This document shows positions 1 through 64,000 of a stretch of 64,000 bases of DNA, piece by piece. The position numbers and the translations under genes were made by a program. How positions within the stretch are numbered: position 1 is the stretch's first letter; each line of letters begins with the position of its first letter. Source of the DNA: Cystobacter fuscus (lineage in GTDB: Bacteria > Myxococcota > Myxococcia > Myxococcales > Myxococcaceae); contig NZ_CP022098.1 of assembly GCF_002305875.1 (NCBI RefSeq), positions 6,262,001 to 6,326,000 on the forward strand, given 5' to 3'. Below the pieces are notes generated by a model. It was given only the letters and a program-made list of their open reading frames with translations. It was not told where the DNA came from and searched no databases.

Positions 1-650
1 CAGCTCAGCGGCTTCCTGTCGCCCCTGTGTGGGGGCTTCGCGGTGCTGCTGTGCTTCTTCGGCCCGTCGGCCGTGCGGATGGATCTGCGGATGGATCTCC
101 CCCGGTTGGAGCAGCTGCGCGCGCTGCCGCTCACGGGCCGGCAGGTGGTGGCCGCGGAGCTGGCCGCGCCCGCGCTGGTGCTCGGAGTCGCGCAGGTGGG
201 GCTGCTGGCGGTGGCGGTGGGCGGCTCGGTGTGGCGCGCGGAGGGGTGGGACGAGCTGTGGGTGGCGCTGGGGCTGGGGCGGTGTGGCTCCTGCCCGCGG
301 TGACGCTGGGTGGGCTCTTCGTGCAGAACGCGGCGGTGGTGCTCTTTCCGGCCTGGCTGCCGCCCGAGGGCGAGCGGGCGCGGGGGCTGGAGGCCATCGG
401 CCAGCGGCTGTTGACGCTGGTGGGCACGATGGTGGTGTTGCTCGTGGGGATGCTGCCCGCGGCGTTCCTGGCGGCGGTGGTGGGCTTCGGGCTGTACCAG
501 CTCCTGGACGCCGGGGTGTGGGCACTGCCCTTCGCGGGCTTCACCGCGGCGCTGGTGCTGGTGACCGAGGTGGCCCTGGGCATCGTGGCCCTGGGCCATG
601 CCTTCGATCAGCTCGACGTGTCGGTGGAAGGCACGGGCGTGACGTCCTGA
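1..650 (+). pseudogene. ABC exporter permease, 5'-truncated by the window edge and frameshifted
   Basis: The reading frame is open from base 1, so the gene begins before the window. It encodes membrane-protein-like sequence including VRMDLRMDLPRLEQLRALPL and several hydrophobic stretches, then hits a stop at 301-303. The same kind of sequence continues in another frame (VWLLPAVTLGGLFVQNAAVV) to a stop at 648-650. Adding one G to the G-run at 276-279 would join the halves seamlessly. The sequence resembles ABC-2-type exporter permeases of myxobacteria; this family call is from recollection of the motif style. The break may be a real mutation or a homopolymer sequencing error. The gene ends one base before the convergent zinc-ribbon gene. 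Confidence 0.6.
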
Positions 651-651
651 G

Positions 652-960
652 TCAGTGGGGCCCGGCCACGTCCGGGGGCGCGGACAACGTGCGCACCACC
701 ACCGCGCGGCAGGCCCCGCACACGCTGCCGCCTCGTTCCCAGTGCACCTGCTCCTCCAGCTCCTGGGGGGACTCGGAGCCGTTCTCGAGCCGCTTGAGCA
801 ACGTGGCGAGCTCATCCTCCGCGTCCGGGGTGCCCGGCCGCGCGGCGGTGCCGATCACGTCCTGCTCCCCCTCGAGCACGAGGGTGAAGCGATAGTACAG
901 CTCGACCGGGGCGATGACGCGCCCGCAAGCGGCGCACGTCTTGGAGCGGGGGCCGGGCAT
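652..960 (-). CDS. Small zinc-ribbon protein, 102 aa
   Basis: Function unknown. Two CxxC pairs (C9/C12 and C81/C84) at opposite ends of the protein could form one metal-binding ribbon. Between them lie a short beta-like segment (ELYYRFTLVLEGEQD) and an acidic helix. It starts at an ATG and lies nine bases downstream of the secreted-protein gene at 970-1329 on the same strand, so the two may be co-transcribed. It converges with the exporter permease with a single base between the stops. No signal peptide is seen, so it is probably cytoplasmic. Confidence 0.75.
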   Translation of the reverse strand: MPGPRSKTCAACGRVIAPVELYYRFTLVLEGEQDVIGTAARPGTPDAEDELATLLKRLENGSESPQELEEQVHWERGGSVCGACRAVVVRTLSAPPDVAGPH

Positions 961-969
961 GGCGCGGGA

Positions 970-1329
970 CTACTGCTCGCTGGCGTCCTCGCTCCCGCGG
1001 CTGCTGGAGACGCCGAAGGTGTTGGCCGCGGCGATGTCGCGGGTGGTGCCCTTGTAGGCGCGCCAGGCGAAGGGCGCGGTGACGGCGAAGGCGATGACGG
1101 CCAGTCCGATGGCCTTCCAGGGAATGGGCTCTTCCTTGACCTTGATGTCCTTGGTGTAGGCGTTGATGTTGGACTTCGGCCGGGCGCGCGCGGCGTTGCG
1201 CTCCTCCAGGGTCATCTCCGTGTCCTGGTAGGAGTTGAGCTGCCGGCGCTGCTGGGGCTGGGAGAGGGCGGCGCCTCCCGAGACGAGCACGAGGACGGCC
1301 AACAGACGCGAGAAGCGGGACAAGTGCAT
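970..1329 (-). CDS. Small membrane-anchored protein with N-terminal signal sequence
   Basis: A 119-aa protein starting at MHLSRFSRLLAVLVLV, which is a typical signal sequence followed by an AxS-like cleavage site. A start six codons further upstream is possible but lengthens the charged N-terminus unhelpfully. A second hydrophobic segment (IGLAVIAFAVTAPFAW, about residues 76-91) suggests a single membrane anchor with a short tail rich in Ser and Glu. No enzyme motif is visible and I do not recognise the family. It is divergent from sppA, the two starts being about 80 bases apart. Confidence 0.65.
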   Translation of the reverse strand: MHLSRFSRLLAVLVLVSGGAALSQPQQRRQLNSYQDTEMTLEERNAARARPKSNINAYTKDIKVKEEPIPWKAIGLAVIAFAVTAPFAWRAYKGTTRDIAAANTFGVSSSRGSEDASEQ

Positions 1330-1410
1330 GGGCGGGCAGCCTATCACGACCTGACAGCAGCCAAGAACAGGGCTTGCTTCGCCTCCCGGGCTCCACTAGG
1401 CGCGGCTGCC

Positions 1411-3120
1411 GTGCGCCTGCTCTTCGTTCCCCTGGTCAACCTGTTGTTGTTGCTCCGTGCCCTGCTGGGCCTGCCGCTGCGCCTGTTGGGGGCCCGGAGT
1501 CGCCCCTCCTACGTGCGCTTCCGGTTGTCGGGAGACCCCGCCTACCGCGAGCCGGGGCGCGCGCCCCGCCTGGGTCTGCTCGGTACCCAGGGGCGTCCGG
1601 AGCCCGCCACGGTGACGTCCCTGGAGCGCCTGCGCGAGGACCTCGCCCTCCTGGCGAGGGATCCGGCGATCAAGGGCATCCTCCTGGAGATGGGCGAGCT
1701 GGCGGTGCCGCCGGCCAAGCGGGACGTGCTGGTGAAGCTGCTCGCGGACTTCCGGGCGGCGGGCAAGCGGGTGGTGGCCTGGGCGGTGAGCACGGACAGC
1801 CTGGGCTATCAGGTGATGTGCTCGGCGGACGAGGTGCTGCTCAGCCCCGCGGGGCGGCTGGAGCTGGTGGGCTACGCGGCGGAGGCCACCGCGCTGGGCG
1901 AGGGCCTGGGCCGGCTGGGCATCCAGGCGCACTTCTTCCGGCGCGGCGAGTACAAGACGGCGCCCGAGCTCTTCACGCACCCCCAGGTGTCGGACATCCA
2001 GCGGCGCACGCTGGAGGCCTTCCTGGATGAGCGCTACGGGGAGCTGGTGGATACCGTGGCGAGGGGCCGGCGCCGCACGCCCGAGGAGGTGCGGCGGTGG
2101 ATCGACGTGGGGCCCTACAGTGCCCGGCGCGCGGCGGCCGAGGGGCTCGTCGACGGGCTGTGCGACGAGATGGACCTGCCGAAACGGCTGGGCCTGAGCA
2201 CCGGCGAGGACGAGGAGGGGGAGGGGGTGGAGTCCATGGAGCTGTACCGGGCGCGGCTGCCGTGGCCGCCGGTGCGGTGGCGGAAGCTGAAGCGCAAGCC
2301 CCGGCTCGCGGTGGTGCCGGTGTCGGGGATGATCGTCACGGGCAAGGGCGGCACGGGCGTGGGTCCGGAGCTGTCGGGCTCGGAGACGGTGGTGAAGGCG
2401 CTGCGCGCGGCGGGGAGGGATCGGCGCTCGCGCGCGGTGGTGTTGTACGTGGCGAGCTCGGGGGGCTCGGCGGTGGCCTCGGAGATCATCCTGGAGGCGG
2501 TGCAGCGGGTGGCCCGGAAGAAGCCCGTCATCGCCTTCGTGGACCGGGTGGCGGCCAGCGGCGGCTACATGGCGGCGCTGGGCGCGCGGGAGATCTGGGC
2601 CACGCCGCACGCCATCGTGGGCTCCATTGGCGTGTTCGGAGGGAAGTTCGACGTCTCCGGGCTGCTGGCGAAGCTGGGGGTGCACCGCACGCTCATCACC
2701 CGGGGCGAGAGCGCGGGCATGTTCTCCTCCTCGCGCGGCTTCACCGAGCGCGAGCGGGAGCTGATGGAGGCGGAGATGGAGGAGACCTACCAGGCCTTCC
2801 TGGAGCGGGTGGCCCGGGCGCGGGGGCGCACCACGGAGGAGATCCACGCGCTGGCGGAGGGGCGGGTGTACAGCGGGCAGCGGGCGCGCGCGGCGGGGCT
2901 GGTGGACCGGACGGAGGGCGGCTTCGAGGAGGCGTGCGCGCGGGCCATGGAGCTGGCGAAGGTGCCGGGGCCCTTCGAGCTGAAGACGTTCGGAGGTGGC
3001 GGCCGGCGCTTCTCGCTGCTGCGGCTGTTGTTGGGGGGCGGCGCCCAGACGGGCACGTATGCCTTCTGCCCGACGGCGTGGAGCCTGGAGGGCTTCGGAA
3101 GAGGGGAGCGCTTCGAGTAG
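1411..3120 (+). CDS. sppA: Signal peptide peptidase SppA, 67K type
   Basis: A 569-aa membrane serine protease of family S49 with the tandem-repeat architecture of the long SppA form, slightly shorter than the roughly 620 residues of E. coli SppA. SppA digests signal peptides left in the inner membrane. A hydrophobic N-terminus (LLFVPLVNLLLLLRALLGL) provides the anchor. The catalytic dyad is visible: Lys182 in GEYKTAPELF (first repeat) and Ser383 in RVAASGGYMAAL (second repeat). The GTG at 1411 is chosen because it sits directly before the anchor; upstream in-frame sequence is not protein-like. The frame stays open for several hundred bases upstream, but that stretch shadows the minus-strand genes. 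Confidence 0.9.
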   Translation: MRLLFVPLVNLLLLLRALLGLPLRLLGARSRPSYVRFRLSGDPAYREPGRAPRLGLLGTQGRPEPATVTSLERLREDLALLARDPAIKGILLEMGELAVPPAKRDVLVKLLADFRAAGKRVVAWAVSTDSLGYQVMCSADEVLLSPAGRLELVGYAAEATALGEGLGRLGIQAHFFRRGEYKTAPELFTHPQVSDIQRRTLEAFLDERYGELVDTVARGRRRTPEEVRRWIDVGPYSARRAAAEGLVDGLCDEMDLPKRLGLSTGEDEEGEGVESMELYRARLPWPPVRWRKLKRKPRLAVVPVSGMIVTGKGGTGVGPELSGSETVVKALRAAGRDRRSRAVVLYVASSGGSAVASEIILEAVQRVARKKPVIAFVDRVAASGGYMAALGAREIWATPHAIVGSIGVFGGKFDVSGLLAKLGVHRTLITRGESAGMFSSSRGFTERERELMEAEMEETYQAFLERVARARGRTTEEIHALAEGRVYSGQRARAAGLVDRTEGGFEEACARAMELAKVPGPFELKTFGGGGRRFSLLRLLLGGGAQTGTYAFCPTAWSLEGFGRGERFE

Positions 3121-3133
3121 CCTCGTGCCTCGC

Positions 3134-3664
3134 ATGGCGCGACCCTGTCCCCTGTGCGCGAACGAGCAGCTTCGGCCCCTGCGTGTCTCCCACGTGGAGG
3201 TGGGCACGTGCGTCCAGTGCCACGGGCTGTGGTTTCCCCGGGGGGCGTGGGCGCGCGTGCCGGATCGTCCTCCCCTGCGGGCCTTCCTCGGAGCGGCGCG
3301 CCGGGCCCCCTCGCGCTGCCGGAAGAAGGGCCACCTGATTCCCCCGGAGCGCGGCACGTGCGCCACCTGCGCCAGCGCCCCCCTGGCCTGTCCGGACTGT
3401 GGCCAGCGGCTCGCCCGGGTGGTGACGCGCGCCGGCCCCGTGGAGGTCTGCCCGCACTGCGAGGGGCTCTGGTTGGACGCGGGCGGCTACGCGCGGCTGG
3501 AGGGCGTGACGGATCTCCAGGCGGCTCCCGCCAGCGCGGGGAAGACTTCCATCCAGACATGCTCGGCATGCGCTGACACGATTCAGTCAGACATGTTCGT
3601 GTATGAGGGAGATGTCTATTGTTCCCGCTGCCGGCCTCCGGGCGCCGTCCCCCGGCAGCGGTAG
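3134..3664 (+). CDS. Zinc-ribbon protein with TFIIB-type motifs
   Basis: A 176-aa protein with at least seven CxxC pairs: CPLC, CVQC, CATC, CPDC, CPHC, CSAC and CSRC. The CVQCHGLWFPRGAW and CPHCEGLWLDAGGY segments fit the zf-TFIIB-like family (C..C.G.W), found in many bacterial proteins of unknown role. It is likely a multi-zinc scaffold that binds protein or nucleic acid; this is inference. The start is the ATG at 3134; a GTG at 3125 in the same frame is an alternative. It follows sppA by 13 bases and is probably translated from the same transcript. Confidence 0.75.
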   Translation: MARPCPLCANEQLRPLRVSHVEVGTCVQCHGLWFPRGAWARVPDRPPLRAFLGAARRAPSRCRKKGHLIPPERGTCATCASAPLACPDCGQRLARVVTRAGPVEVCPHCEGLWLDAGGYARLEGVTDLQAAPASAGKTSIQTCSACADTIQSDMFVYEGDVYCSRCRPPGAVPRQR

Positions 3665-3757
3665 AAGGCGCCTCGGAGCGCGTCGCCGTTCAAATGCAGA
3701 CACTTTGCTCGACGCATTGCAGCAATTGACGCGCCGCAACACCCTCTGGGGGAATCG

Positions 3758-3765
3758 AAACGTTT
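3758..3765. promoter_or_regulatory. Candidate LacI-family operator AAACGTTT
   Basis: A perfect 8-bp palindrome AAACGTTT in the context TCGAAACGTTTGCG lies about 180 bases upstream of the sugar/peptide ABC operon. LacI-type sugar regulators commonly bind sites of the form GAAACNNTTTC or AAACGTTT. No LacI gene is in the window, so the assignment rests on the motif and the beta-glucosidase context. A TTGACG box lies just upstream (3726-3731) without a convincing -10 at 17 bp. Confidence 0.35.
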
Positions 3766-3883
3766 GCGGAAATCGATTGGAGGGCTTTTTCCGCTGGAGA
3801 TTCGTGGTAATCAACGATGCGTGAAGGAGGTCCGAAAGGGCACTCCCTCGTGAAGCGGATCCCCCACAGCCCCAGCAGACCCA

Positions 3884-3914
3884 CCCGCTCCGTCCCGGAG
3901 CGGGCTCAAGCCCG
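3884..3914 (+). promoter_or_regulatory. Overlapping alternative hairpins in the ABC operon leader
   Basis: CCCGCTCCG (3884-3892) pairs perfectly with CGGAGCGGG (3896-3904) across a 3-nt loop. The last bases of that stem also form CGGGC (3901-3905) pairing with GCCCG (3910-3914) around TCAA. The two stems cannot form together. The structure ends about 30 bases before the permease GTG. No uridine run follows, so it would act on translation or RNA stability rather than as a simple terminator. Confidence 0.4.
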
Positions 3915-3944
3915 AGACATCTTCATCGCGGAGAGTCAAGCGCC

Positions 3945-4922
3945 GTGCGTCATCTATTGAAGAACCTGGGGCTCTATGCCCTCGCCGCGTGGGCCTCGCT
4001 CACGCTCAATTTCATCATCCCCCGGATGATGCCGGGAGACCCCGCGTCGGCGATGTTCGCGCGCTTCGCGGGTCAACTCCAGCCCGAGGCCATCGAGGCC
4101 CTGCGCGCCGCGTTTGGTTTCACCAACGAGCCGCTGCTGCAGCAATACTTCACATATCTGTCCCATATGTTCCAGGGAGATCTGGGCATCTCCGTGGCTT
4201 ATTTCCCGGCGTCGGTGACGGAGGTCATCGGCACGGGGTTGGGGTGGACGCTGCTGCTGTCGGGCACCGCGGTGATGATCAGCTTCGCGCTGGGCTCGCT
4301 GCTTGGGGTGATCGCCACTTGGCGGCGCGGGGGCTGGCTCGACTCGACGCTGCCCCCGCTGCTCAGCTTCCTGGGCGCCTTTCCCTACTTCTGGCTGGCG
4401 ATGGTGGTGCTCTACGGGCTGGGCTACTCGCTGGGCGCCTTCCCGCTGCGCCACGCCTACAGCGACATGATCGCGCCGTCGCTGAGCGGTGAGTTCATCG
4501 CGAGCGTCGCCGAGCACATGGTGCTGCCCGCCACGTCGATCGTCGTCGCCTCGCTGGGCGGGTGGATGCTCGGCATGCGCAGCACGATGGTGGGTGTGCT
4601 GGCCGAGGACTACATCTCGCTGGCCAACGCCAAGGGCCTGTCGCAGGGGCGCATCATGTTCCACTACGCCGCGCGCAACGCCCTGCTGCCCAACATCACC
4701 GGGTTCGGCATGGCGATCGGCTTCGTGCTGTCCGGCTCGCTGCTCACCGAGATCGTGTTCTCGTACCCCGGGCAGGGCTACCTGCTCATCCAGGCGGTGC
4801 GCAACCAGGACTACCCGCTCATGCAGGGCATCTTCCTGACGATCACCCTGGCGGTGCTGGGCGCCAATCTCCTCGTGGACATCCTCTATGTATGGCTCGA
4901 TCCCCGGACGCGTGCGCGCTAA
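3945..4922 (+). CDS. ABC transporter permease, oligopeptide/oligosaccharide type (DppB-like)
   Basis: A 325-aa integral membrane protein, first gene of a five-gene importer and hydrolase operon. It has the DppB/OppB layout: an N-terminal transmembrane helix, a periplasmic stretch with PRMMPGDPASAMFARF, then five further hydrophobic segments. The cytoplasmic coupling (EAA-like) loop is near LANAKGLSQGRIMFHYAARN. The GTG at 3945 is the first usable start and begins a normal N-terminus (MRHLLKNLGLYALAAWASL). Family 5 importers carry peptides in many bacteria, but the downstream GH1 enzyme argues for beta-glucosides or cello-oligosaccharides here; that substrate is inference. Confidence 0.85.
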   Translation: MRHLLKNLGLYALAAWASLTLNFIIPRMMPGDPASAMFARFAGQLQPEAIEALRAAFGFTNEPLLQQYFTYLSHMFQGDLGISVAYFPASVTEVIGTGLGWTLLLSGTAVMISFALGSLLGVIATWRRGGWLDSTLPPLLSFLGAFPYFWLAMVVLYGLGYSLGAFPLRHAYSDMIAPSLSGEFIASVAEHMVLPATSIVVASLGGWMLGMRSTMVGVLAEDYISLANAKGLSQGRIMFHYAARNALLPNITGFGMAIGFVLSGSLLTEIVFSYPGQGYLLIQAVRNQDYPLMQGIFLTITLAVLGANLLVDILYVWLDPRTRAR

Positions 4923-4947
4923 CGGGAGTCGAGGGCGGGAGCCTACA

Positions 4948-5926
4948 ATGCAAGTCGCGAATCAAAGTGTTGCGCAAATGGGCGAGGCGGGTGGCGTGAA
5001 GCCGGTGGCCCGGAGGAGTCCGCGCACGGGACTGCTCTGGCAGTTGCTGGGCAACCGCAAGGCGTCGGTGGGGGTGGGCCTGGTGCTCTTCTTCATCGCG
5101 ATGGCGCTCTTCGGGCCCCTGCTCGTGTCGCATGACCCGGGCGCGTTCGTGGGGGCGCCGCACGAGGCGCCCTCGGCCGAGTTCCCCTTGGGGACGACGG
5201 GGCAGGGCCAGGACGTGCTCGCGCAGACGGTGGCGGGCGCGCGCACGTCGCTCACGGTGGGCTTCATCGTGGGCCTGACGGTGATGGTGATTGGCGCCAT
5301 CATCGGCATGACGGCGGGCTACTTCGGAGGCTGGGTGGACAGCGCCCTGTCGCTGCTCACCAACGTGTTCCTCATCATCCCCGGCATGCCCATGGCCGTG
5401 GTCATCGCGGCCTACCTGCGGCCCGGGCCCGTCACCATCGGCGTGGTGCTGGTGGTCACCGGGTGGGCCTGGAACGCGCGCGTGCTGCGCTCGCAGATGC
5501 TGGCGTTGCGCGAGAAGGACTTCGTGTCCGCCGCGCTCGTGAGTGGCGAGGGCCACCTGCGCATCATCTTCCGGGAGATCCTCCCCAACATGACGTCGCT
5601 GCTGATGAGCGGCTTCATCTCCGCGACCATCTACGCCATTGGCGCCCAGGTGGGCCTGGAGTTCCTGGGCATCGGCGACGTGGGCGTGGTCACCTGGGGG
5701 ACGAACCTGTACTGGGCGAGCAACAACGCGGCGCTCTTGACGGGCGCGTGGTGGACGGTGGTGCCCACGGGCGTGTGTGTGGCGCTCGTCGGCTTCGCGC
5801 TCGTGCTCATCAACTTCGCGATCGACGAGATGACCAACCCCCGGCTGCGCACGGATCGCGGTTGGACGCGCATGCTCAAGCTCAACAAACTGGAAGAGGG
5901 TCTGTCGACCCCGGTGGTGAAGCGTC

Positions 5927-5937
<11 letters not shown>
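4948..5937 (+). CDS. ABC transporter permease, oligopeptide/oligosaccharide type (DppC-like)
   Basis: A 329-aa partner permease. The N-terminus (about 35 residues) is cytoplasmic, then a helix VGVGLVLFFIAMALFGPLLV, a periplasmic segment with the family motif FPLGTTGQGQDVLAQTVAGA, and five more membrane segments. The coupling loop is around SGEGHLRIIFREILPN. The ATG at 4948 is chosen because upstream residues in frame overlap the preceding gene's 3' end; it lies 25 bases after the previous stop. It overlaps the following ATPase gene by 11 bases, pointing to translational coupling. Confidence 0.88.
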
Positions 5938-6912
<975 letters not shown>

Positions 6913-6916
<4 letters not shown>

Positions 6917-7938
6917 CGACCCCCGCTCCCGAGCGTCAGCCGCTCCTCGAGGTCAAGAACCTCACCAAGTACTTCAACGTGGGCGGTGGCTTCAAACCGA
7001 AGCGCCTGCGCGCCCTCAACGACATCTCCTTCTCCCTCCATGAGCGCGAGGTCATCGCGCTGGTGGGGGAGTCGGGCAGTGGCAAGAGCACCATCGCGCG
7101 GTTGATCGCGCGGCTCATGCCCGTGTCGGGCGGGAAGATCGTCTTCAAGGGACGGGACGTCCTCGCCGAGGAGCCGAAGCACGCGTCGCGTGACTACCGC
7201 TCGCTCGTGCAGATGATCTTCCAGGATCCGTTCGGCTCGTTGAACCCGGTGCACACGCTCGGCTACCACCTCGAGCGGCCGCTGATGCTGCACAACAAGG
7301 CGAGAACCGACGAGGAGCTCCGGGCGCGCGTGCACGAGCTGCTCACGACGGTCGACCTCAACCCGGCCGCGGAGGTCGCGGAGAAGCATCCGCACCAGCT
7401 CTCGGGTGGACAGCGCCAGCGCGTGGCGATCGCGCGTGCCCTGGCGCCCGAGCCCTCCGTCATCCTGGCCGACGAGCCCATCTCCATGTTGGACGTCTCC
7501 ATCCGGGTGGGCGTGCTCAACCTGATGGAGCGCCTCAAGGAGGAGCGGGGCATCTCCTACCTGTACATCACGCACGACCTCGCGAGCGCGCGCTACTTCG
7601 CGGACCGCACCATGGTGCTGTACGCGGGGCACCTGGTGGAGAGCGCTCCGAGCGAGGAGTTGATGCAGCGCCCGGCGCACCCCTACACCCAGTTGCTGTT
7701 GTCGGCGGTGCCGGATCCGACCAATCCCATGACGGGGGAGTTCAAGGGCAAGCCGGGCGCGCCCGTGCTCATCGATCCGCCTCCGGGCTGCCCGTTCGCC
7801 GCGCGCTGCCCCCACGTCCTGCCCGTCTGCCGCGAGCAGATGCCGGGCAGAACACAACTGGACGCGAACCGTTGGGTGAGCTGCCACCTCCACGGCCAGG
7901 GCACCGCGGCCGCTCCGGAGAAGACCGCCGAGGCGTAG
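6913..7938 (+). CDS. ABC transporter ATP-binding protein (DppF-like)
   Basis: A 341-aa second ATPase forming a heterodimer with the DppD-like subunit. Motifs visible are Walker A GESGSGKST, signature LSGGQRQRV, Walker B VILADEPISMLD and switch YITHDLA. The C-terminal extension again has a Cys cluster (CPFAARCPHVLPVC). The ATG at 6913 gives a 4-base overlap with the preceding stop. The beta-glucosidase gene starts 42 bases downstream on the same strand, so it is probably part of the same transcript. Confidence 0.9.
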
Positions 7939-7980
7939 CGCCCCTCCTTCTTCCCTCGTTCAAGAGGCTCCAGCACACGT

Positions 7981-9354
7981 ATGTCACTCATCAGCTTCCC
8001 GAAGGATTTCCTCTGGGGTACCGCCACCTCGTCGTACCAGATCGAAGGCGCCGCGACGGAGGACGGGCGGGGCGAGTCGATCTGGGATCGCTTCTCCAAG
8101 ACGCCCGGCAAGGTGGGTGACGGGACGAACGGCGACGTGGCGTGTGATCACTATCACCGCTATCGCGAGGACATCGCCCTGATGAAGAGCCTGGGGATGC
8201 AGGCCTACCGCTTCTCGGTGGCGTGGCCGCGCATCCTGCCCACGGGCCGGGGCAAGGTGAATCAGAAGGGGCTCGACTTCTACAACCGCCTGGTGGACGG
8301 GTTGCTCGAGGCGGGCATCACCCCGTTCGTGACGCTCTACCACTGGGATCTCCCCCAGACGCTGCAGGATCAGGGCGGCTGGCCCCGGCGCTCCACCGCC
8401 GAGGCGTTCGTCGAGTACACGGAAGTCGTCGCGCGCGCGCTCGGGGATCGGGTGAAGAACTGGATCACCCACAACGAGCCCTGGTGCATCAGCCTGCTCA
8501 GCCACGAGAAGGGCCTGCACGCGCCGGGCATCAAGGACTTCCGGCTGGCACTCGCGGCGAGCCACCACGTGCTGCTGTCGCACGGCTGGGCGGTGCCCGT
8601 CATCCGCGCCGCGAGCCCGGGCGCCCAGGTGGGCATCACGCTGAACCTGTCGCCCGCGGAGCCCGCCTCGCCGAGCGCCGCCGACTACGACGCGTTCCGC
8701 CACCACGACGGCTACTTCAACCGCTGGTTCCTGGATCCGCTGTACGGGCGTCACTACCCGGCGGACATGATCGCGGACTACATCAAGGCCGGACACCTGC
8801 CGTCCGAGGGCTTCACGGTGGTGCAGCCGGGGGACCTCGAGGCGATCGCGGTGGACACCGACTTCCTGGGCGTCAACTACTACAACCGCGCGGTGCTGCG
8901 CAGCGACAAGGTGTCCGAGGAGAGGAACCACCCGCGCACGGTGCACCTCGCGCCCGAGTCGGAGTGGACGGAGATGGGCTGGGAGGTCCACCCGGACAGC
9001 CTGCGCAAGCTGCTCACGCGGCTGCACGTCGACTACGGGCCGCGCAAGTTGTACGTGACGGAGAACGGGGCAAGCTTCTCGACCCCGCCGGATGCCCAGG
9101 GCCGGGTGCCCGACGTGAAGCGGCTCAACTTCCTGCGCGACCACTTCCTCGCGGCCCGCAAGGCCATGGACGCGGGCGCGCCGCTGGCCGGCTACTTCGT
9201 CTGGTCCTTCATGGACAACTTCGAGTGGGATCGCGGCTACCTGCAGCGCTTCGGCATCGTCTGGGTGGACTACAAGACCCAGCAGCGCATCCCCAAGGAC
9301 AGCGCGCTCTGGTACCGGGACGTCATCAAGGCCAACGGCGTGCAGGTGCCCTGA
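7981..9354 (+). CDS. Beta-glucosidase, glycoside hydrolase family 1
   Basis: A 457-aa (beta/alpha)8-barrel retaining glycosidase that releases glucose from cellobiose or aryl/alkyl beta-glucosides. The GH1 N-terminal signature FLWGTATSSYQIEGA is present. The acid/base is Glu166 in THNEPW and the nucleophile Glu361 in VTENG. NYYNRAV and FVWSFMDNFEWDRGY are further conserved blocks. There is no signal peptide, so it is cytoplasmic, in line with hydrolysing sugar brought in by the preceding ABC importer. Length is normal for the family. It ends 39 bases before the convergent zinc-ribbon gene. Confidence 0.95.
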   Translation: MSLISFPKDFLWGTATSSYQIEGAATEDGRGESIWDRFSKTPGKVGDGTNGDVACDHYHRYREDIALMKSLGMQAYRFSVAWPRILPTGRGKVNQKGLDFYNRLVDGLLEAGITPFVTLYHWDLPQTLQDQGGWPRRSTAEAFVEYTEVVARALGDRVKNWITHNEPWCISLLSHEKGLHAPGIKDFRLALAASHHVLLSHGWAVPVIRAASPGAQVGITLNLSPAEPASPSAADYDAFRHHDGYFNRWFLDPLYGRHYPADMIADYIKAGHLPSEGFTVVQPGDLEAIAVDTDFLGVNYYNRAVLRSDKVSEERNHPRTVHLAPESEWTEMGWEVHPDSLRKLLTRLHVDYGPRKLYVTENGASFSTPPDAQGRVPDVKRLNFLRDHFLAARKAMDAGAPLAGYFVWSFMDNFEWDRGYLQRFGIVWVDYKTQQRIPKDSALWYRDVIKANGVQVP

Positions 9355-9393
9355 GATGCCGTCAAGCGCCCGAGAAGACGCTGGGCCCATCCT

Positions 9394-10101
9394 TCATGCA
9401 CGGACGAGTTGAAGGGCTCTCCTGCAGGTATCCGCGGCCCAGCTGTTGGGGGGAAATCTCTTGCCGAGCACCGTCAGGAGTTGGAGGAGGGAGGGCTTCC
9501 CACAGGGCAACTCTCCGTCCCATTGCTCCGGAACAAGATTCCCCTGAGCGTCGGGGACGCGACTCGTCAAGCCGAACAATGCACCGCATTCATAACGGGT
9601 AAAGGAGTCGTCCTGGTGCGCCGCGCCCGACCCGCAGATGGGGCAGGAGCCAGGGAGTCGCTCCGCCTTCAGCTCTCGTAACCGCAACCACACTCCGATT
9701 CCAGACTCGGGCAACTTGGGGGCGGGTCGGTTGCTCACCCCTTGCAACAGCCTACCGACGGGGACCCACTCTGGATGGCGGAGGCACCAACTGCCCACGA
9801 GTTCTAGCGCCCTCTCGGCGGACACGTTCCAACAAGGGGGAACAGCCTCCCACCCCCTGGGCTTCTCCTGCTCCTCCGGCTCTGGAGGGGCGTAGGCGCC
9901 CAGGCAGGCGTAGACCACCGTGCCTTCCGGAAAGTCCATCCCCGAGTTCTCGGGCGCGATCGGAGCTGAACCACAGATGGGGCAGTGAGGGGGCGGCTCC
10001 TCGTTGGTCGGCAGTTCTGGCAGGGCCGCGCTCAGACGCAACTGCCTTGGGTCCGAGAGATCCGTCCCGGGTGGCAGATGGGGGAAGATGGCATCTGTCA
10101 T
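9394..10101 (-). CDS. Hypothetical protein with two CPICGS zinc knuckles
   Basis: A 235-aa protein of unknown function. CPICGSA and CPICGSG occur about 100 residues apart, each followed by a weakly similar segment ending in a lone Cys (YACLGAYAP, YECGALFG). This suggests two related zinc-binding modules. The middle contains ERALELVGSWCLRHPEWVPVGRLL, probably helical. The start at 10101 is preferred over an ATG five codons upstream because AAGGA lies seven bases before it. No signal peptide. It converges with the beta-glucosidase gene. Third-position GC is lower than in neighbouring housekeeping genes. Confidence 0.7.
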   Translation of the reverse strand: MTDAIFPHLPPGTDLSDPRQLRLSAALPELPTNEEPPPHCPICGSAPIAPENSGMDFPEGTVVYACLGAYAPPEPEEQEKPRGWEAVPPCWNVSAERALELVGSWCLRHPEWVPVGRLLQGVSNRPAPKLPESGIGVWLRLRELKAERLPGSCPICGSGAAHQDDSFTRYECGALFGLTSRVPDAQGNLVPEQWDGELPCGKPSLLQLLTVLGKRFPPNSWAADTCRRALQLVRA

Positions 10102-10302
10102 GTTCGAGTCCTTCATTCTGGACAGAACCGACAAAAGACACCTGGCGAAGCAGGCACCGCAACCCACTTCGAGGGGCCTTGAACCGGGCGGCCCTACATG
10201 GCCGCGCTGCGTCGCGCGTCGTGGGGGTCTTTCCCCTTGAGCTCGGGCGTCGTCTCTCCAGCGGCGCGGCACGGGGGTTTCCGCTAACCTCGGAGGTCCC
10301 TC

Positions 10303-10935
10303 GTGCCCATGCTCCGCCAGCTTCCCCTCCGCTGCTTTCCGCTCACCGTCGGCCTCGCGCTGGTGTCGTCCCTCGTGGGCTGTGCCCATGCTCCGGGCCC
10401 CCGCGAGGTGGCCACGGCCTATGTCCGGGCCCTGGAGGAGAACCGGCTGGAGGCCGCTTCCGCCCTGACGAGCCTCTCCCCCGAGGAGCGCGCCACGTTC
10501 CTCACGCACTACGCGGACACGGAGGCACGGCGCGCCCGGATCGCCCAGGTGCTCGCGGCCCTTCCCGCGCTCCGGGCCCAGGGCCCCTCGCTGTCCCTCA
10601 TCGAGTCGAAGGATGGCTGGCGGGTCGTCGAGGAGTCCCCCCAGGACGCGCCCCGGGCCTGTCTGTCGCGGTTCCTCGACGCGACGGAGGCCGCCGACTG
10701 GGAGACCGCCTGGTCGCTCCTGTCCTCCTCTCTGCGGGCCCGGTACACCCCGGAGCGGCTGCGGGAGGACTTCCAGCGCGAGCCCCTGGCGGCCGAACGG
10801 GTGCGCCGGGCGCGACTCTCGGTGAAGGGCCCGGTGGAGGTGACGGAGGAGGGGGCGGCGTTCCCCCTGGGAGAGCAACGGGCGGTGCGGCTCACGCGGG
10901 AAGCGGGCGAGTACCGGGTGGAGGCGCTCGAATGA
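10303..10935 (+). CDS. Lipoprotein of unknown function
   Basis: A 210-aa protein with a signal peptide and lipobox (VSSLVGC, Cys at about residue 26), so it is predicted to be lipid-anchored. The mature part contains two similar helical blocks (VATAYVRALEENRLEAASAL and LSRFLDATEAADWETAWSLL), each followed by a beta segment. It resembles a duplicated NTF2/DUF4878-like fold; this is inference. The GTG at 10303 is preferred to the ATG at 10309 because GGAGG sits six bases before the GTG. Confidence 0.75.
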   Translation: MPMLRQLPLRCFPLTVGLALVSSLVGCAHAPGPREVATAYVRALEENRLEAASALTSLSPEERATFLTHYADTEARRARIAQVLAALPALRAQGPSLSLIESKDGWRVVEESPQDAPRACLSRFLDATEAADWETAWSLLSSSLRARYTPERLREDFQREPLAAERVRRARLSVKGPVEVTEEGAAFPLGEQRAVRLTREAGEYRVEALE

Positions 10936-10973
10936 GGCGGCGTGCATCCGGGCCGGTGGAAGATTAGAGGAGG

Positions 10974-11002
10974 TTGACACCACCGGGCCCGCTGGCTATT
11001 GC
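10974..11002 (+). promoter_or_regulatory. Vegetative-type promoter for mrp
   Basis: TTGACA (10974-10979), a 17-bp spacer, then TATTGC (10997-11002). The -35 is a perfect sigma-70 consensus and the spacing is ideal. The predicted start is near 11009, leaving a leader of about 54 bases before the Mrp ATG. Confidence 0.65.
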
Positions 11003-11062
11003 GCGCCCCATCCGAGGGCCGTCCCCCGCCCTCGGGGTTCCACAAGGATTCAGGTACTCCAG

Positions 11063-12151
11063 ATGAGCGTTTCCGAGCGCGACATCCTCGCGGCGATGTC
11101 GAAGGTGATGGATCCCGAGCTGCACATCGACCTCGTGAAGGCCGGGATGGTCAAGGACGTCCGCGTGGAGGGCGACAAGGCGAAGCTGAAGATCGAGCTG
11201 ACCACGCCCGCCTGCCCGATGAAGGGGAAGATCCAGGCGGACGCGGAAGCGGCGCTCAAGCAGGTGCCGGGCCTCAAGACGTTCGACATCGAGTGGGGCG
11301 CGCAGGTGCGCTCGGCGCCCGCCGGCATGGGCGGTCCCCAGGGCCAGGCGCTGCTGCCCCAGGTGAAGAACGTCATCCTGGTGGGCGCGGGCAAGGGTGG
11401 GGTGGGCAAGAGCACGGTGTCGGTGAACCTGGCCACGGCCCTGGCGCGCGATGGCGCCACGGTGGGCCTGCTCGACGCGGACTTCTACGGCCCGTCGGTG
11501 CCCCTGATGACGGGCATCACCGAGAAGCCCACGAGCCCGGACGGCAAGACGCTGCTGCCCATGGAGAAGCACGGCCTCAAGGTGATGTCGATCGGCTTCC
11601 TCGTGGAGGCGGAGCAGGCGCTCATCTGGCGTGGGCCCATGCTGCACGGGGCGCTGATGCAGCTCATCCGCGACGTGCGCTGGGGCGAGCTGGACTACCT
11701 CATCCTGGACCTGCCCCCGGGCACGGGCGACGTGGCGCTGACGCTGTCCCAGTCGGTGCGGGCCGCGGGCGCGGTGCTGGTGACGACGCCGCAGGACGTG
11801 GCACTCGCGGACGTGGTGCGTGCCAAGCAGATGTTCGACAAGGTTCACATTCCCGTGCTGGGCATCGTGGAGAACATGAGCCAGTTCATCTGCCCGAACT
11901 GCTCGCACGCCACGCACATCTTCAACCGGGGTGGCGGCCAGAAGGCGGCGCAGATGTTCAGCATCCCCTTCCTGGGAGAGATTCCCCTGGACTTGAAGAT
12001 CCGCGAGTCGGGTGACGCGGGCGTGCCCGTGGTGCTCAGCGCGCCGGACAGCCCCGAGGCCCTGGCCTTCCGGACGATGGCGCGCAACATCGCCGGCCGC
12101 GTCTCCACCGAGAACATGCGCGTGGCGGTGAAGCTCCCGGTGGTACGCTAG
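11063..12151 (+). CDS. mrp: Mrp/ApbC-type Fe-S cluster carrier P-loop ATPase
   Basis: A 362-aa cytoplasmic protein that carries [4Fe-4S] clusters to apoproteins. The N-terminal 80 residues are a MIP18/DUF59 domain (VMDPELHIDLVKAGMVKDV). The ATPase domain has the deviant Walker A GAGKGGVGKST, switch II LILDLPPGTGD, and the cluster-bridging CPNC (C277/C280). Length is normal for the family. It has its own well-formed promoter and is followed 31 bases later by a hypothetical gene. Confidence 0.92.
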   Translation: MSVSERDILAAMSKVMDPELHIDLVKAGMVKDVRVEGDKAKLKIELTTPACPMKGKIQADAEAALKQVPGLKTFDIEWGAQVRSAPAGMGGPQGQALLPQVKNVILVGAGKGGVGKSTVSVNLATALARDGATVGLLDADFYGPSVPLMTGITEKPTSPDGKTLLPMEKHGLKVMSIGFLVEAEQALIWRGPMLHGALMQLIRDVRWGELDYLILDLPPGTGDVALTLSQSVRAAGAVLVTTPQDVALADVVRAKQMFDKVHIPVLGIVENMSQFICPNCSHATHIFNRGGGQKAAQMFSIPFLGEIPLDLKIRESGDAGVPVVLSAPDSPEALAFRTMARNIAGRVSTENMRVAVKLPVVR

Positions 12152-12182
12152 TCGCCTCCCCGTCCCCCCACGAGGCCCCCCG

Positions 12183-12650
12183 ATGACGACCGGCAAGGAA
12201 CCCGACAAGGACTTCGATCCGCTGCTCGACGAAGGGCAGGAGCGGGGAGAGGGGTCTCGCGCGAGTTTCGTGCCCGAGTTCATGCGCAAGGTGGCCGTGG
12301 CGGGGCTGGGCGCCCTCTTCATGACGGAGGAGGGGCTGCGCGCGATGGCCGGCCAGCTCAAGCTGCCCAAGGAGGTGCTCGGCTACGTGCTCGGGCAGGC
12401 GGAGAAGACGAAGGACGAGGTGGGTCGGGTCGTCTCCGAGGAGCTGCGGCGCTTCCTCCAGTCGGAGAAGCTGCGCGACGAGGTGCTCAAGCTCCTGTCG
12501 GGGATGACCATCGAGGTGAAGGCGCAGATCCGCCTGGTGCCCGCGGACAAGGACGACAAGGAGCAGGCCGAGCCCCTGCGCACCAAGATCGCCATCTCCG
12601 AGCTGGGCACGCGCCGCGGCGGCAAGAAGGCCGCCGTGAAGAAGGAGTAG
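12183..12650 (+). CDS. Hypothetical 155-aa protein
   Basis: Not recognised. The N-terminal 35 residues are acidic and disordered-looking. They are followed by a mildly hydrophobic segment (VAVAGLGALFMTEEGLRAMA), an amphipathic helix (EKTKDEVGRVVSEELRRFL), a beta-rich stretch (MTIEVKAQIRLVP) and a Lys-rich tail. The helix pattern resembles phasin-like or polyhydroxyalkanoate-associated proteins superficially, but I cannot assign it. It lies between mrp and a small membrane-anchored protein, six bases upstream of the latter, so those two are likely co-expressed. Confidence 0.7.
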   Translation: MTTGKEPDKDFDPLLDEGQERGEGSRASFVPEFMRKVAVAGLGALFMTEEGLRAMAGQLKLPKEVLGYVLGQAEKTKDEVGRVVSEELRRFLQSEKLRDEVLKLLSGMTIEVKAQIRLVPADKDDKEQAEPLRTKIAISELGTRRGGKKAAVKKE

Positions 12651-12655
12651 GGCGG

Positions 12656-13063
12656 GTGGAGGACGAGGCGGGGCGGAGGGACTGGCGTCGGCATCCCCTC
12701 GTGCGGCGGCTGCCGTTGCTGCTGCTGCTGGCGCTGGGCCTGTGGTGGTGGAAGGGCTCGGACGTGCCCGAGCGCGAGCTGGTGTGGCGGCTGGAGGGCC
12801 CGGGTTGGAGTGACGTCCGCGCGCTCGACGTGCAGGTGAAGGACGCGGAGGGCGACCTGCTCAAGCGCGTGATGCTCACCTTCCCGAGCGGCCCCCCGGC
12901 GTCACTCACCGTGAAGGCGGAACTGGCCGCCGGGACGTACGAGGTCTGGGTGTTTCCCCGGGGACAGCACGGACCGTCCCTGCCGCCCCGAGTGGAGCGC
13001 CTGACACTTGGAACCGAGGATCTCCGGGTGGAGCGGAACCTGAGGATGGCCGGGAGTCGTTGA
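12656..13063 (+). CDS. Small single-pass membrane protein
   Basis: A 135-aa protein starting at GTG 12656. A basic N-terminus (RRDWRRHPLVRRL) precedes one hydrophobic helix (LPLLLLLALGLWWW), suggesting an inner-membrane anchor with a periplasmic domain. The rest is predicted beta-rich (ELVWRLEGPGWSDVRALDVQ, TYEVWVFPRG). No family recognised. It follows the preceding hypothetical by five bases. Its stop codon overlaps the -35 box of the next operon's promoter. Confidence 0.68.
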   Translation: MEDEAGRRDWRRHPLVRRLPLLLLLALGLWWWKGSDVPERELVWRLEGPGWSDVRALDVQVKDAEGDLLKRVMLTFPSGPPASLTVKAELAAGTYEVWVFPRGQHGPSLPPRVERLTLGTEDLRVERNLRMAGSR

Positions 13064-13090
13064 CCGGTGGGGGGGCGGGGGCTATAGCCC
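13060..13090 (+). promoter_or_regulatory. Promoter of the hbd operon with a 12-bp palindrome on the -10
   Basis: TTGACC (13060-13065), a 17-bp spacer, then TATAGC (13083-13088). The -10 lies inside the perfect palindrome GGGCTATAGCCC (13079-13090), a plausible repressor site. The predicted start near 13095 gives a leader of about 34 bases. The -35 overlaps the stop codon of the upstream gene. Confidence 0.65.
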
Positions 13091-13128
13091 GCCCGGTTCC
13101 AAACCGCTCGAAAGAGGTCGCGAACGCC

Positions 13129-13977
13129 ATGGCAACGGAGCACGTCGTCGTCGTCGGGGCAGGACAGATGGGGTCGGGCATCGCCCAGGTGGCGTTGCAG
13201 GCGGGCCTGCGCGTCACGCTGGTGGATGTGTCGAAGGAGGGTCTCGCCAAGGGGGCCGATCGCATCCGCGCGGGCCTCAAGAAGCTCGCGGAGAAGGGCA
13301 AGCTGGACGAGGCCCGGCTCCAGGCGGCGTACGCGAACCTGGCCACCGCCGAGCGCGCCACCGAGGTGCGGGACGTGGACTTCGCCGTCGAGGCGGTGAC
13401 GGAGAACGAGGAGCTCAAGCGCCGCATCTTCGTGGAGCTGGACGGCGTGGTGAAGCCGGGGGGCATCATCGCCACCAACACCTCGTCCATCTCCATCACC
13501 CGCATCGCCGCGGCGACCAAGCGCCCCGAGAACGTCATCGGCATGCACTTCATGAACCCGGTGCCGATCATGCAGCTGGTGGAGATCATCCGGGGCGCGG
13601 CCACCTCCGAGGAGACGTACCAGACGACGCGGGCGCTCGCGGAGAAGATGGGCAAGACGACGGTGGTGTCCAAGGACTTCCCGGGCTTCATCGTCAACCG
13701 CATCCTCATCCCCATGCTCAACGAGGCGTGCTTCGCGCTGATGGAGGGTGTGGGCTCGGTGGAGGACATCGACACGGCGATGAAGCTGGGCACCAACCAG
13801 CCCATGGGCCCGCTGCAGCTCGCGGACTTCATCGGCCTGGACACCGTGCTCTACATCGCCGAGGTGCTCCACGAGGGCCTGGGCGACGACAAGTACCGCC
13901 CGAGCCCCCTGCTGCGTCAGTACGTGGACGCGGGCTGGTACGGCAAGAAGAGCGGCCGCGGTTTCTACAAGTACTAG
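13129..13977 (+). CDS. hbd: 3-hydroxybutyryl-CoA dehydrogenase
   Basis: A 282-aa NAD(P)-dependent enzyme interconverting acetoacetyl-CoA and 3-hydroxybutyryl-CoA, or longer 3-hydroxyacyl-CoAs. The Rossmann motif is VVVGAGQMGSGIAQ. The catalytic His lies in GMHFMNPVPIMQLVEII. The C-terminal dimerisation domain includes FPGFIVNRILIPMLNEA and ends in the typical KKSGRGFYKY. The start is the ATG at 13129, just downstream of its promoter. It is the first gene of a run with crotonase and acyl-CoA dehydrogenases, giving three consecutive steps of fatty-acid or butyryl-CoA metabolism. Confidence 0.93.
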   Translation: MATEHVVVVGAGQMGSGIAQVALQAGLRVTLVDVSKEGLAKGADRIRAGLKKLAEKGKLDEARLQAAYANLATAERATEVRDVDFAVEAVTENEELKRRIFVELDGVVKPGGIIATNTSSISITRIAAATKRPENVIGMHFMNPVPIMQLVEIIRGAATSEETYQTTRALAEKMGKTTVVSKDFPGFIVNRILIPMLNEACFALMEGVGSVEDIDTAMKLGTNQPMGPLQLADFIGLDTVLYIAEVLHEGLGDDKYRPSPLLRQYVDAGWYGKKSGRGFYKY

Positions 13978-13991
13978 GACGGGACAACACC

Positions 13992-14768
13992 ATGGCCTAC
14001 GAGAACATCCGGCTGGACACCGAGGGCGCCGTCGCCGTCCTCACCATCGACCGCCCCAAGGCGCTCAACGCCCTCAACACCCAGACGTTCCTCGAGATGG
14101 AGTCGGCGCTGCTGCTCCTGCCCTCGCAGGTGCGCGCGCTCATCGTCACCGGCGGGGGCGACAAGGCCTTCGTGGCGGGGGCGGACATCGCGGAGATGGC
14201 CACCATCGGCTCGGCACAGGCGCGGGAGTTCTCCGCGCTCGGCCACCGCGTCATGCACCTGCTCGAGCGGCTCACCATCCCGACGATCGCCGCGGTGAAC
14301 GGCTTCGCGCTCGGCGGCGGGTGTGAGCTCGCGCTCGCGTGCGACCTCATCTACGCGTCGGACAAGGCGAAGCTGGGGCTGCCCGAGGCCACCCTCGGCG
14401 TCATCCCGGGCTTTGGCGGCACCCAGCGCCTGGCGCGCGCGGTGGGCAAGATGCGCGCGAAGGAGCTCATCTTCACCGCCGACCGGCTGGACGCGGCCAA
14501 GGCCAAGGAGATTGGCCTCGTGCTCGAGGTGCTCCCGGCCGACCAGCTCCTCGCGCACTGCAAGGCGGTGGCGGCCAAGCTCATCAAGAACGGCCCGATG
14601 GCCCTCTCCCAGGCCAAGCGCGTCATCGAGCTGGGCGCCGATCAGGATCTCCGCACGGCCAACGAGCTGGAGAGCCAGGCGTTCGGAGTGCTCTTCGGCT
14701 CCGAGGACCAGAAGGAAGGCATGAAGGCCTTCCTCGAGAAGCGCCCGGCGGTCTTCTCCGGCCGGTAG
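13992..14768 (+). CDS. Enoyl-CoA hydratase/isomerase (crotonase family)
   Basis: A 258-aa cytoplasmic enzyme hydrating trans-2-enoyl-CoA to 3-hydroxyacyl-CoA. The oxyanion-hole region FVAGADIAEM and FALGGGCELALACD is present. Both catalytic glutamates are in place: one in GGGCELA and one in LGLPEATLGVIPGFGGTQRL. The C-terminus KEGMKAFLEKRPAVFSGR is typical of short-chain crotonases. It lies 14 bases after hbd and acts on the adjacent step of the same pathway. Confidence 0.92.
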   Translation: MAYENIRLDTEGAVAVLTIDRPKALNALNTQTFLEMESALLLLPSQVRALIVTGGGDKAFVAGADIAEMATIGSAQAREFSALGHRVMHLLERLTIPTIAAVNGFALGGGCELALACDLIYASDKAKLGLPEATLGVIPGFGGTQRLARAVGKMRAKELIFTADRLDAAKAKEIGLVLEVLPADQLLAHCKAVAAKLIKNGPMALSQAKRVIELGADQDLRTANELESQAFGVLFGSEDQKEGMKAFLEKRPAVFSGR

Positions 14769-14869
14769 ACGGCCCGGCGGGTGCTCGGGCGCCCCGCCTT
14801 TCAGCCAACCCTGTATCCGGGACACATGGCCCATACTATGTACCCGGCGTCTTTCTCCCCAGGAGTGCC

Positions 14870-16012
<1,143 letters not shown>

Positions 16013-16026
16013 GGAGTCGACGACCC

Positions 16027-16518
16027 ATGAAGCGACCGTTGATCACGATGGCGGTGGTGTTGTCGGCCGGCCTGGCGCTGGCGCAGGGCGCGGCGGGCAA
16101 GAAGAGCGCATCCGTGGCCACGGACGCGGGAACCCCGGCCGCCGAGCCGGGTGGCTCGGGGAAGAAGGCCGCGCCGCCGGCCCGGCCGCAGCCGCCGGAC
16201 GTCACCAAGCTGCCCTTCACCCCGGACTCCATCCGCATGGTGATGAACTACTACTCGCGGGACATCCAGGAGTGCTACGAGGAGATCCTCGCGAGGAAGG
16301 GCAGCAATGTGGAGGAGGGCCGCATCCTGACGACCTTCACCATTTCTCCCGACGGCTTCGTGCGCAACGCCCAGGTGGCCAAGGCGGGCACGACGATCAA
16401 GAACGAGCGGCTCAACGAGTGCGTGGTGAACGTGCTCACCAGCATCACGTTCCCCGAGCCCTCGGACAAGAAAGAGCACCCGATCGAGTACCCGTTCAAC
16501 CTCAAGGCCATCAAGTAG
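16027..16518 (+). CDS. Secreted AgmX/PglI C-terminal domain protein
   Basis: A 163-aa protein with a signal peptide (LITMAVVLSAGLALAQG), a low-complexity Ala/Pro/Lys linker, then a domain from about residue 70 with IRMVMNYYSRDIQECYEE and FTISPDGFVRNAQVAKAGT. That domain matches the AgmX/PglI C-terminal family of myxobacteria, named after gliding-motility genes and TonB-like in general form. Two Cys (in QECYEE and NECVVN) could be disulfide bonded. It sits between two acyl-CoA dehydrogenase genes, 14 bases after one and 10 before the next. A role in motility is not established for this copy. Confidence 0.8.
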   Translation: MKRPLITMAVVLSAGLALAQGAAGKKSASVATDAGTPAAEPGGSGKKAAPPARPQPPDVTKLPFTPDSIRMVMNYYSRDIQECYEEILARKGSNVEEGRILTTFTISPDGFVRNAQVAKAGTTIKNERLNECVVNVLTSITFPEPSDKKEHPIEYPFNLKAIK

Positions 16519-16528
16519 GAAGCCCCCC

Positions 16529-17674
16529 GTGAACCTCGAACTCACCGAGACCCAGACGCTCATCCGGGACACCGCGCGCAAGTTCGCGCGCGAGCGGGTG
16601 GCGCCCCAGGCGCGCACCTTCGATCGGGAGGAGACCTTCGCCACGGAGCTGTACCGGGAGCTGGCCTCGCTGGGGCTCATGGGGGTGAACATCTCCGCGA
16701 AGTATGGGGGCGCCGAGGCGGGCGTCGTGGCGTACTCGCTGGCGATGATGGAGATGTCGGCGGCGTGCGCGTCGACGTCGGTGACCATGGCCGTCACCAA
16801 CATGTGCGCCGAGCTCATCCACACGTACGGCACCGACGCGCAGCGCGAGAAGTTCGTGACGCGGCTGACGTCGGGCGAGGCGGTGGCGGGCTCGTTCGCG
16901 CTCTCCGAGCCGCACGCGGGCTCGGATCCGCGCGCCATGCGCACCACGGCGGTGCGGCGTGGGGACACGTGGGTGCTCAACGGCAGCAAGCAGTGGATCA
17001 CCTCGGGTGAGTTCGCGGGGGTGATGGTGGTGTGGGCGCAGACGGGAGGGCAGGGGGGCAAGGGCATCTCCGCCTTCATCGTGGAGGGCGGCACGCCGGG
17101 GCTGCACGTGGGCAAGCACGAGGACAAGATGGGCCTGCGCGCGTCCAACACGGTGAGCCTCACCTTCGAGGACTGCGCCATTCCCGCGGACAACCTCCTG
17201 GGCAAGGAGGGGGATGGCTTCAAGCTGGCGATGATCGCCCTGGACGGTGGGCGGATTGGAATCGCCTCGCAGGCGTGTGGCGTGGCCCGGGCGGCGCTGG
17301 ACGCGAGCGTGCGCTACGCGAAGGACCGCAAGGCGTTCGGCCAGGCGATTGGAGGGTTCCAGGGCCTGAGCTTCATGATGGCGAACATGGCCACGGAGCT
17401 TCAGGCGGCGGAGCTGCTCACGCTGCGCGCGGCGACCCTCAAGGAGGAGGGCAAGCCGTTCACCCGCGAGGCGTCCATGGCGAAGCTGTTCGCCAGCGAG
17501 ATGTCCAACCGCGCGGTGGACAAGGCGGTGCAGATCCACGGCGGCTACGGCTACATCGACGAGTTCCCCGTGGAGCGCTACTTCCGCGACGCCCGCGTGC
17601 AGACCATCTACGAGGGCACCAGCGAGGTGCAGCGCCTCGTCATCGCCCGCGAGACGTTCAAGCTGTTCGGCTGA
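16529..17674 (+). CDS. Acyl-CoA dehydrogenase, short-chain type (copy 2)
   Basis: A 381-aa FAD-dependent dehydrogenase starting at GTG 16529. Signatures are GSFALSEPHAGSDPRAMRTT and KAVQIHGGYGYIDEFPVERY. The catalytic Glu362 is in TIYEGTSEVQR. It is clearly a paralogue of the copy at 14870-16012, with similar length and domain order, and may accept a different chain length or branched substrates. It ends 142 bases before the RiPP precursor. Confidence 0.9.
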   Translation: MNLELTETQTLIRDTARKFARERVAPQARTFDREETFATELYRELASLGLMGVNISAKYGGAEAGVVAYSLAMMEMSAACASTSVTMAVTNMCAELIHTYGTDAQREKFVTRLTSGEAVAGSFALSEPHAGSDPRAMRTTAVRRGDTWVLNGSKQWITSGEFAGVMVVWAQTGGQGGKGISAFIVEGGTPGLHVGKHEDKMGLRASNTVSLTFEDCAIPADNLLGKEGDGFKLAMIALDGGRIGIASQACGVARAALDASVRYAKDRKAFGQAIGGFQGLSFMMANMATELQAAELLTLRAATLKEEGKPFTREASMAKLFASEMSNRAVDKAVQIHGGYGYIDEFPVERYFRDARVQTIYEGTSEVQRLVIARETFKLFG

Positions 17675-17752
17675 AGCGCGGAGGTGACACGTCACTCGTC
17701 GAGCCCATCGGGGAACGGCTCCTCGTCAGTCATTGCATCGGTATTGTAACTG

Positions 17753-17781
17753 TTGACAGGGTGTGAAGGGTTTTTTACTCT
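17753..17781 (+). promoter_or_regulatory. Promoter of the RiPP locus
   Basis: TTGACA (17753-17758), a 17-bp spacer, then TACTCT (17776-17781), set in sequence much richer in A and T than the surroundings. The predicted start is near 17788, about 29 bases before the precursor ATG. A GGAGGAA ribosome-binding site lies at 17807-17813. Confidence 0.65.
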
Positions 17782-17816
17782 TTCCTGAGTTCCCCGTTGT
17801 TCTCCCGGAGGAAGTC

Positions 17817-17975
17817 ATGGACCACGACAAGAAGACGCCCAAGCCGGACTCGAAGCTGTCGCTCAAGAAGGAGACGCTGCGCGCTCTCGCCGATTCCGAG
17901 GTCTCGGTGCGCGAAGGCGCGAAGGCGATGAGCTTTACTCGTCCTCCGACGTGGTCTCGTCCTCCGACGTGGTGA
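17817..17975 (+). CDS. Cys-free RiPP precursor with class I lanthipeptide-type leader
   Basis: A 52-aa peptide. Residues 12-24 (SKLSLKKETLRAL) match the leader pattern of class I lanthipeptide precursors from Bacteroidetes and myxobacteria (L-x-L-x-K-x-T-x-x-x-L). The tail has Ser27, Ser30, Ser39, Thr41, Thr45, Ser47 and Thr51 but no Cys. It ends in a duplicated hexapeptide, TRPPTW then SRPPTW, at the very C-terminus. The ATG at 17817 is chosen for its GGAGGAA site five bases away; a GTG at 17763 lies inside the promoter. A LanB dehydratase gene begins 24 bases downstream, so the peptide is its probable substrate. The leader/core boundary is unknown. Confidence 0.75.
   Translation: MDHDKKTPKPDSKLSLKKETLRALADSEVSVREGAKAMSFTRPPTWSRPPTW
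17938..17973 (+). repeat. Perfect 18-bp tandem duplication in the precursor core
   Basis: The unit CTCGTCCTCCGACGTGGT occurs at 17938-17955 and again at 17956-17973 with no mismatch; the last base belongs to the stop codon. It encodes the repeated RPPTW tail. Identity at every base, including third positions, indicates a recent duplication. Confidence 0.95.
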
Positions 17976-17999
17976 GCTGAAGTGGTGGGAACAGCCTGA

Positions 18000-20900
18000 G
18001 TGAGCACTCCTGCTCCTCGGCTGTTGCCCCTCGTGACCGCGTCCATGACTGAATCCCGGCCACTGCCGAGCTTTACCGCTTCGGGATTCTTCGCCCTCCG
18101 CACCCCCCTGCTTGCCTTTGACGCCCTCGTGGAGTGGGCCCGGGGAGTGGAGTCGGCCGACGCGGTCTCTGGAATCACCCTGGAAGATGCACTGAAGCGG
18201 GACCGGCGCGTGCTGCGTGAGCGGCTGATGCGCTGGGTCGCGGATCCCGTGGTGCGCGAGGCCCTCTTCCTCGCCTCACCGGTGCTCGACGAGAGCCTGG
18301 GCGTGTGGGCGTCCGAGCCGGAGTCGGAGCGCGGACAGAAGGTGGAGCGCTCCCTGGTGCGCTATTTCGCGCGCATGGCGGGCCGCGCCACCCCCTTCGG
18401 ATTGTTCGCGGGCCTCTCCGTGGGCCGGATGGATTCACGGACCCGGTTGTGTGTCTCCGAGCGCTCCACTCTTCGCCGCCACACCCGGCTGGACATGGAC
18501 TACGTCTGTGCCCTGGTAGAGCAGGTACGCGTCCTCCCCGAGGTCCGCGATGCCTTGCTCTACGTGCCCAACACCAGTCTCTACCGTGCCGCGGGACGGT
18601 GGCGCTATCTGGAGATGCGGGTGCGCGGGCGCGAGCGCTCCTATCACCTGGTTGGCGTGGAGCCCACGCCCTATCTGGATGCCACGCTGGAGGCGGCCCG
18701 GGACGGCGCGAAGCTGGAGGCACTGGCGGCCGGGCTGGTGGCGAGTGATCCCGAGGTGTCGCTCGAGGAGGCCCTGACCTACCTCGAGACGTTGGTGGCC
18801 GAGCAGCTCCTGGTTCCCACCTGGGCGCCCCCTCTGACTGGCCCCGAGCCCGTGCCCTACCTGCTCGAGGGCGCGCGGGACGTGCCCGGTCTGGCCCCCC
18901 TGAGGCAGTGCTTGTCCGCCGTCCACGAGACCCTGTCCCGGATGGATGCCGGAGCCCCGGGGCATGCGCCCGAGCTCTATCGCGAGCTGGCACGTGGCCT
19001 GGAGGTCCTGCCCACTCCCATCGAGCTGCCCCGCCTCTTCCAGGTGGACACCTTCCGGCCAGTGTCCGAGGCCACCCTGGGTGCGCAGGTGGTGGAGGAG
19101 ATGCTGCGCGGCGTCCAGGTGCTCCAGTCCATCACTCCGCCCGAGGGCGACGAACACCTGCTCAACCGCTTCCGCACCCTCTTCCTCGAGCGCTATGAGA
19201 ACCGCGCGGTGCCGCTGATGGAGGCGCTGGACGAGGAGGGTGGCATCGGCTTCGCGCTCTCCCGGGGACGGGGGACGGGGACCGGCCCCTTGCTGGCGGG
19301 CTTCCTCTTTCCCGGGGAGGACGCGAGCGGCGGCGCGCGGAGCCGTTGGGAGTCCCGCCATCAGTACCTGCTGCGCCGACTGGAGGCGCTCTGGGCCTCG
19401 GGGCTCCAGGAACTGGTGCTCACTCCAGAGGATCTGGAGGCCATGAAGGCTCCGGTGACCAGCCCCCTGCCGGATGCCTTCGGGGTGGTGGGCACGGTGG
19501 TGGCCCGCTCCGCCCAGGCGGTGGACCAGGGCGAGTTCCAGGTAACCCTCGAGCAACTTCATGGTCCCTCGGGTGCCCTGTACCTGGGACGCTTCTGCCA
19601 CGGAGATCCACAGCTGGAGCGCTGCGTGCGCGAGCACCTGCGCGCCGAGGAGGCCCTGCGGCCGGACGCCGTCTTCGCGGAGATCGTCCATCTGCCGCAG
19701 GGCCGCATGGGCAACGTCATCTGCAGGCCCCAGCTGCGGCGCCACGACATCGCCTTCCTCGGGCAGTCGGGCGCCGAGAGAGCCGAATGCATCTCCGTGG
19801 CGGATCTCTGGGTCTCCGTGGAGGGGGAGCGCGTCGTCCTGCGCTCGCGGCGCCTGGGCAAGGAGGTCATCCCCCGGCTGAGCAACGCCCACAACTACGC
19901 GTCCTATGGTCTGGGCGTGTACCGCTTCTTGTGCATGATGCAGAACCCCCACCGCATGGGGCTTCGCTTCCAATGGGGTCCCCTGGGACAGGCGCGTTTC
20001 CTGCCTCGGGTGGTCCATGGTCGAACCGTGCTCTCGCTGGCGACGTGGCGCGTGGACGAAGAGACCCTGCGGCAGTGGAGGAAGACGCGGGGCGCCGAGC
20101 GCTTCGCCGCCGTCCAGCACCTGCGGGCTCGGCTCCGACTGCCGCGCTGGGTGCGTCTGGTGGACGAGGACAACCGGTTGCCCGTGGATCTGGACAATGT
20201 CCTGAGCGTGGAGACGTTCGTGCATCTGGTGAAGGACCGCTCCTTCCTCCAACTGGAGGAGCTCTTCCCGGGTCCCGACGCGCTCTGCGTGGAGGGCGGG
20301 GATGGCCACTACGTGCATGAGGTGGTGGTGCCCTTCGTCCGCCAGGCCTCCTCCAGGGGCTCCGCTTCATCGGCGCTCATTCCCCACGCCGTGCCCCGCC
20401 GCTTTCCTCCGGGCTCCGAGTGGCTGTATCTCAAGCTGTACGGCGGCTCGGCCACGCTGGATCGGTTGATGAGCGGCGTGCTGGGAGACACCCTGCGCCA
20501 TGTGCTGGATTCGGGGGCGGTGGATCGCTGGTTCTTCCTGCGCTACGAGGATCCGAACGTGCACCTGCGGCTGCGCTTCCACGGGACGCCCGCGCGCCTG
20601 GAGTCGGAGGTGTGGCCCGCGCTGCGCGCCGCGTGCGAGGCCAGTCTGGAGGAGGGGACGGGTTGGCGTGTGCAGCTCGACACCTACGAGCGCGAAGTGG
20701 AGCGCTATGGCGGACCGGTCGGCATCGAACTGGCCGAGGAAATCTTCAGCGCCGACAGCGAGGCCGTGCTGGCATTGCTCCAGGCCTACCCCGGGGATGA
20801 AGGGGCGGAAGTGCGCTGGCGCATGGCCCTCAAGGGCATGGATGCGCTGCTGGAGGACCTGGGACTGAGCTTGGAGGACAAGTTGCGTGTGGAAGAGCGG

Positions 20901-21275
20901 GCCCGCGCGGCCTTCCATGCCGAGTTCCGGGTGGACAAGCGTTTCGAGGAGCAGCTTGCTCAGCGCTACCGCCGGGAGAGCCGGGAATTGGAGGCCCTGA
21001 TGGCGGCTTCCCCGGATGTACGCGGTCCAGCGCGGCCGGGGTTGCTGGCGTTGCGGCGCCGCGGCGAGCGGCTGCGGCCCGTGGTGGAACGACTGCGCCA
21101 GACCGAGCGGGAGGGCCGTCTCACCGTCGCGGTGGAACGGCTGGCGGAGAGCTTCCTCCACATGCACGTCAACCGCCTGCTGTCGGAGGATCAACGCGCC
21201 CAGGAACTCATCCTCCATGATTTCCTGGTGCGGCTGTACCGTTCCCGTCTGGCGCGGATGAAGAAGGACTCCTGA
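18000..21275 (+). CDS. Full-length lantibiotic dehydratase (LanB family)
   Basis: A 1091-aa protein with both LanB modules. The N-terminal glutamylation domain spans roughly residues 20-690 and includes the hallmark GRATPFGLFAGL (Arg129 on). The C-terminal elimination (SpaB-C) domain runs from about 800 and includes YLKLYGG, RYEDPNVHLRLRF (Arg857/Arg859) and FLHMHVNRLL (His1054). These correspond to residues needed for glutamate elimination in NisB. The enzyme glutamylates Ser/Thr using glutamyl-tRNA and then eliminates to Dha/Dhb. The GTG at 18000 has a weak ribosome site; an ATG at 18045 is an alternative. No LanC, protease or exporter gene is adjacent. Confidence 0.9.
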   Translation: MSTPAPRLLPLVTASMTESRPLPSFTASGFFALRTPLLAFDALVEWARGVESADAVSGITLEDALKRDRRVLRERLMRWVADPVVREALFLASPVLDESLGVWASEPESERGQKVERSLVRYFARMAGRATPFGLFAGLSVGRMDSRTRLCVSERSTLRRHTRLDMDYVCALVEQVRVLPEVRDALLYVPNTSLYRAAGRWRYLEMRVRGRERSYHLVGVEPTPYLDATLEAARDGAKLEALAAGLVASDPEVSLEEALTYLETLVAEQLLVPTWAPPLTGPEPVPYLLEGARDVPGLAPLRQCLSAVHETLSRMDAGAPGHAPELYRELARGLEVLPTPIELPRLFQVDTFRPVSEATLGAQVVEEMLRGVQVLQSITPPEGDEHLLNRFRTLFLERYENRAVPLMEALDEEGGIGFALSRGRGTGTGPLLAGFLFPGEDASGGARSRWESRHQYLLRRLEALWASGLQELVLTPEDLEAMKAPVTSPLPDAFGVVGTVVARSAQAVDQGEFQVTLEQLHGPSGALYLGRFCHGDPQLERCVREHLRAEEALRPDAVFAEIVHLPQGRMGNVICRPQLRRHDIAFLGQSGAERAECISVADLWVSVEGERVVLRSRRLGKEVIPRLSNAHNYASYGLGVYRFLCMMQNPHRMGLRFQWGPLGQARFLPRVVHGRTVLSLATWRVDEETLRQWRKTRGAERFAAVQHLRARLRLPRWVRLVDEDNRLPVDLDNVLSVETFVHLVKDRSFLQLEELFPGPDALCVEGGDGHYVHEVVVPFVRQASSRGSASSALIPHAVPRRFPPGSEWLYLKLYGGSATLDRLMSGVLGDTLRHVLDSGAVDRWFFLRYEDPNVHLRLRFHGTPARLESEVWPALRAACEASLEEGTGWRVQLDTYEREVERYGGPVGIELAEEIFSADSEAVLALLQAYPGDEGAEVRWRMALKGMDALLEDLGLSLEDKLRVEERARAAFHAEFRVDKRFEEQLAQRYRRESRELEALMAASPDVRGPARPGLLALRRRGERLRPVVERLRQTEREGRLTVAVERLAESFLHMHVNRLLSEDQRAQELILHDFLVRLYRSRLARMKKDS

Positions 21276-21285
21276 GCGAGGACCT

Positions 21286-21978
21286 TCAGCGCCCTCGGGG
21301 AGGTTCCAATCCGAGGGCGGCATCGAGGAGCGCGGCGAGCACGGCGCGAAAGCGCGCGTCGGCCTGAGCGTCCTCGGTTCGCCCGAGCCCCGGCAGCAGC
21401 ACGTGCCGGGCGAGCGTGTACCCCTGCGCCGCGCACAGTCCCACGAGCAGCGTCATCTCCAGGGCCTCGCGAGAGGGGGGCGGCTGCCCTTGCACGGCAG
21501 CGACCCGGCCCACCTGCGCCTCCAGCACATCCATCACCCGGCGCGGACCCTGGTCCAGGGACAGGTGCTCGCCGCGCCCGGTGAGCAGCGCCCACGCCAT
21601 CAGCCGGACGTTCCCCTCGTCCTGGAGGATCGGCGAGAAGAGCTCCAACCACTGGCCGATGTCGGGGGGCTCCCTGGACTCGAGCATCCGTTGCCAGAAG
21701 CCATCCGCCAGCAGCCGGGCCCGACGCTGGAACACCTCGCGCACCAGCGCCTCGTAGGTGCCGAAGTAGTGCGTGACGAGCGCATGGCTCACCCCCGCGG
21801 CGCGCGCCACCGCTTGCAGTCCCACCCCGTCCGGCCCCCGTTCACTCAGCAGCGGCTCGGCCGCCTCGAGGATGGCCTCCCGCGCCTGCTCCGGGGAGCG
21901 GCGCCGCGAGGACGCGGGGGAGGGGGAGCGGGGAGCACGCGGAGTCTTCTCGCGGCGGGTGGGGCGCCTGGTGGCCAT
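21286..21978 (-). CDS. TetR-family transcriptional regulator
   Basis: A 230-aa one-component regulator. After a basic Pro/Ser/Arg-rich N-terminal tail of about 25 residues, the TetR helix-turn-helix is seen in REAILEAAEPLLSERGPDGVGLQAV and AAGVSHALVTHYFGTYEALV. The C-terminal two thirds is helical and variable, as expected for the ligand domain. The gene converges on lanB with 10 bases between the stops. Its target is unknown; it could control itself, genes upstream, or the RiPP locus. Confidence 0.85.
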   Translation of the reverse strand: MATRRPTRREKTPRAPRSPSPASSRRRSPEQAREAILEAAEPLLSERGPDGVGLQAVARAAGVSHALVTHYFGTYEALVREVFQRRARLLADGFWQRMLESREPPDIGQWLELFSPILQDEGNVRLMAWALLTGRGEHLSLDQGPRRVMDVLEAQVGRVAAVQGQPPPSREALEMTLLVGLCAAQGYTLARHVLLPGLGRTEDAQADARFRAVLAALLDAALGLEPPRGR

Positions 21979-22285
21979 CGCGCACGAACCTACCTTCCGC
22001 CCCCTCCCGCCATGCGTCCCTCATTGGCGGGGATGACAACGAGCCGACGCTTGTTGGCAGCCGTGACAGCGAATGCGCGCGAAAAACCCGGGGTCCGCTC
22101 TGGATCCGAGCCGCTCGGCTGATCGCCCTGCGACCAGGGACCAATGATCCGCATGCATCGAGACCCACCAGGACCTACAGTCCCGCCAAGGCACGAAACC
22201 TCCTTATGAGCCTCTTCGTGGGTCACGAAGGACGCTTGGCGCCGCGACGGTATTGACAGATCCAGAAGCCTGGCCGCGTGCTCCC
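21979..22285. other. Intergenic region between tetR and the rpsA promoter
   Basis: This stretch of about 300 bases carries no convincing coding sequence in any frame. It should contain the TetR-gene promoter on the minus strand and perhaps its operator. A TTGACA at 22253-22258 has no acceptable -10 at 16-18 bp. I see no long palindrome or repeat here. Confidence 0.5.
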
Positions 22286-22315
22286 TTGACTGCCGGTCCA
22301 ACCGGTGTCTAGGGT
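22286..22315 (+). promoter_or_regulatory. Promoter of rpsA
   Basis: TTGACT (22286-22291), an 18-bp spacer, then TAGGGT (22310-22315). The predicted start near 22322 gives a leader of about 113 bases, unusually long for this window and containing a strong hairpin. Confidence 0.5.
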
Positions 22316-22354
22316 GCGCGGCTTCGAGTCAGCTCCACTGTGGTGCTGATCGCG

Positions 22355-22382
22355 GGCCACTCGTAGCTCCCCGCGAGTGGCC
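22355..22382 (+). promoter_or_regulatory. Hairpin in the rpsA leader
   Basis: GGCCACTCG (22355-22363) pairs perfectly with CGAGTGGCC (22374-22382) around a 10-nt loop, ending 52 bases before the rpsA ATG. No uridine run follows, so it is not a terminator. S1 is known to repress its own translation through leader structure in enterobacteria; whether this hairpin does so is inference. Confidence 0.5.
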
Positions 22383-22434
22383 GACGTCCAACAACCGGGG
22401 GCAGTAGCACCGTTTCCCAAGGATTCCCTACCAA

Positions 22435-24144
<1,710 letters not shown>

Positions 24145-24151
24145 TCGGCTT

Positions 24152-24171
24152 CATCCCTCGCACGAGGGATG
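24152..24171 (+). other. Stem-loop directly after rpsA
   Basis: CATCCCTCG (24152-24160) and CGAGGGATG (24163-24171) form a perfect 9-bp inverted repeat with a 2-nt gap, or 8 bp with a 4-nt loop. It begins seven bases after the rpsA stop and precedes the real terminator by only six bases. It may protect the mRNA 3' end. Confidence 0.6.
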
Positions 24172-24177
24172 GCACGG

Positions 24178-24215
24178 CGGCCGGGTTCCCCAGCGGGAGC
24201 CCGGCCGTTTGTTTT
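24178..24215 (+). terminator. Factor-independent terminator of rpsA
   Basis: CGGCCGGG (24178-24185) pairs with CCCGGCCG (24200-24207), with further CCC/GGG pairing in the loop, followed at once by TTTGTTTT (24208-24215). Confidence 0.85.
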
Positions 24216-24271
24216 CACGCACTCGTGCGAGGCTGACCTCGTGCGTCATGACGGAGAGGGGGGAAGTGGGC

Positions 24272-24300
24272 TTGACCCCCTCGGGAGGCACGGTGATAAG
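24272..24300 (+). promoter_or_regulatory. Promoter of the thiolase/CoA-transferase operon
   Basis: TTGACC (24272-24277), a 17-bp spacer, then GATAAG (24295-24300). The predicted start is near 24307. The promoter sequence is folded into an inverted repeat: CCTCGGG (24279-24285) with CCCGAGG (24308-24314), and CACGG (24289-24293) with CCGTG (24303-24307). Confidence 0.5.
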
Positions 24301-24309
24301 GGCCGTGCC

Positions 24310-24334
24310 CGAGGTTATTGAACCTCGTCCTTTT
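24310..24334 (+). promoter_or_regulatory. 18-bp palindrome plus T-run at the thiolase transcription start
   Basis: CGAGGTTATTGAACCTCG (24310-24327) is a perfect 7-bp inverted repeat around ATTG, followed by TCC and TTTTT (24330-24334). Placed at or just after the predicted +1, it could be a repressor operator or a start-proximal attenuator. Its left arm overlaps the right arm of the upstream inverted repeat, so the two RNA or DNA structures compete. Confidence 0.5.
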
Positions 24335-24369
24335 TCAGCTTTTCTCAGCACTCTCCCCGGAGGCGGATC

Positions 24370-25548
24370 ATGGCACGTGAAGTGGTCATCGTGGGCGCGG
24401 CGCGAACTCCCATTGGGACGTTTCAGGGCTCCCTCGCCAAACTGACCGCACCGCAGCTCGGCGCGATCGCCATCAAGGCCGCCCTGGAGCGCTCGGGCGT
24501 GTCGCCCGACCAGGTGAGCGAGACCATCATGGGCTGCGTGCTCCAGGCGGGCGTGGGGCAGGCTCCCGCGCGTCAGGCCGCCATCTTCGCGGGCATCCCG
24601 GAGAGCGTCCCCGCGGTCACCCTCAACAAGGTGTGCGGCTCGGGCCTCAAGGCGGTGATCGCCGGCGCCCAGGCCATCGCGCTCGGTGACGCCGAGGTGG
24701 TGGTGGCCGGCGGCATGGAGTCCATGAGCAACGCGCCCTACCTGAGCCACGCCCTGCGCGGCGGCGCCCGCATGGGCCACGTGGAGTTCAAGGACGCGCT
24801 CATCCATGACGGCCTGTGGGACGTGTACGGCAACGTGCACATGGGTAGCTGCGCCGAGGAGTGCTCGACCAGCCAGGGCATTCCCCGCTCGGCCCAGGAC
24901 GAGTACGCGCTCGAGTCCACCCGGCGCGCCATCGAGGCCCAGAAGGCCGGCCTGTTCACGCGTGAAATCGTTCCCGTCACCGTGCCCGGCGGCAAGGGCG
25001 GCGACGTGGTGGTGAGCGAGGACGACGGCCCCAAGAGCGCCCGGCCGGAGAAGATCCCCACGCTCAAGCCCGTGTTCAAGAAGGACGGCACGGTGACGGC
25101 CGCCAACGCCTCGTCCATCAACGACGGCGCCGCGGCGCTGGTGCTCATGAGCGCCGAGCGCGCCAAGGCCGAGGGCCGCACGGTGCTCGGCCGCATCACC
25201 GGCTATGCCGGGGCCGCGCGCAAGCCGGTGGAGTTCACCATCGCCCCCGCGGACGCCATCAACTCCCTGCTCAAGCGCGCCCAGCTCAAGGCCAGCGACG
25301 TGGACCTGTGGGAGATCAACGAGGCCTTCGCCGTGGTGGCCATCGCCAACAACAAGCTGCTCGGCCTGGATCCCGCCAAGGTCAATCCCCGCGGCGGCGC
25401 GGTGGTGCTCGGCCACCCCATTGGCGCCTCGGGCGCGCGCGTGCTGGTGACGCTGCTGCACGAGATGAAGGACCTGGACAAGAAGCGGGGCGTGGCGTCG
25501 CTGTGCATTGGTGGCGGCGAGGGCATCGCGCTGATGGTGGAGCGCTAA
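24370..25548 (+). CDS. Acetyl-CoA C-acetyltransferase (thiolase)
   Basis: A 392-aa homotetrameric-type thiolase that condenses or cleaves acetoacetyl-CoA. The acylated Cys89 is in NKVCGSGLKA, His349 is in VVLGHPIGASGARV, and Cys379 is in SLCIGGGEG. These make up the complete active site. Length is normal for the biosynthetic/degradative bacterial enzyme. It starts 43 bases after the palindromic element and is followed by the two subunits of an acetoacetate-type CoA transferase, so the three genes together process acetoacetate/acetoacetyl-CoA. Confidence 0.94.
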   Translation: MAREVVIVGAARTPIGTFQGSLAKLTAPQLGAIAIKAALERSGVSPDQVSETIMGCVLQAGVGQAPARQAAIFAGIPESVPAVTLNKVCGSGLKAVIAGAQAIALGDAEVVVAGGMESMSNAPYLSHALRGGARMGHVEFKDALIHDGLWDVYGNVHMGSCAEECSTSQGIPRSAQDEYALESTRRAIEAQKAGLFTREIVPVTVPGGKGGDVVVSEDDGPKSARPEKIPTLKPVFKKDGTVTAANASSINDGAAALVLMSAERAKAEGRTVLGRITGYAGAARKPVEFTIAPADAINSLLKRAQLKASDVDLWEINEAFAVVAIANNKLLGLDPAKVNPRGGAVVLGHPIGASGARVLVTLLHEMKDLDKKRGVASLCIGGGEGIALMVER

Positions 25549-25643
25549 TCCATACGGACTCGCTCTCCCACGGGGAGAGGAGGGCGGGGCGGGGGCCCGA
25601 CGTGAGCAAGGCCCTGGCCCCGTTCTCATGAAGGAGGGGTTTC

Positions 25644-26342
25644 ATGAACAAGATCATCCCGAGCGCGGACGAGGCCGTTCGCGACATCCCGGATGGCTGT
25701 ACGCTGATGAGTGGCGGCTTCGGCCTGTGTGGCAATCCCGAGAACCTGATCGCGGCCATCCACCGCAAGGGCACCAAGGGGTTGACCATCATCTCCAACA
25801 ACTGCGGCACCACCGAGCTGGGGTTGGGGATCCTCCTCAACGCGAAGCAGGTGAAGAAGATCGTCGCCAGCTACGTGGGGGAGAACAAGGAGTTCGAGCG
25901 GCAGTTCATCTCCAAGGAGCTGGAGGTGGAGCTCAACCCCCAGGGCACGCTCGCCGAGCGCATCCGCGCCGGAGGCTGCGGCATCGGCGGCTTCTTCACG
26001 CCGTCGGGCGCGGGCACCGAGCTGTCCAAGGGCAAGGAGACCCGGATGATCGACGGGCGCCTGCACGTGCTGGAGACGCCGCTCAAGGCGGACTTCACCA
26101 TCGTGCGCGCGTGGAAGGCGGACACCTGGGGCAACCTGGTGTTCAACAAGACCGCCCGTAACTTCTCGCCGATGATGTGCATGGCGGGCAGGACGACGAT
26201 CGTCGAGGCCGAGCACATCGTGCCGGCCGGGGAGATCGGCCCGGATGAGGTGCACCTGCCCGGCATCTTCGTGCACCGCATCATCCAGGCCAAGGGCCTG
26301 CAGAAGTGGATCGAGCGCCGTACCGTGCAGAAGAAGGCTTGA
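25644..26342 (+). CDS. 3-oxoacid CoA-transferase subunit A
   Basis: A 232-aa alpha subunit of the heterotetrameric transferase (ScoA/AtoD/PcaI type). The N-terminal CoA-binding glycine motif is SGGFGLCGNPENLI and GGCGIGGFFTPSGAGTEL is the second family signature. The enzyme moves CoA between succinyl-CoA or acetyl-CoA and acetoacetate or a related oxoacid. The ATG at 25644 has an AAGGAGGGG sequence 10 bases upstream. Subunit B starts nine bases after its stop, which supports co-translation. Confidence 0.93.
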   Translation: MNKIIPSADEAVRDIPDGCTLMSGGFGLCGNPENLIAAIHRKGTKGLTIISNNCGTTELGLGILLNAKQVKKIVASYVGENKEFERQFISKELEVELNPQGTLAERIRAGGCGIGGFFTPSGAGTELSKGKETRMIDGRLHVLETPLKADFTIVRAWKADTWGNLVFNKTARNFSPMMCMAGRTTIVEAEHIVPAGEIGPDEVHLPGIFVHRIIQAKGLQKWIERRTVQKKA

Positions 26343-26351
26343 GAGGACGCC

Positions 26352-27008
26352 ATGCCCCTGAACCGTGAGCAGATCGCCCAGCGCATCGCCCAGGAGCTGC
26401 GCGATGGCTATTACGTGAACCTGGGAATCGGCATGCCGACCCTGGTGGCCAACTACGTCCCGAAGGGCATGGACATCATGCTCCACTCGGAGAACGGCAT
26501 CCTCGGCATGGGCCCCTGGCCCCTGGAGGGTGAAGAGGATCCGGACCTCATCAACGCCGGCAAGGAGACGGTGACCGTGGTCAAGGGCGCCGCCTACTTC
26601 GACTCGGCGCTGTCCTTCGGGATGATCCGCGGAGGCCACATCGACATGGCCGTGCTCGGCGCCATGGAGGTGAGCGAGCAGGGTGACCTGGCCAACTGGA
26701 TGATCCCCGGCAAGATGGTGAAGGGCCCGGGGGGCGCCATGGATCTGGCGGTGGGCGCCAAGCGCGTCTTCGTGGCCATGGAGCACGCCAACAAGGAGGG
26801 CAAGTCGAAGATCCTCAAGCAGTGCACGCTGCCCCTCACCGGCCTCAAGTGCGTCAACCACATCGTCACCGAGTACGCCTTCCTGGATGTCACCTCCGAG
26901 GGGCTCGTGCTGCGCGAGGTGGCCCCCGGTGTGACGGTGGAGCAGGTGCGCTCGCTCACCGAGGCCTCGTTCAAGACCGCTCCGGATCTTCGCGAGATGA
27001 AGATCTGA
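26352..27008 (+). CDS. 3-oxoacid CoA-transferase subunit B
   Basis: A 218-aa beta subunit carrying the catalytic glutamate that forms the enzyme-CoA thioester, Glu47 in [27 protein letters not shown] precedes it, as in ScoB/AtoA. Normal length. With subunit A and the thiolase, it can activate acetoacetate and split it into two acetyl-CoA, or run the reverse route. The RNA methyltransferase that follows starts within about 20 bases but is functionally unrelated. Confidence 0.93.
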
Positions 27009-27025
27009 AGACGCTCCCCGCTCCC

Positions 27026-28315
27026 GTGCTGCCGGACACTCCCATCGAGTTGACCATCGAGCGCCTCGGGCAACTGGGCGAGGGTGTGGCCTCCTACGAG
27101 GGCCGCACCGTCTTCGTGCCCGGGGCGTTTCCCGGAGACCGGGTGCGCGTGCGCCTGGAGCAGGAGGGAAAGGTGATGCGCGGGCACCTCGTGGGCGAGG
27201 TGCTGGTGCCGTCACCCGATCGCAAGCCCTCGCCCTGCGCGATCAGCGCGCGGTGCGGGGGCTGTGACTGGCTGGAGCTGAACGAGTCCGCCCAGCGCGC
27301 CGCGAAGCAGGAGATCGTCCTCTCCGCGCTCGAGCACCTGGGCCACCTGAAGCGGGATGCCTTCGCCGTGCGGCCGCTGCTCGTGGCGCCGTGGGACTTC
27401 GGCTACCGGCGGCGCGCGGTGCTGCATCCACTCAAGGACGAGCTGACGTATTTCGGGCGGCGCAGTCATGACCGGGTGCCGGTGGAGGTGTGCCCCGCGT
27501 TGATGCCGGCGCTCGCCGAGTTGCCCGGCAAGCTCGGGCCGCTGCTCAAGCCCTTGTCCCGCGAGGCCGAGGAGGTGCACCTGCTGGCCGAGGGGAGCAA
27601 GGCCGCCTTCGCGGTGCTGCTCAAGGGGCAGGTGGCGCCCCGGTACGTCGAGGCGTGCGAGGCCGCGGTGCGTGCGCTGCGGCTGGAGGGCGCGGTGCTG
27701 GTGCCGAAGGAAGGCTCGCCGCGGATCATCGGCAAGCCCGTGCTGCGCTCGCTGTCGCCGCTGGTGCCCGAGGTGCCGCTGTTCCTGCGTCCGGACGCGT
27801 TCTCCCAGGCGCATGGCGAGGCCAACGTGGGGCTCGTCACGGCGGCCGTGCACGAGCTGGCCCCGCGCGAGACGGACTCGGTGCTGGAGCTGTACTCGGG
27901 CAATGGCAACTTCACCTTCCCGCTCGCGGCGAGCGCGGCGAGTGTGCTCGGGGTGGAGTCGTCCTCGGTCTCGGTGGACCTGGCCCAGCGCAGCGCGCGC
28001 GAGGGCGGGGTGGCCAACGTACGCTTCGTCCAGGGGGACTCCCGCAAGGTGTGCGAGGGGCTCATCCGCGAGGGCAAGCGCTTCGATCTGGCCCTGGTGG
28101 ATCCTCCCCGCACCGGTGCGCCGGGGCTCGCGAAGTGGCTCACCGCACTGGGGGTGAAGCGCGTGGTGTACGTGGCGTGTGATCCCGGCGCGCTGGCGCG
28201 GGACGCGGCGGCCCTCGCGCAGGCGGGCTATGCACCCCGGGCGCTCCAGGTGGTGGACATGTTCCCCCAGACGCACCACGTGGAATCCGTGATGTCTTTC
28301 GAGCGGGCGGCGTAG
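27026..28315 (+). CDS. TrmA/RumA-family RNA (uracil-5-)-methyltransferase
   Basis: A 429-aa SAM-dependent enzyme expected to methylate a uridine in rRNA or tRNA. An N-terminal TRAM-like RNA-binding domain (residues 5-60) is followed by Fe-S cysteines (CAISARCGGCDW and a later Cys in VEVCPAL). The Rossmann SAM motif is LELYSGNGNFTFPLA. DPPRTGAPGL and VYVACDPGALARD hold the catalytic Asp and nucleophilic Cys. The start is uncertain: GTG 27026 is chosen, with no clear ribosome site; a CTG at 27005 is the only other nearby option. Confidence 0.88.
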   Translation: MLPDTPIELTIERLGQLGEGVASYEGRTVFVPGAFPGDRVRVRLEQEGKVMRGHLVGEVLVPSPDRKPSPCAISARCGGCDWLELNESAQRAAKQEIVLSALEHLGHLKRDAFAVRPLLVAPWDFGYRRRAVLHPLKDELTYFGRRSHDRVPVEVCPALMPALAELPGKLGPLLKPLSREAEEVHLLAEGSKAAFAVLLKGQVAPRYVEACEAAVRALRLEGAVLVPKEGSPRIIGKPVLRSLSPLVPEVPLFLRPDAFSQAHGEANVGLVTAAVHELAPRETDSVLELYSGNGNFTFPLAASAASVLGVESSSVSVDLAQRSAREGGVANVRFVQGDSRKVCEGLIREGKRFDLALVDPPRTGAPGLAKWLTALGVKRVVYVACDPGALARDAAALAQAGYAPRALQVVDMFPQTHHVESVMSFERAA

Positions 28316-28370
28316 AGTCACCCTTCGGACTTCACGCTCCCCACGAGCAATCAGAGAAGGGTGTGTCTGC

Positions 28371-29459
28371 ATGTCGATGGGTTGGGACTTCCTGGTCGCG
28401 CGAGACAATCTGGAGCGGGTCTTCCTCGAGCCCTCGTCGGATCCGGTGGAGCAGCCCCTCGCGCCGGGAGAGGCGGTGCTCACGGTCGAGCGCTTCGCGT
28501 TGACGGCCAACAACATCACCTACGGGGTGATGGGCGAGGCGCTGGGCTACTGGCGCTGCTTTCCCACCGCTCCCGACTGGCGGGGCCGGATTCCCGCCTG
28601 GGGCTACGCGCGGGTCTCGCGCTCCTCCTCCCCGGAGGCCCCCGTGGGACTGAGGTTCTTCGGCCTCGTGCCCATGTCGACGCACTTCGTGGCCCGGCTG
28701 CAGCGCACCGGCAGTGGCTATCTGGATGCGGCGACGCACCGGGCGGGCCTGTCGCCTTTCTACAATCGCTACACGCGCGTCGAGGTGGACGAGTCCTTCG
28801 ACAATCATCGCGCGCTGCTGCGGCCGCTCTTCACGACCTCGTTCCTGCTGGATGACATGCTGTACGAGGCGGAGCATGCCGGGACGCGGACCGTCATCCT
28901 GTCGAGCGCCTCGAGCAAGACCGCCATGGGCCTGGCGTGGTTGCTCTCGCGGCACGGGATGAAGGTGGTGGGCCTCACGTCGCGCAAGAACCTCGCCCTG
29001 CTCGGCGGCCTGGGCCTGTACCAGCAGCTCGTCCCCTATGACGCGATGGCCGGGCTGTGGGTCGAGACGCCCGCGGTCTTCGTCGACTTCGCCGGGGACC
29101 CGGCCGTGGTGCGGGGCATCCATCGGCAGCTCAAGGACGGGCTGCGCCAGAGCACCCTCGTGGGAGGCACGCATCAGCGGACGCCTCCCCCAGCGAAGGG
29201 CGACCCCCTGCCGGGGCCCACGCCCACCTTCTTCTTCGCACCGGATCGGCTGCGCAAGCGGGTGACGGACTGGGGACTGGAGACCTTCGAGTCCCGGCTG
29301 GCGGAGGCCATGAAGGCCTTCGTGGCCGCCAGCTCCTGGCTGCGGATCGAACACCATCGGGGCCCCGAGGCACTGAAGGCCGTCTATCGCGACGTCGTGA
29401 CGGGCCAGGCCCGTCCCGAGGCCGGGCACATCATCTGGCCGGACCCCGCCTCCCGGTGA
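28371..29459 (+). CDS. DUF2855 family protein
   Basis: A 362-aa protein of the DUF2855 family, which resembles medium-chain dehydrogenase/reductases without an assigned reaction. The N-terminal half contains TVERFALTANNITYGVMGEALGY cut across a catalytic-domain-like fold. The second half holds a nucleotide-binding-like segment (TVILSSASSKTAMGLAWLLS, then GMKVVGLTSRKN). ATG 28371 or ATG 28377 could be the start. The next gene, a DUF3050 protein, lies 106 bases downstream. The family call is from sequence recognition; function is unknown. Confidence 0.8.
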   Translation: MSMGWDFLVARDNLERVFLEPSSDPVEQPLAPGEAVLTVERFALTANNITYGVMGEALGYWRCFPTAPDWRGRIPAWGYARVSRSSSPEAPVGLRFFGLVPMSTHFVARLQRTGSGYLDAATHRAGLSPFYNRYTRVEVDESFDNHRALLRPLFTTSFLLDDMLYEAEHAGTRTVILSSASSKTAMGLAWLLSRHGMKVVGLTSRKNLALLGGLGLYQQLVPYDAMAGLWVETPAVFVDFAGDPAVVRGIHRQLKDGLRQSTLVGGTHQRTPPPAKGDPLPGPTPTFFFAPDRLRKRVTDWGLETFESRLAEAMKAFVAASSWLRIEHHRGPEALKAVYRDVVTGQARPEAGHIIWPDPASR

Positions 29460-29565
29460 AACGCGCACGCGAGAAGGAGACCTTCTCCGCGTCAGCACGT
29501 CTGAGGAGACATCCGGCCCGGGGTGGGTAGCGCCGCCCCCGCGTGGGCGTCTACACGCCCCGGCC

Positions 29566-30360
29566 ATGAACCCAGCTCCTCTCTCCAGGCTCCTGTCCGC
29601 CACGGACGCGCCGCGCCAGGCGCTCCTGCGGCATCCCGTGTACGAGCGGCTCTCGGACTTGAACGCCCTGCACACCTTCATGGGCGCCCACGTGTTCGCC
29701 GTGTGGGACTTCATGAGCCTGCTCAAGACGCTCCAGCGCCAGCTCACGTGTGTGGAGGTTCCCTGGGCGCCCCCGGCGGACATCGAGTGCGCGCGGATGA
29801 TCAACGAGATCGTCCTGGGCGAGGAGACGGACGAGGTCCGGCCCGGGGTGTACCAGAGCCACTTCGAGCTGTACCGGGAGGCCATGCGCGAGGTGGGCGC
29901 GGACGAGGACGCGGTGCTGCGCTTCGTCGAGTCCCTGCGCTCCGGTCACTCGCTGGAGAGGGCGTTGGAGCACGCGCCCGTGGCGGCACGCGCCTTCGTG
30001 AGTCACACCCTGGCGACGACCCGGCTGCGCCCCCATCAGGTGGCCGCGGCCTTCCTCCTCGGCCGGGAGTCCCTGCTGCCCGCGGTCTTCGAGCGCATCC
30101 TCACGGCCGTGAAGCCGCTGGGCACCGGGTGCGCCTCGCTGCGGCTGTACCTGGAGCGGCACATCCAGCTCGACGGCGAGGAGCATGGCGTCCGGGCGGA
30201 GCAGCTCCTGTGCCGGCTGTGCGGAGAGGACCCCGAGCGGTGGAGGGAAGCACGGGAGGCGGCCCTGTCCGCCCTGCGCGCCCGGGCGGAGCTGTGGGAC
30301 GGCGTGTTGGGAGCCCTGGACGCCACGGTGCCCTCGAGAGGCCGGATGAACGTGGGGTGA
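29566..30360 (+). CDS. DUF3050 protein, heme-oxygenase-like fold
   Basis: A 264-aa mostly helical protein matching DUF3050. Family hallmarks are HPVYERLSDLNALHTFMGAH, FAVWDFMSLLKTLQRQLTC and ARMINEIVLGEETDE. The family belongs to the heme-oxygenase-like superfamily, some members of which are di-iron oxidases. His and Glu residues at FMGAHVF, INEIVLGEE, YQSHFELY and ERHIQLDGEEHG could be metal ligands; that is inference. No signal peptide. It follows the DUF2855 gene and precedes a VWA protein with its own upstream sequence. Confidence 0.8.
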   Translation: MNPAPLSRLLSATDAPRQALLRHPVYERLSDLNALHTFMGAHVFAVWDFMSLLKTLQRQLTCVEVPWAPPADIECARMINEIVLGEETDEVRPGVYQSHFELYREAMREVGADEDAVLRFVESLRSGHSLERALEHAPVAARAFVSHTLATTRLRPHQVAAAFLLGRESLLPAVFERILTAVKPLGTGCASLRLYLERHIQLDGEEHGVRAEQLLCRLCGEDPERWREAREAALSALRARAELWDGVLGALDATVPSRGRMNVG

Positions 30361-30416
30361 GCCCGGGGCCCTCCGGGTCTCTGGAAGTGGGGCGGGGTGG
30401 AGGTTACAAAGCCCCG

Positions 30417-31814
30417 ATGGACGCCCGCATCGTCGAGTTCGCCGAGGTCCTCCGCCAGAACGGTGTGCGGGTGAGCACGTCCGAGGTAGCGGATGCGACC
30501 CGGGCCGCCGCGGAGGTGGGGCTCCAGGACAAGGCCGTCTTCCGCGCCGTCTTGCGCACCACGTTGATCAAGCGGGAGCAGGACGGGGACGTGTTCCAGC
30601 GTGCCTTCGACTTCTTCTTCTCGGGGACGTCCAGGCCCTTCGAGGCGCTCGAGCCGTCGCTCGCCGGGCGGCTCCAGGAGCAGGGGCTGCTCGAGGGCGA
30701 GTCGTTGAGGACGGTGCTCGACGAGCTGCACCGGCGCCTTCCCGGAATGTCCCCGCTCTCCCAGGCGGTGCTCGAGGGGAACCCGGCGGTGCTGGCGCGG
30801 CTGTTCCGCACGGCCCAGCTCCAGTTGGACTTCTCCCGGATGAGGGGTCCGCTGCAGATGGGCTTCTTCTCGCGGCGGCTGATGGTGGCGGCGGGGTTGG
30901 AGAGGGCCCGCTCGGAGCTCCAGTCCTTCGCGGACACGCTGCGCGAGCAGGGCCTGGGGCCGGACGGCGTGGAGATCGTCTCGCGCCACATGGACGGGGC
31001 CCTGCGCCAGGTGGAGGACGCGGCGCGGCGCGAGGTGAAGCGCCAGGCGGACGCGCGCATCGGCAAGCCCTCGGGCGGACTGGAGGACAAGCCGTTGCAC
31101 CGGCTCAGCCAGGCCGAGGTGAAGCAGATGCAGGCGGCGGTCCGCGCCCTGGCGGAGAAGCTCAAGGCCCGGCTCATGCGCAAGCGGCGCTCGCGGCGCG
31201 AGGGCACGCTCCACGTGAGCCGCACCCTGCGCCACAACCTGCCGTGGGGTGGGGTGCCGATGGTGCCCTGGTTCCGCTCCCGCCGCCCCGAGCGCCCCGA
31301 GCTCGTCGTCCTCTGTGACGTCTCGGACTCGGTGCGCAACGCCTCGCGGATGATGTTGCTCTTCACCCACACGCTCCAGTCGCTCTTCGCGCGCGTGCGC
31401 TCGTTCGTCTTCGTGGCGGACGTGGGCGAGGTGACGCGGCACTTCAAGGAGCGGGACGTGGATCGGGCGATCGATCTGGCCACGCTGGGGGGAGCCGTCT
31501 CGCTCACCGCCAACTCCGACTATGGCCGGGCGCTGGCCACCTTCACGCGCCATCAGCTCGGGAGCATCACGCGCCGCACCACGGTGTTGGTCATCGGGGA
31601 CGGCCGCAACAACCACAACGCCGCCAATGCCTGGGCGCTCGAGGAGCTCAAGCGCAGGTGCAAGCGTCTGCTCTGGGTCTGTCCCGAGGGGCGCGACAAC
31701 TGGGGCCTTGGCGACAGCGAGATGCTCACCTATTCGAAGCACTGCCACCACGCCGTGGTGGTCAACTCCGTGGCCGCGCTGTCCCGCATCGCCGAGCAGC
31801 TCGTCCCCGTCTGA
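30417..31814 (+). CDS. CoxE-like protein with von Willebrand factor A domain
   Basis: A 465-aa cytoplasmic protein. The N-terminal 260 residues are helical and charged, like CoxE/YehP-type VWA proteins that usually pair with MoxR AAA+ ATPases. The VWA domain begins at PELVVLCDVSDSVRNASRMM, where DVSDS is a MIDAS metal motif (DxSxS), and includes TTVLVIGDGRNN. Start is ATG 30417. No MoxR gene is adjacent. A 167-aa hypothetical follows after 15 bases and is probably co-transcribed. Confidence 0.85.
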   Translation: MDARIVEFAEVLRQNGVRVSTSEVADATRAAAEVGLQDKAVFRAVLRTTLIKREQDGDVFQRAFDFFFSGTSRPFEALEPSLAGRLQEQGLLEGESLRTVLDELHRRLPGMSPLSQAVLEGNPAVLARLFRTAQLQLDFSRMRGPLQMGFFSRRLMVAAGLERARSELQSFADTLREQGLGPDGVEIVSRHMDGALRQVEDAARREVKRQADARIGKPSGGLEDKPLHRLSQAEVKQMQAAVRALAEKLKARLMRKRRSRREGTLHVSRTLRHNLPWGGVPMVPWFRSRRPERPELVVLCDVSDSVRNASRMMLLFTHTLQSLFARVRSFVFVADVGEVTRHFKERDVDRAIDLATLGGAVSLTANSDYGRALATFTRHQLGSITRRTTVLVIGDGRNNHNAANAWALEELKRRCKRLLWVCPEGRDNWGLGDSEMLTYSKHCHHAVVVNSVAALSRIAEQLVPV

Positions 31815-31829
31815 CCCAGGAAAGGCCCC

Positions 31830-32333
31830 ATGTCCCCTTCCATGTTCGATGACCTCGACGCGACCCCCTCCGGTGCCATGGAGGCGATCGATTCGCGCAC
31901 GCTGCGGCTGTCCGCCCACCCCCTCACCGAGGAGGAGCTCCAGGGGCTCATCCGCTACCAGGAAGCCTTCCTCGCCCGGGTCGAGGGCCCCTCGGGGGGC
32001 CCGGGAGCGGTGGCCGACGCCCACCAGGCGGGCCTGGAGGCCTCGGGACTGGACGTGAAGCGGGTGGAGCTGGGCACGGTGCTGCTGCGCGCCTATTGTG
32101 GCCAGCGCTGGACGGCGCGCCGGCTGCGCACCCGGCTCGTGGAGCTGGAGACCCAAGCGGACGCCGCGTCCGCGGAGAAGGCGGCCAAGGCGCGCACCGA
32201 GCTGCGTCGGATCGAGGACCTGGAGCCCCTGGCCCGGCGCCATGGCCAGGAGTCGTTGGAGCTGCTCGCCCCCCACGAGGAGCGCCTCGTCGCCCTGCAT
32301 GCCCGGATGCAGCGGGCACTGACCCGGGCCTGA
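31830..32333 (+). CDS. Hypothetical 167-aa protein
   Basis: Not recognised. Predicted almost entirely helical, with a charged, coiled-coil-like segment (RLVELETQADAASAEKAAKARTEL cut at both ends here) between two less charged helices. There is one Cys, in RAYCGQRW. No signal peptide or membrane segment. Its placement 15 bases after the VWA gene suggests a linked function, possibly as a lipoprotein-independent cytoplasmic partner; that is speculative. Confidence 0.68.
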   Translation: MSPSMFDDLDATPSGAMEAIDSRTLRLSAHPLTEEELQGLIRYQEAFLARVEGPSGGPGAVADAHQAGLEASGLDVKRVELGTVLLRAYCGQRWTARRLRTRLVELETQADAASAEKAAKARTELRRIEDLEPLARRHGQESLELLAPHEERLVALHARMQRALTRA

Positions 32334-32361
32334 AGCGCCCGCGTGCCCGCCCGCCCGGGTG

Positions 32362-32390
32362 TTGCAATCCGCCGGGCCCCGTCGGATAAG
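32362..32390 (+). promoter_or_regulatory. Promoter of miaB
   Basis: TTGCAA (32362-32367), a 17-bp spacer, then GATAAG (32385-32390). The same GATAAG -10 occurs in the thiolase promoter. The predicted start near 32397 leaves a leader of about 20 bases. Confidence 0.55.
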
Positions 32391-32416
32391 GGCCCGTTCT
32401 TCATACGGAAAGACCC

Positions 32417-33799
32417 ATGAAGCGCTACTTCATCCACACCTTCGGCTGCCAGATGAACGTCAACGACTCGATGCGGATGGGCGAGGTGTTGGGTTCGCTC
32501 GACTACCGCCCGACGCCGGTGGCGGAGGAGGCGGACCTCATCATCCTCAACACCTGCTCCATCCGCGAGAAGGCCGAGGACAAGATGCTCTCCGCGCTGG
32601 GCCGCTACCGCACGGTGAAGCTCGCGCGCGGCACGCTCCTGGGCGTGGGCGGGTGCGTGGCGCAGCAGGAGAAGGAGAAGCTGCTCAAGAAGGTGCCCTA
32701 CCTGGACTTCGTCTTCGGCCCGGACTCCATCCCCAAGCTGCCGGACATCATCGGCCGGGTGAAGGGCGAGCGCGAGCGCGTGGTGGAGACGGCCTGGGTG
32801 GACTCCGAGGAGTACGTCTTCCCGCGCGCGGACCCCGAGACGAGCCGGGGCAAGGTGACGGAGTTCGTCACGGTGATGAAGGGCTGCGACAACGTGTGCT
32901 CCTTCTGCGTGGTGCCGCACACGCGCGGCCGCGAGGTGAGCCGGCCCTTCCCGGACGTGCTCACCGAGGTGGCGAGCCTGGCCCAGGTGGGCGTGCGCGA
33001 GGTGACGCTCATCGGGCAGAACGTGAACTCGTACCAGGGCGGGGTGAGCTTCGCGCAGCTGCTCCTGCGCTGCGCGGAGGTGCCCGGCATCGAGCGCGTG
33101 CGCTTCACCACGAGCCACCCGCACGACCTGTCCGACGAGCTGATCGAGGCGTTCCGCACCCAGCCGAAGATCTGCCCGCACTTCCACCTGCCGGTGCAGA
33201 GCGGCTCCAATCCGGTGCTCAAGCGGATGCGGCGCGACTACACGGTGGCGGAGTACCTCGAGCGGCTGGGCAAGCTGCGCGCGGCGCGTCCGGGCATCGC
33301 GATGACCACGGACATCATCGTGGGCTTTCCCGGGGAGACGGAGGAGGACTTCGCCCTCACGCTCGCGCTCACCGAGCAGGTGCGCTACGACAACCAGTTC
33401 TCCTTCATCTACAGCCCCCGGCCGAAGACGGGCGCGGCGCTGCGCGAGAACGAGTGGGGGCCGGTGCCCCACGAGGTGAAGATCGAGCGGCTGGAGCGGC
33501 TGCAGAAGATCCAGCGGCGCATCAGCGGGGAGATCACCCAGGCGCTGGTGGGGCAGGAGGTGGAGGTGCTGGTGGAGGGCCCCTCGCGCTACAACCCGCT
33601 CAAGCGTTTTGGCCGCACGGCGGAGAACCGCACGGTGAACTTCGACGGGGACGCTCCGGCGGGTGCCTTCGTGAAGGTGAAGGTGGAGAGCGCCACGCCC
33701 AACCAGCTCGCCGGCAAGCAGCTCGAGGTGCTCAGCCCGCCCACGGTGATGCCGCCCGCCGAGCTGCCCCAGCCCGCCGAGTCCTGCGTCGTCGCCTGA
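32417..33799 (+). CDS. miaB: tRNA-2-methylthio-N6-dimethylallyladenosine synthase MiaB
   Basis: A 460-aa radical-SAM methylthiotransferase modifying A37 of tRNAs that read UNN codons. The N-terminal UPF0004 domain binds one [4Fe-4S] cluster through Cys11, Cys47 and Cys80. The radical-SAM cluster is held by Cys157, Cys161 and Cys164 (CDNVCSFC). GQNVNSY and FHLPVQSGSN are MiaB-specific blocks. A C-terminal TRAM domain follows (VLVEGPSRY onward). All key cysteines and the normal length are present. Confidence 0.96.
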   Translation: MKRYFIHTFGCQMNVNDSMRMGEVLGSLDYRPTPVAEEADLIILNTCSIREKAEDKMLSALGRYRTVKLARGTLLGVGGCVAQQEKEKLLKKVPYLDFVFGPDSIPKLPDIIGRVKGERERVVETAWVDSEEYVFPRADPETSRGKVTEFVTVMKGCDNVCSFCVVPHTRGREVSRPFPDVLTEVASLAQVGVREVTLIGQNVNSYQGGVSFAQLLLRCAEVPGIERVRFTTSHPHDLSDELIEAFRTQPKICPHFHLPVQSGSNPVLKRMRRDYTVAEYLERLGKLRAARPGIAMTTDIIVGFPGETEEDFALTLALTEQVRYDNQFSFIYSPRPKTGAALRENEWGPVPHEVKIERLERLQKIQRRISGEITQALVGQEVEVLVEGPSRYNPLKRFGRTAENRTVNFDGDAPAGAFVKVKVESATPNQLAGKQLEVLSPPTVMPPAELPQPAESCVVA

Positions 33800-33831
33800 A
33801 AGCCCGTTCCCCCCTCTCGAGGTGTTCCGCC

Positions 33832-34344
33832 ATGGCCCTGCGCCGCTTTCGTGATCAGTCCCCGCGCATCCACCCGAGCTGCTTCATCGAGGAGTCGGCG
33901 CAGGTCATCGGCGACGTGGAGCTGGGGGAGGACAGCTCGGTGTGGTTCAACTCGGTGCTGCGCGGAGACGTGAACGGCATCCGCATTGGCCAGCGCACCA
34001 ACATCCAGGATCTCACGATGATCCACGTCACCGGCCAGACCGAGACGGTCATCGGGGACGACGTGACGGTGGGGCACCGGGTGATTTTGCATGGCTGCCG
34101 GGTGGGCCACCGCGTGCTGGTGGGCATGGGCGCCATCGTCATGGACGACGTGGAGATCGGCGAGGACTGCATCATCGGCGCGGGGACGCTGCTGACGCCC
34201 GGGACGAAGATTCCCCCGGGCTCGCTCGTGGTGGGCTCGCCCGGCAAGGTCAAGCGGCCGCTCACCCCCGAGGAGCGCACCTTCCTGCTCGAGTCCGCCC
34301 GGCACTACGTGGAGACCGCCGGCGAGCACCGCGCCAGCCGCTAA
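33832..34344 (+). CDS. Gamma-carbonic anhydrase-like protein
   Basis: A 170-aa left-handed beta-helix trimer subunit of the gamma-carbonic anhydrase/PaaY/YrdA family. Hexapeptide repeats run from IGDVELGEDSSVWFNSVLRG to VIGDDVTVGHRVILHGC. Zinc-binding histidines are visible in MIHVTG, VGHRVILHGC. Whether it truly hydrates CO2 or acts on CoA thioesters cannot be told. It follows miaB by 32 bases. Start is ATG 33832. Confidence 0.88.
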   Translation: MALRRFRDQSPRIHPSCFIEESAQVIGDVELGEDSSVWFNSVLRGDVNGIRIGQRTNIQDLTMIHVTGQTETVIGDDVTVGHRVILHGCRVGHRVLVGMGAIVMDDVEIGEDCIIGAGTLLTPGTKIPPGSLVVGSPGKVKRPLTPEERTFLLESARHYVETAGEHRASR

Positions 34345-34385
34345 CGAAGTGACGTGCGCTCCCCCGCGTGCTAGGACCCCCCCTC

Positions 34386-34841
34386 ATGGAGGTCGCAGCC
34401 GCACTCAGGGCCTGCCCGCTCTTCAAGGACTTTTCCGACGTCGGCATCCAGATTTTCGCCGCCATCGGGGTCTCCCGGGCCTTTCCCAAGGGCTCGGCCC
34501 TCTTTCAGGAAGGGCGTGCCGGAGAATCGCTCTTCATCGTCCACGAGGGCTCGGTGCGCTTGAGCGCCAGGAGCCCCGCGGGCGGAGAGGTGGCGCTCGC
34601 CGAGGTGGGAGAGGGCGAGCCCCTGGGCGAGCTCGCCCTCATCCAGAAGGGAGAGCGGCTGTGCACCGCCACCGCCCTCACCGATGTGCTCGCCGTGGAG
34701 ATCCGCCACGCGGACTTCCAGAAGCTCACCACCCAGAAGCCCCAGGCCTGTGTGAAGCTCCTGATGGGCGTCATCCTCCACTTCAGCCAGAAGGTCCGCG
34801 ACAACCAGGGCGCCATGAAGTCGCTCGTGGGCAAACCGTGA
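34386..34841 (+). CDS. Cyclic nucleotide-binding domain protein
   Basis: A 151-aa single-domain protein with the cNMP-binding beta-roll: LFQEGRAGESLFIVHEGSVRL, then GEPLGELALIQKGERLCTATA, the phosphate-binding cassette. There is no DNA-binding helix-turn-helix, so it is not a CRP-type activator. Many myxobacterial proteins of this form act as signalling modules. ATG 34386 is used; a GTG at 34368 adds six residues. The canonical Arg of the phosphate cassette is present as ERLCTATAL. Confidence 0.82.
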   Translation: MEVAAALRACPLFKDFSDVGIQIFAAIGVSRAFPKGSALFQEGRAGESLFIVHEGSVRLSARSPAGGEVALAEVGEGEPLGELALIQKGERLCTATALTDVLAVEIRHADFQKLTTQKPQACVKLLMGVILHFSQKVRDNQGAMKSLVGKP

Positions 34842-35188
34842 TCCGCTCCTTGTCGTGGCTCCGTGCTACCTTCCGCCCGCGGCGATGCCCCAACGCCGAG
34901 GGCGGAGCGGAGCGTGTGCGTGACGGGAAGTTCCTGGCGTACAGGGTGGAGGGTGGGTTGCCACCTGGACCTACCTCATCGAGTCCTTTTCCCTGGCGCG
35001 GGTGCCTGGTTGCTCCTACGCAGGGAAGCAGGGCGTCTCCATGGAAGAGCGAGCGGACAGGCATGAGCGCTATCCTGGAGGCGGCCCCGGAGTTTTCGCG
35101 AAGCAGGCGTGGTTGATGCGTGGGCGTTTCAAGGGCGGCGCCGGGTAGTGTCCGGGCGGGGCCTCCACGGAAGCGAAGAGAGACGAGC
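34842..35188. other. Intergenic stretch before dedA
   Basis: About 350 bases with no gene I can support. A frame starting at GTG 34838, overlapping the previous stop, could encode 92 residues, but its third-position composition is unlike neighbouring genes and no motif is visible. No strong hairpin, repeat or clear promoter was found; TTGATG at 35113-35118 lacks a matching -10. Confidence 0.45.
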
Positions 35189-35941
35189 GTGCAAGAATTC
35201 CTCACCAACTTGCTGGGCAGTACTCACGGCGTCCTCGCCTACGTCACCGTGTTCGGAATCCTGGTGGCGTGTGGCCTGGGGGTGCCCCTGCCCGAGGACA
35301 TCTCGCTCATCCTGGGTGGTTTCCTCGCCCACAAGGGCGCGGCCAGCCTGGCCGGCATGATGTTGATTGGCTTCGGCGGCATCCTGGTGGGCGACAGCCT
35401 CATCTTCCTGGCGGGCCGCCGGTTGGGCTCGAAGGTGGGCCGTTCGCCCACGGGCTTCCTGGCCCGCGTCGTCACGCCCGACAAGCGCGCCCGGGTGGAG
35501 GGGCTCTTCGCCCTGCACGGGCAGAAGATCGTGATGATCGCCCGCTTCCTGCCTGGCGTGCGCGCGGTGACGTACTTCACCGCCGGCTCGGCGGGCATGT
35601 CCTATGCCCGCTTCATCTTCTGGGATGGGCTCGCGGCGCTCCTGTCCGCGCCCTTCTTCGTGTGGCTGGGCTTCCACTTCGGCGACAAGCTCGACTACGC
35701 CATCGAGCGGATGAAGGAAGGGCAGCTCGTGGTGGTGGGCGGGCTCGTGGTGGTGGGCCTGGGTGCGTTCCTGTGGCGCAAGCGTCTGGGCGCCCTGCGC
35801 GCCGAGGCACTCAAGGCCGCCGTGAAGCCCTCGTCTCTGTCGGCCCACCTGCTCACGGGTATGGCGTCCGAGGCTCCCTCGGCCAGCGCCTCCGTTTTCG
35901 AGAAGTCCTCGAGCACCGAGGGCCTGCGCATCCGCGATTGA
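35189..35941 (+). CDS. DedA-family membrane protein
   Basis: A 250-aa inner-membrane protein of the DedA/VTT family, which includes lipid flippases for undecaprenyl phosphate and phosphatidylethanolamine. Family motifs are PLPEDISLILGGFLAH (with the conserved acidic residue), GILVGDSLIFLAGRRLGSK and RFLPGVRAVTYFTAG with the key Arg. About five hydrophobic segments are seen, then a Ser-rich cytoplasmic tail of 45 residues. GTG 35189 is preferred because residues upstream are Arg/Pro-rich and unlike the family. Confidence 0.88.
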   Translation: MQEFLTNLLGSTHGVLAYVTVFGILVACGLGVPLPEDISLILGGFLAHKGAASLAGMMLIGFGGILVGDSLIFLAGRRLGSKVGRSPTGFLARVVTPDKRARVEGLFALHGQKIVMIARFLPGVRAVTYFTAGSAGMSYARFIFWDGLAALLSAPFFVWLGFHFGDKLDYAIERMKEGQLVVVGGLVVVGLGAFLWRKRLGALRAEALKAAVKPSSLSAHLLTGMASEAPSASASVFEKSSSTEGLRIRD

Positions 35942-36070
35942 GCCGGGCGCGAAGGCGCCCCCTTTCATCGACGAGCTGCGTGCCAAGGCCCGGTTCGTGC
36001 GCATCACACCGGAAGCGCGCCCGACTACCGGGTGGAGTAGGGCGCGGAGGGGAGCCGTGCGGCGCGGCGA

Positions 36071-36670
36071 CTACTTGCCACGCTTGCGCGGGGCGGGCTC
36101 TTCGTCACCGCCCGAGGGCGCCACCTGCTTCTCGGTGGTGAGCACCCGGGCGAGCAGCTGCTCCTTGTCCTCGGGGTTGAGCGTGTCGATGGCCTGGCGC
36201 AGGGTGTTGAAGTCCAGCCGGGCCACCGTGACGGTGTTGCCGCCCTTGATTTCCTGCACGGTGGGCACGCTCACGAGCTCGCGCACGTAGGTCTCGAACT
36301 CCACCTTCACGTCCGCGGCCTGCTGGATGCAGTTGTCCCGGGCGGCCACGAGCTTCTGGCTGCCCTCGGTGTAGTTCAGGTCCGGGTTGCGCGTCATCGC
36401 CGCATCGAAGGTGGCCTTGCGCTTGAGCAGCGAGCTGTAGAGCTCGATGTAGCTGATCACCCGATCGGTCTCGGGGCGGTTGACGTTGCGCGCCTGGTTG
36501 AGGGCATCCCCCGTGTCGTCGCAGTGCACCTTGCCCAGCTCGGCGGCGTCCGGCGTGCCACGGGCCTGCAGGAACTCCGTCTCGCGATCCAGGCGCTCAT
36601 CCGAGGAGATTTCCTTCACGCAACCGGCGGAGGACAGCAACAAGACGGTTGCAACGGCGGGCAGGCGCAT
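36071..36670 (-). CDS. Lipoprotein of unknown function
   Basis: A 199-aa protein with a signal peptide and lipobox (LLLSSAGC, Cys at 17). The mature region is mostly helical and acidic with one pair of Cys (VHCDDTG and RDNCIQQ). KVEFETYVRELVSVPTVQEI and FNTLRQAIDTLNPEDKEQLL are the most conserved-looking parts. Start ATG 36670 gives the classic signal; longer starts read through charged sequence. It is divergent from guaA with 93 bases between them and converges with dedA. Confidence 0.78.
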   Translation of the reverse strand: MRLPAVATVLLLSSAGCVKEISSDERLDRETEFLQARGTPDAAELGKVHCDDTGDALNQARNVNRPETDRVISYIELYSSLLKRKATFDAAMTRNPDLNYTEGSQKLVAARDNCIQQAADVKVEFETYVRELVSVPTVQEIKGGNTVTVARLDFNTLRQAIDTLNPEDKEQLLARVLTTEKQVAPSGGDEEPAPRKRGK

Positions 36671-36699
36671 CCAGGACCTCTTCGAGCGGGACTTAAAGG

Positions 36700-36729
36700 T
36701 TGATTTCCGAAAGTTTCTAGCGGTAAGGG
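36700..36729 (+). promoter_or_regulatory. Candidate promoter of guaA
   Basis: TTGATT (36700-36705), an 18-bp spacer, then TAAGGG (36724-36729), in a relatively A+T-rich gap between divergent genes. The match is moderate. The predicted leader is about 28 bases. Confidence 0.4.
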
Positions 36730-36763
36730 CCGCATCCGTCAACGCGCGCATCCCAGGGAGAGT

Positions 36764-38320
36764 GTGGTGGACATCCACGCAGAGAAGATTCTCATCCTCG
36801 ACTTCGGCAGTCAGTACACGCAGCTCATCGCGCGCCGGGTGAGAGAGCTCGGTGTGTATTGTGAGATTCACCGGCCGGACCTGCCGGCCGAGGAGATCCG
36901 CCGCTTCGCCCCGCGCGGCATCATCCTGTCGGGAGGCCCGGCCTCGGTGGAGGCGGAGGGCTCGCCGCGGTGTGACGCCTTCGTCTTCGAAGCCGGGGTG
37001 CCGGTGCTGGGCATCTGCTACGGGCTCCAATTGTTGTCCAAGCTGTTGGGCGGCAGGGTGGATCGCTCGGCGCACCGCGAATACGGGGCGGCGGAGGTGG
37101 AGGTGCTCACGTCGCGCGGGCCCCTGGCGGCGTTCGGCGTGGGCGAGCGGGTGAAGGTGTGGATGAGCCATGGCGATCGGGTGGACGCGCTGCCGCCGGA
37201 CTTCGAGTCCATTGGCCGCAGCGGCAACTCGCCCTTCGCGGCGGCGGCGCACCGCACCCGTCCCATCTACGGGCTGCAGTTCCACCCCGAGGTGGTGCAC
37301 ACACCCGCGGGCAAGGAGATGCTGCGCGCCTTCCTGTTCACCGACTGCAAGGTGAGCGGGAGCTGGACGATGAAGGGCTTCATCGAGGAGGCGCAGGAGG
37401 CCATCCGTCGGCAGGTGGGCGAGCACGGCCGGGTCATCTGTGGCCTGTCGGGTGGCGTGGACAGCTCGGTGGCGGCGCTGCTGTTGCACCGGGCCATCGG
37501 CGCGCGGCTGCAGTGCATCTTCGTGGACAACGGACTGCTCCGGCAGGACGAGCGCGCGCAGGTGGAGGCGCTCTTCGTGGACCGCTTCCACGTGCCGCTC
37601 AAGACGGTGGACGCGCGCGAGCGCTTCCTCGGCAAGCTCGCGGGCGTCACGGATCCCGAGAAGAAGCGCAAGACGATCGGCCGCGAGTTCATCGCGGTGT
37701 TCGAGGAGGCGGCGCAGGAGGTGCGGGGCGCGGAGTTCCTCGCGCAGGGCACGCTGTACCCGGACGTGATCGAGTCCGTGTCGTACAAGGGGCCCTCCGT
37801 CACCATCAAGAGCCACCACAACGTGGGCGGCCTGCCGGAGAAGATGAACCTCAAGCTGGTGGAGCCCTTGCGCGAGCTGTTCAAGGACGAAGTGCGCGTG
37901 CTGGGCCGCGAGCTGGGGTTGCCGGAGGAGATGGTGTCCCGGCAGCCGTTCCCGGGGCCGGGTCTGGCCATTCGGGTGCTGGGGGAAATCACCGAGGAGC
38001 GTCTGGCGCTGGTGCGCCGCGCGGACGCCATCGTCCAGCAGGAGATCCGGGACGCGGGGTTGTACCGGGAGCTGTGGCAGGCGTTCGCGGTGCTGCTGCC
38101 GGTGCAGAGCGTGGGCGTCATGGGCGACGAGCGCACCTACGAGTCCACGTGCGTGCTGCGCGCGGTGACGAGCGTGGACGGCATGACGGCGGACTGGGCG
38201 CGGCTGCCGTACCCGGTGCTCGAGCGCATCTCCACGCGCATCACCAACGAGGTGCGCGGCATCAACCGCGTCGTCTACGACGTGTCCTCCAAACCGCCCG
38301 CGACGATCGAGTGGGAGTAG
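36764..38320 (+). CDS. guaA: GMP synthase (glutamine-hydrolysing)
   Basis: A 518-aa enzyme converting XMP, ATP and glutamine to GMP. The class I amidotransferase domain occupies residues 8-200 with nucleophile Cys85 in [10 protein letters not shown] and the His/Glu pair in FHPEVVH. The ATP pyrophosphatase domain begins with the P-loop [14 protein letters not shown]. The C-terminal dimerisation domain ends in [13 protein letters not shown], as in all GuaA. Tandem GTG codons at 36764 and 36767 are both possible starts. No guaB gene is adjacent. Confidence 0.97.
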
Positions 38321-38337
38321 GGCGGAAGACAAAAGAC

Positions 38338-38365
38338 GAGGACAAAACAAAGAGGACAAAACAAA
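38338..38365. repeat. 14-bp tandem repeat flanking the guaA terminator
   Basis: GAGGACAAAACAAA is repeated perfectly at 38338-38351 and 38352-38365. Together with TTTTTGT and TTTTGTCC beyond the hairpin, it forms an extended imperfect inverted repeat around the terminator. Confidence 0.85.
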
Positions 38366-38410
38366 AAGGGGCTGCCCGTTCACGCTGGGCAGCCCCTTTG
38401 TTTTTGTCTT
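38363..38410. terminator. Bidirectional terminator between guaA and the S46 peptidase gene
   Basis: AAAAAGGGGCTGCCC pairs with GGGCAGCCCCTTTG; the GC stem is 10 bp (38368-38377 with 38387-38396) with a 9-nt loop. It is flanked by an A-run on the left and TTTGTTTTTGT on the right, so it can terminate transcripts from both convergent genes. Confidence 0.9.
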
Positions 38411-38436
38411 CTTTTGTCCGCGAGGACGCAGTGGGG

Positions 38437-40521
38437 TTACTGCGGCCCCGAGCCGCCCTTGCCGGTGGACGCGGTGCCGGGGCGCAGCTCCTGGACGATG
38501 CGATCGGCCTTGTAGACCTTCTGGAGCGCCTCGATGAGGGCGTCGCTGTGGACGGAGACGGCGCGGTTGGCGGTCTCGTCGTAACCGTAGTCTCCGCCGA
38601 GCGACTGGATGTTGCCGTCGAAGACGAGGCCGACGATCTCCGCGTTCTGGTTGATGACGGGCGAGCCCGAGTTGCCGCCGATGATGTCGTTGGTGGTGAC
38701 GAAGTTCATCGGGGTGTTGGGCGACAGCTGCTTCTGCGCGGCGAGCCAGCTCTTGGGCAGGGCGAACGGATCCTCGCCGGTGGCGTGCTCGAAGGTGCCG
38801 CTCACGAAGGTGAAGGGCGCCACCTGCTTGCCGTCCTCCGGGTAGCCCTTCACGGCGCCGAAGGACAGGCGCAGGGTGCCCGTGGCGTCCGGGTAGATCT
38901 TGGTGCCGTAGATGTCGAAGCGGGCCTGGGCCACCAGCTCGCTGTTCTTGCGGACGACGGCCTCGACCTCGGTCTCATAACGGGTGCGGATGGCGCGGGC
39001 ATCGGGGTCCACCAGGAGCGCCAGCTGGATCATCGGATCCTTCGAGGCCGCGATGGCCGCCTTGCCACCGGAGAACAGCTGCTCGCGCACCTTGAGGTCG
39101 GCCAGCTTCGAGCCATTGACGAGCCGGGTGGCCAGGGTCCGCGGAGACTCCTTGCCGAGCACCTTCTTCACGAAGGGGTGATCCGGCCCGAGGTCCTCAC
39201 GCATCTTGGTGAGCGAGAACGTCAGCTGGGCCACCTCCAGCTCCGGGTAGATGGGCGCCTTGCTCATCATCTGGAGTTTGAGGGTGGACAGGCTGGCGTC
39301 GTTGTAGCCCCGCAGCCGCTCGGCATCCGGCTTGGGCAGCTCCTCGGAGGCCCGCACCAGGGTGCGCGCCAGGTTGAACAACTGCGAGTTCGGGCCGCCT
39401 TCCTGGGCCTCGTACTCCTTGAAGATGTTCCGGTAGGTCTGCTGGGCGCGGGCGATCTCGTCCCAGGCCATGCCGTACCTGGCCTTCATCTTCGGATCCG
39501 CGTTGACCTTCGAGCGCAGCTCCTGCTCGGCGGCGAGCTTCTGGGCGAAGAAGTTCTTGTCGGCGAGCTGCTCGAGCTTGCCCTTGCCGGCCTTGAGGCC
39601 GTTCTCCACGCCGAAGAGCAGGTTGTTGGAGGTGCGCTTCTGCTCGGCGCCGCGGTTCTGGTACTCGGTGACGAGTCCGCGAAGCTCCGAGAGCCGGAAG
39701 AGATGTCGGGGCAGCGACACGTCCCGGAGGAACTCGAGCTGGGAGATGGTGAGGCCACGCGATGTCCTACCCGGGTGGCCCGAGATGAAGGTGAGTTCGC
39801 CTTCCTTGGCGCCGTGCTCGGACCACTTGAAGTAGTGGCTGGGCCGGGCGGGCTTGCCGTCCTTGCCGTAGACGCGCACGAACGCCACGTCCAGGTCGTA
39901 CCGGGGGAACTCGAAGTTGTCCGGATCGCCGCCGAAGAAGGCGATCGTGTGCTCGGGCGCGAACACGAGCCGCGCGTCCTGGAAACGCTGGTACTTGTAG
40001 AGGTTGTAACGGCCGCCCTGGTACAGGGTCACCACGTCGCAGCGGACCTCTTCACTCGTGGTGCAGGCCTTCTCCAGATTGGCCATCTCGGCCTTGAGGC
40101 TGTCGGCGTAGGCCTTGCCGGTGAGACCCCGGGTGGCGGTGTTGAGCTGCTCGGTGACGTCGGTGATTTCCTGGAGCTGGTTGATCTCCAGCGCCGGACA
40201 TTGAATCTCCTCGGCGGGCGTCTTGGCGTAGAAGCCGTTGGCGATGAGATCCTTCTTGGCGGTGGACAGCTGCTGGATGCAGCCACGAGCACAGTGATGG
40301 TTCGTCATCACCAGGCCATCCGCGGAGACGAAGCTCGCCGAGCACCCGTAGCCAAAGCGGGCCGAGGACAAACGGACGGTGTCGAGCCAGTCCTGGGAGG
40401 GCTCGAAGCCGTACTTCGCCTTGACCGTGGCGGAGGGGAAGTTGTTGTACGTCCACATGCCCTCGTCGGCGAGCGCGGGAGCGACGCCGAGCAAAGAGGC
40501 GGTGAGAAGCAGGCGCTTCAT
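38437..40521 (-). CDS. S46-family dipeptidyl-peptidase (DPP7/DPP11 type)
   Basis: A 694-aa secreted serine peptidase removing dipeptides from peptide N-termini. A signal peptide (MKRLLLTASLLGVAPALA) precedes the chymotrypsin-like double barrel. The catalytic His lies in VMTNHHC (residues 75-76) and the Ser, about residue 618, in GGNSGSPVIN. Length is typical of the family (about 700). This fits the predatory, protein-degrading life of myxobacteria. The start at 40521 begins the signal peptide; longer in-frame starts do not look coding. P1 specificity cannot be read safely from the sequence. Confidence 0.93.
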   Translation of the reverse strand: MKRLLLTASLLGVAPALADEGMWTYNNFPSATVKAKYGFEPSQDWLDTVRLSSARFGYGCSASFVSADGLVMTNHHCARGCIQQLSTAKKDLIANGFYAKTPAEEIQCPALEINQLQEITDVTEQLNTATRGLTGKAYADSLKAEMANLEKACTTSEEVRCDVVTLYQGGRYNLYKYQRFQDARLVFAPEHTIAFFGGDPDNFEFPRYDLDVAFVRVYGKDGKPARPSHYFKWSEHGAKEGELTFISGHPGRTSRGLTISQLEFLRDVSLPRHLFRLSELRGLVTEYQNRGAEQKRTSNNLLFGVENGLKAGKGKLEQLADKNFFAQKLAAEQELRSKVNADPKMKARYGMAWDEIARAQQTYRNIFKEYEAQEGGPNSQLFNLARTLVRASEELPKPDAERLRGYNDASLSTLKLQMMSKAPIYPELEVAQLTFSLTKMREDLGPDHPFVKKVLGKESPRTLATRLVNGSKLADLKVREQLFSGGKAAIAASKDPMIQLALLVDPDARAIRTRYETEVEAVVRKNSELVAQARFDIYGTKIYPDATGTLRLSFGAVKGYPEDGKQVAPFTFVSGTFEHATGEDPFALPKSWLAAQKQLSPNTPMNFVTTNDIIGGNSGSPVINQNAEIVGLVFDGNIQSLGGDYGYDETANRAVSVHSDALIEALQKVYKADRIVQELRPGTASTGKGGSGPQ

Positions 40522-40825
40522 GGGTTTCCTTTCGGTCGGGGCGGCAGGGGCGCGGAGTTGTTCCGGGAATCGAGGGTCGCCGTCAAGCGCCCGAAAATTC
40601 CGGGCCTCCGAACACACGAGCAGGACGTTGATTCCACGGGCGGAGGTGGGGAGGGCCCTGGCGAGCGCCGGACCCGAGGCCCGCCAGGCCCAATCGCTTA
40701 GTTTACATAACGCATCTTATCAGACCCAACGATAGGTGTGCGCCTAGGGCCAGCGGGCGGCTCCGTACCCGGTGCATGTTCGCGCTTCTCGGGTCCTGCT
40801 TGGGGACATAGGGTCTCCCGCCTCT
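40522..40825. other. Divergent intergenic region with an A+T-rich island
   Basis: About 300 bases between the S46 peptidase gene (minus) and a lipoprotein gene (plus). The centre (40697-40722, with TTTACATAA and CTTATCAG) is strikingly A+T-rich for this genome and is the likely promoter zone. On the minus strand TTGGGT-N18-TAAACT is a weak candidate for the peptidase. No coding sequence is supported. Confidence 0.4.
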
Positions 40826-41371
40826 ATGCGACTCCTCTCCTTGAGCGTCGTTGGCGCTGTCGCCGCGTTGGACTTGGCCGGATGTTCGAAGCCCTCCGCC
40901 CCCACCGAGGATGCCGGCACGGCCGTCATCTCCCCGCCGGACGCGGCACTCGCACAACCTGGACCTGCGACCTTCACGCTCCGCTACACCCTGGCGGATG
41001 CCGGTACGGAGTCCATTCCCGTGGTTGGCGAGGAAGAAGGACGTCCGATCGTGGAGCCCACGTCAGCGCTCGAACTGCGCAGCTCGCAGGTGCTGCGCAA
41101 CTACCGTGTCCGTTTGTTCGATGAGGCCGATCGCGCCCTGGTCTCGGATGACACTGCCGAGGAGTCTTCCGACGGATTGCTCTACCGGATCTCCCTACCC
41201 ACACCGCTCAAGTCCGGCCATGGCTACGTCCTGGTCATCGACGCGCAAACTGGCTCCTCGATGACCGACGCCCAGGGCCGGGAGATCGCCGACATCCGGA
41301 TGCCCTTCCAGGTCTCCGGGGAAAAGGAAAAACCGCCGCCGCCACCCGCGAAGAAACGACGCTCTCGCTGA
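40826..41371 (+). CDS. Lipoprotein of unknown function
   Basis: A 181-aa protein with a signal peptide and lipobox (LDLAGC, Cys around 20). The mature N-terminus is Pro/Ala-rich, followed by a beta-rich domain (RNYRVRLFDEADRALVSDD, LLYRISLPTPLKSGHGYVLV) resembling an Ig-like or CARDB-like sandwich. The C-terminus is a Lys/Pro-rich tail (KEKPPPPPAKKRRSR). Start is ATG 40826, which begins the signal peptide. It converges with the kinase gene, nine bases between the stops. Confidence 0.75.
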   Translation: MRLLSLSVVGAVAALDLAGCSKPSAPTEDAGTAVISPPDAALAQPGPATFTLRYTLADAGTESIPVVGEEEGRPIVEPTSALELRSSQVLRNYRVRLFDEADRALVSDDTAEESSDGLLYRISLPTPLKSGHGYVLVIDAQTGSSMTDAQGREIADIRMPFQVSGEKEKPPPPPAKKRRSR

Positions 41372-41380
41372 GGCCTGACG

Positions 41381-42511
41381 TCAGTGTTCGATCGTCGTCC
41401 GGCGCGAGGGCTCCGGGAAGACATCCGCTTCGAGGACATCCGCGGACTCGCGCAGCAACTCCGCCTCCTTCACGGCCACCAGCACCTCGCGCGCCGCTTC
41501 CGGCCGTCCGTAGGGCCGCCCCTTCACCACGAGCAAGGCCCGGAGCGCGTCACGCAGTTCCAGTCCCGACGCATAACGGGCGGACGGCTCGCGCTGGAGG
41601 GCCCGGTGCACCACGGCCCTCAGGGGCTCGGAGAGCCCTTGGGTGGCTCGCTCCACATCCGCGGGGCCAAACCGCTCGATGCGCGCGGCCATCTCCGCCA
41701 CCGGCACCCAGCTGGGTTCCTCACAGCGAAGCTCGTCCCGTACGGGGACGGTCGCCGTCACAGGGCCCGCTGCGCGTGCCGCCTGCTCCACGTCCTCCAG
41801 GTCGAACAGGTGCTTGCCCGTGAGCAGCTCCAGCATGACCAGGCCCAACGAGAACAAATCCGAGCGGTGATCCACCTGCTCCATGCGCATGCGCTCGGGG
41901 GACGCGTAGGCGATGTCCCCGCGCAAGACCGAGGCCGTGGTGGCATCCCGTCCTGGCAACAGCGAGTACGCGACTCCGAAATCCACCAGCTTCACCTCGC
42001 CACTGATGCCCACCCGAATGTTCTCCGGCTGGATGTCCCGGTGGACGATCCCCAGGAACCGTCCCCGCTCATCCGTCCGGGTATGCGCATAATGCAATGC
42101 ATCCGCGATCTCGGAGGCCACGTGGCAGACGAAGGCCTCGGACATGGGCCGCTGCCGCATGGCCGCGACGCTCAGCACGGTCTCGAGGGAATGTCCCTCC
42201 ACGTACTCCATCACCACGTAGGGCCGTCCCCCATGCAACATCCACTGGTACACCTTGGCGATGCCGGGATGGTCGAGCCGGTACGCCAGTTGGACCTCCT
42301 GTACCAGGCGCTGCTTCTGTTTCTCACTGACCGGGCGCGACAACCGCTTGAGAACGACGCATCCGGCCGGTCCCATCGCGTGGCGGCGCCGGGCCAACAG
42401 CAGATCTCCTGAATGGCGGCGTCCCAGTTTCCGAACGAGTTCGTACCGGGTTCCATCCACGGAAAAGAGAAGTTTGGGAGGGGTCGAGGACTCGGGCCTG
42501 TCGATGGACAT
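41381..42511 (-). CDS. Eukaryotic-like serine/threonine protein kinase
   Basis: A 376-aa soluble kinase. The kinase domain spans roughly residues 20-310. Motifs are a degenerate glycine loop (KLGRRHSGDLLLAR), the ATP-binding Lys in CVVLKRLSR, catalytic loop VHRDIQPENIRV, metal-binding VDFGVAYSL and activation-loop ASPERMRMEQVDHRSDLFSLG. The usual Lys of HRDxKxxN is Gln here; myxobacterial kinases often vary at this site. There is no transmembrane helix or sensor domain. ATG 42511 has AAGGAG nine bases upstream. Confidence 0.9.
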   Translation of the reverse strand: MSIDRPESSTPPKLLFSVDGTRYELVRKLGRRHSGDLLLARRRHAMGPAGCVVLKRLSRPVSEKQKQRLVQEVQLAYRLDHPGIAKVYQWMLHGGRPYVVMEYVEGHSLETVLSVAAMRQRPMSEAFVCHVASEIADALHYAHTRTDERGRFLGIVHRDIQPENIRVGISGEVKLVDFGVAYSLLPGRDATTASVLRGDIAYASPERMRMEQVDHRSDLFSLGLVMLELLTGKHLFDLEDVEQAARAAGPVTATVPVRDELRCEEPSWVPVAEMAARIERFGPADVERATQGLSEPLRAVVHRALQREPSARYASGLELRDALRALLVVKGRPYGRPEAAREVLVAVKEAELLRESADVLEADVFPEPSRRTTIEH

Positions 42512-42650
42512 CTTCGGGCTCTCCTTTGTGCTGCACGCCAACGCCGCGCCGGGGAATGCCAGAGGTAGGGCTCGAGCGCCGAACCTCCAGCGTCAACCAC
42601 CCTACCAGCCCGGACTGACACGGCCGCCCGACCTCCCCGAGCTGTCGGCC

Positions 42651-43535
42651 TCAGTCCTGGCGCAGATCCCGATCCTGGGCGCGCACCCGCTCGAGCACCT
42701 TCAGGTCGCGTTGCGTGGGCCCGAGCTCCAGGATGAGCCGGCTCACGTCATAGAGGACCTCGCCCCGCTCGAACACGGGCAGCCGCGCGACGGCGTCCAT
42801 GTTCAGATCGTCCAGGGCGCGGTTGTAGGCCGTGTCCATCAACGCGCGCAGTTGGAAGGAGTCATAGAGGTTGTACTCCACCAGGAAGCGCAGGGCTTCC
42901 ACGTCGCCCCGGGCGAGGTAGGCGCGCCACAGCAGCACCGCGTCCCACCCGTTCACGCCCTTCATATGGGGAGGCCGCCCCAAGCCCAGCTTGTCCTCGA
43001 GCTCCTTCAGCCCGCCCCCCATGCCCAGCCGGCGGCACACGAAACGCAGATCGATGTGTGCCTCGGGCGTGGGAAAGCGCTTGCCGAAGTACTGCCGCAG
43101 CACGGGCACGTCGAAGCACGAGCCGTTGAACGTCACCCACAAGCGCCGCTGCGCCATGGCCTCGGGCAGCTCGTCCATGTTGCGTCCGAGGATGAAGACG
43201 CGCAGGCCGTCCGCGTCGAACAGGGCCACCACCGTGGGCTCCTGCTCCTGGTTTCCATTCGTCTCGATGTCGAAGTACAGCGCGTCGCGCGCGAACTCGG
43301 GGTACAGCCGCCAGTGTTCGCGAGGGGGAATCATGGCCGCCAGCGCCGCCAGATCCCCGCGCTCCAGGGCCTCACGGGCCATGGCCAGACGCTGGCGCGC
43401 CAGTCCATCCAGCTTCTGCCCGAGCACCACGCCACTCTCCGGAAAGTCCTCCCAGGTGTGGATGCCACGGGCCCAGAGATCCTTCTCCTTCCAGGGGCCC
43501 ACGCCGGGAATGAGCTGGAAGGTGCGTCGCACCAT
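42651..43535 (-). CDS. RNase H-like exonuclease-fold protein (YprB type)
   Basis: A 294-aa protein. The N-terminus has a helix-hairpin-helix-like stretch (FQLIPGVGPWKEKDLWARG). The second part is a ribonuclease H-like 3'-5' exonuclease fold of the YprB/RNase_H_2 type. ALYFDIETNGNQ holds the first Asp-Glu pair, WVTFNGSCFDVPVLRQYF the second motif, and HIDLRFVCRRLG the next. Nucleic-acid substrate unknown. Start ATG 43535 shares one base with the upstream Nudix stop, indicating coupling. Confidence 0.82.
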   Translation of the reverse strand: MVRRTFQLIPGVGPWKEKDLWARGIHTWEDFPESGVVLGQKLDGLARQRLAMAREALERGDLAALAAMIPPREHWRLYPEFARDALYFDIETNGNQEQEPTVVALFDADGLRVFILGRNMDELPEAMAQRRLWVTFNGSCFDVPVLRQYFGKRFPTPEAHIDLRFVCRRLGMGGGLKELEDKLGLGRPPHMKGVNGWDAVLLWRAYLARGDVEALRFLVEYNLYDSFQLRALMDTAYNRALDDLNMDAVARLPVFERGEVLYDVSRLILELGPTQRDLKVLERVRAQDRDLRQD

Positions 43536-43966
43536 CAGCGCAGCGGACCCATCCTGCCCGCCACCAGCGCCTCCAGGGGCGGGAGATCCGCCTCGCAGAA
43601 CGGCAGCGTCCGCATCTGCTCCGGCGTCAGGAACGCCAGCGCCTGGGCTCCCAGGGCCTTCGGCTCCCCCGACTCCAGCCGGGCCGCGTACAGCGTCAGG
43701 TCCACCGTCAGATCCGGGTACTCGTGTCTGCCCGCCCATAGCTGCCTTCCCACGTGGAGCGTCACATCCAGCTCCTCCCGGCACTCGCGAACGAGCGCTT
43801 CGGGCTCGGACTCCCCGGGCTCCACCTTGCCGCCTGGAAACTCCCAGAGCAGCCCACGGCTTCCCCCTGGCAGGCGCTGCTGGACGAGGAACCGGGTGTC
43901 ATCCCCGGGCCGGGAGATGAGGGCGGCCACCACCCGGACCGCCTTCTTCACCGCCCCCGAGGTCAA
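43535..43966 (-). CDS. Nudix hydrolase (MutT-like)
   Basis: A 143-aa pyrophosphohydrolase. The Nudix box is GGKVEPGESEPEALVREC then REELDV, complete except that the penultimate Gly is Asp. LLWEFPGGK is the classic MutT lead-in, so it may sanitise oxidised nucleotides such as 8-oxo-dGTP. The preferred start is TTG 43966: it overlaps the upstream stop as TTGA and has GGAGG five bases before it. A GTG at 43951 is an alternative. It is part of a tight minus-strand gene series. Confidence 0.85.
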   Translation of the reverse strand: MTSGAVKKAVRVVAALISRPGDDTRFLVQQRLPGGSRGLLWEFPGGKVEPGESEPEALVRECREELDVTLHVGRQLWAGRHEYPDLTVDLTLYAARLESGEPKALGAQALAFLTPEQMRTLPFCEADLPPLEALVAGRMGPLR

Positions 43967-45123
43967 CCACTCCTCCCATCCAGGCGCAGGGCGTACAGGT
44001 AGCCGTTGTTGGACAGCACGTACGCCTTGCTCCCCACCACCCGCGGCGGGGCCGAGATCCCCTTGCCCGGGTTCCACGCGATGCGCGAGTGGCCCGTGCG
44101 GGGATCCACGAAGAGCAGCGAGCGCTGGGCGGGCACCAGGAGCATGCCCTTGACCAACACCGTCTCCAGTCCGGCCCTTTCCTCCAGGGTGCGCGACCAG
44201 ATGAGCTTCCCATTGTCCGCCAGGTACGCATCCAGGCGGTCATCCCCGGTGGCGATCACCACGTCTCCGTGGATCATCAGCGAGGTAATGCCCTGCGCCA
44301 CCGTGGTCCACACCACGTCGCCCGTCTCGGCATCGAGGGCGTACAGGCCTCCGGTGTACGACGCGGCGTAGACCCGGCCCGAGGCATCCAGCACGGGCGA
44401 GGTGTCCACGTCCATGAACTGCCGGGTGCCCGCCTGTGCGAGCAACTTGTCCCAGCGCACGCCGCCATCGGCCAGGTCCAACGACACGAGCGAGCCGTCG
44501 GAGAAGCCCACCCAGGCCGTCTGACCCCGCACGGCCGGCGCGGACGTCCGGTGGATGGTGAAGCCCGCCGGAGGATCCCTCCGGTACAGCCACGCGAGCT
44601 CTCCCGTGGCGCGCTTCACCGCGAACAGCGTGTCGCTCTGCGAGGCCACCAGCACCAGATCGCCGGCGATCACCGGGACCGTCGCCAGTGCCTCTTCCGC
44701 CGCGTACCTCCACTTCAACTGACCCGTGCGCGCGTCCAGGGCGTGCAGTCCGCCGTCCGTGCCCGGCACGTACACCGTGCCGTCGTCCACCGTGGCGCCC
44801 GCGTAGAAGAGCGTGCCCACCTGGTAGCTCCAAGCCTCCTGGCCCCCGGCTCCGAGGCTGCGCACATACCCGTCCCGGGTGAGCGCGATCACCCGCTCGT
44901 TCTGCTCGTCATAGGCGGGCCGGGCCTGCTCTCGCGGGGCGTACTCGAGCAGCGTGGGCTCGACCAGCGGCTTCCACCAGTCCACCGAGAAGTAGTGACG
45001 GGGCGGCTGCACGGGGGCGGAGGTCACCGGGTTGCCGTACACCGGCACCGTCTGGCAGGCCCCCAGAAGGCCCACCGCCCCGAGCCCACCCACCCAAGAC
45101 TTCCACCAGCGCGAAATCCTCAT
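43963..45123 (-). CDS. bamB: BamB-like PQQ-repeat beta-propeller lipoprotein
   Basis: A 386-aa lipoprotein (signal plus lipobox GLLGAC) with about seven PQQ-type blades, for example VYVPGTDGGLHALDARTGQLKW and VYAASYTGGLYALDAETGDVVW (broken here). In E. coli the yfgM-bamB-der order is conserved, and the same order occurs here, so it is probably the BamB subunit of the outer-membrane protein assembly machine. It follows the YfgM-like gene by 10 bases. Confidence 0.85.
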   Translation of the reverse strand: MRISRWWKSWVGGLGAVGLLGACQTVPVYGNPVTSAPVQPPRHYFSVDWWKPLVEPTLLEYAPREQARPAYDEQNERVIALTRDGYVRSLGAGGQEAWSYQVGTLFYAGATVDDGTVYVPGTDGGLHALDARTGQLKWRYAAEEALATVPVIAGDLVLVASQSDTLFAVKRATGELAWLYRRDPPAGFTIHRTSAPAVRGQTAWVGFSDGSLVSLDLADGGVRWDKLLAQAGTRQFMDVDTSPVLDASGRVYAASYTGGLYALDAETGDVVWTTVAQGITSLMIHGDVVIATGDDRLDAYLADNGKLIWSRTLEERAGLETVLVKGMLLVPAQRSLLFVDPRTGHSRIAWNPGKGISAPPRVVGSKAYVLSNNGYLYALRLDGRSG

Positions 45124-45133
45124 GGGCCCGCGT

Positions 45134-45937
45134 CTACCCCGCGTCCTGGGTCGCGGCCGGAGCAGCCTTCGGCTCGGGAATCTTCACGCCCTCGGCCGCG
45201 AGCACCGCCAGCCGCTCGGTGGCGAGCCGTCCCGCCGCCGTGTTCGTCTGGGTCGACTTCAGGTCCGCCAGCAACTGCGCCGCCTCGTCCTTCTTGCCCT
45301 GGGCCACGAGGATGCGCGCCTGGTGGTACTGCCCCATGCCCTGCAGGAAGCCCCCCGCGTCCAGCTTCGCCATCTCCTGGAACGACGCGAGCGCCTGGTC
45401 GAGCTGCCCCTTGGCCTCGTGGGCATAGCCCTGGCCCTCGCGCGCCGACACCATCAGCGGCTCGTTCTTCTCGCCCTTGGCGATGTACTCGTCGAAGGAG
45501 GCGAGCGCCCCGTCGTAGTTGCCCAGCCGGTACTGCGCCTTGCCCAGGGGCAGCGCCGCCGTCACCGCCGCGTCCGAACTCCCGTGCTCCGCGCGGAAGT
45601 CGCTCAGCGCCTTGACGATCGCCTCGTCCTTCTCCTTCTCCGACTTGAAGGGCGGCTCCTGCCCCGCCTCCGCCGGTTGGAGATCCACCCCGGTCACCAC
45701 CGGCCGCTCGAGCACCGTCAGTGCCTGGCCCAGTTGCTTGGAGGCCTTCTCCTCGCCGCGGCTGGAGAAGTAATGCACCGTCGCGGCGATGAGCCCTCCC
45801 ACCAGCAGCACGCCCAGCGTGGCGCCGATGAGTTGCTGCCGCTTCATCAGCCAGTCACTCGCCTCGGCGCCATAGAGCTGGAAGGCGTCCTGCGCGGTCA
45901 GCTCCTGCTTCGTCATCTTCTCGGACTTTTCGGCCAC
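45134..45937 (-). CDS. YfgM-like TPR membrane protein
   Basis: A 267-aa inner-membrane protein: a short cytoplasmic N-terminus, one transmembrane helix (LIGATLGVLLVGGLIAATVH), then a periplasmic helical region with three TPR-like motifs (GKAQYRLGNYDGALASFDEY, GQGYAHEAKGQLDQALASF, ARILVAQGKKDEAAQLL). YfgM assists SecYEG and periplasmic chaperones in E. coli. The start GTG 45937 is preferred to GTG 45949 because AGAGG lies upstream of it; the choice is not certain. Ala/Pro-rich C-terminus. Confidence 0.82.
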   Translation of the reverse strand: MAEKSEKMTKQELTAQDAFQLYGAEASDWLMKRQQLIGATLGVLLVGGLIAATVHYFSSRGEEKASKQLGQALTVLERPVVTGVDLQPAEAGQEPPFKSEKEKDEAIVKALSDFRAEHGSSDAAVTAALPLGKAQYRLGNYDGALASFDEYIAKGEKNEPLMVSAREGQGYAHEAKGQLDQALASFQEMAKLDAGGFLQGMGQYHQARILVAQGKKDEAAQLLADLKSTQTNTAAGRLATERLAVLAAEGVKIPEPKAAPAATQDAG

Positions 45938-46015
45938 GGTGGTGCGCACCTCTGCTCGGGGGTCGAAGGGCGCGCAATCTACGGAGCGCGCACCCGGAGT
46001 GTCAACGCGGACCGG

Positions 46016-47560
46016 CTATCGCTTCCCGGTCTGCTTCGGCCTCTTGCGGGCCGCTCGCTTCTCTTGCCCCGGCCGCTCGCGGAAAAGCAGGCGGATGGGG
46101 ACGCGCAAGTCGAACGTCTTGCGCAACTGGTTGGTGATGTAGCGCCGGTACATGTCCGGCACCCCTTCCGGCCGGTTGCAGGTGATGGCGAAGGTGGGCG
46201 GTGCCGTGCCCACCTGGGCCATGTAGTACACCCGCAGCGGCCCCCGCCCCACGATGGGCGCCGGGTGGCTCTCCTCGATGTGCTTGAGCAGCCGGTTGAG
46301 CTGGGGGGTGGGCGAGCGGTAGCGGAACTGGTCGGCCAGTTCCACCGCCAGCTCCAACACCTTCTCCACCTTGGAGCCGGTGAGCGCCGAGGTGAAGACA
46401 ATGGGCGCGTAGTGCACGAACTTCAGCGCGTACTTGAGCTCCTCGCGGAAGATCTCCTGCTTGCGCTGATCCGTGCTGATGAGATCCCACTTGTTCACCA
46501 CGATGACCAGCGCGCGGCCCTTCTCCTCGGCCAGGCCCGCCAGCTTGGCGTCCTGGTCCACCGCGGGCTCGGTGGCGTCCATCAGCAGCACCGCCACGTC
46601 GCTGCGCTCCATGGACTTGAGCGCCGCCACCACCGAGAACTTCTCCAGCCGGTGGGCGATCGTCTTCTTGCGCCGGATGCCCGCGGTGTCCGTCAGGATG
46701 ACCTGCCGGTCCTTGTACTTGAGCTCCGAGTCGATGGGATCCCGCGTCGTCCCCGGCACCTCGCTGGCCACCACGCGCTTCTCCTTGAGCAGCGCGTTGA
46801 CCAGGGTGCTCTTGCCCACGTTGGGCCGGCCGATGATGGCGATCCGGATGGGCCGCTCCTCCTCCTCGTCCTCCTCCTGCTTCGCCCCGAGGGGGGTCGC
46901 CGCCGGGGCCTCGCCCTCCTCCCCGTCCTCGTCCCCTTCCCCGTCCTCGCCTTCCTCCCCTTCCGGCACGTACCCGAACGCCGCCTCGTCGGCTTCCGTC
47001 GCCGGCTCGTCGAGCGCCGTCTCGGCGAAGGCCTTGGCGGCCAGTTCCTCGTCGTCCATGGGCGGCAGCTTGCCCACGACGGCCTCCATCATCGTGCCCA
47101 CGCCCAGGCCATGCTCGGCGGAGATGGGGAACACCTCGCCCAGGCCCAGCCGGAAGAACTCCGAGGCGTGCGCCTGGACGAGCTGTGACTCGCTGTCGAG
47201 CTTGTTGGCGGCCACCACCACGGGCTTGCCGCTCTGGCGCAGGTAGGCGGCCACCTCCTGGTCCGCCGTGGTCAGGCCCGCGCGCGCGTCCGTCACGAAG
47301 ACGATGGCGTCACACTCCTCCACCGCGAGCTGCGCCTGCTCGCGCACCTGCTGCAGGAGCGAGTCCTTCTCCCCGGGCACGAAGCCGCCCGTGTCGATGA
47401 TGGTGATGAACCGGCCCTCGCACTCCACGTCCCAGTAATGCCGGTCGCGGGTGACTCCGGGGATGTCCTCCACCAGGGCGATGCGGCGCCGGGCGAGGCG
47501 ATTGAAGAGCGTGGACTTGCCCACGTTGGGGCGTCCCACGATGGCGACCAGAGGCTTCAT
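46016..47560 (-). CDS. der: Ribosome-assembly GTPase Der (EngA)
   Basis: A 514-aa protein with two tandem Era-like GTPase domains, each with P-loop GRPNVGKST, and a C-terminal KH-like domain. G1 of domain 1 lies at residues 8-16; domain 2 begins around residue 233. NKLD and NKWD are the G4 motifs. It acts in 50S subunit assembly. The linker between the G domains is unusually long and acidic (runs such as GEEGEDGEGDEDGEEGE and EEDEEEE), making it longer than the roughly 440-490 residues usual for Der. Start ATG 47560. Confidence 0.95.
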   Translation of the reverse strand: MKPLVAIVGRPNVGKSTLFNRLARRRIALVEDIPGVTRDRHYWDVECEGRFITIIDTGGFVPGEKDSLLQQVREQAQLAVEECDAIVFVTDARAGLTTADQEVAAYLRQSGKPVVVAANKLDSESQLVQAHASEFFRLGLGEVFPISAEHGLGVGTMMEAVVGKLPPMDDEELAAKAFAETALDEPATEADEAAFGYVPEGEEGEDGEGDEDGEEGEAPAATPLGAKQEEDEEEERPIRIAIIGRPNVGKSTLVNALLKEKRVVASEVPGTTRDPIDSELKYKDRQVILTDTAGIRRKKTIAHRLEKFSVVAALKSMERSDVAVLLMDATEPAVDQDAKLAGLAEEKGRALVIVVNKWDLISTDQRKQEIFREELKYALKFVHYAPIVFTSALTGSKVEKVLELAVELADQFRYRSPTPQLNRLLKHIEESHPAPIVGRGPLRVYYMAQVGTAPPTFAITCNRPEGVPDMYRRYITNQLRKTFDLRVPIRLLFRERPGQEKRAARKRPKQTGKR

Positions 47561-47568
47561 GTGGCTTT

Positions 47569-48510
47569 CTACTCGTAACCCAGCTTCTTGAGGCCCTCGG
47601 GCCGCTCGCTCCACCGGGGCTCCACGCGCACCCGGAGCGAGAGGTACACATGCGCCCCCAAGAGCCGCTGGATGGCCTTGCGCGCGTCCGTACCGATCGT
47701 CTTCAACATCTGGCCCTGCTTGCCGATGATGATGGCCTTCTGACTGTCCCGCTCCACGTAGATGGAGCCCGAAATCCGGATGAGCCCCGCGAGCTTGCCC
47801 GGCGGCGTGCCCGGTGGCGGCTCGCGCTCGGACTCGTCGAAGAAGTCCACCAGCACCGCCGTGGAATAGGGAATCTCCTGGCGGCAATGCCGCAACACCT
47901 GCTCGCGGATGTACTCGGCCACCAGCGTCTTCTCCGCCTGGTCCGTGAGCACGTCCTCGGGAAACAAGGGCTCACCCTCGGGCATGTGCCGCAGCACCGT
48001 CTGGAACAGGCCCTCCACCCCGTCGTCCTCCTTGGCGGAGATGGGAATCACCTCGGCGAAGGGGAACTCCCGGCGGTACAGGTCGATGAGCGGCAGGAGC
48101 ACCGGCTTGGGAATGGTGTCGATCTTGTTGATGACGAGGAAGGTGGGCTTGCCCGTCTTCTGCAGCCGCTCGAGGATGTGGCGGTTGCCCGGACTCACCT
48201 CCTGCTTCTCCGTGCCCGTGGGCTCGATGACGAAGAGGACCAGGTCCACCTCGTCCGCGGCCTGCAGGGCCACCTCCACCATGTACCGGTTGAGCTCCCC
48301 CTTGGCCTGGTGGATGCCCGGGGTGTCGAGGAAGGCCACCTGGCCCTCCGGTCGCGTCACCACGCCCAGGATGCGGTTGCGGGTGGTCTGCGGCTTGGGC
48401 GAGACGATGGCGAGCTTCTCGCCCGTCAGCTGATTGAGCAGCGTGCTCTTGCCCACATTGGGACGGCCGATGAGCGCGGCGAAGCCGCTGCGGTGGGTGG
48501 GAGGAGGCAT
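47569..48510 (-). CDS. era: Ribosome-assembly GTPase Era
   Basis: A 313-aa GTPase with G1 GRPNVGKSTLLNQL, G3 FLDTPGIH, G4 NKID, then a C-terminal KH domain containing KAIIIGKQGQMLKTIGTDAR, which binds the 3' end of 16S rRNA. It checks 30S maturation. The gene precedes der by eight bases on the same strand, forming the rnc-era-der order. Start ATG 48510 (MPPPTHRSG). A 180-base gap separates it from rnc upstream. Confidence 0.95.
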   Translation of the reverse strand: MPPPTHRSGFAALIGRPNVGKSTLLNQLTGEKLAIVSPKPQTTRNRILGVVTRPEGQVAFLDTPGIHQAKGELNRYMVEVALQAADEVDLVLFVIEPTGTEKQEVSPGNRHILERLQKTGKPTFLVINKIDTIPKPVLLPLIDLYRREFPFAEVIPISAKEDDGVEGLFQTVLRHMPEGEPLFPEDVLTDQAEKTLVAEYIREQVLRHCRQEIPYSTAVLVDFFDESEREPPPGTPPGKLAGLIRISGSIYVERDSQKAIIIGKQGQMLKTIGTDARKAIQRLLGAHVYLSLRVRVEPRWSERPEGLKKLGYE

Positions 48511-48690
48511 CTGAAGCGTCGAAGGTCGAAGGTGATCAGGCAAACCCCCTCTCACGAGAGGATTTCCCCAGGACAGCGCGAGAACAACGGCCCGCCGCGC
48601 GTCATTGCGGGCGGCCGGGCATCCGAGCCAACGGTGGAACGTGGGCCGACGCGCGACCTTATTCGTCTCGTCCAGTGGGACCAAGTAGTT

Positions 48691-49458
48691 TCAACCCGGT
48701 CTGTCCTCCTTCGGACCGGAATTCGCCGGGGAATCCGGAGGTTCCGGCTTTTCCCCCCGTGCCAGCCACTTCAGGGCGGCATGGGCGGCGTTCTGCTCGG
48801 CCTCCTTCTTGCTACGGCCCGTGGCGCGCGCGTACACGTCCGGCCCCAGCGACACCTGCACCTCGAAGACCTTCTCGTGGTCGGGGCCCGCCTCCGAGAT
48901 GCACTGATAGCGGGGCGTGACCTTGAGCTGCTCCTGGGCCGTCTCCTGCAGCTTCGTCTTGTAGTCCAGCCGGCTGAGCGCCTGGGCCACGCCATCCAGG
49001 GCCTCGGCGAAGTGCCGATCCACCAGCCCCATCACCGGCGCCAGGCCCGCCTCGAGGTAGAGCGCGGCGAAGATCGCCTCCAGCGCGTTGGCCAGGAGCG
49101 AGCTCTTGTCCCGGCCCCCACTGAGCTCCTCACCCCGTCCGAGCAGCAGCAGCTCACCCAGCGCCAGGCGGCGCGCGATGCGCGACAGGCCATCCTCGTT
49201 GACGATGCGGGCGCGCAGCGGCGTGAGCTCCCCTTCCCGCATCTGGGGAAAGCGCTCCATGAGCCGGTGGCCCACCGCCAGGTTGACCACCGCGTCCCCG
49301 AGGAATTCCAGCCGCTCGTTGTCCTGGAATCCCTCGCCCCGGTGCTCGTTGACCCAGCTCTTGTGCGTGAGCGCGGTGAGCGCCAGCTCCGCGCGGGGGA
49401 ACACCACCCCCAGGCGCGCCTCCAGGGTCTTCACCCGCTCGGCGGGCGGCAGTGTCAT
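48691..49458 (-). CDS. rnc: Ribonuclease III
   Basis: A 255-aa double-strand-specific endoribonuclease processing rRNA precursors and structured mRNAs. The catalytic signature [12 protein letters not shown] and the second acidic site [15 protein letters not shown] are intact. The C-terminal double-stranded RNA-binding domain contains [19 protein letters not shown] 49458 is used; GTG 49473 overlaps the upstream acyl-CoA dehydrogenase stop as GTGA and would add five residues. The tail after the dsRBD is Pro/Lys-rich. Confidence 0.93.
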
Positions 49459-49469
49459 CCCGTGCCCCT

Positions 49470-50615
49470 TCACGCGCCCTTGAAGACCTCGCGCGAGATG
49501 ATGGTGCGCTGGATCTCGCTCGTGCCCTCGCCGATCTCACACAGCTTGGCGTCACGCAGGTAGCGCTCGACGGGGAACTCGCGCGTGTAGCCGTAGCCGC
49601 CGTGGATCTGCACCGCCTTGTTGCAGGCGCGCGTGGCCGCCTCGGAGGCGAACAGCTTCGCCATGGAGGCCTCCTGGCTGTAGGGCCGGCCCGCGTCGGC
49701 GAGCAGGGCCGCGCGGTGCACCAGGAGCCGCGCCGCGTCCAGCTCCGTCTTCATGTCCGCGAACATCCAGCGCAGGCCCTGGAACTCGGAGATGGGCTGG
49801 CCGAAGGCCGTGCGCTCACGCGCGTAGCGCACCGACTCCTCCAGCGCCCCCCGCCCCAGGCCCACCGCCAGCGCCCCGATGGTGATGCGGCCCTTGTCGA
49901 GGATCTTCATCGTGTCGATGAAGCCCGCGTCCACCTCGCCCAGCCGCTGGCTGTCCGGCACCTCCACGCCCTCGAGCACCAGCTCCGCCGTGTCCGAGGA
50001 GCGCATGCCCAGCTTGCCGTGGATGGAGCGCTGGCTGAAGCCCTTCATCCCCTTCTCCAGGATGAAGGCGGTGATGCCCTTCTGCTTCTTCTGCGGCGTG
50101 GTGATCGCCAGCACCACGAACACGTCACCCACCGTGCCCTGGGTGATGAACATCTTCGCGCCGTTGAGCACCCACGTGTCGCCGTGGCGCACCGCCGTCG
50201 TCTTCATCCCCGCGGCGTCCGAGCCGCTGCCCGGCTCGGTCAGGCCCCACGCGCCCAGCCACTCGCCGCTGGCGAGCCTGGGCAGGTACTTGCGCCGCTG
50301 CGCCTCGTTGCCGAAGACGCGCAGGTGGCTGGTGCCCAGGCCGTTGTGCGAGGCCACCGTGAGGGCGAGCGAGCCGTCGTAGCGGGCGATCTCCTCCACC
50401 GCCACCGCCACGGCCAGCGAGTCCATGGCCGCTCCGCCGTACTCCTCGGAGACCAGCATGCCCAGCACGCCCAGTCCACCCAGCTCCCGCACCACCTCCA
50501 GCGGGAAGGTCTCGTCCTTGTCCCACTCGCGCGCGAAGGGACGGACCTTGCGCTCGCAGAAGTCACGCAGGGAAGCCTGAAGAGCTCGATGGCTTTCGGG
50601 AAGTTCGAAGTCCAT
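49470..50615 (-). CDS. Acyl-CoA dehydrogenase (copy 3)
   Basis: A 381-aa FAD enzyme. Signatures are AWGLTEPGSGSDAAGMKTT and KAVQIHGGYGYTREFPVERY. The C-terminal motif is KLCEIGEGTSEIQR, which keeps the Glu (363) at the usual catalytic site; isovaleryl-CoA dehydrogenases normally have Ala there. It sits 36 bases after an acyl-CoA carboxylase beta subunit, suggesting branched-chain or short-chain acyl-CoA catabolism. A TATACA box (revcomp at 50628-50633) lies in that gap. Confidence 0.9.
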   Translation of the reverse strand: MDFELPESHRALQASLRDFCERKVRPFAREWDKDETFPLEVVRELGGLGVLGMLVSEEYGGAAMDSLAVAVAVEEIARYDGSLALTVASHNGLGTSHLRVFGNEAQRRKYLPRLASGEWLGAWGLTEPGSGSDAAGMKTTAVRHGDTWVLNGAKMFITQGTVGDVFVVLAITTPQKKQKGITAFILEKGMKGFSQRSIHGKLGMRSSDTAELVLEGVEVPDSQRLGEVDAGFIDTMKILDKGRITIGALAVGLGRGALEESVRYARERTAFGQPISEFQGLRWMFADMKTELDAARLLVHRAALLADAGRPYSQEASMAKLFASEAATRACNKAVQIHGGYGYTREFPVERYLRDAKLCEIGEGTSEIQRTIISREVFKGA

Positions 50616-50651
50616 GGTCGGGATGTATAGCAGAGGGGGTTGGGAGGACCA

Positions 50652-52181
50652 TCAAACCGGGTAGACGCCGTGCTTCTTGGCGGCCCGGGGTTGGAAACGA
50701 CGAGAATACAACTCGTAGCGCTGCAACAATTCATGACGCAGCCGCTCACCCGGGACGACCTCGTCCACCACCAGCTCGCTCGCCAGCTTGAACAGGTCCA
50801 CGTCTTCCTTGTACTCGTCGCGCAGCTGCTGCACGTAGGCGGCGCGCTCGGCCTCGGGCTTGTCCTGGATCTTGTTGAAGTAGACGGCGTTGACGGCCGC
50901 CTCGGGCCCCATCACCGCGATCATCGCCTGGGGCAGCGCCAGGGTGGCGTCCGGCGCGAAGCCCGGCCCGCTCATGGCGTACAGGCCCGCGCCATAGGCC
51001 TTGCGCACCACCACGCAGATGCGCGGCACGCTCGCCTCGCTCACCGCGGAGATCATCTTCGCGCCCGAGCGGATGATGCCCGCGCGCTCCACCTTGGTGC
51101 CAATCATGAACCCCGGCACGTCCGCCAGGTAGAGCAGCGGAATGTTGAAGGCGTCACACAGCCAGATGAAGCGCGCCGCCTTGTCCGCCGAGTCCACGAA
51201 GAGCACGCCGCCCTTGTACTTGGGCTGGTTGGCCACGATGCCCACCGGGCGGCCCCCGATGCGCGCCAGGCCCGTGATCAGCTCCTGGGCGAAGAGCTTC
51301 TTCACCTCGAACCAGCTCCCCTCGTCGATGAGCTCCGCGATGAGCGCGTGCATGTCGAAGGGCTTGTTCTGATCCGCGGGGATGATCTCCTCCACCCGCT
51401 TGCCACTCGTCTTGGGCGCGCGCGCCTCCACCACCGGCGGCGTCTGGGTGAAGTTCTCCGGGAAGAAGGCCAGGTACTTCTTCGCCGCCTCGATGGCCTC
51501 CTGCTCCGTCTTCACCAGCACGTCGCCGCAGCCGGACACCGAGCAGTGCATCTTCGCGCCGCCCATCTCCTCGAGCGTCACCTTCTCGCCGATGACCATC
51601 TCCGCCATGCGCGGGCTGCCCAGGTACATGGAGGCATTGCCCTCCACCATGATGACCAGATCGCAGAAGGCGGGAATGTACGCGCCGCCGGCCGCCGAGG
51701 GCCCGAAGAGCAGGCACACCTGCGGCACCTCTCCGGACAGGTGCACCTCGTTGTAGAAGATGCGGCCCGCGCCGCGCCGGCCGGGGAACATCTCCACCTG
51801 ATCCGTGATGCGCGCTCCCGCCGAGTCCACCAGGTAGAGCAGCGGACAGCGCAGGCTCCGGGCCGTCTCCTGGATGCGGAGGATCTTCTCCACCGTGCGC
51901 GCGCCCCAACTGCCCGCCTTCACCGTGGAGTCGTTGGCCATGATCGCCACCGGACGCCCCGCCACCCGGCCCAGGCCCGTGATGACACCGTCCGAGGGCA
52001 GCTCCGGATCCAGGTTGTTGGCGAGCTTCGCGTCCTCGACGAACGAGCCCTCGTCCACCAGGAGCCGGATGCGCTCGCGCGCGAACAGCTTGCCCGCTTC
52101 CTGGTTCTTCGCGTGGTACTTCTCGGCCCCGCCCCGCTCCACCTGGGCGCGCTTTTCCAGCAGCTTCTGGTCGGATGACAT
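50652..52181 (-). CDS. Acyl-CoA carboxylase, carboxyltransferase (beta) subunit
   Basis: A 509-aa member of the propionyl/methylcrotonyl-CoA carboxylase beta family. Two crotonase-like halves bind the acyl-CoA and the carboxybiotin: LYLVDSAGARITDQVEMFPG with CLLFGPSAAGGAYIPAFCD in the N half, and LADVPGFMIGTKVERAGIIR with KAYGAGLYAMSGPGFAPDA in the C half. Substrate cannot be told from sequence. The biotin-carrying alpha subunit is not next to it. Start ATG 52181 is preferred to longer frames. Confidence 0.9.
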   Translation of the reverse strand: MSSDQKLLEKRAQVERGGAEKYHAKNQEAGKLFARERIRLLVDEGSFVEDAKLANNLDPELPSDGVITGLGRVAGRPVAIMANDSTVKAGSWGARTVEKILRIQETARSLRCPLLYLVDSAGARITDQVEMFPGRRGAGRIFYNEVHLSGEVPQVCLLFGPSAAGGAYIPAFCDLVIMVEGNASMYLGSPRMAEMVIGEKVTLEEMGGAKMHCSVSGCGDVLVKTEQEAIEAAKKYLAFFPENFTQTPPVVEARAPKTSGKRVEEIIPADQNKPFDMHALIAELIDEGSWFEVKKLFAQELITGLARIGGRPVGIVANQPKYKGGVLFVDSADKAARFIWLCDAFNIPLLYLADVPGFMIGTKVERAGIIRSGAKMISAVSEASVPRICVVVRKAYGAGLYAMSGPGFAPDATLALPQAMIAVMGPEAAVNAVYFNKIQDKPEAERAAYVQQLRDEYKEDVDLFKLASELVVDEVVPGERLRHELLQRYELYSRRFQPRAAKKHGVYPV

Positions 52182-52377
52182 GGCGCCGGGGGCATAGCAG
52201 AAAGGGGCTCGCCTGGCTGCTTCGACTTCCTCGCGGGCGCTGGCCATGAAGCCGAGTGGACAAGCGCACGCCGGGGGGTGCCATCCCGGACGACCCTGCC
52301 TACCTTTCTTCCTACCAAGGACGAACTACCGTGGGGGAGTTCCGTGCCTTGCGGGTCATCGGACAGAGGAGGACGGA

Positions 52378-52722
52378 ATGATGTTCGCGAAAAAGGCCAA
52401 GCTGGCGGCGAAGAGTGACTTGTATCGGAAATTCCTCGCCAGGAAGCTCCTGAAGGATCTGCCCAAGTACGCGCGCAACCGGTGGGAGGAATTCGATCCG
52501 GATGATGCACTGCACTATGTGGGCCTGACCACCTACAAGCCCGCCAGCGCCTCGTTCGCTGGCATCGGCGCCTTCGTCATCGGCTGCGCCGTCGGCGGCA
52601 TCGCCGCCCTGCTGCTCACGCCCAAGACCGGGCCGGAGCTGCGCACCAACGTGAAGGACAAGGCGATGGACTACCTCGGCCGGCAGGGCATCAACGTGCC
52701 GGAGAAGACCGCCAACGCCTGA
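52378..52722 (+). CDS. YtxH-domain protein
   Basis: A 114-aa protein starting at tandem ATG codons with AGAGGAGG eight bases upstream. The YtxH-type hydrophobic segment FAGIGAFVIGCAVGGIAALLLTPKTG is quoted only in part here: GIGAFVIGCAVGGIAALL, then LTPKTGPELRTNVKDKAMDY. Such proteins are membrane-associated with an amphipathic C-terminal helix and are often stress-induced; function is poorly known. It is divergent from the carboxylase gene and is followed by a clear terminator. Confidence 0.82.
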   Translation: MMFAKKAKLAAKSDLYRKFLARKLLKDLPKYARNRWEEFDPDDALHYVGLTTYKPASASFAGIGAFVIGCAVGGIAALLLTPKTGPELRTNVKDKAMDYLGRQGINVPEKTANA

Positions 52723-52746
52723 GCCGCACCGCGTCAGGCGTCGTTC

Positions 52747-52808
52747 AGAGCCCGGAGGGTGCCGACACCCGGCATCCCCCGGGCTCTTCCGTTCGTTTTG
52801 TTTTGTTT
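52747..52808 (+). terminator. Factor-independent terminator after the YtxH gene
   Basis: AGAGCCCGG (52747-52755) pairs with CCGGGCTCT (52779-52787); the inner GGGTGCCG and CGGCATCCC extend the stem with a one-base bulge. TTCGTTTTGTTTTGTTTG follows. Confidence 0.85.
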
Positions 52809-52816
52809 GTTTCGAC

Positions 52817-54106
52817 TCAGTACACCCGCAGCAGCCGGGTCCGGATGTCGAAGTGGGGCCGGCGCACGTCGACGATCGTCACCTCGCCCCGCGTTTCATC
52901 GAAGGAGCCCCCGAGCAGGTTCGTCGCGAGCAGCGCCGAGACATAGGCGGCGTCCGCCGCGTCGAGCGTGTGCAGCTTCGACAGCTTGATGGTGCGCGAG
53001 AAGCTCACGTGGCCCTCGACATTCCAGACGCTGCGCACCGTGGGCGCCCGGGTCCTCGCGGCGAAGTTCTCCGACGCGGGGCCCAACGTCGCCAGGGACG
53101 GAGGGACCTTCTCGAGGACATAGGTGTCGAAGAGGGGGTTGCCCGAGCCTCGCAGCAGCTTCACCCCCAACAACTGTCCCGTGGGCGATTGCTCCAGCTC
53201 GAGATCCACCGACAACGTGTTGGCGCCCGCCACGCTCCTGTCCAGCTCTCCCAACGGATCGCGGGCCCGGCGAGCCCTCGAGCCCGCGGTCCCCGAGCGC
53301 GCCACGTCCTCCAGGCGCTCCGTCCCCGAGGGCCCCCCGGTGGCGTCGTCCGGACTGCCCGTGGCCCCGTAGCGCGCGGCCCCCTTCATCAACTCGCGCG
53401 GATTGATCGCGGGGAAGAAGTGCCGGAGCACGCCCTGGTAGTCGAAGAGCGACGCGCCCGTCAGCCCCTTCTCCAGCGCATGGTCCATCTGGCCGAAGTA
53501 GGTGTCGACGAGGCCATTCTCCACACGCACCGTGGCCAGGCCGTCATCGAGGAAGCCCTGCACCCGGCCCCGCACCCGCTCGCGCTCCTCCGCCAGGCGT
53601 TGCTCGGGTGAAGGCCCGTCCCCCGGTCTCCAGGTGTGGCCCCGGGGCGCGTCCTCGGCCGCGCTCCCCTGCTCCACCGGAAGTCCTCCCGGGCCCGGAA
53701 ACAGCCGCACCGCTCGCGGCACGTCGGGCACCTGGGGGACGACGGACGGTGCCCCGGCCTCGGGACTCCTCGAGGGGCCTGACGACGCGATGGGCTCCGG
53801 GGCCGTGACGGGCGCCGGAGCGGAGGCCGGCTTTCTCACAGGAGGCCCCTGGGGCGACCGACGGGGTGTTTCCCGGGGCGGCACCGCGGGAGGCTCCGCC
53901 CCGGCGACCTCGCGAGGCGCTTCGTGCTCGGTGAACTCGAGCAGGATGGGTTCACGGGCCTCGGGGGGAGAGGCGAGCGAGGGAGGCCTCGCGCGCCACA
54001 GCAGCAGACCCAGGGCCCCATGCAGGACCAGGGACAGCAGCAAGGCCCCCAGCAGCCAGGAGCGCCACCAGGAACGAGCCCCACGCGCTCGCCGCGTATC
54101 CGTCAG
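52817..54106 (-). CDS. TonB-like protein with N-terminal membrane helix and uncertain start
   Basis: About 429 aa. A basic N-terminus (DTRRARGARSWWRSW) leads to one hydrophobic helix (LLGALLLSLVLHGALGLLLW). Then come a long Pro/Ser/Ala-rich region of about 150 residues and a folded C-terminal domain. This resembles TonB/energy-transducer organisation, with an unusual C-terminal domain (LSVDLELEQSPTGQLLGVKL, then GHVSFSRTIKLS). No ATG, GTG or TTG fits upstream of the helix: CTG 54106, overlapping the bcp stop as CTGA, is the best position. Function is inferred from layout only. Confidence 0.65.
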   Translation of the reverse strand: MTDTRRARGARSWWRSWLLGALLLSLVLHGALGLLLWRARPPSLASPPEAREPILLEFTEHEAPREVAGAEPPAVPPRETPRRSPQGPPVRKPASAPAPVTAPEPIASSGPSRSPEAGAPSVVPQVPDVPRAVRLFPGPGGLPVEQGSAAEDAPRGHTWRPGDGPSPEQRLAEERERVRGRVQGFLDDGLATVRVENGLVDTYFGQMDHALEKGLTGASLFDYQGVLRHFFPAINPRELMKGAARYGATGSPDDATGGPSGTERLEDVARSGTAGSRARRARDPLGELDRSVAGANTLSVDLELEQSPTGQLLGVKLLRGSGNPLFDTYVLEKVPPSLATLGPASENFAARTRAPTVRSVWNVEGHVSFSRTIKLSKLHTLDAADAAYVSALLATNLLGGSFDETRGEVTIVDVRRPHFDIRTRLLRVY

Positions 54107-54567
54107 GTGGCACTCAGGCGCTTGAGGACGTTCATCGCCTCGGTGATGTGCTTGGTGGCCTGGAGCTGCGAATTGAAGACGTGCTGGACGATGCCCTGAC
54201 GGTCGATCACATACGTGACCCGGCCCGGCAGCAGCCCCATGAACGAGCGCGGCACACCGTAGCTCTTGCGCAGTGAGCCGTCCGCGTCGCTGATCAACGT
54301 GAAGGGCAGCCGGTGCCGGGTGGCGAAGGACTCGTGCGAAGAAGTCTCGTCGGAGCTGACGCCGATGACCTCGGCGCCCACCTGGACGAAGTCCTCGTAG
54401 GCGTCGCGGAAGGAGCAGGCCTGGGCCGTGCACCCCGGGGTTTCATCCTTGGGATAGAAGTAGAGGACGACGGCCTTCTGCTGACGCAGGGACTTGAGAC
54501 TCGCCGGACTCCCATTCTTGTGGGTGAAGTTGAAGTCCGGGGCTTCGTCGCCAACCTTGATCGTCAT
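54103..54567 (-). CDS. bcp: Thioredoxin-dependent peroxiredoxin Bcp
   Basis: A 154-aa atypical 2-Cys peroxiredoxin that reduces hydrogen peroxide and organic peroxides. The peroxidatic Cys46 lies in DETPGCTAQA and the likely resolving Cys51 five residues on, as in E. coli Bcp. KAVVLYFYPKDETPG and DADGSLRKSYGVP are family blocks. Start ATG 54567, with GGAG about eight bases upstream. The gene has a recognisable promoter; the TonB-like gene begins at its stop. Confidence 0.93.
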   Translation of the reverse strand: MTIKVGDEAPDFNFTHKNGSPASLKSLRQQKAVVLYFYPKDETPGCTAQACSFRDAYEDFVQVGAEVIGVSSDETSSHESFATRHRLPFTLISDADGSLRKSYGVPRSFMGLLPGRVTYVIDRQGIVQHVFNSQLQATKHITEAMNVLKRLSAT

Positions 54568-54597
54568 GAGGAGGACTCCGCGTGAAAAGGAGTCCCC

Positions 54598-54626
54598 TGT
54601 ATAATCGCCCGCCCTCACGACCGAAA
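54598..54626 (-). promoter_or_regulatory. Promoter of bcp, -35 within a hairpin loop
   Basis: On the minus strand TTTCGG (54621-54626), a 17-bp spacer, then TATACA (54598-54603), about 30 bases before the bcp ATG. The -35 sits in the loop of the inverted repeat at 54607-54644. Confidence 0.5.
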
Positions 54627-54644
54627 GGAATGATGAGGGCGGGC
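54607..54644. terminator. Strong hairpin after the cytochrome gene, without a U-run
   Basis: GCCCGCCCTCA (54607-54617) and TGAGGGCGGGC (54634-54644) make a perfect 11-bp stem with a 16-nt loop, 12 bases past the stop of the MYXO-CTERM gene. No T-tract follows on the minus strand, so it may stabilise the mRNA or assist Rho-dependent termination. Confidence 0.55.
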
Positions 54645-54656
54645 CCGTTCGGACGC

Positions 54657-55154
54657 CTACTCCCGACGGCGCCTGCGCAAGAGCCACAGCCCACCGAGCA
54701 GCAGACCCACCGGAGCGCCCGGCGCCGCCCCGCACCCGTAGGAGGGATCGGGCAGCGCATTGCCTCCACCCGGCTCCCCGCCCGGACTGGCCCCGTCGCT
54801 CTTGTTCGGATCCCGGCCCGCCTTCAGCTCCTCCGTGTCCGGAGTGCCGTCCCCGTCACTGTCCACCTTCTCGGTGTCCAGCGCGGTCAGCGCCTTGCGC
54901 AACGATGCATCGTCGTAGAACACGAGGCCCCGGGCGCGCAGCGACGCCCCGAAGGGCGTGGTCACCGTGCCCACGGCGGGATTGCCCTGGTGGCAGACGG
55001 CGCACGAGGGCTGGGTGGAGAGCCCGAGCTCGGTGCGGATGACTGGTGGAAACCCGGGAGTGGCCCGCGCGGCGGTGGCGCCGAGCAGGACGACTCCCAG
55101 GAGGCTGGCTCGCGCCAGCATGTGCGGCAAGCCGCGGTTGGATGGGTTGTTCAT
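54657..55154 (-). CDS. Secreted CxxCH (c-type cytochrome-like) protein with MYXO-CTERM-like tail
   Basis: A 165-aa exported protein: signal peptide (LARASLLGVVLLGATAARA), a single heme-binding-type motif CAVCHQG near residue 50, and a calcium-type DSDGDGTPDTEELKAGRDP repeat (thrombospondin type 3-like). A C-terminal Cys, hydrophobic stretch and Arg cluster follow (GCGAAPGAPVGLLLGGLWLL, then RRRRRE). The last part fits the MYXO-CTERM sorting signal of myxobacteria, which anchors proteins at the cell surface. Its ATG overlaps the upstream porin-like gene as ATGA. Confidence 0.82.
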   Translation of the reverse strand: MNNPSNRGLPHMLARASLLGVVLLGATAARATPGFPPVIRTELGLSTQPSCAVCHQGNPAVGTVTTPFGASLRARGLVFYDDASLRKALTALDTEKVDSDGDGTPDTEELKAGRDPNKSDGASPGGEPGGGNALPDPSYGCGAAPGAPVGLLLGGLWLLRRRRRE

Positions 55155-56320
55155 AGCAAGAAGTGCAACTGGCTGAGAATGGACAAGGTATTGGTGCCGC
55201 CCGTCTCGGTGGCGAACCTCCGCACGACACCATCGACGCGCAACTCGACCTGGGGCAGGAAGCCGAAGGCCAGTCCCAAACTTCCACCCACGTTGGTGCC
55301 CACTCCCCCCACCGTGCGCAGGGCCTCGCCCGCGAGGATGACGTGCAGACCCCGCACCGGCTCGATGTCCGCCTGGAGCAGGCCGGTGTAGCCCAGCCCC
55401 GCGCTCTGATCTCGAGAGGAATTGACGAGCAGATCCACCTCACCCAGCAACACCACGGGACCGCTCACCGCCCAACGGCCGAAGACGCCGTGCGCCTGCC
55501 GCCAGAAGTCCGGCTGCCGCGAGTCCACGTCGTACGCGGCGCGCGTGGCGAGGCTGCTCACCCCCAGCGCCAGGTTGGTCCGCGGGGACCACTCGAAGTA
55601 GCCCGAGTAGCCGCGCTCCCGGTACTCGTCGGGCTTGAGCAGGAAGTTGCCCGCGATGCCCATCACCTCGCCGCGGAAGCCCTCGCCGTTGTAGGCGACG
55701 GCCACGCCGTACTGCTGGTGCTCGTTGGTGTCGGTGCGCGTGCGCTCACGCACCCACGAGGTGTGCTCCACGTTGCGCAGACCGAACGGCAGGTTGATGC
55801 GGCCCGCGCGCACCAGCAACGTCTGGTTCTCGTTGTCCCAGCCGAGCCAGTGGTCGCGCGACACGACGTTGTTGGCCTCGGTGGTGGTCAGGGCCGCCAG
55901 GCGCGCGCGGCGCAGCGCGAAGCCCAGGCTGGCATTGGCGCGGAACTGACCGAAGGTGGCCTGGGCGCGGATGTCGCTCGCCATCTGCACCGGCCGCACG
56001 GTCGGGTCCGCCGACCCCGCCTGGTTGACGAGCGCGCCACCGCGGAAGGACAGCCCCAACAGGAGCCAGTCCGGCGTGTTCACCGCGCCGAGGAGAAAGC
56101 CCGTGCTGGAGCTGACCTCCTCCTTCGGCTTGCCATAGTTGGCGGCCAGCAGCAGCTCGGACTGGGCCCGCCCGTAGGCGGTGACGAGGCCGGCTCCCGA
56201 GGGGTCCGCATGGCACGCGGCGCAACTGGAGTAGCCGTGGCGGATCATCCACGTGTAGGCCTCGGCCCGAGGCGACGCGAGGAGCCCGAACAAGAACAAC
56301 ACGACGAGAGACTGACGCAT
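55151..56320 (-). CDS. Outer-membrane beta-barrel protein with an N-terminal CxxCH heme motif
   Basis: A 389-aa exported protein. After a signal peptide (VVLFLFGLLASPRAEA), CAACHADPSGAG near residue 35 is a c-type heme site. The rest is alternating beta sequence rich in Gly and aromatics (RAGRINLPFGLRNVEHTSW, GVAVAYNGEGFRGEVMG), ending in a barrel-like LSQLHFLL with a terminal aromatic/Leu. It is probably a porin-cytochrome hybrid of the outer membrane. It is followed by the MYXO-CTERM cytochrome and preceded by YceI; the three genes form one operon. Confidence 0.8.
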   Translation of the reverse strand: MRQSLVVLFLFGLLASPRAEAYTWMIRHGYSSCAACHADPSGAGLVTAYGRAQSELLLAANYGKPKEEVSSSTGFLLGAVNTPDWLLLGLSFRGGALVNQAGSADPTVRPVQMASDIRAQATFGQFRANASLGFALRRARLAALTTTEANNVVSRDHWLGWDNENQTLLVRAGRINLPFGLRNVEHTSWVRERTRTDTNEHQQYGVAVAYNGEGFRGEVMGIAGNFLLKPDEYRERGYSGYFEWSPRTNLALGVSSLATRAAYDVDSRQPDFWRQAHGVFGRWAVSGPVVLLGEVDLLVNSSRDQSAGLGYTGLLQADIEPVRGLHVILAGEALRTVGGVGTNVGGSLGLAFGFLPQVELRVDGVVRRFATETGGTNTLSILSQLHFLL

Positions 56321-56333
56321 GGGAGAGTGATTC

Positions 56334-56870
56334 CTACTTCTTCTTGAACTGGAACGAGGTGAGCGTCTCGATGTCGGGCTTGACCGTCACGCCCAGGTAG
56401 TTCGGCAGGTTGATGTCGAAGTCCTTGAGGTTGATGGGCAGCTTGCCACTCGCCTCGTAGGCATCCCCCGTGCGCTTGAGGGTGTAGGTGACGGACACGT
56501 CCTTCGTCTTGCCGTGCAGGGTCATCTTCCCCGGCACCGTCTGGGTGGTCGTCTTCCCATCCTCCGGCAACTGGATGGCGGTCCAGAGCACCTCCAGCAC
56601 CGCGTGCGGGAACTTCTCCACCTCGAGGTACTTCTCGCGCATGTGACGGTCGCGCAGATCAATGCCTGTCTTGAGCGTCGCCAGCGGCACGGAGATGACC
56701 ACCGTCTTGCCATCGTCCTTGAGGGTCACCTCCTCGGTCTTCCCCTCCAGCTTGAAGCCAGCCGGCCCCTTGCCGGAGAACGTGGCGCTCGCGGGGCCAC
56801 TGCGCTCCAAATCCGCGAGCGCGGGGGTCGCCACCAACACCATCAGAGTCAACAGGATCTTGGATCTCAT
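56334..56870 (-). CDS. YceI-family periplasmic protein
   Basis: A 178-aa secreted lipocalin-like protein (signal MRSKILLTLMVLVATPALA). YceI proteins bind polyprenoid or other hydrophobic ligands. The beta-barrel features are VTLKDDGKTVVISVPLATLK, RDRHMREKYLEVEKFPHAVL and ASGKLPINLKDFDINLP. It is the first gene of the three-gene export cluster, 13 bases ahead of the porin-like gene. Upstream, TGACG (56902-56906) and CGTCA (56912-56916) form a small inverted repeat. Confidence 0.9.
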   Translation of the reverse strand: MRSKILLTLMVLVATPALADLERSGPASATFSGKGPAGFKLEGKTEEVTLKDDGKTVVISVPLATLKTGIDLRDRHMREKYLEVEKFPHAVLEVLWTAIQLPEDGKTTTQTVPGKMTLHGKTKDVSVTYTLKRTGDAYEASGKLPINLKDFDINLPNYLGVTVKPDIETLTSFQFKKK

Positions 56871-57032
56871 TCAGCACACTCCCATTGGGTTGACCGGAAA
56901 TTGACGCCAGACGTCATAGACGCTTCAGGGACGATAGGGAACCCCCAACGCCCCTCGGGGAGGGTCCACGAAATCCACGGACAGCATCGCGTCGCACAAC
57001 ACGAAGACACCGCACGATGATTTTCCAACAAC

Positions 57033-59831
57033 TCAGCGTCGCTGGCTCTCCTGGAACGTCACGGAGAGCTTCACCTCCTGGCCCTCGCGCAGGACGACGG
57101 CGGTGACGGTCTCGCCGGGCTTGGAGGCGTTGAGCGCGTACATCAAATCCTCCACGCTCCCCACGTCGTGGGTGCCGAGCCGGATGAGCACATCCCCCCG
57201 CTTCATGCCGCCCTTGTCCGCTCCCCCACCCGGCCGCACGCCCGCGAGCAGCACTCCGCGTGTGCCCTCGGGGGGCGCGTAGTCCGGCACGGTGCCGAGC
57301 GAGGCGTTGAACGAGCGCATGTCCCCGGCCGGCGCGGGCGCGGGCACGTTGCGGTAGGTGAGACGCGCGGGCTTCGCGCTCACCTCGGCGGCGACCTCGG
57401 ACACGATGAGCCCCACCTGCGCGAGCCCCGCCGCGTTGATGCGCGACGCGCTGTCGGACGGCTTGTGATAGTCGCCGTGCGCGCCCGTGAAGAAGTGCAG
57501 CACCGGGACGCCCGCCGCGTAGAACGGCGTGTGGTCCGACGGCCCATACCCATCCCCCGAGCCATCACATTGCACGCGGGCCAGGGCGCACGCGGGCGCG
57601 AGCACGTCGCGCCACTCCTGGCCGGACTCCACCCCCAGCACCGCCAGGTGGTTGCCGCGCAGCCGGCCCACCATGTCGAGGTTGATCATCCCCACCACGT
57701 CCTTCATCGCGAGCCCCGCGGGCGGCGAGCGCGTCCACGCCGTGGAGCCCAGCACGCCCAGCTCCTCGCCCGAGAAGGCCGTGAAGTAGACGTCCCGGTG
57801 CAACCGCTCCCGCTTCGCCGCGAGCAGCCGCGCCGCCTCCAGCAGGCCCGCCACGCCCGAGGCGTTGTCATCCGCGCCCAGGTGCGGCTCGTGGCTGTCG
57901 GGCGCCAGCGAGCCCCGTCCGCCCGTGCCCAGGTGATCATAGTGCGCGCCCACCACCACCACGCCGGAGCCGGCGCGCGCCTCGGGGGACGCCGCGGGCA
58001 GCCGGCCCACGAGGTTCCACGCGTCCTTCTGCACCTTCTCGAGCCGCACCGCCACCCGGCCGCGCACCTTCTTCTTCTGCTCGAGCTGCTGGAGCACGGG
58101 CTCGAAGCCCGCGCGCTGGAGGATGACCACCGGCAGGCCCGCGTCCTGGGCACCCTCGGGCCGCAGCGGCGGCAGGCGTGCCTCGGTGGGCGTGCCGTGG
58201 GCTCCCGCGGCCGCGCCCGCGGGCCAGTCCACCACGATGAGCGCGCGTGCCCCCGCCTCCTTCGCCACCCACGCCTTGTGGCGCAGGTCTCCATAGCGGC
58301 GCTGCGCCTCGCTCGAGGCGAACGCGGGCTGATCGGGAACGAAGCGCCGCACGACGACGATCTTCCCCTTCACCGCGAGCCCCGCGTAGTCATCCACGCC
58401 CAGCTCCTTCGCGCGCACGCCGTACCCCGCGAGCACGACGTCGCCGCTCACGTCCCCGTCGGCCGAGAAGCCCAGGGGCAGGAACGCCTCGTCCTTCGCC
58501 CGGAGAGAGCCCAGCTCCAGCGCCGTGCCGGTGCCGGCCTTCACCTCGGTGGTGACGGAGAAGCGCTGGCGGAAGGTGCCACTGTCCCCCGCGGGCACGA
58601 GCCCGAGCGCCGTGAAGCGCTGCTCGAGGTAGCGCGCCGCCTGCTCGAGCCCCGGCGTGTCCACGCCCCGGCCGCCCTGCTCGGGGGCCGCGAGGTAGCG
58701 CACGTCCTCCATCACCCGATCCGCCGGCTGGAGCGCGGCCGGGGTGGCCGGCACGTCGTCGTTCCACTCGGCGATGAAGACGTTGGTGTCCTGGCGGCCC
58801 GGCGCCGTCTCGCGGTTGGAGGAGAAGGCGAGCTGCTTGCCGTCCGGGGAGAACAGCGGGAAGCCATCGAAGCCGGGCGCGGTGGTGATGCGCTCCAGGC
58901 CCGAGCCGTCCACGTTCACCGCCCAGATGTCGAACTCCCGTCCGCGGGGATCCGGGTAGTTGGTGGAGAAGAGGATGCGCTCGCGCGTGGGGTGCCAGGA
59001 CGGGGCGAAGGAGGCCACGTTCAGGTAGGTGATCTGCGTGGGGTTGGAGCCGTCCGCGTCGGCGACATAGAGCTCCAGCTTCGTGGGCCGCACGAGCCCC
59101 TGGGCCAGCAGCGCCTGGTAGTCCTCCAGCTCCTTGCCCGGCGCGGGCCGCGACGCGCGCCAGACGATCTTCGTGCAGTCGCGGTTGAAGAAGGCGCCGC
59201 CGTCGTAGCCGGGCGTGAAGGTGAGCCGCTTCACGTTCCCCCCGTCCGCGTCCATGCGGTACAGCTCCAGATCCCCGTCGCGCACGGACGTGAAGACGAT
59301 GGAGCCATCCTTCGGGCACACCGTCGCCTCGGCGTCGTAACCCGGCGTGCGCGTGAGGGGCCTGCGGTCCGAGCCATCCGCCCGGGCCTTGTAGATGTCG
59401 TAGCCCTCATAGAGCGGCCACACGTAGCCCTGGCGCATGTCGGGCTTGGGCGGGCAGGCGGCGCCGGACTCGTGCGTCGAGGCGTAGATGACCTCGTCAT
59501 CTCCCGGCAGCGCGTAGGCACACGTGGTGACGCCCTCGCCGCTGGAGATGGGCCGCGTCGCGCCCGTCTTCGCATCCAGCCAGTAGATGCGATCGCACTG
59601 CTGCCCCTCGTGCCGGGCCTGGAAGGTGAGCGCCTCGCCCGAGAAGGCCCAATACGCCTCGGCGTTCTCCCCCGCGAAGGTGAGCTGCCGCAGCGAACCC
59701 AGGTGCCCCTCCCCTTCCCGCGCGGGAAGCGTCTTGGGCGGGGGAGTGGACGGGGTCTCGGTGGACGGCGCGGGCGCGGGCGCGTGGGCACAGCCCAGGA
59801 AGAACAGGACGCCGAGGGGGAGTCTTTTCAT
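57033..59831 (-). CDS. Lipoprotein aminopeptidase: TolB-like propeller, M28 peptidase and PDZ domain
   Basis: A 932-aa surface or periplasmic lipoprotein (signal GVLFFLGC). Residues about 50-350 form a TolB/WD40-type beta-propeller with repeats like RPLTRTPGYDAEATVCPKDG. A PA-like insert lies in the M28 region. The M28 zinc ligands are complete: GAHYDHLG, LGADDNASG, FSGEELGVLG, INLDMVGR and PSDHTPFY. The last 90 residues are a PDZ domain (GGMKRGDVLIRLGTHDVGS). Start ATG 59831 begins the lipoprotein signal. A near-consensus Fur box lies 19 bases upstream. Confidence 0.88.
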   Translation of the reverse strand: MKRLPLGVLFFLGCAHAPAPAPSTETPSTPPPKTLPAREGEGHLGSLRQLTFAGENAEAYWAFSGEALTFQARHEGQQCDRIYWLDAKTGATRPISSGEGVTTCAYALPGDDEVIYASTHESGAACPPKPDMRQGYVWPLYEGYDIYKARADGSDRRPLTRTPGYDAEATVCPKDGSIVFTSVRDGDLELYRMDADGGNVKRLTFTPGYDGGAFFNRDCTKIVWRASRPAPGKELEDYQALLAQGLVRPTKLELYVADADGSNPTQITYLNVASFAPSWHPTRERILFSTNYPDPRGREFDIWAVNVDGSGLERITTAPGFDGFPLFSPDGKQLAFSSNRETAPGRQDTNVFIAEWNDDVPATPAALQPADRVMEDVRYLAAPEQGGRGVDTPGLEQAARYLEQRFTALGLVPAGDSGTFRQRFSVTTEVKAGTGTALELGSLRAKDEAFLPLGFSADGDVSGDVVLAGYGVRAKELGVDDYAGLAVKGKIVVVRRFVPDQPAFASSEAQRRYGDLRHKAWVAKEAGARALIVVDWPAGAAAGAHGTPTEARLPPLRPEGAQDAGLPVVILQRAGFEPVLQQLEQKKKVRGRVAVRLEKVQKDAWNLVGRLPAASPEARAGSGVVVVGAHYDHLGTGGRGSLAPDSHEPHLGADDNASGVAGLLEAARLLAAKRERLHRDVYFTAFSGEELGVLGSTAWTRSPPAGLAMKDVVGMINLDMVGRLRGNHLAVLGVESGQEWRDVLAPACALARVQCDGSGDGYGPSDHTPFYAAGVPVLHFFTGAHGDYHKPSDSASRINAAGLAQVGLIVSEVAAEVSAKPARLTYRNVPAPAPAGDMRSFNASLGTVPDYAPPEGTRGVLLAGVRPGGGADKGGMKRGDVLIRLGTHDVGSVEDLMYALNASKPGETVTAVVLREGQEVKLSVTFQESQRR

Positions 59832-59849
59832 TCGAGGAGTCCGGAAGTT

Positions 59850-59868
59850 GATTTTGATTATCACTATC
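59850..59868 (-). promoter_or_regulatory. Fur box in front of the M28 peptidase gene
   Basis: GATTTTGATTATCACTATC matches the 19-bp Fur consensus GATAATGATAATCATTATC at 15 of 19 positions and stands out as an A+T-rich island. It lies 19-37 bases before the ATG, where it would block transcription or initiation when iron is plentiful. Confidence 0.7.
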
Positions 59869-59983
59869 GATTCCTCCGGACATGTCGAGTGAATTCACAC
59901 GGGGAGGTGGTTCAGGTCCTCGACCAGGGCGCGGCTGCCCACGAAGACGCCCTGGAGGCGCGGTTTCTTGGAATCGGCGAGAG

Positions 59984-60997
59984 CTAGTCGTGCTCGCTCT
60001 CGCAGTTCTTCTCGGCCTCCACGCGGAACGCGCCCTTCTTCGCGTCGCGCACGTAGGTGTGGCTCTGGGAGAAGAGCTCGGGGCTGGTGAGGGACACGAT
60101 GCCCTTGGCCGCGTCCGTCACCTTCCACTCCACCTGCTCACCCTGGCCGCCTTCCGGGGTGAGCTCCAACACGTAGGCCCCGGTGCTCGCGCCGGGCTGG
60201 AGCTTCGTCACCTGGGCGCTCGTGCTCTCCTGCCCGAGCTGGATCTCCACCCGCGCGCCGTCCGGCTGCACGGTGAAGGCACGGGTCTCCGCCGAGCAGG
60301 GCTTGAAGATGACGTAGCCCTTGCCCTTCTTCGTGAGCTCCACCCACTTGCCAGCGAGCGGCTGGAGTTGCTCGGCCTTCACCGCGGGCGGGGCCGCGGC
60401 GGCCGGGGCGGCCGTGCACTCGAGCTGGGTGCGCTGGAGCAATCCCGCCGTCGTCTTCTTTCCCTTGAAGCGCGCGGGCACCAGGTCCGGCTCGGTGGCG
60501 GGGAGATAGGCCTCCACCGTGTCGCCTTGCACCACGTACGCCTTGCGCTGGGTGTTGCCCTCGTCCGTGGCCTGGAAGTACACGCGAGGCGCGCTCACCT
60601 TGCACGACGCGGGAGGCGTGGCCGCCTGGGCGCGCGAGAACTCCTCACGGCCCGGCCACCCGGCGCCACAGCAGCCCGGGTTGGTTCCCGCCAGCACGAA
60701 GCGTCCCGGCGCGACGTCCAGGCTCAGCTTGCCGGGCGCCAGGTCCGGGCCCGCCAGCGTCCAGCGCGTGGCCGTCTTGCTCTTCACCACCAGGGTGCAT
60801 TCGCACGTGCCCGCGCTGTCTCCCTGGGGAAACGAGCCCTGGTAGTGCACCAGCGTCTCGTTGTCGCCCTGGACGATGGCCAGCTTCCCACCCGCCGCCT
60901 TGTACACGCCTGTTACATCCCCCGCCGGCTGCGCCCCCGCCGCCAGGGCGCCCATCCCCACCACGATTCCCATCCAGTGACGCATCGCATTGCCCAT
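59984..60997 (-). CDS. Secreted protein of unknown function with paired cysteines
   Basis: A 337-aa exported protein (signal GIVVGMGALAAGAQPAG). Two similar beta-rich halves are separated by an Ala/Pro-rich linker (TAAPAAAAPPAVKAE). Six or more Cys, including CEC and NPGCCGAGWPG, suggest disulfides, expected outside the cytoplasm. TGVYKAAGGKLAIVQGDNET and WVELTKKGKGYVIFKPCSAE look equivalent between halves. No family recognised. Start ATG 60997 is preferred: AAGGGAG lies nine bases upstream. It is divergent from the LysM gene. Confidence 0.72.
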   Translation of the reverse strand: MGNAMRHWMGIVVGMGALAAGAQPAGDVTGVYKAAGGKLAIVQGDNETLVHYQGSFPQGDSAGTCECTLVVKSKTATRWTLAGPDLAPGKLSLDVAPGRFVLAGTNPGCCGAGWPGREEFSRAQAATPPASCKVSAPRVYFQATDEGNTQRKAYVVQGDTVEAYLPATEPDLVPARFKGKKTTAGLLQRTQLECTAAPAAAAPPAVKAEQLQPLAGKWVELTKKGKGYVIFKPCSAETRAFTVQPDGARVEIQLGQESTSAQVTKLQPGASTGAYVLELTPEGGQGEQVEWKVTDAAKGIVSLTSPELFSQSHTYVRDAKKGAFRVEAEKNCESEHD

Positions 60998-61072
60998 CGG
61001 TTCGTTCTCCCTTTCGGACGACTCGGCCGGTGAGCCTACCGCCTCATCCACGCTCTCCGTGGGTGGTCCCTT

Positions 61073-61107
61073 TGAGAAAATGGGAGGAAACTTTCTCAGC
61101 GAAAGTT
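61073..61107. promoter_or_regulatory. Overlapping inverted repeats between divergent genes
   Basis: AACTTTC (61089-61095) and GAAAGTT (61101-61107) form a 7-bp stem around TCAGC. TGAGAAA (61073-61079) and TTTCTCA (61092-61098) form another 7-bp stem that shares bases with the first. The pair could be operators for the divergent genes or a switchable leader of the LysM gene. Confidence 0.45.
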
Positions 61108-61173
61108 CGATGATCCTGAAAATCACCTCCACGGCCCCGGTAGGGACGTGGCCTGCCCAGGCGGAGTCGGTTC

Positions 61174-62832
61174 ATGACGGGAGTGAGTAACTACAAGGTT
61201 CGCTCGGGAGACACGCTGTCGGCCATCGCCGCGCGCTACAACACCACGGTCGCCGAGCTCGCCAAGAGCAATGGCATCAAGAACCCGGACAAGCTCGCCG
61301 CCGGGCAGACGATCAAGGTCCCCGACAACTTCGAGAGCAAGCCCCGCCCCTCCCTGCCCAAGGACGGGGACGGCGCGCCCCAGGCGTCCACCCAGGGTGG
61401 CAGCTACACGGTCCGTCCGGGAGACACGCTGTCGGAGATCGCCAAGAACCTGCACACCACGGTATCGGCGCTGGCCAAGGCCAACGACATCCAGAACCCG
61501 AACAGGATCTCCACCGGGCAGACGCTCACGGTGCCGGGCGGCTCGGGCTCGACGGGCGGAGCGGACCCGGTCGGCGGCAAGCCGTCCACGCCCTCCACCC
61601 CGGCCGCCAACGAGGAGCTGGGCAGCCTGAGCCGCAAGTACGAGGCGCGCGGCCCGGGCACGGTCTCCACCGGCAAGGGCGACCACGGCGGCGTGTCCTA
61701 CGGCTCGTACCAGTTCGCGTCCAAGAACGGCTCGGCGAAGGCCTTCGTCGATTCGCTGCGCACCAGCCACCCGGACTACCACGCCGCGCTGTCCGGCCAT
61801 GCCCCCGGCACCAAGGAGTTCTCCGCCGCCTGGAAGCAACTCGCGGCCAAGGATCCCCAGGGCTTCGACAAGGCCCAGCACGACTACATCAAGGCCACCC
61901 ACTACGACGTGGGCGCCGCGGAGATCAAGAAGGCCACGGGCCTCGACGTCAACCAGCGCTCGCAGGCGCTGCGCGACGTGGCCTGGTCCACCTCGGTGCA
62001 GCACGGGCCCAAGGCCGCCGACGACATCTTCAAGCGCGCGCTCGCCGGGAGGGATCCCGCCAAGGTGAGTGACGAGCAGCTCATCAAGGACATCTACGCC
62101 GAGCGCGGCCGCAAGAACGGCAGCGGCGAGCTGGTGTACTTCTCGAGCAGCTCGAAGGACGTTCAGCAGGGGGTCTCCGACCGCTACAAGAGCGAGTCCA
62201 GGGACGCCCTGTCCCGGCTGGCGCGCGAGCGCGAGGGTGGCACCACCCAGGCGCCGACCCCGGCCCAGACCGAGCAGGTGAAGCCCACCGGGGACAACAA
62301 GGCGGCGAAGAAGGTGCAGGTGCCCTTCTACAGCCAGTTCGAGGGCGGCCACGGCTACACGCCGAGCGACACGGCGTGCTTCAAGGCGGCCACGGCGATG
62401 GCCAAGGCTGCGGGCGCCACGGTGACGGGGCCGGATCAGCGCATCCAGCTCGGCACCAGCGAGGACAGCAAGGGCCGGCTCACGGTGAACTCGCAGAAGG
62501 CCGCCCAGGGCCGCAACTACATCGACCAGCAGCTCAACGCGGGCAAGCCCGTGGTGGTGGGCGTCAGCCACAAGGACGCCAGCTACAACGCGGACGGGCT
62601 GACGGACCACTTCGTCACCATCACCGGCCGGGGCACGGACGACAAGGGCCGCACCTACTACACCTTCCACGATCCGGGCACCCGCCACGCCAGCAAGGGC
62701 CAGGACACCAACCCCAACAACCGCTTCTACGTGGACGAGCGCACCGGTGGCCTGTACCGGCCGGGCTCGTCGGCCACGGGTGAGATCACCGGGCGCCACT
62801 ACGACGTGGCCATGGTGCGCCGCAACGCCTGA
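61174..62832 (+). CDS. Two LysM domains, a lysozyme-like domain and a C39-like cysteine peptidase
   Basis: A 552-aa protein with no signal peptide. LysM domains at about residues 6-50 and 78-121 bind peptidoglycan. Residues about 145-345 resemble phage-tail/VgrG-associated lysozyme-like modules: LSRKYEARGPG, then KGDHGGVSYGSYQFASKNG. The C-terminal 175 residues look like a papain-like (C39/NlpC-type) peptidase: VPFYSQFEGGHGY and ACFKAATAMAKAAG with Cys402, His479 in LTDHFVTITG and Asp500 in FHDPG. Triad assignment is inference. It may be a murein-cleaving effector secreted by a non-Sec route, or a spore or cell-wall enzyme. Confidence 0.8.
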   Translation: MTGVSNYKVRSGDTLSAIAARYNTTVAELAKSNGIKNPDKLAAGQTIKVPDNFESKPRPSLPKDGDGAPQASTQGGSYTVRPGDTLSEIAKNLHTTVSALAKANDIQNPNRISTGQTLTVPGGSGSTGGADPVGGKPSTPSTPAANEELGSLSRKYEARGPGTVSTGKGDHGGVSYGSYQFASKNGSAKAFVDSLRTSHPDYHAALSGHAPGTKEFSAAWKQLAAKDPQGFDKAQHDYIKATHYDVGAAEIKKATGLDVNQRSQALRDVAWSTSVQHGPKAADDIFKRALAGRDPAKVSDEQLIKDIYAERGRKNGSGELVYFSSSSKDVQQGVSDRYKSESRDALSRLAREREGGTTQAPTPAQTEQVKPTGDNKAAKKVQVPFYSQFEGGHGYTPSDTACFKAATAMAKAAGATVTGPDQRIQLGTSEDSKGRLTVNSQKAAQGRNYIDQQLNAGKPVVVGVSHKDASYNADGLTDHFVTITGRGTDDKGRTYYTFHDPGTRHASKGQDTNPNNRFYVDERTGGLYRPGSSATGEITGRHYDVAMVRRNA

Positions 62833-63021
62833 GCGGCGGCCGTCCGCGCGGGCTCGGAGTCCCCTTCGGGCCCACGCGCGTTCATCCAGGGCTGAGCATG
62901 GGCGGGGGGTGACCGAAATTCCCGCCGATCCGCCCTGAATCCCCGCTCTCCCGCGGCTTCACGTCCCGACGCATCCTCCCTCCACATCGCCCGCCTCCCG
63001 CGGGCCCCCCGAGGATGCATC

Positions 63022-63753
63022 ATGGCCCACCAGCACTCCGACCCCTCCGTCCACCACATCGTTCCGGGCTTTGGCGCCGACCGCGCCGTCCACTACGACA
63101 CCCAGGCGTCCGTCACCCTCGCCGGCGCCCAGGCCATGTATGAGCTCGGCGTCAGCGCGCTGACTGCTCAGCTCGACGGCCAGGACGCCGCGTCGCTGCT
63201 CTTCGTGGGACTGGGCACGGGCGCGGAGTTGATGCCCTACCAACGGTTCGACGTGCCGGGCTGGCGCTTCACGGGCATCGATCCCTCCGAGGCCATGCTC
63301 GCCGTCGCCCGCAAGCGCCTGGAAGCCGAGGGAATGCTCTCCCGGACGAACCTGCACGTCGGCGAGCTGCACACCCTGCCCCCCGGGCCCCCGTTCGATG
63401 GCGCGCAGATGATGGGGGTGCTGCACCATGTGGAAGGCACGGAGGCCCGCGTCGAGCTGCTGCGTGAGGTGACCCGGCGGCTCAAGCCCGGAGCCCCCCT
63501 CGTCCTGGGCTGCCGCGTCGGCATGGACCCCGAGCTGATGAACGTGGAGCTGCGGCGATGGCGGGCGTATGGCCTCCCCCCGGAGTCACTGGAGCATCGG
63601 CGCCAGGCCTTCGCGAAGATGCGGCCCATCGAGTCCGATGCCGCCCTGTTCGCGATGTTCGCCCAGGTGGGACTGGTGGCGCCGCGTCCGATCTTCCTCT
63701 CGCTCCAGTTCAAGGTCTTCCTCGCGCGCTTCGAGCCCGGGGCCGCGAGCTGA
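63022..63753 (+). CDS. Class I SAM-dependent methyltransferase
   Basis: A 243-aa cytoplasmic enzyme. The SAM-binding motif I is LLFVGLGTGAELMPYQ, motif II/post I is FTGIDPSEAMLAVARKRL, and motif IV lies in QMMGVLHHVEG. The C-terminal part carries LKPGAPLVLGCRVGMDPELM. This pattern fits methyltransferases for small molecules; the substrate is unknown. ATG 63022 starts a His-rich N-terminus. It faces the partial crotonase gene, 28 bases between the stops. Confidence 0.82.
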   Translation: MAHQHSDPSVHHIVPGFGADRAVHYDTQASVTLAGAQAMYELGVSALTAQLDGQDAASLLFVGLGTGAELMPYQRFDVPGWRFTGIDPSEAMLAVARKRLEAEGMLSRTNLHVGELHTLPPGPPFDGAQMMGVLHHVEGTEARVELLREVTRRLKPGAPLVLGCRVGMDPELMNVELRRWRAYGLPPESLEHRRQAFAKMRPIESDAALFAMFAQVGLVAPRPIFLSLQFKVFLARFEPGAAS

Positions 63754-63780
63754 GACCCCGGGGGACGCCGCGCCCGCGCC

Positions 63781-64000
63781 TCAGCGACCCTTGTAGACGG
63801 GCTTGCGCTTCTCGGCGAAGGCCTTGAGGCCCTCGAGACGGTCCTCGGTGGCGAGCACCGTCTCGTAGTGCCGCAGCTCCAGCGCGAGCGCCGCGTCCAG
63901 CTCCAGCGACACGCCCTCGTCGATGGCGTGCTTGGCCGTGGCCACCGCCAGGGGCGCGTTCTCCACGATGCTCTCCGCGAGCGAATACGCCGTGTCCAAG
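63781..64000 (-). CDS. Enoyl-CoA hydratase/crotonase family protein, 3' end only
   Basis: At least 72 C-terminal residues of a crotonase; the rest lies beyond the window. The sequence [17 protein letters not shown] and the closing [17 protein letters not shown] are the usual C-terminal helices of enoyl-CoA hydratases. The catalytic region is not included, so activity cannot be judged. Converges on the methyltransferase gene. Confidence 0.8.

Follow-up and report, generated by a model that had tools for sequence, protein, structure and literature searches.

The analyzed stretch of DNA (64 kb, hereafter the window), which belongs to a soil myxobacterium, contains a short peptide gene followed by a gene for a LanB dehydratase, and it is considered moderately probable that these form a two-gene RiPP insert in which LanB would dehydrate the Ser/Thr residues of a Cys-free core carrying the RPPTW motif, with no subsequent ring closure. 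A dehydrated, unringed product would be the likeliest outcome. According to the proposed mechanism, LanB would bind the leader of the precursor and glutamylate the core Ser/Thr residues from Glu-tRNA, and elimination of glutamate would leave Dha/Dhb in SFTRPPTWSRPPTW. The product would be linear or closed by other chemistry, a thioether requiring Cys, and genes located elsewhere would be needed for leader removal and export. Such a system would correspond in its working to the first half of the class I lanthipeptide pathway.

Precursor Peptide and Leader

The precursor gene (17817–17975, + strand) encodes a peptide of 52 aa (MDHDKKTPKPDSKLSLKKETLRALADSEVSVREGAKAMSFTRPPTWSRPPTW*) with the C-terminal end SFTRPPTWSRPPTW and seven Ser/Thr residues from S27 onward; the core contains two Ser and two Trp. 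These coordinates, the translation, and the Ser/Thr count agree with the sequence-only reading of this DNA, whose statement that no thioether can form within the core was also borne out, because the 52 aa include no Cys. A ribosome-binding-like stretch, GGAGGA (17807–17812, + strand), was found in the sequence 4 bases upstream of the ATG.

A conserved leader block, KLSLKKETLRALADSEV (17853–17903, + strand), was located using a leave-one-out profile. With the profile of 37 blocks from which the window peptide had been left out, the precursor scored 32.0 bits (E-value = 3.8 × 10−9), and the runner-up among the 1012 stop-to-stop stretches of the window scored 4.7 bits. This bears out the earlier assignment of the leader to the class I lanthipeptide type and indicates that the likeness is no chance match. 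The NCBIfam profile NF038153 matched the precursor with an E-value of 0.0013 and 18.9 bits, under its 22-bit cut-off; matches to this profile were found in 17 of 195 genomes, in 14 of which they exceeded the cut-off. The precursor has no GG before the core. No whole-length homologues were found among 39 relatives and 145 genomes, and a comparison of 301 bases of the window DNA with 96 genomes gave short matches, the best of which lay within the leader block.

The position upstream of LanB would also suit an RNA element acting on LanB, the peptide being merely a leader ORF. However, the fold of 17785–18065 was scarcely better than those of shuffled sequences (z = −1.23), and the leader and core motifs are conserved as protein, which makes such an element very improbable.

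LanB Enzyme

Domain search identified the product of the LanB gene (18000–21275, + strand) as a full-length dehydratase of 1091 aa with Lant_dehydr_N and Lant_dehydr_C domains (PF04738, E-value = 1 × 10−169, and PF14028, E-value = 1.1 × 10−70), both in one protein. The start is possibly the ATG at 18045, which by eye matches the N-terminus of the LanB of locus L067 better (MTESRPLPSFTASGFF vs. MNESPPRTGFSASGFF). The LanB gene does follow the peptide gene, as had been claimed earlier, whereas the 24-base gap then given holds only with the GTG start at 18000.

The closest solved chains were 9g04, 5ehk, and NisB. Residues R83, R87, T89, D121, R464, R784, R786, E823, R826, Y827, H961, H963, and R966 of NisB are identical in the window LanB (R464 and E823 being positions that we take to be important), T122 is replaced by Met, and Y80 corresponds to Y122 of the window LanB by counting within the same ungapped block. 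According to the accessible text of PMC4341554, the Y80F and H961A changes in NisB abolish dehydration, changes at R83 and R87 reduce it, those at T89 and R784 have a mild effect, and those at D121, Y827, and R966 have little effect; the same paper lists R786 and R826 among the important residues. Since the window enzyme is full length and its key residues are conserved, it should be active.

Insertion Site and Gene Neighborhood

The left edge of the insert is formed by an acyl-CoA dehydrogenase gene (16529–17674, + strand), which is syntenic in relatives, and the right edge by a TetR-type regulator gene (21286–21978, − strand). The latter does not belong to the peptide/LanB pair, because genome G001 has TetR without either the peptide or LanB. 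The next gene presumably encodes a ribosomal protein S1-like product, and genes of fatty-acid metabolism lie downstream of this region. Six genomes of genus g8 resemble the window up to the end of the dehydrogenase gene and again from approximately 200 bases further on, some 160 bases upstream of the S1 gene. In genomes G001 and G002, the spot is occupied by two other genes, which we take to encode an AAA-type ATPase and its small partner, and no trace of the peptide or LanB was found there (tblastn, E-value = 1). The comparison indicates that the peptide and LanB genes are an insert in the window lineage comprising these two genes only. Together with loci L168 and L169, positions 17675–21285 represent a variable spot between the acyl-CoA dehydrogenase and TetR genes.

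No LanC gene was found within the 64-kb window, and neither a transporter or protease gene nor any further modifying gene was found in the insert. The window also gave no match above 100 bits to the transporter of L067, and a promoter scan of 17600–22500 found none. The two stand-alone LanCs of the window genome adjoin other LanBs; in the window peptide, which has no Cys, LanC would find no thiol to add. Dehydro residues beside the two core Trp would be reactive, and a product cross-linked by non-thioether chemistry, for example, at Trp, was therefore considered; nevertheless, the insert has no further modifying gene, and this outcome is regarded as improbable.

We expect cyclases of the pyritide and thiopeptide type to match PF14028, but all three matches to this Lant_dehydr_C domain in the genome sit in full-length LanBs (3/3). 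This argues against a pyritide-like pyridine ring formed from two Dha, an outcome that we regard as highly improbable even though the window core has two Ser and, according to the available part of PMC11002830, LanC-less, Cys-free clusters with truncated LanBs have yielded pyritides.

RPPTW Motif and Its Homologues

The motif S-F-T-R-P-P-T-W (17931–17954, + strand) recurs as S-x-T-R-P-P-T-W in leader-like peptides of genomes G109 (MNTKKKLVLKVEIVRILVDPQPAVQAGPCSSTRPPTWAGAPDQA) and G090 (MNEKKKLTLNVETIRLLSPRQSPPQNAPCSATRPPTWAGVPEQA), which belong to two genera other than that of the window. These peptides are 44 aa each, with a mutual identity of 61%, and both align to the window precursor in the leader and tail together, sharing the leader-like KL-x-L start. 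With the leave-one-out leader profile, the G090 and G109 peptides scored 17.6 and 3.6 bits, respectively; neither had an NCBIfam match at an E-value of 10. The E-values of the motif matches were 0.005 and 0.094 per genome, and at 0.1 some match occurred in 18 of 145 genomes, which is about the chance level; the two were counted because they agree with the window peptide in leader, spacing, and motif and are, in addition, conserved with respect to each other. It should be noted that bare TRPPTW is not rare enough to count alone, because it also appears at four loci close to the S1 gene (L160, L163, L165, and L173), in readings that look out of frame. The TRPPTW codons are ACT CGT CCT CCG ACG TGG in the window and ACC CGG CCG CCG ACC TGG in G109; four of the six differ, all synonymously, as would be expected if the protein motif has been kept. 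Thus, the motif singled out earlier is real. A search mainly of the open literature for TRPPTW, RPPTWA, or RPPTWS returned one unrelated paper only.

The two homologous genes (L376:18168–18302 in G109 and L375:9045–9179 in G090) encode stand-alone peptides with CS(S/A)TRPPTWAG(A/V)P(D/E)QA. No LanB or LanC gene was found in approximately 9 kb read on each side in G090 or in 18 kb read on one side in G109, where less than 1 kb of contig remains on the other side; it is possible that these peptides are substrates in trans. Two of the outcomes that the earlier reading had named as speaking against it were thus partly obtained: both homologues carry Cys directly before the motif, at the position of Met38 of the window precursor, and no LanB was found in the stretches read. 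The variation in RPPTW copy number that had been anticipated was limited to a single copy in either homologue vs. two in the window. Because the homologues carry Cys at the Met38 position, Cys would have been lost in the window form, which probably arose by this loss together with doubling of the motif unit.

That the G109 and G090 homologues keep Cys is also compatible with the main rival of the LanB-dehydration account, namely, that the pair is a relic of a lanthipeptide system that has lost Cys, LanC, and the transporter, so that it is productless or its LanB serves other peptides in trans. The decayed LanB beside a Cys-free precursor at L324 and the separation of LanB from the rest of the cluster in G002 point the same way. 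However, the window LanB is full length with its key residues conserved, the frame of the core has been kept open, and the motif is conserved; on balance, a relic seems unlikely, although it deserves to be taken seriously.

Tandem Repeats and the Reading Frame of the Tail

TRPPTW and SRPPTW are encoded by an 18-bp tandem duplication (17938–17973, + strand), which repeat analysis confirmed to be exact, as previously described. It is the sole exact full-copy tandem with a period of 15–60 in the window, and no such tandem arose in 10 Markov simulations. Directly upstream of the core lies an 8-bp exact tandem repeat, GCGCGAAG, in 2.4 copies (17909–17927, + strand); its unit, between leader and core, is not a multiple of three, and slippage there would alter the frame of the core. 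Among 56 precursor ORFs, a non-triplet tandem repeat was found in that of the window only.

These features raise the question of whether the RPPTW tail results from a frameshift, in which an additional 8-bp unit displaced a Ser-rich core with SSSDVV repeats that is readable in the other frame. A non-triplet repeat absent from the other 55 precursor ORFs is in line with this, as are the rare codons of the tail (TTT, ACT, CGT, CCT, and TCT) and the scores per codon, which were +0.35 for the other frame vs. −0.97, the window tail being the worst of the 56 ORFs; codon position statistics on the tail gave a count of 2/4581. However, the G109 and G090 homologues, which are plainly coding, likewise favor the other frame (0.26 vs. 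−0.31 in one and 0.18 vs. −0.27 in the other), because all the codons used for R, P, T, S, and W have a middle G or C. When the same residues were written with host codons, the mean difference was 0.52, and the observed 1.32 was reached in 0.93% of draws and in 2 of 52 host windows built of such residues. Composition accounts for much of the frame signal, leaving a remainder of rare codons, expressed by those 0.93% of draws. Since the motif is kept in the annotated frame across the homologues and, by the control, most of the signal stems from the residues themselves, a shifted frame was judged improbable, though not to the degree of the RNA element or the pyridine ring.

LanC and Cys in LanB Loci of the Order

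Within the order, 46 of 145 genomes contained LanB homologues (E-value = 1 × 10−30), with at most five candidates scored per genome, and 61 LanB loci (the window, L067–L086, and L117–L156) were searched for leader-bearing ORFs and LanC. A recognized precursor was present within 2.5 kb in 35 of the 61 loci; the other 26, left out, include eight LanC-less loci (L075, L076, L120, L146, L150, and L153–L155), some of them cut by contig ends. Among the 35 loci, Cys-free cores occurred in 4/4 LanC-less and 0/31 LanC-bearing loci, every core of the latter containing Cys (Fisher test without regard to kinship, p = 1.9 × 10−5); the leader profile was trained on the surveyed loci themselves, and several LanC-bearing loci are near-copies. 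The Cys-free cores numbered 1/1 in the window, 2/2 in L067, 3/4 in L072, and 6/7 in L074, the exceptions in L072 and L074 being one core each with a single Cys. A 56-aa precursor whose core contains CTC, missed by the leader profile, occurs at the LanC-less L120, which changes the count to 4/5. In a tree of 42 LanBs, from which L118 (a near-copy of L117) and L239 (no usable LanB frame) were left out, three changes were needed, giving two to three independent contrasts (sign test, p = 0.5); the two contrasts on supported branches were both in the expected direction. Taken together, the sequences suggest that myxobacterial LanB loci without LanC tend to have Cys-free precursors.

By the tree, the LanB nearest to that of the window is the LanC-less L067. 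Its genome, G100, has no stand-alone LanC and three LANC_like matches in frames of 989–1112 aa; in G119, which likewise has no stand-alone LanC, the frames of the three LANC_like matches are at least 964 aa long. Cys-free leader-like peptides were also found approximately 2.6 kb from the LanC-bearing LanB of L083 (E-value = 0.67, above the cut-off) and 5.7 kb from that of L073, beside a decayed LanB. In G002, a lone LanB (L076) lies approximately 2.4 Mb from L328, a cluster without LanB that contains LanC, a luciferase-like gene, a Cys-bearing precursor, and a transporter; local absence of LanC is consequently not proof of its absence from the system. A distant LanB locus, L209, obtained from a scan of named genomes, has two Cys-free precursors, and the 17 kb read of its 32-kb contig revealed no LanC.

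Comparison with Known Systems

The window system resembles class I lanthipeptides (nisin and maddinglicin) in leader type (NF038153, below the cut-off) and full-length LanB, and differs from them in that the peptide has no Cys and the insert has no gene for LanC, a transporter, or a protease. The promiscuous prochlorosin synthetase, unlike LanB, is a class II enzyme, and its Cys-free peptides belong to a larger set. As a lanthipeptide synthetase with natural Cys-free substrates, it is nevertheless comparable (PMC11251773, accessible part). The RPPTW peptides of G109 and G090 share the KL-x-L start and S-x-T-R-P-P-T-W with the window precursor and differ in the Cys before the motif, the single copy, and the absence of LanB from the stretches read. 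L067, L072, and L074 are similar in their mostly Cys-free precursors beside a full-length LanB without LanC, whereas their precursors carry GG leaders and cores rich in Thr/Ile/Val, and HlyD and C39-ABC genes are present at these loci. The window system also differs from C39-processed double-glycine precursors, having no GG and no C39-ABC transporter match, and its likeness to proline-rich antimicrobial peptides appears limited to the RPP repeats. The earlier statement that no described class combines these features was too strong, since the available text of PMC11002830 describes LanC-less clusters with Cys-free precursors (pearlins and pyritides); however, those have truncated LanBs, whereas the full-length window LanB has both domains fused. 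By the features tested, the window system would be classed neither as a lanthipeptide, having no Cys and no LanC, nor as a pearlin or pyritide.

In a search mainly of the open literature, no publication came up in which a full-length LanB acts on Cys-free precursors in the absence of LanC. According to the accessible part of PMC7268733, a large lanthipeptide survey started from LanC-like proteins and dropped ORFs whose core had no Cys; any system with LanB only and a Cys-free precursor was thereby bound to escape it. As a tentative suggestion, these loci may belong to an overlooked myxobacterial RiPP pathway in which a LanC-free, full-length LanB would convert Cys-free cores, often with repeats, into linear dehydroamino-acid peptides, and in whose RPPTW branch the motif would be the active unit, moved between genomes and, in the window, stripped of Cys and multiplied. 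The window, L067, L072, L074, and L209 provide ready test pairs for LanB alone making finished products. The RPPTW motif connects a LanB-paired Cys-free peptide with stand-alone Cys-bearing ones, so that the loss of Cys is testable.

Related Loci in Other Genomes

Several further loci were recorded during the analysis. The LanC-less LanBs of L074 (3888–9410, seven precursors) and L072 (four precursors) in genomes G112 and G119 are surrounded by arrays of precursors related to one another, which have GG leaders and mostly Cys-free cores rich in Thr/Ile/Val. The precursors of L209 (10155–10745, MAG Myxococcales nzgw251) are Arg/Pro/Ser-rich with a class I-type leader, and one has RP(L/V)SSV(K/R)P repeats; L274, the best place among the 63 of 195 genomes with weak matches to the L209 peptide searched, proved to be an unrelated frame and was rejected as a homologue. 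In G120, an ASCTCF precursor (L120:6216–6386) adjoins a LanC-less LanB; the leader of this precursor is similar to that of the RPPTW peptide in G090. The decayed LanB of G114 (L324:2790–4332; 358 aa, with large parts missing) has a Cys-free peptide with a leader as its neighbor. At L111 (G001) and L083:11341–11844 (G003), leader-like peptides continue downstream into Gly/Arg repeats without Cys.
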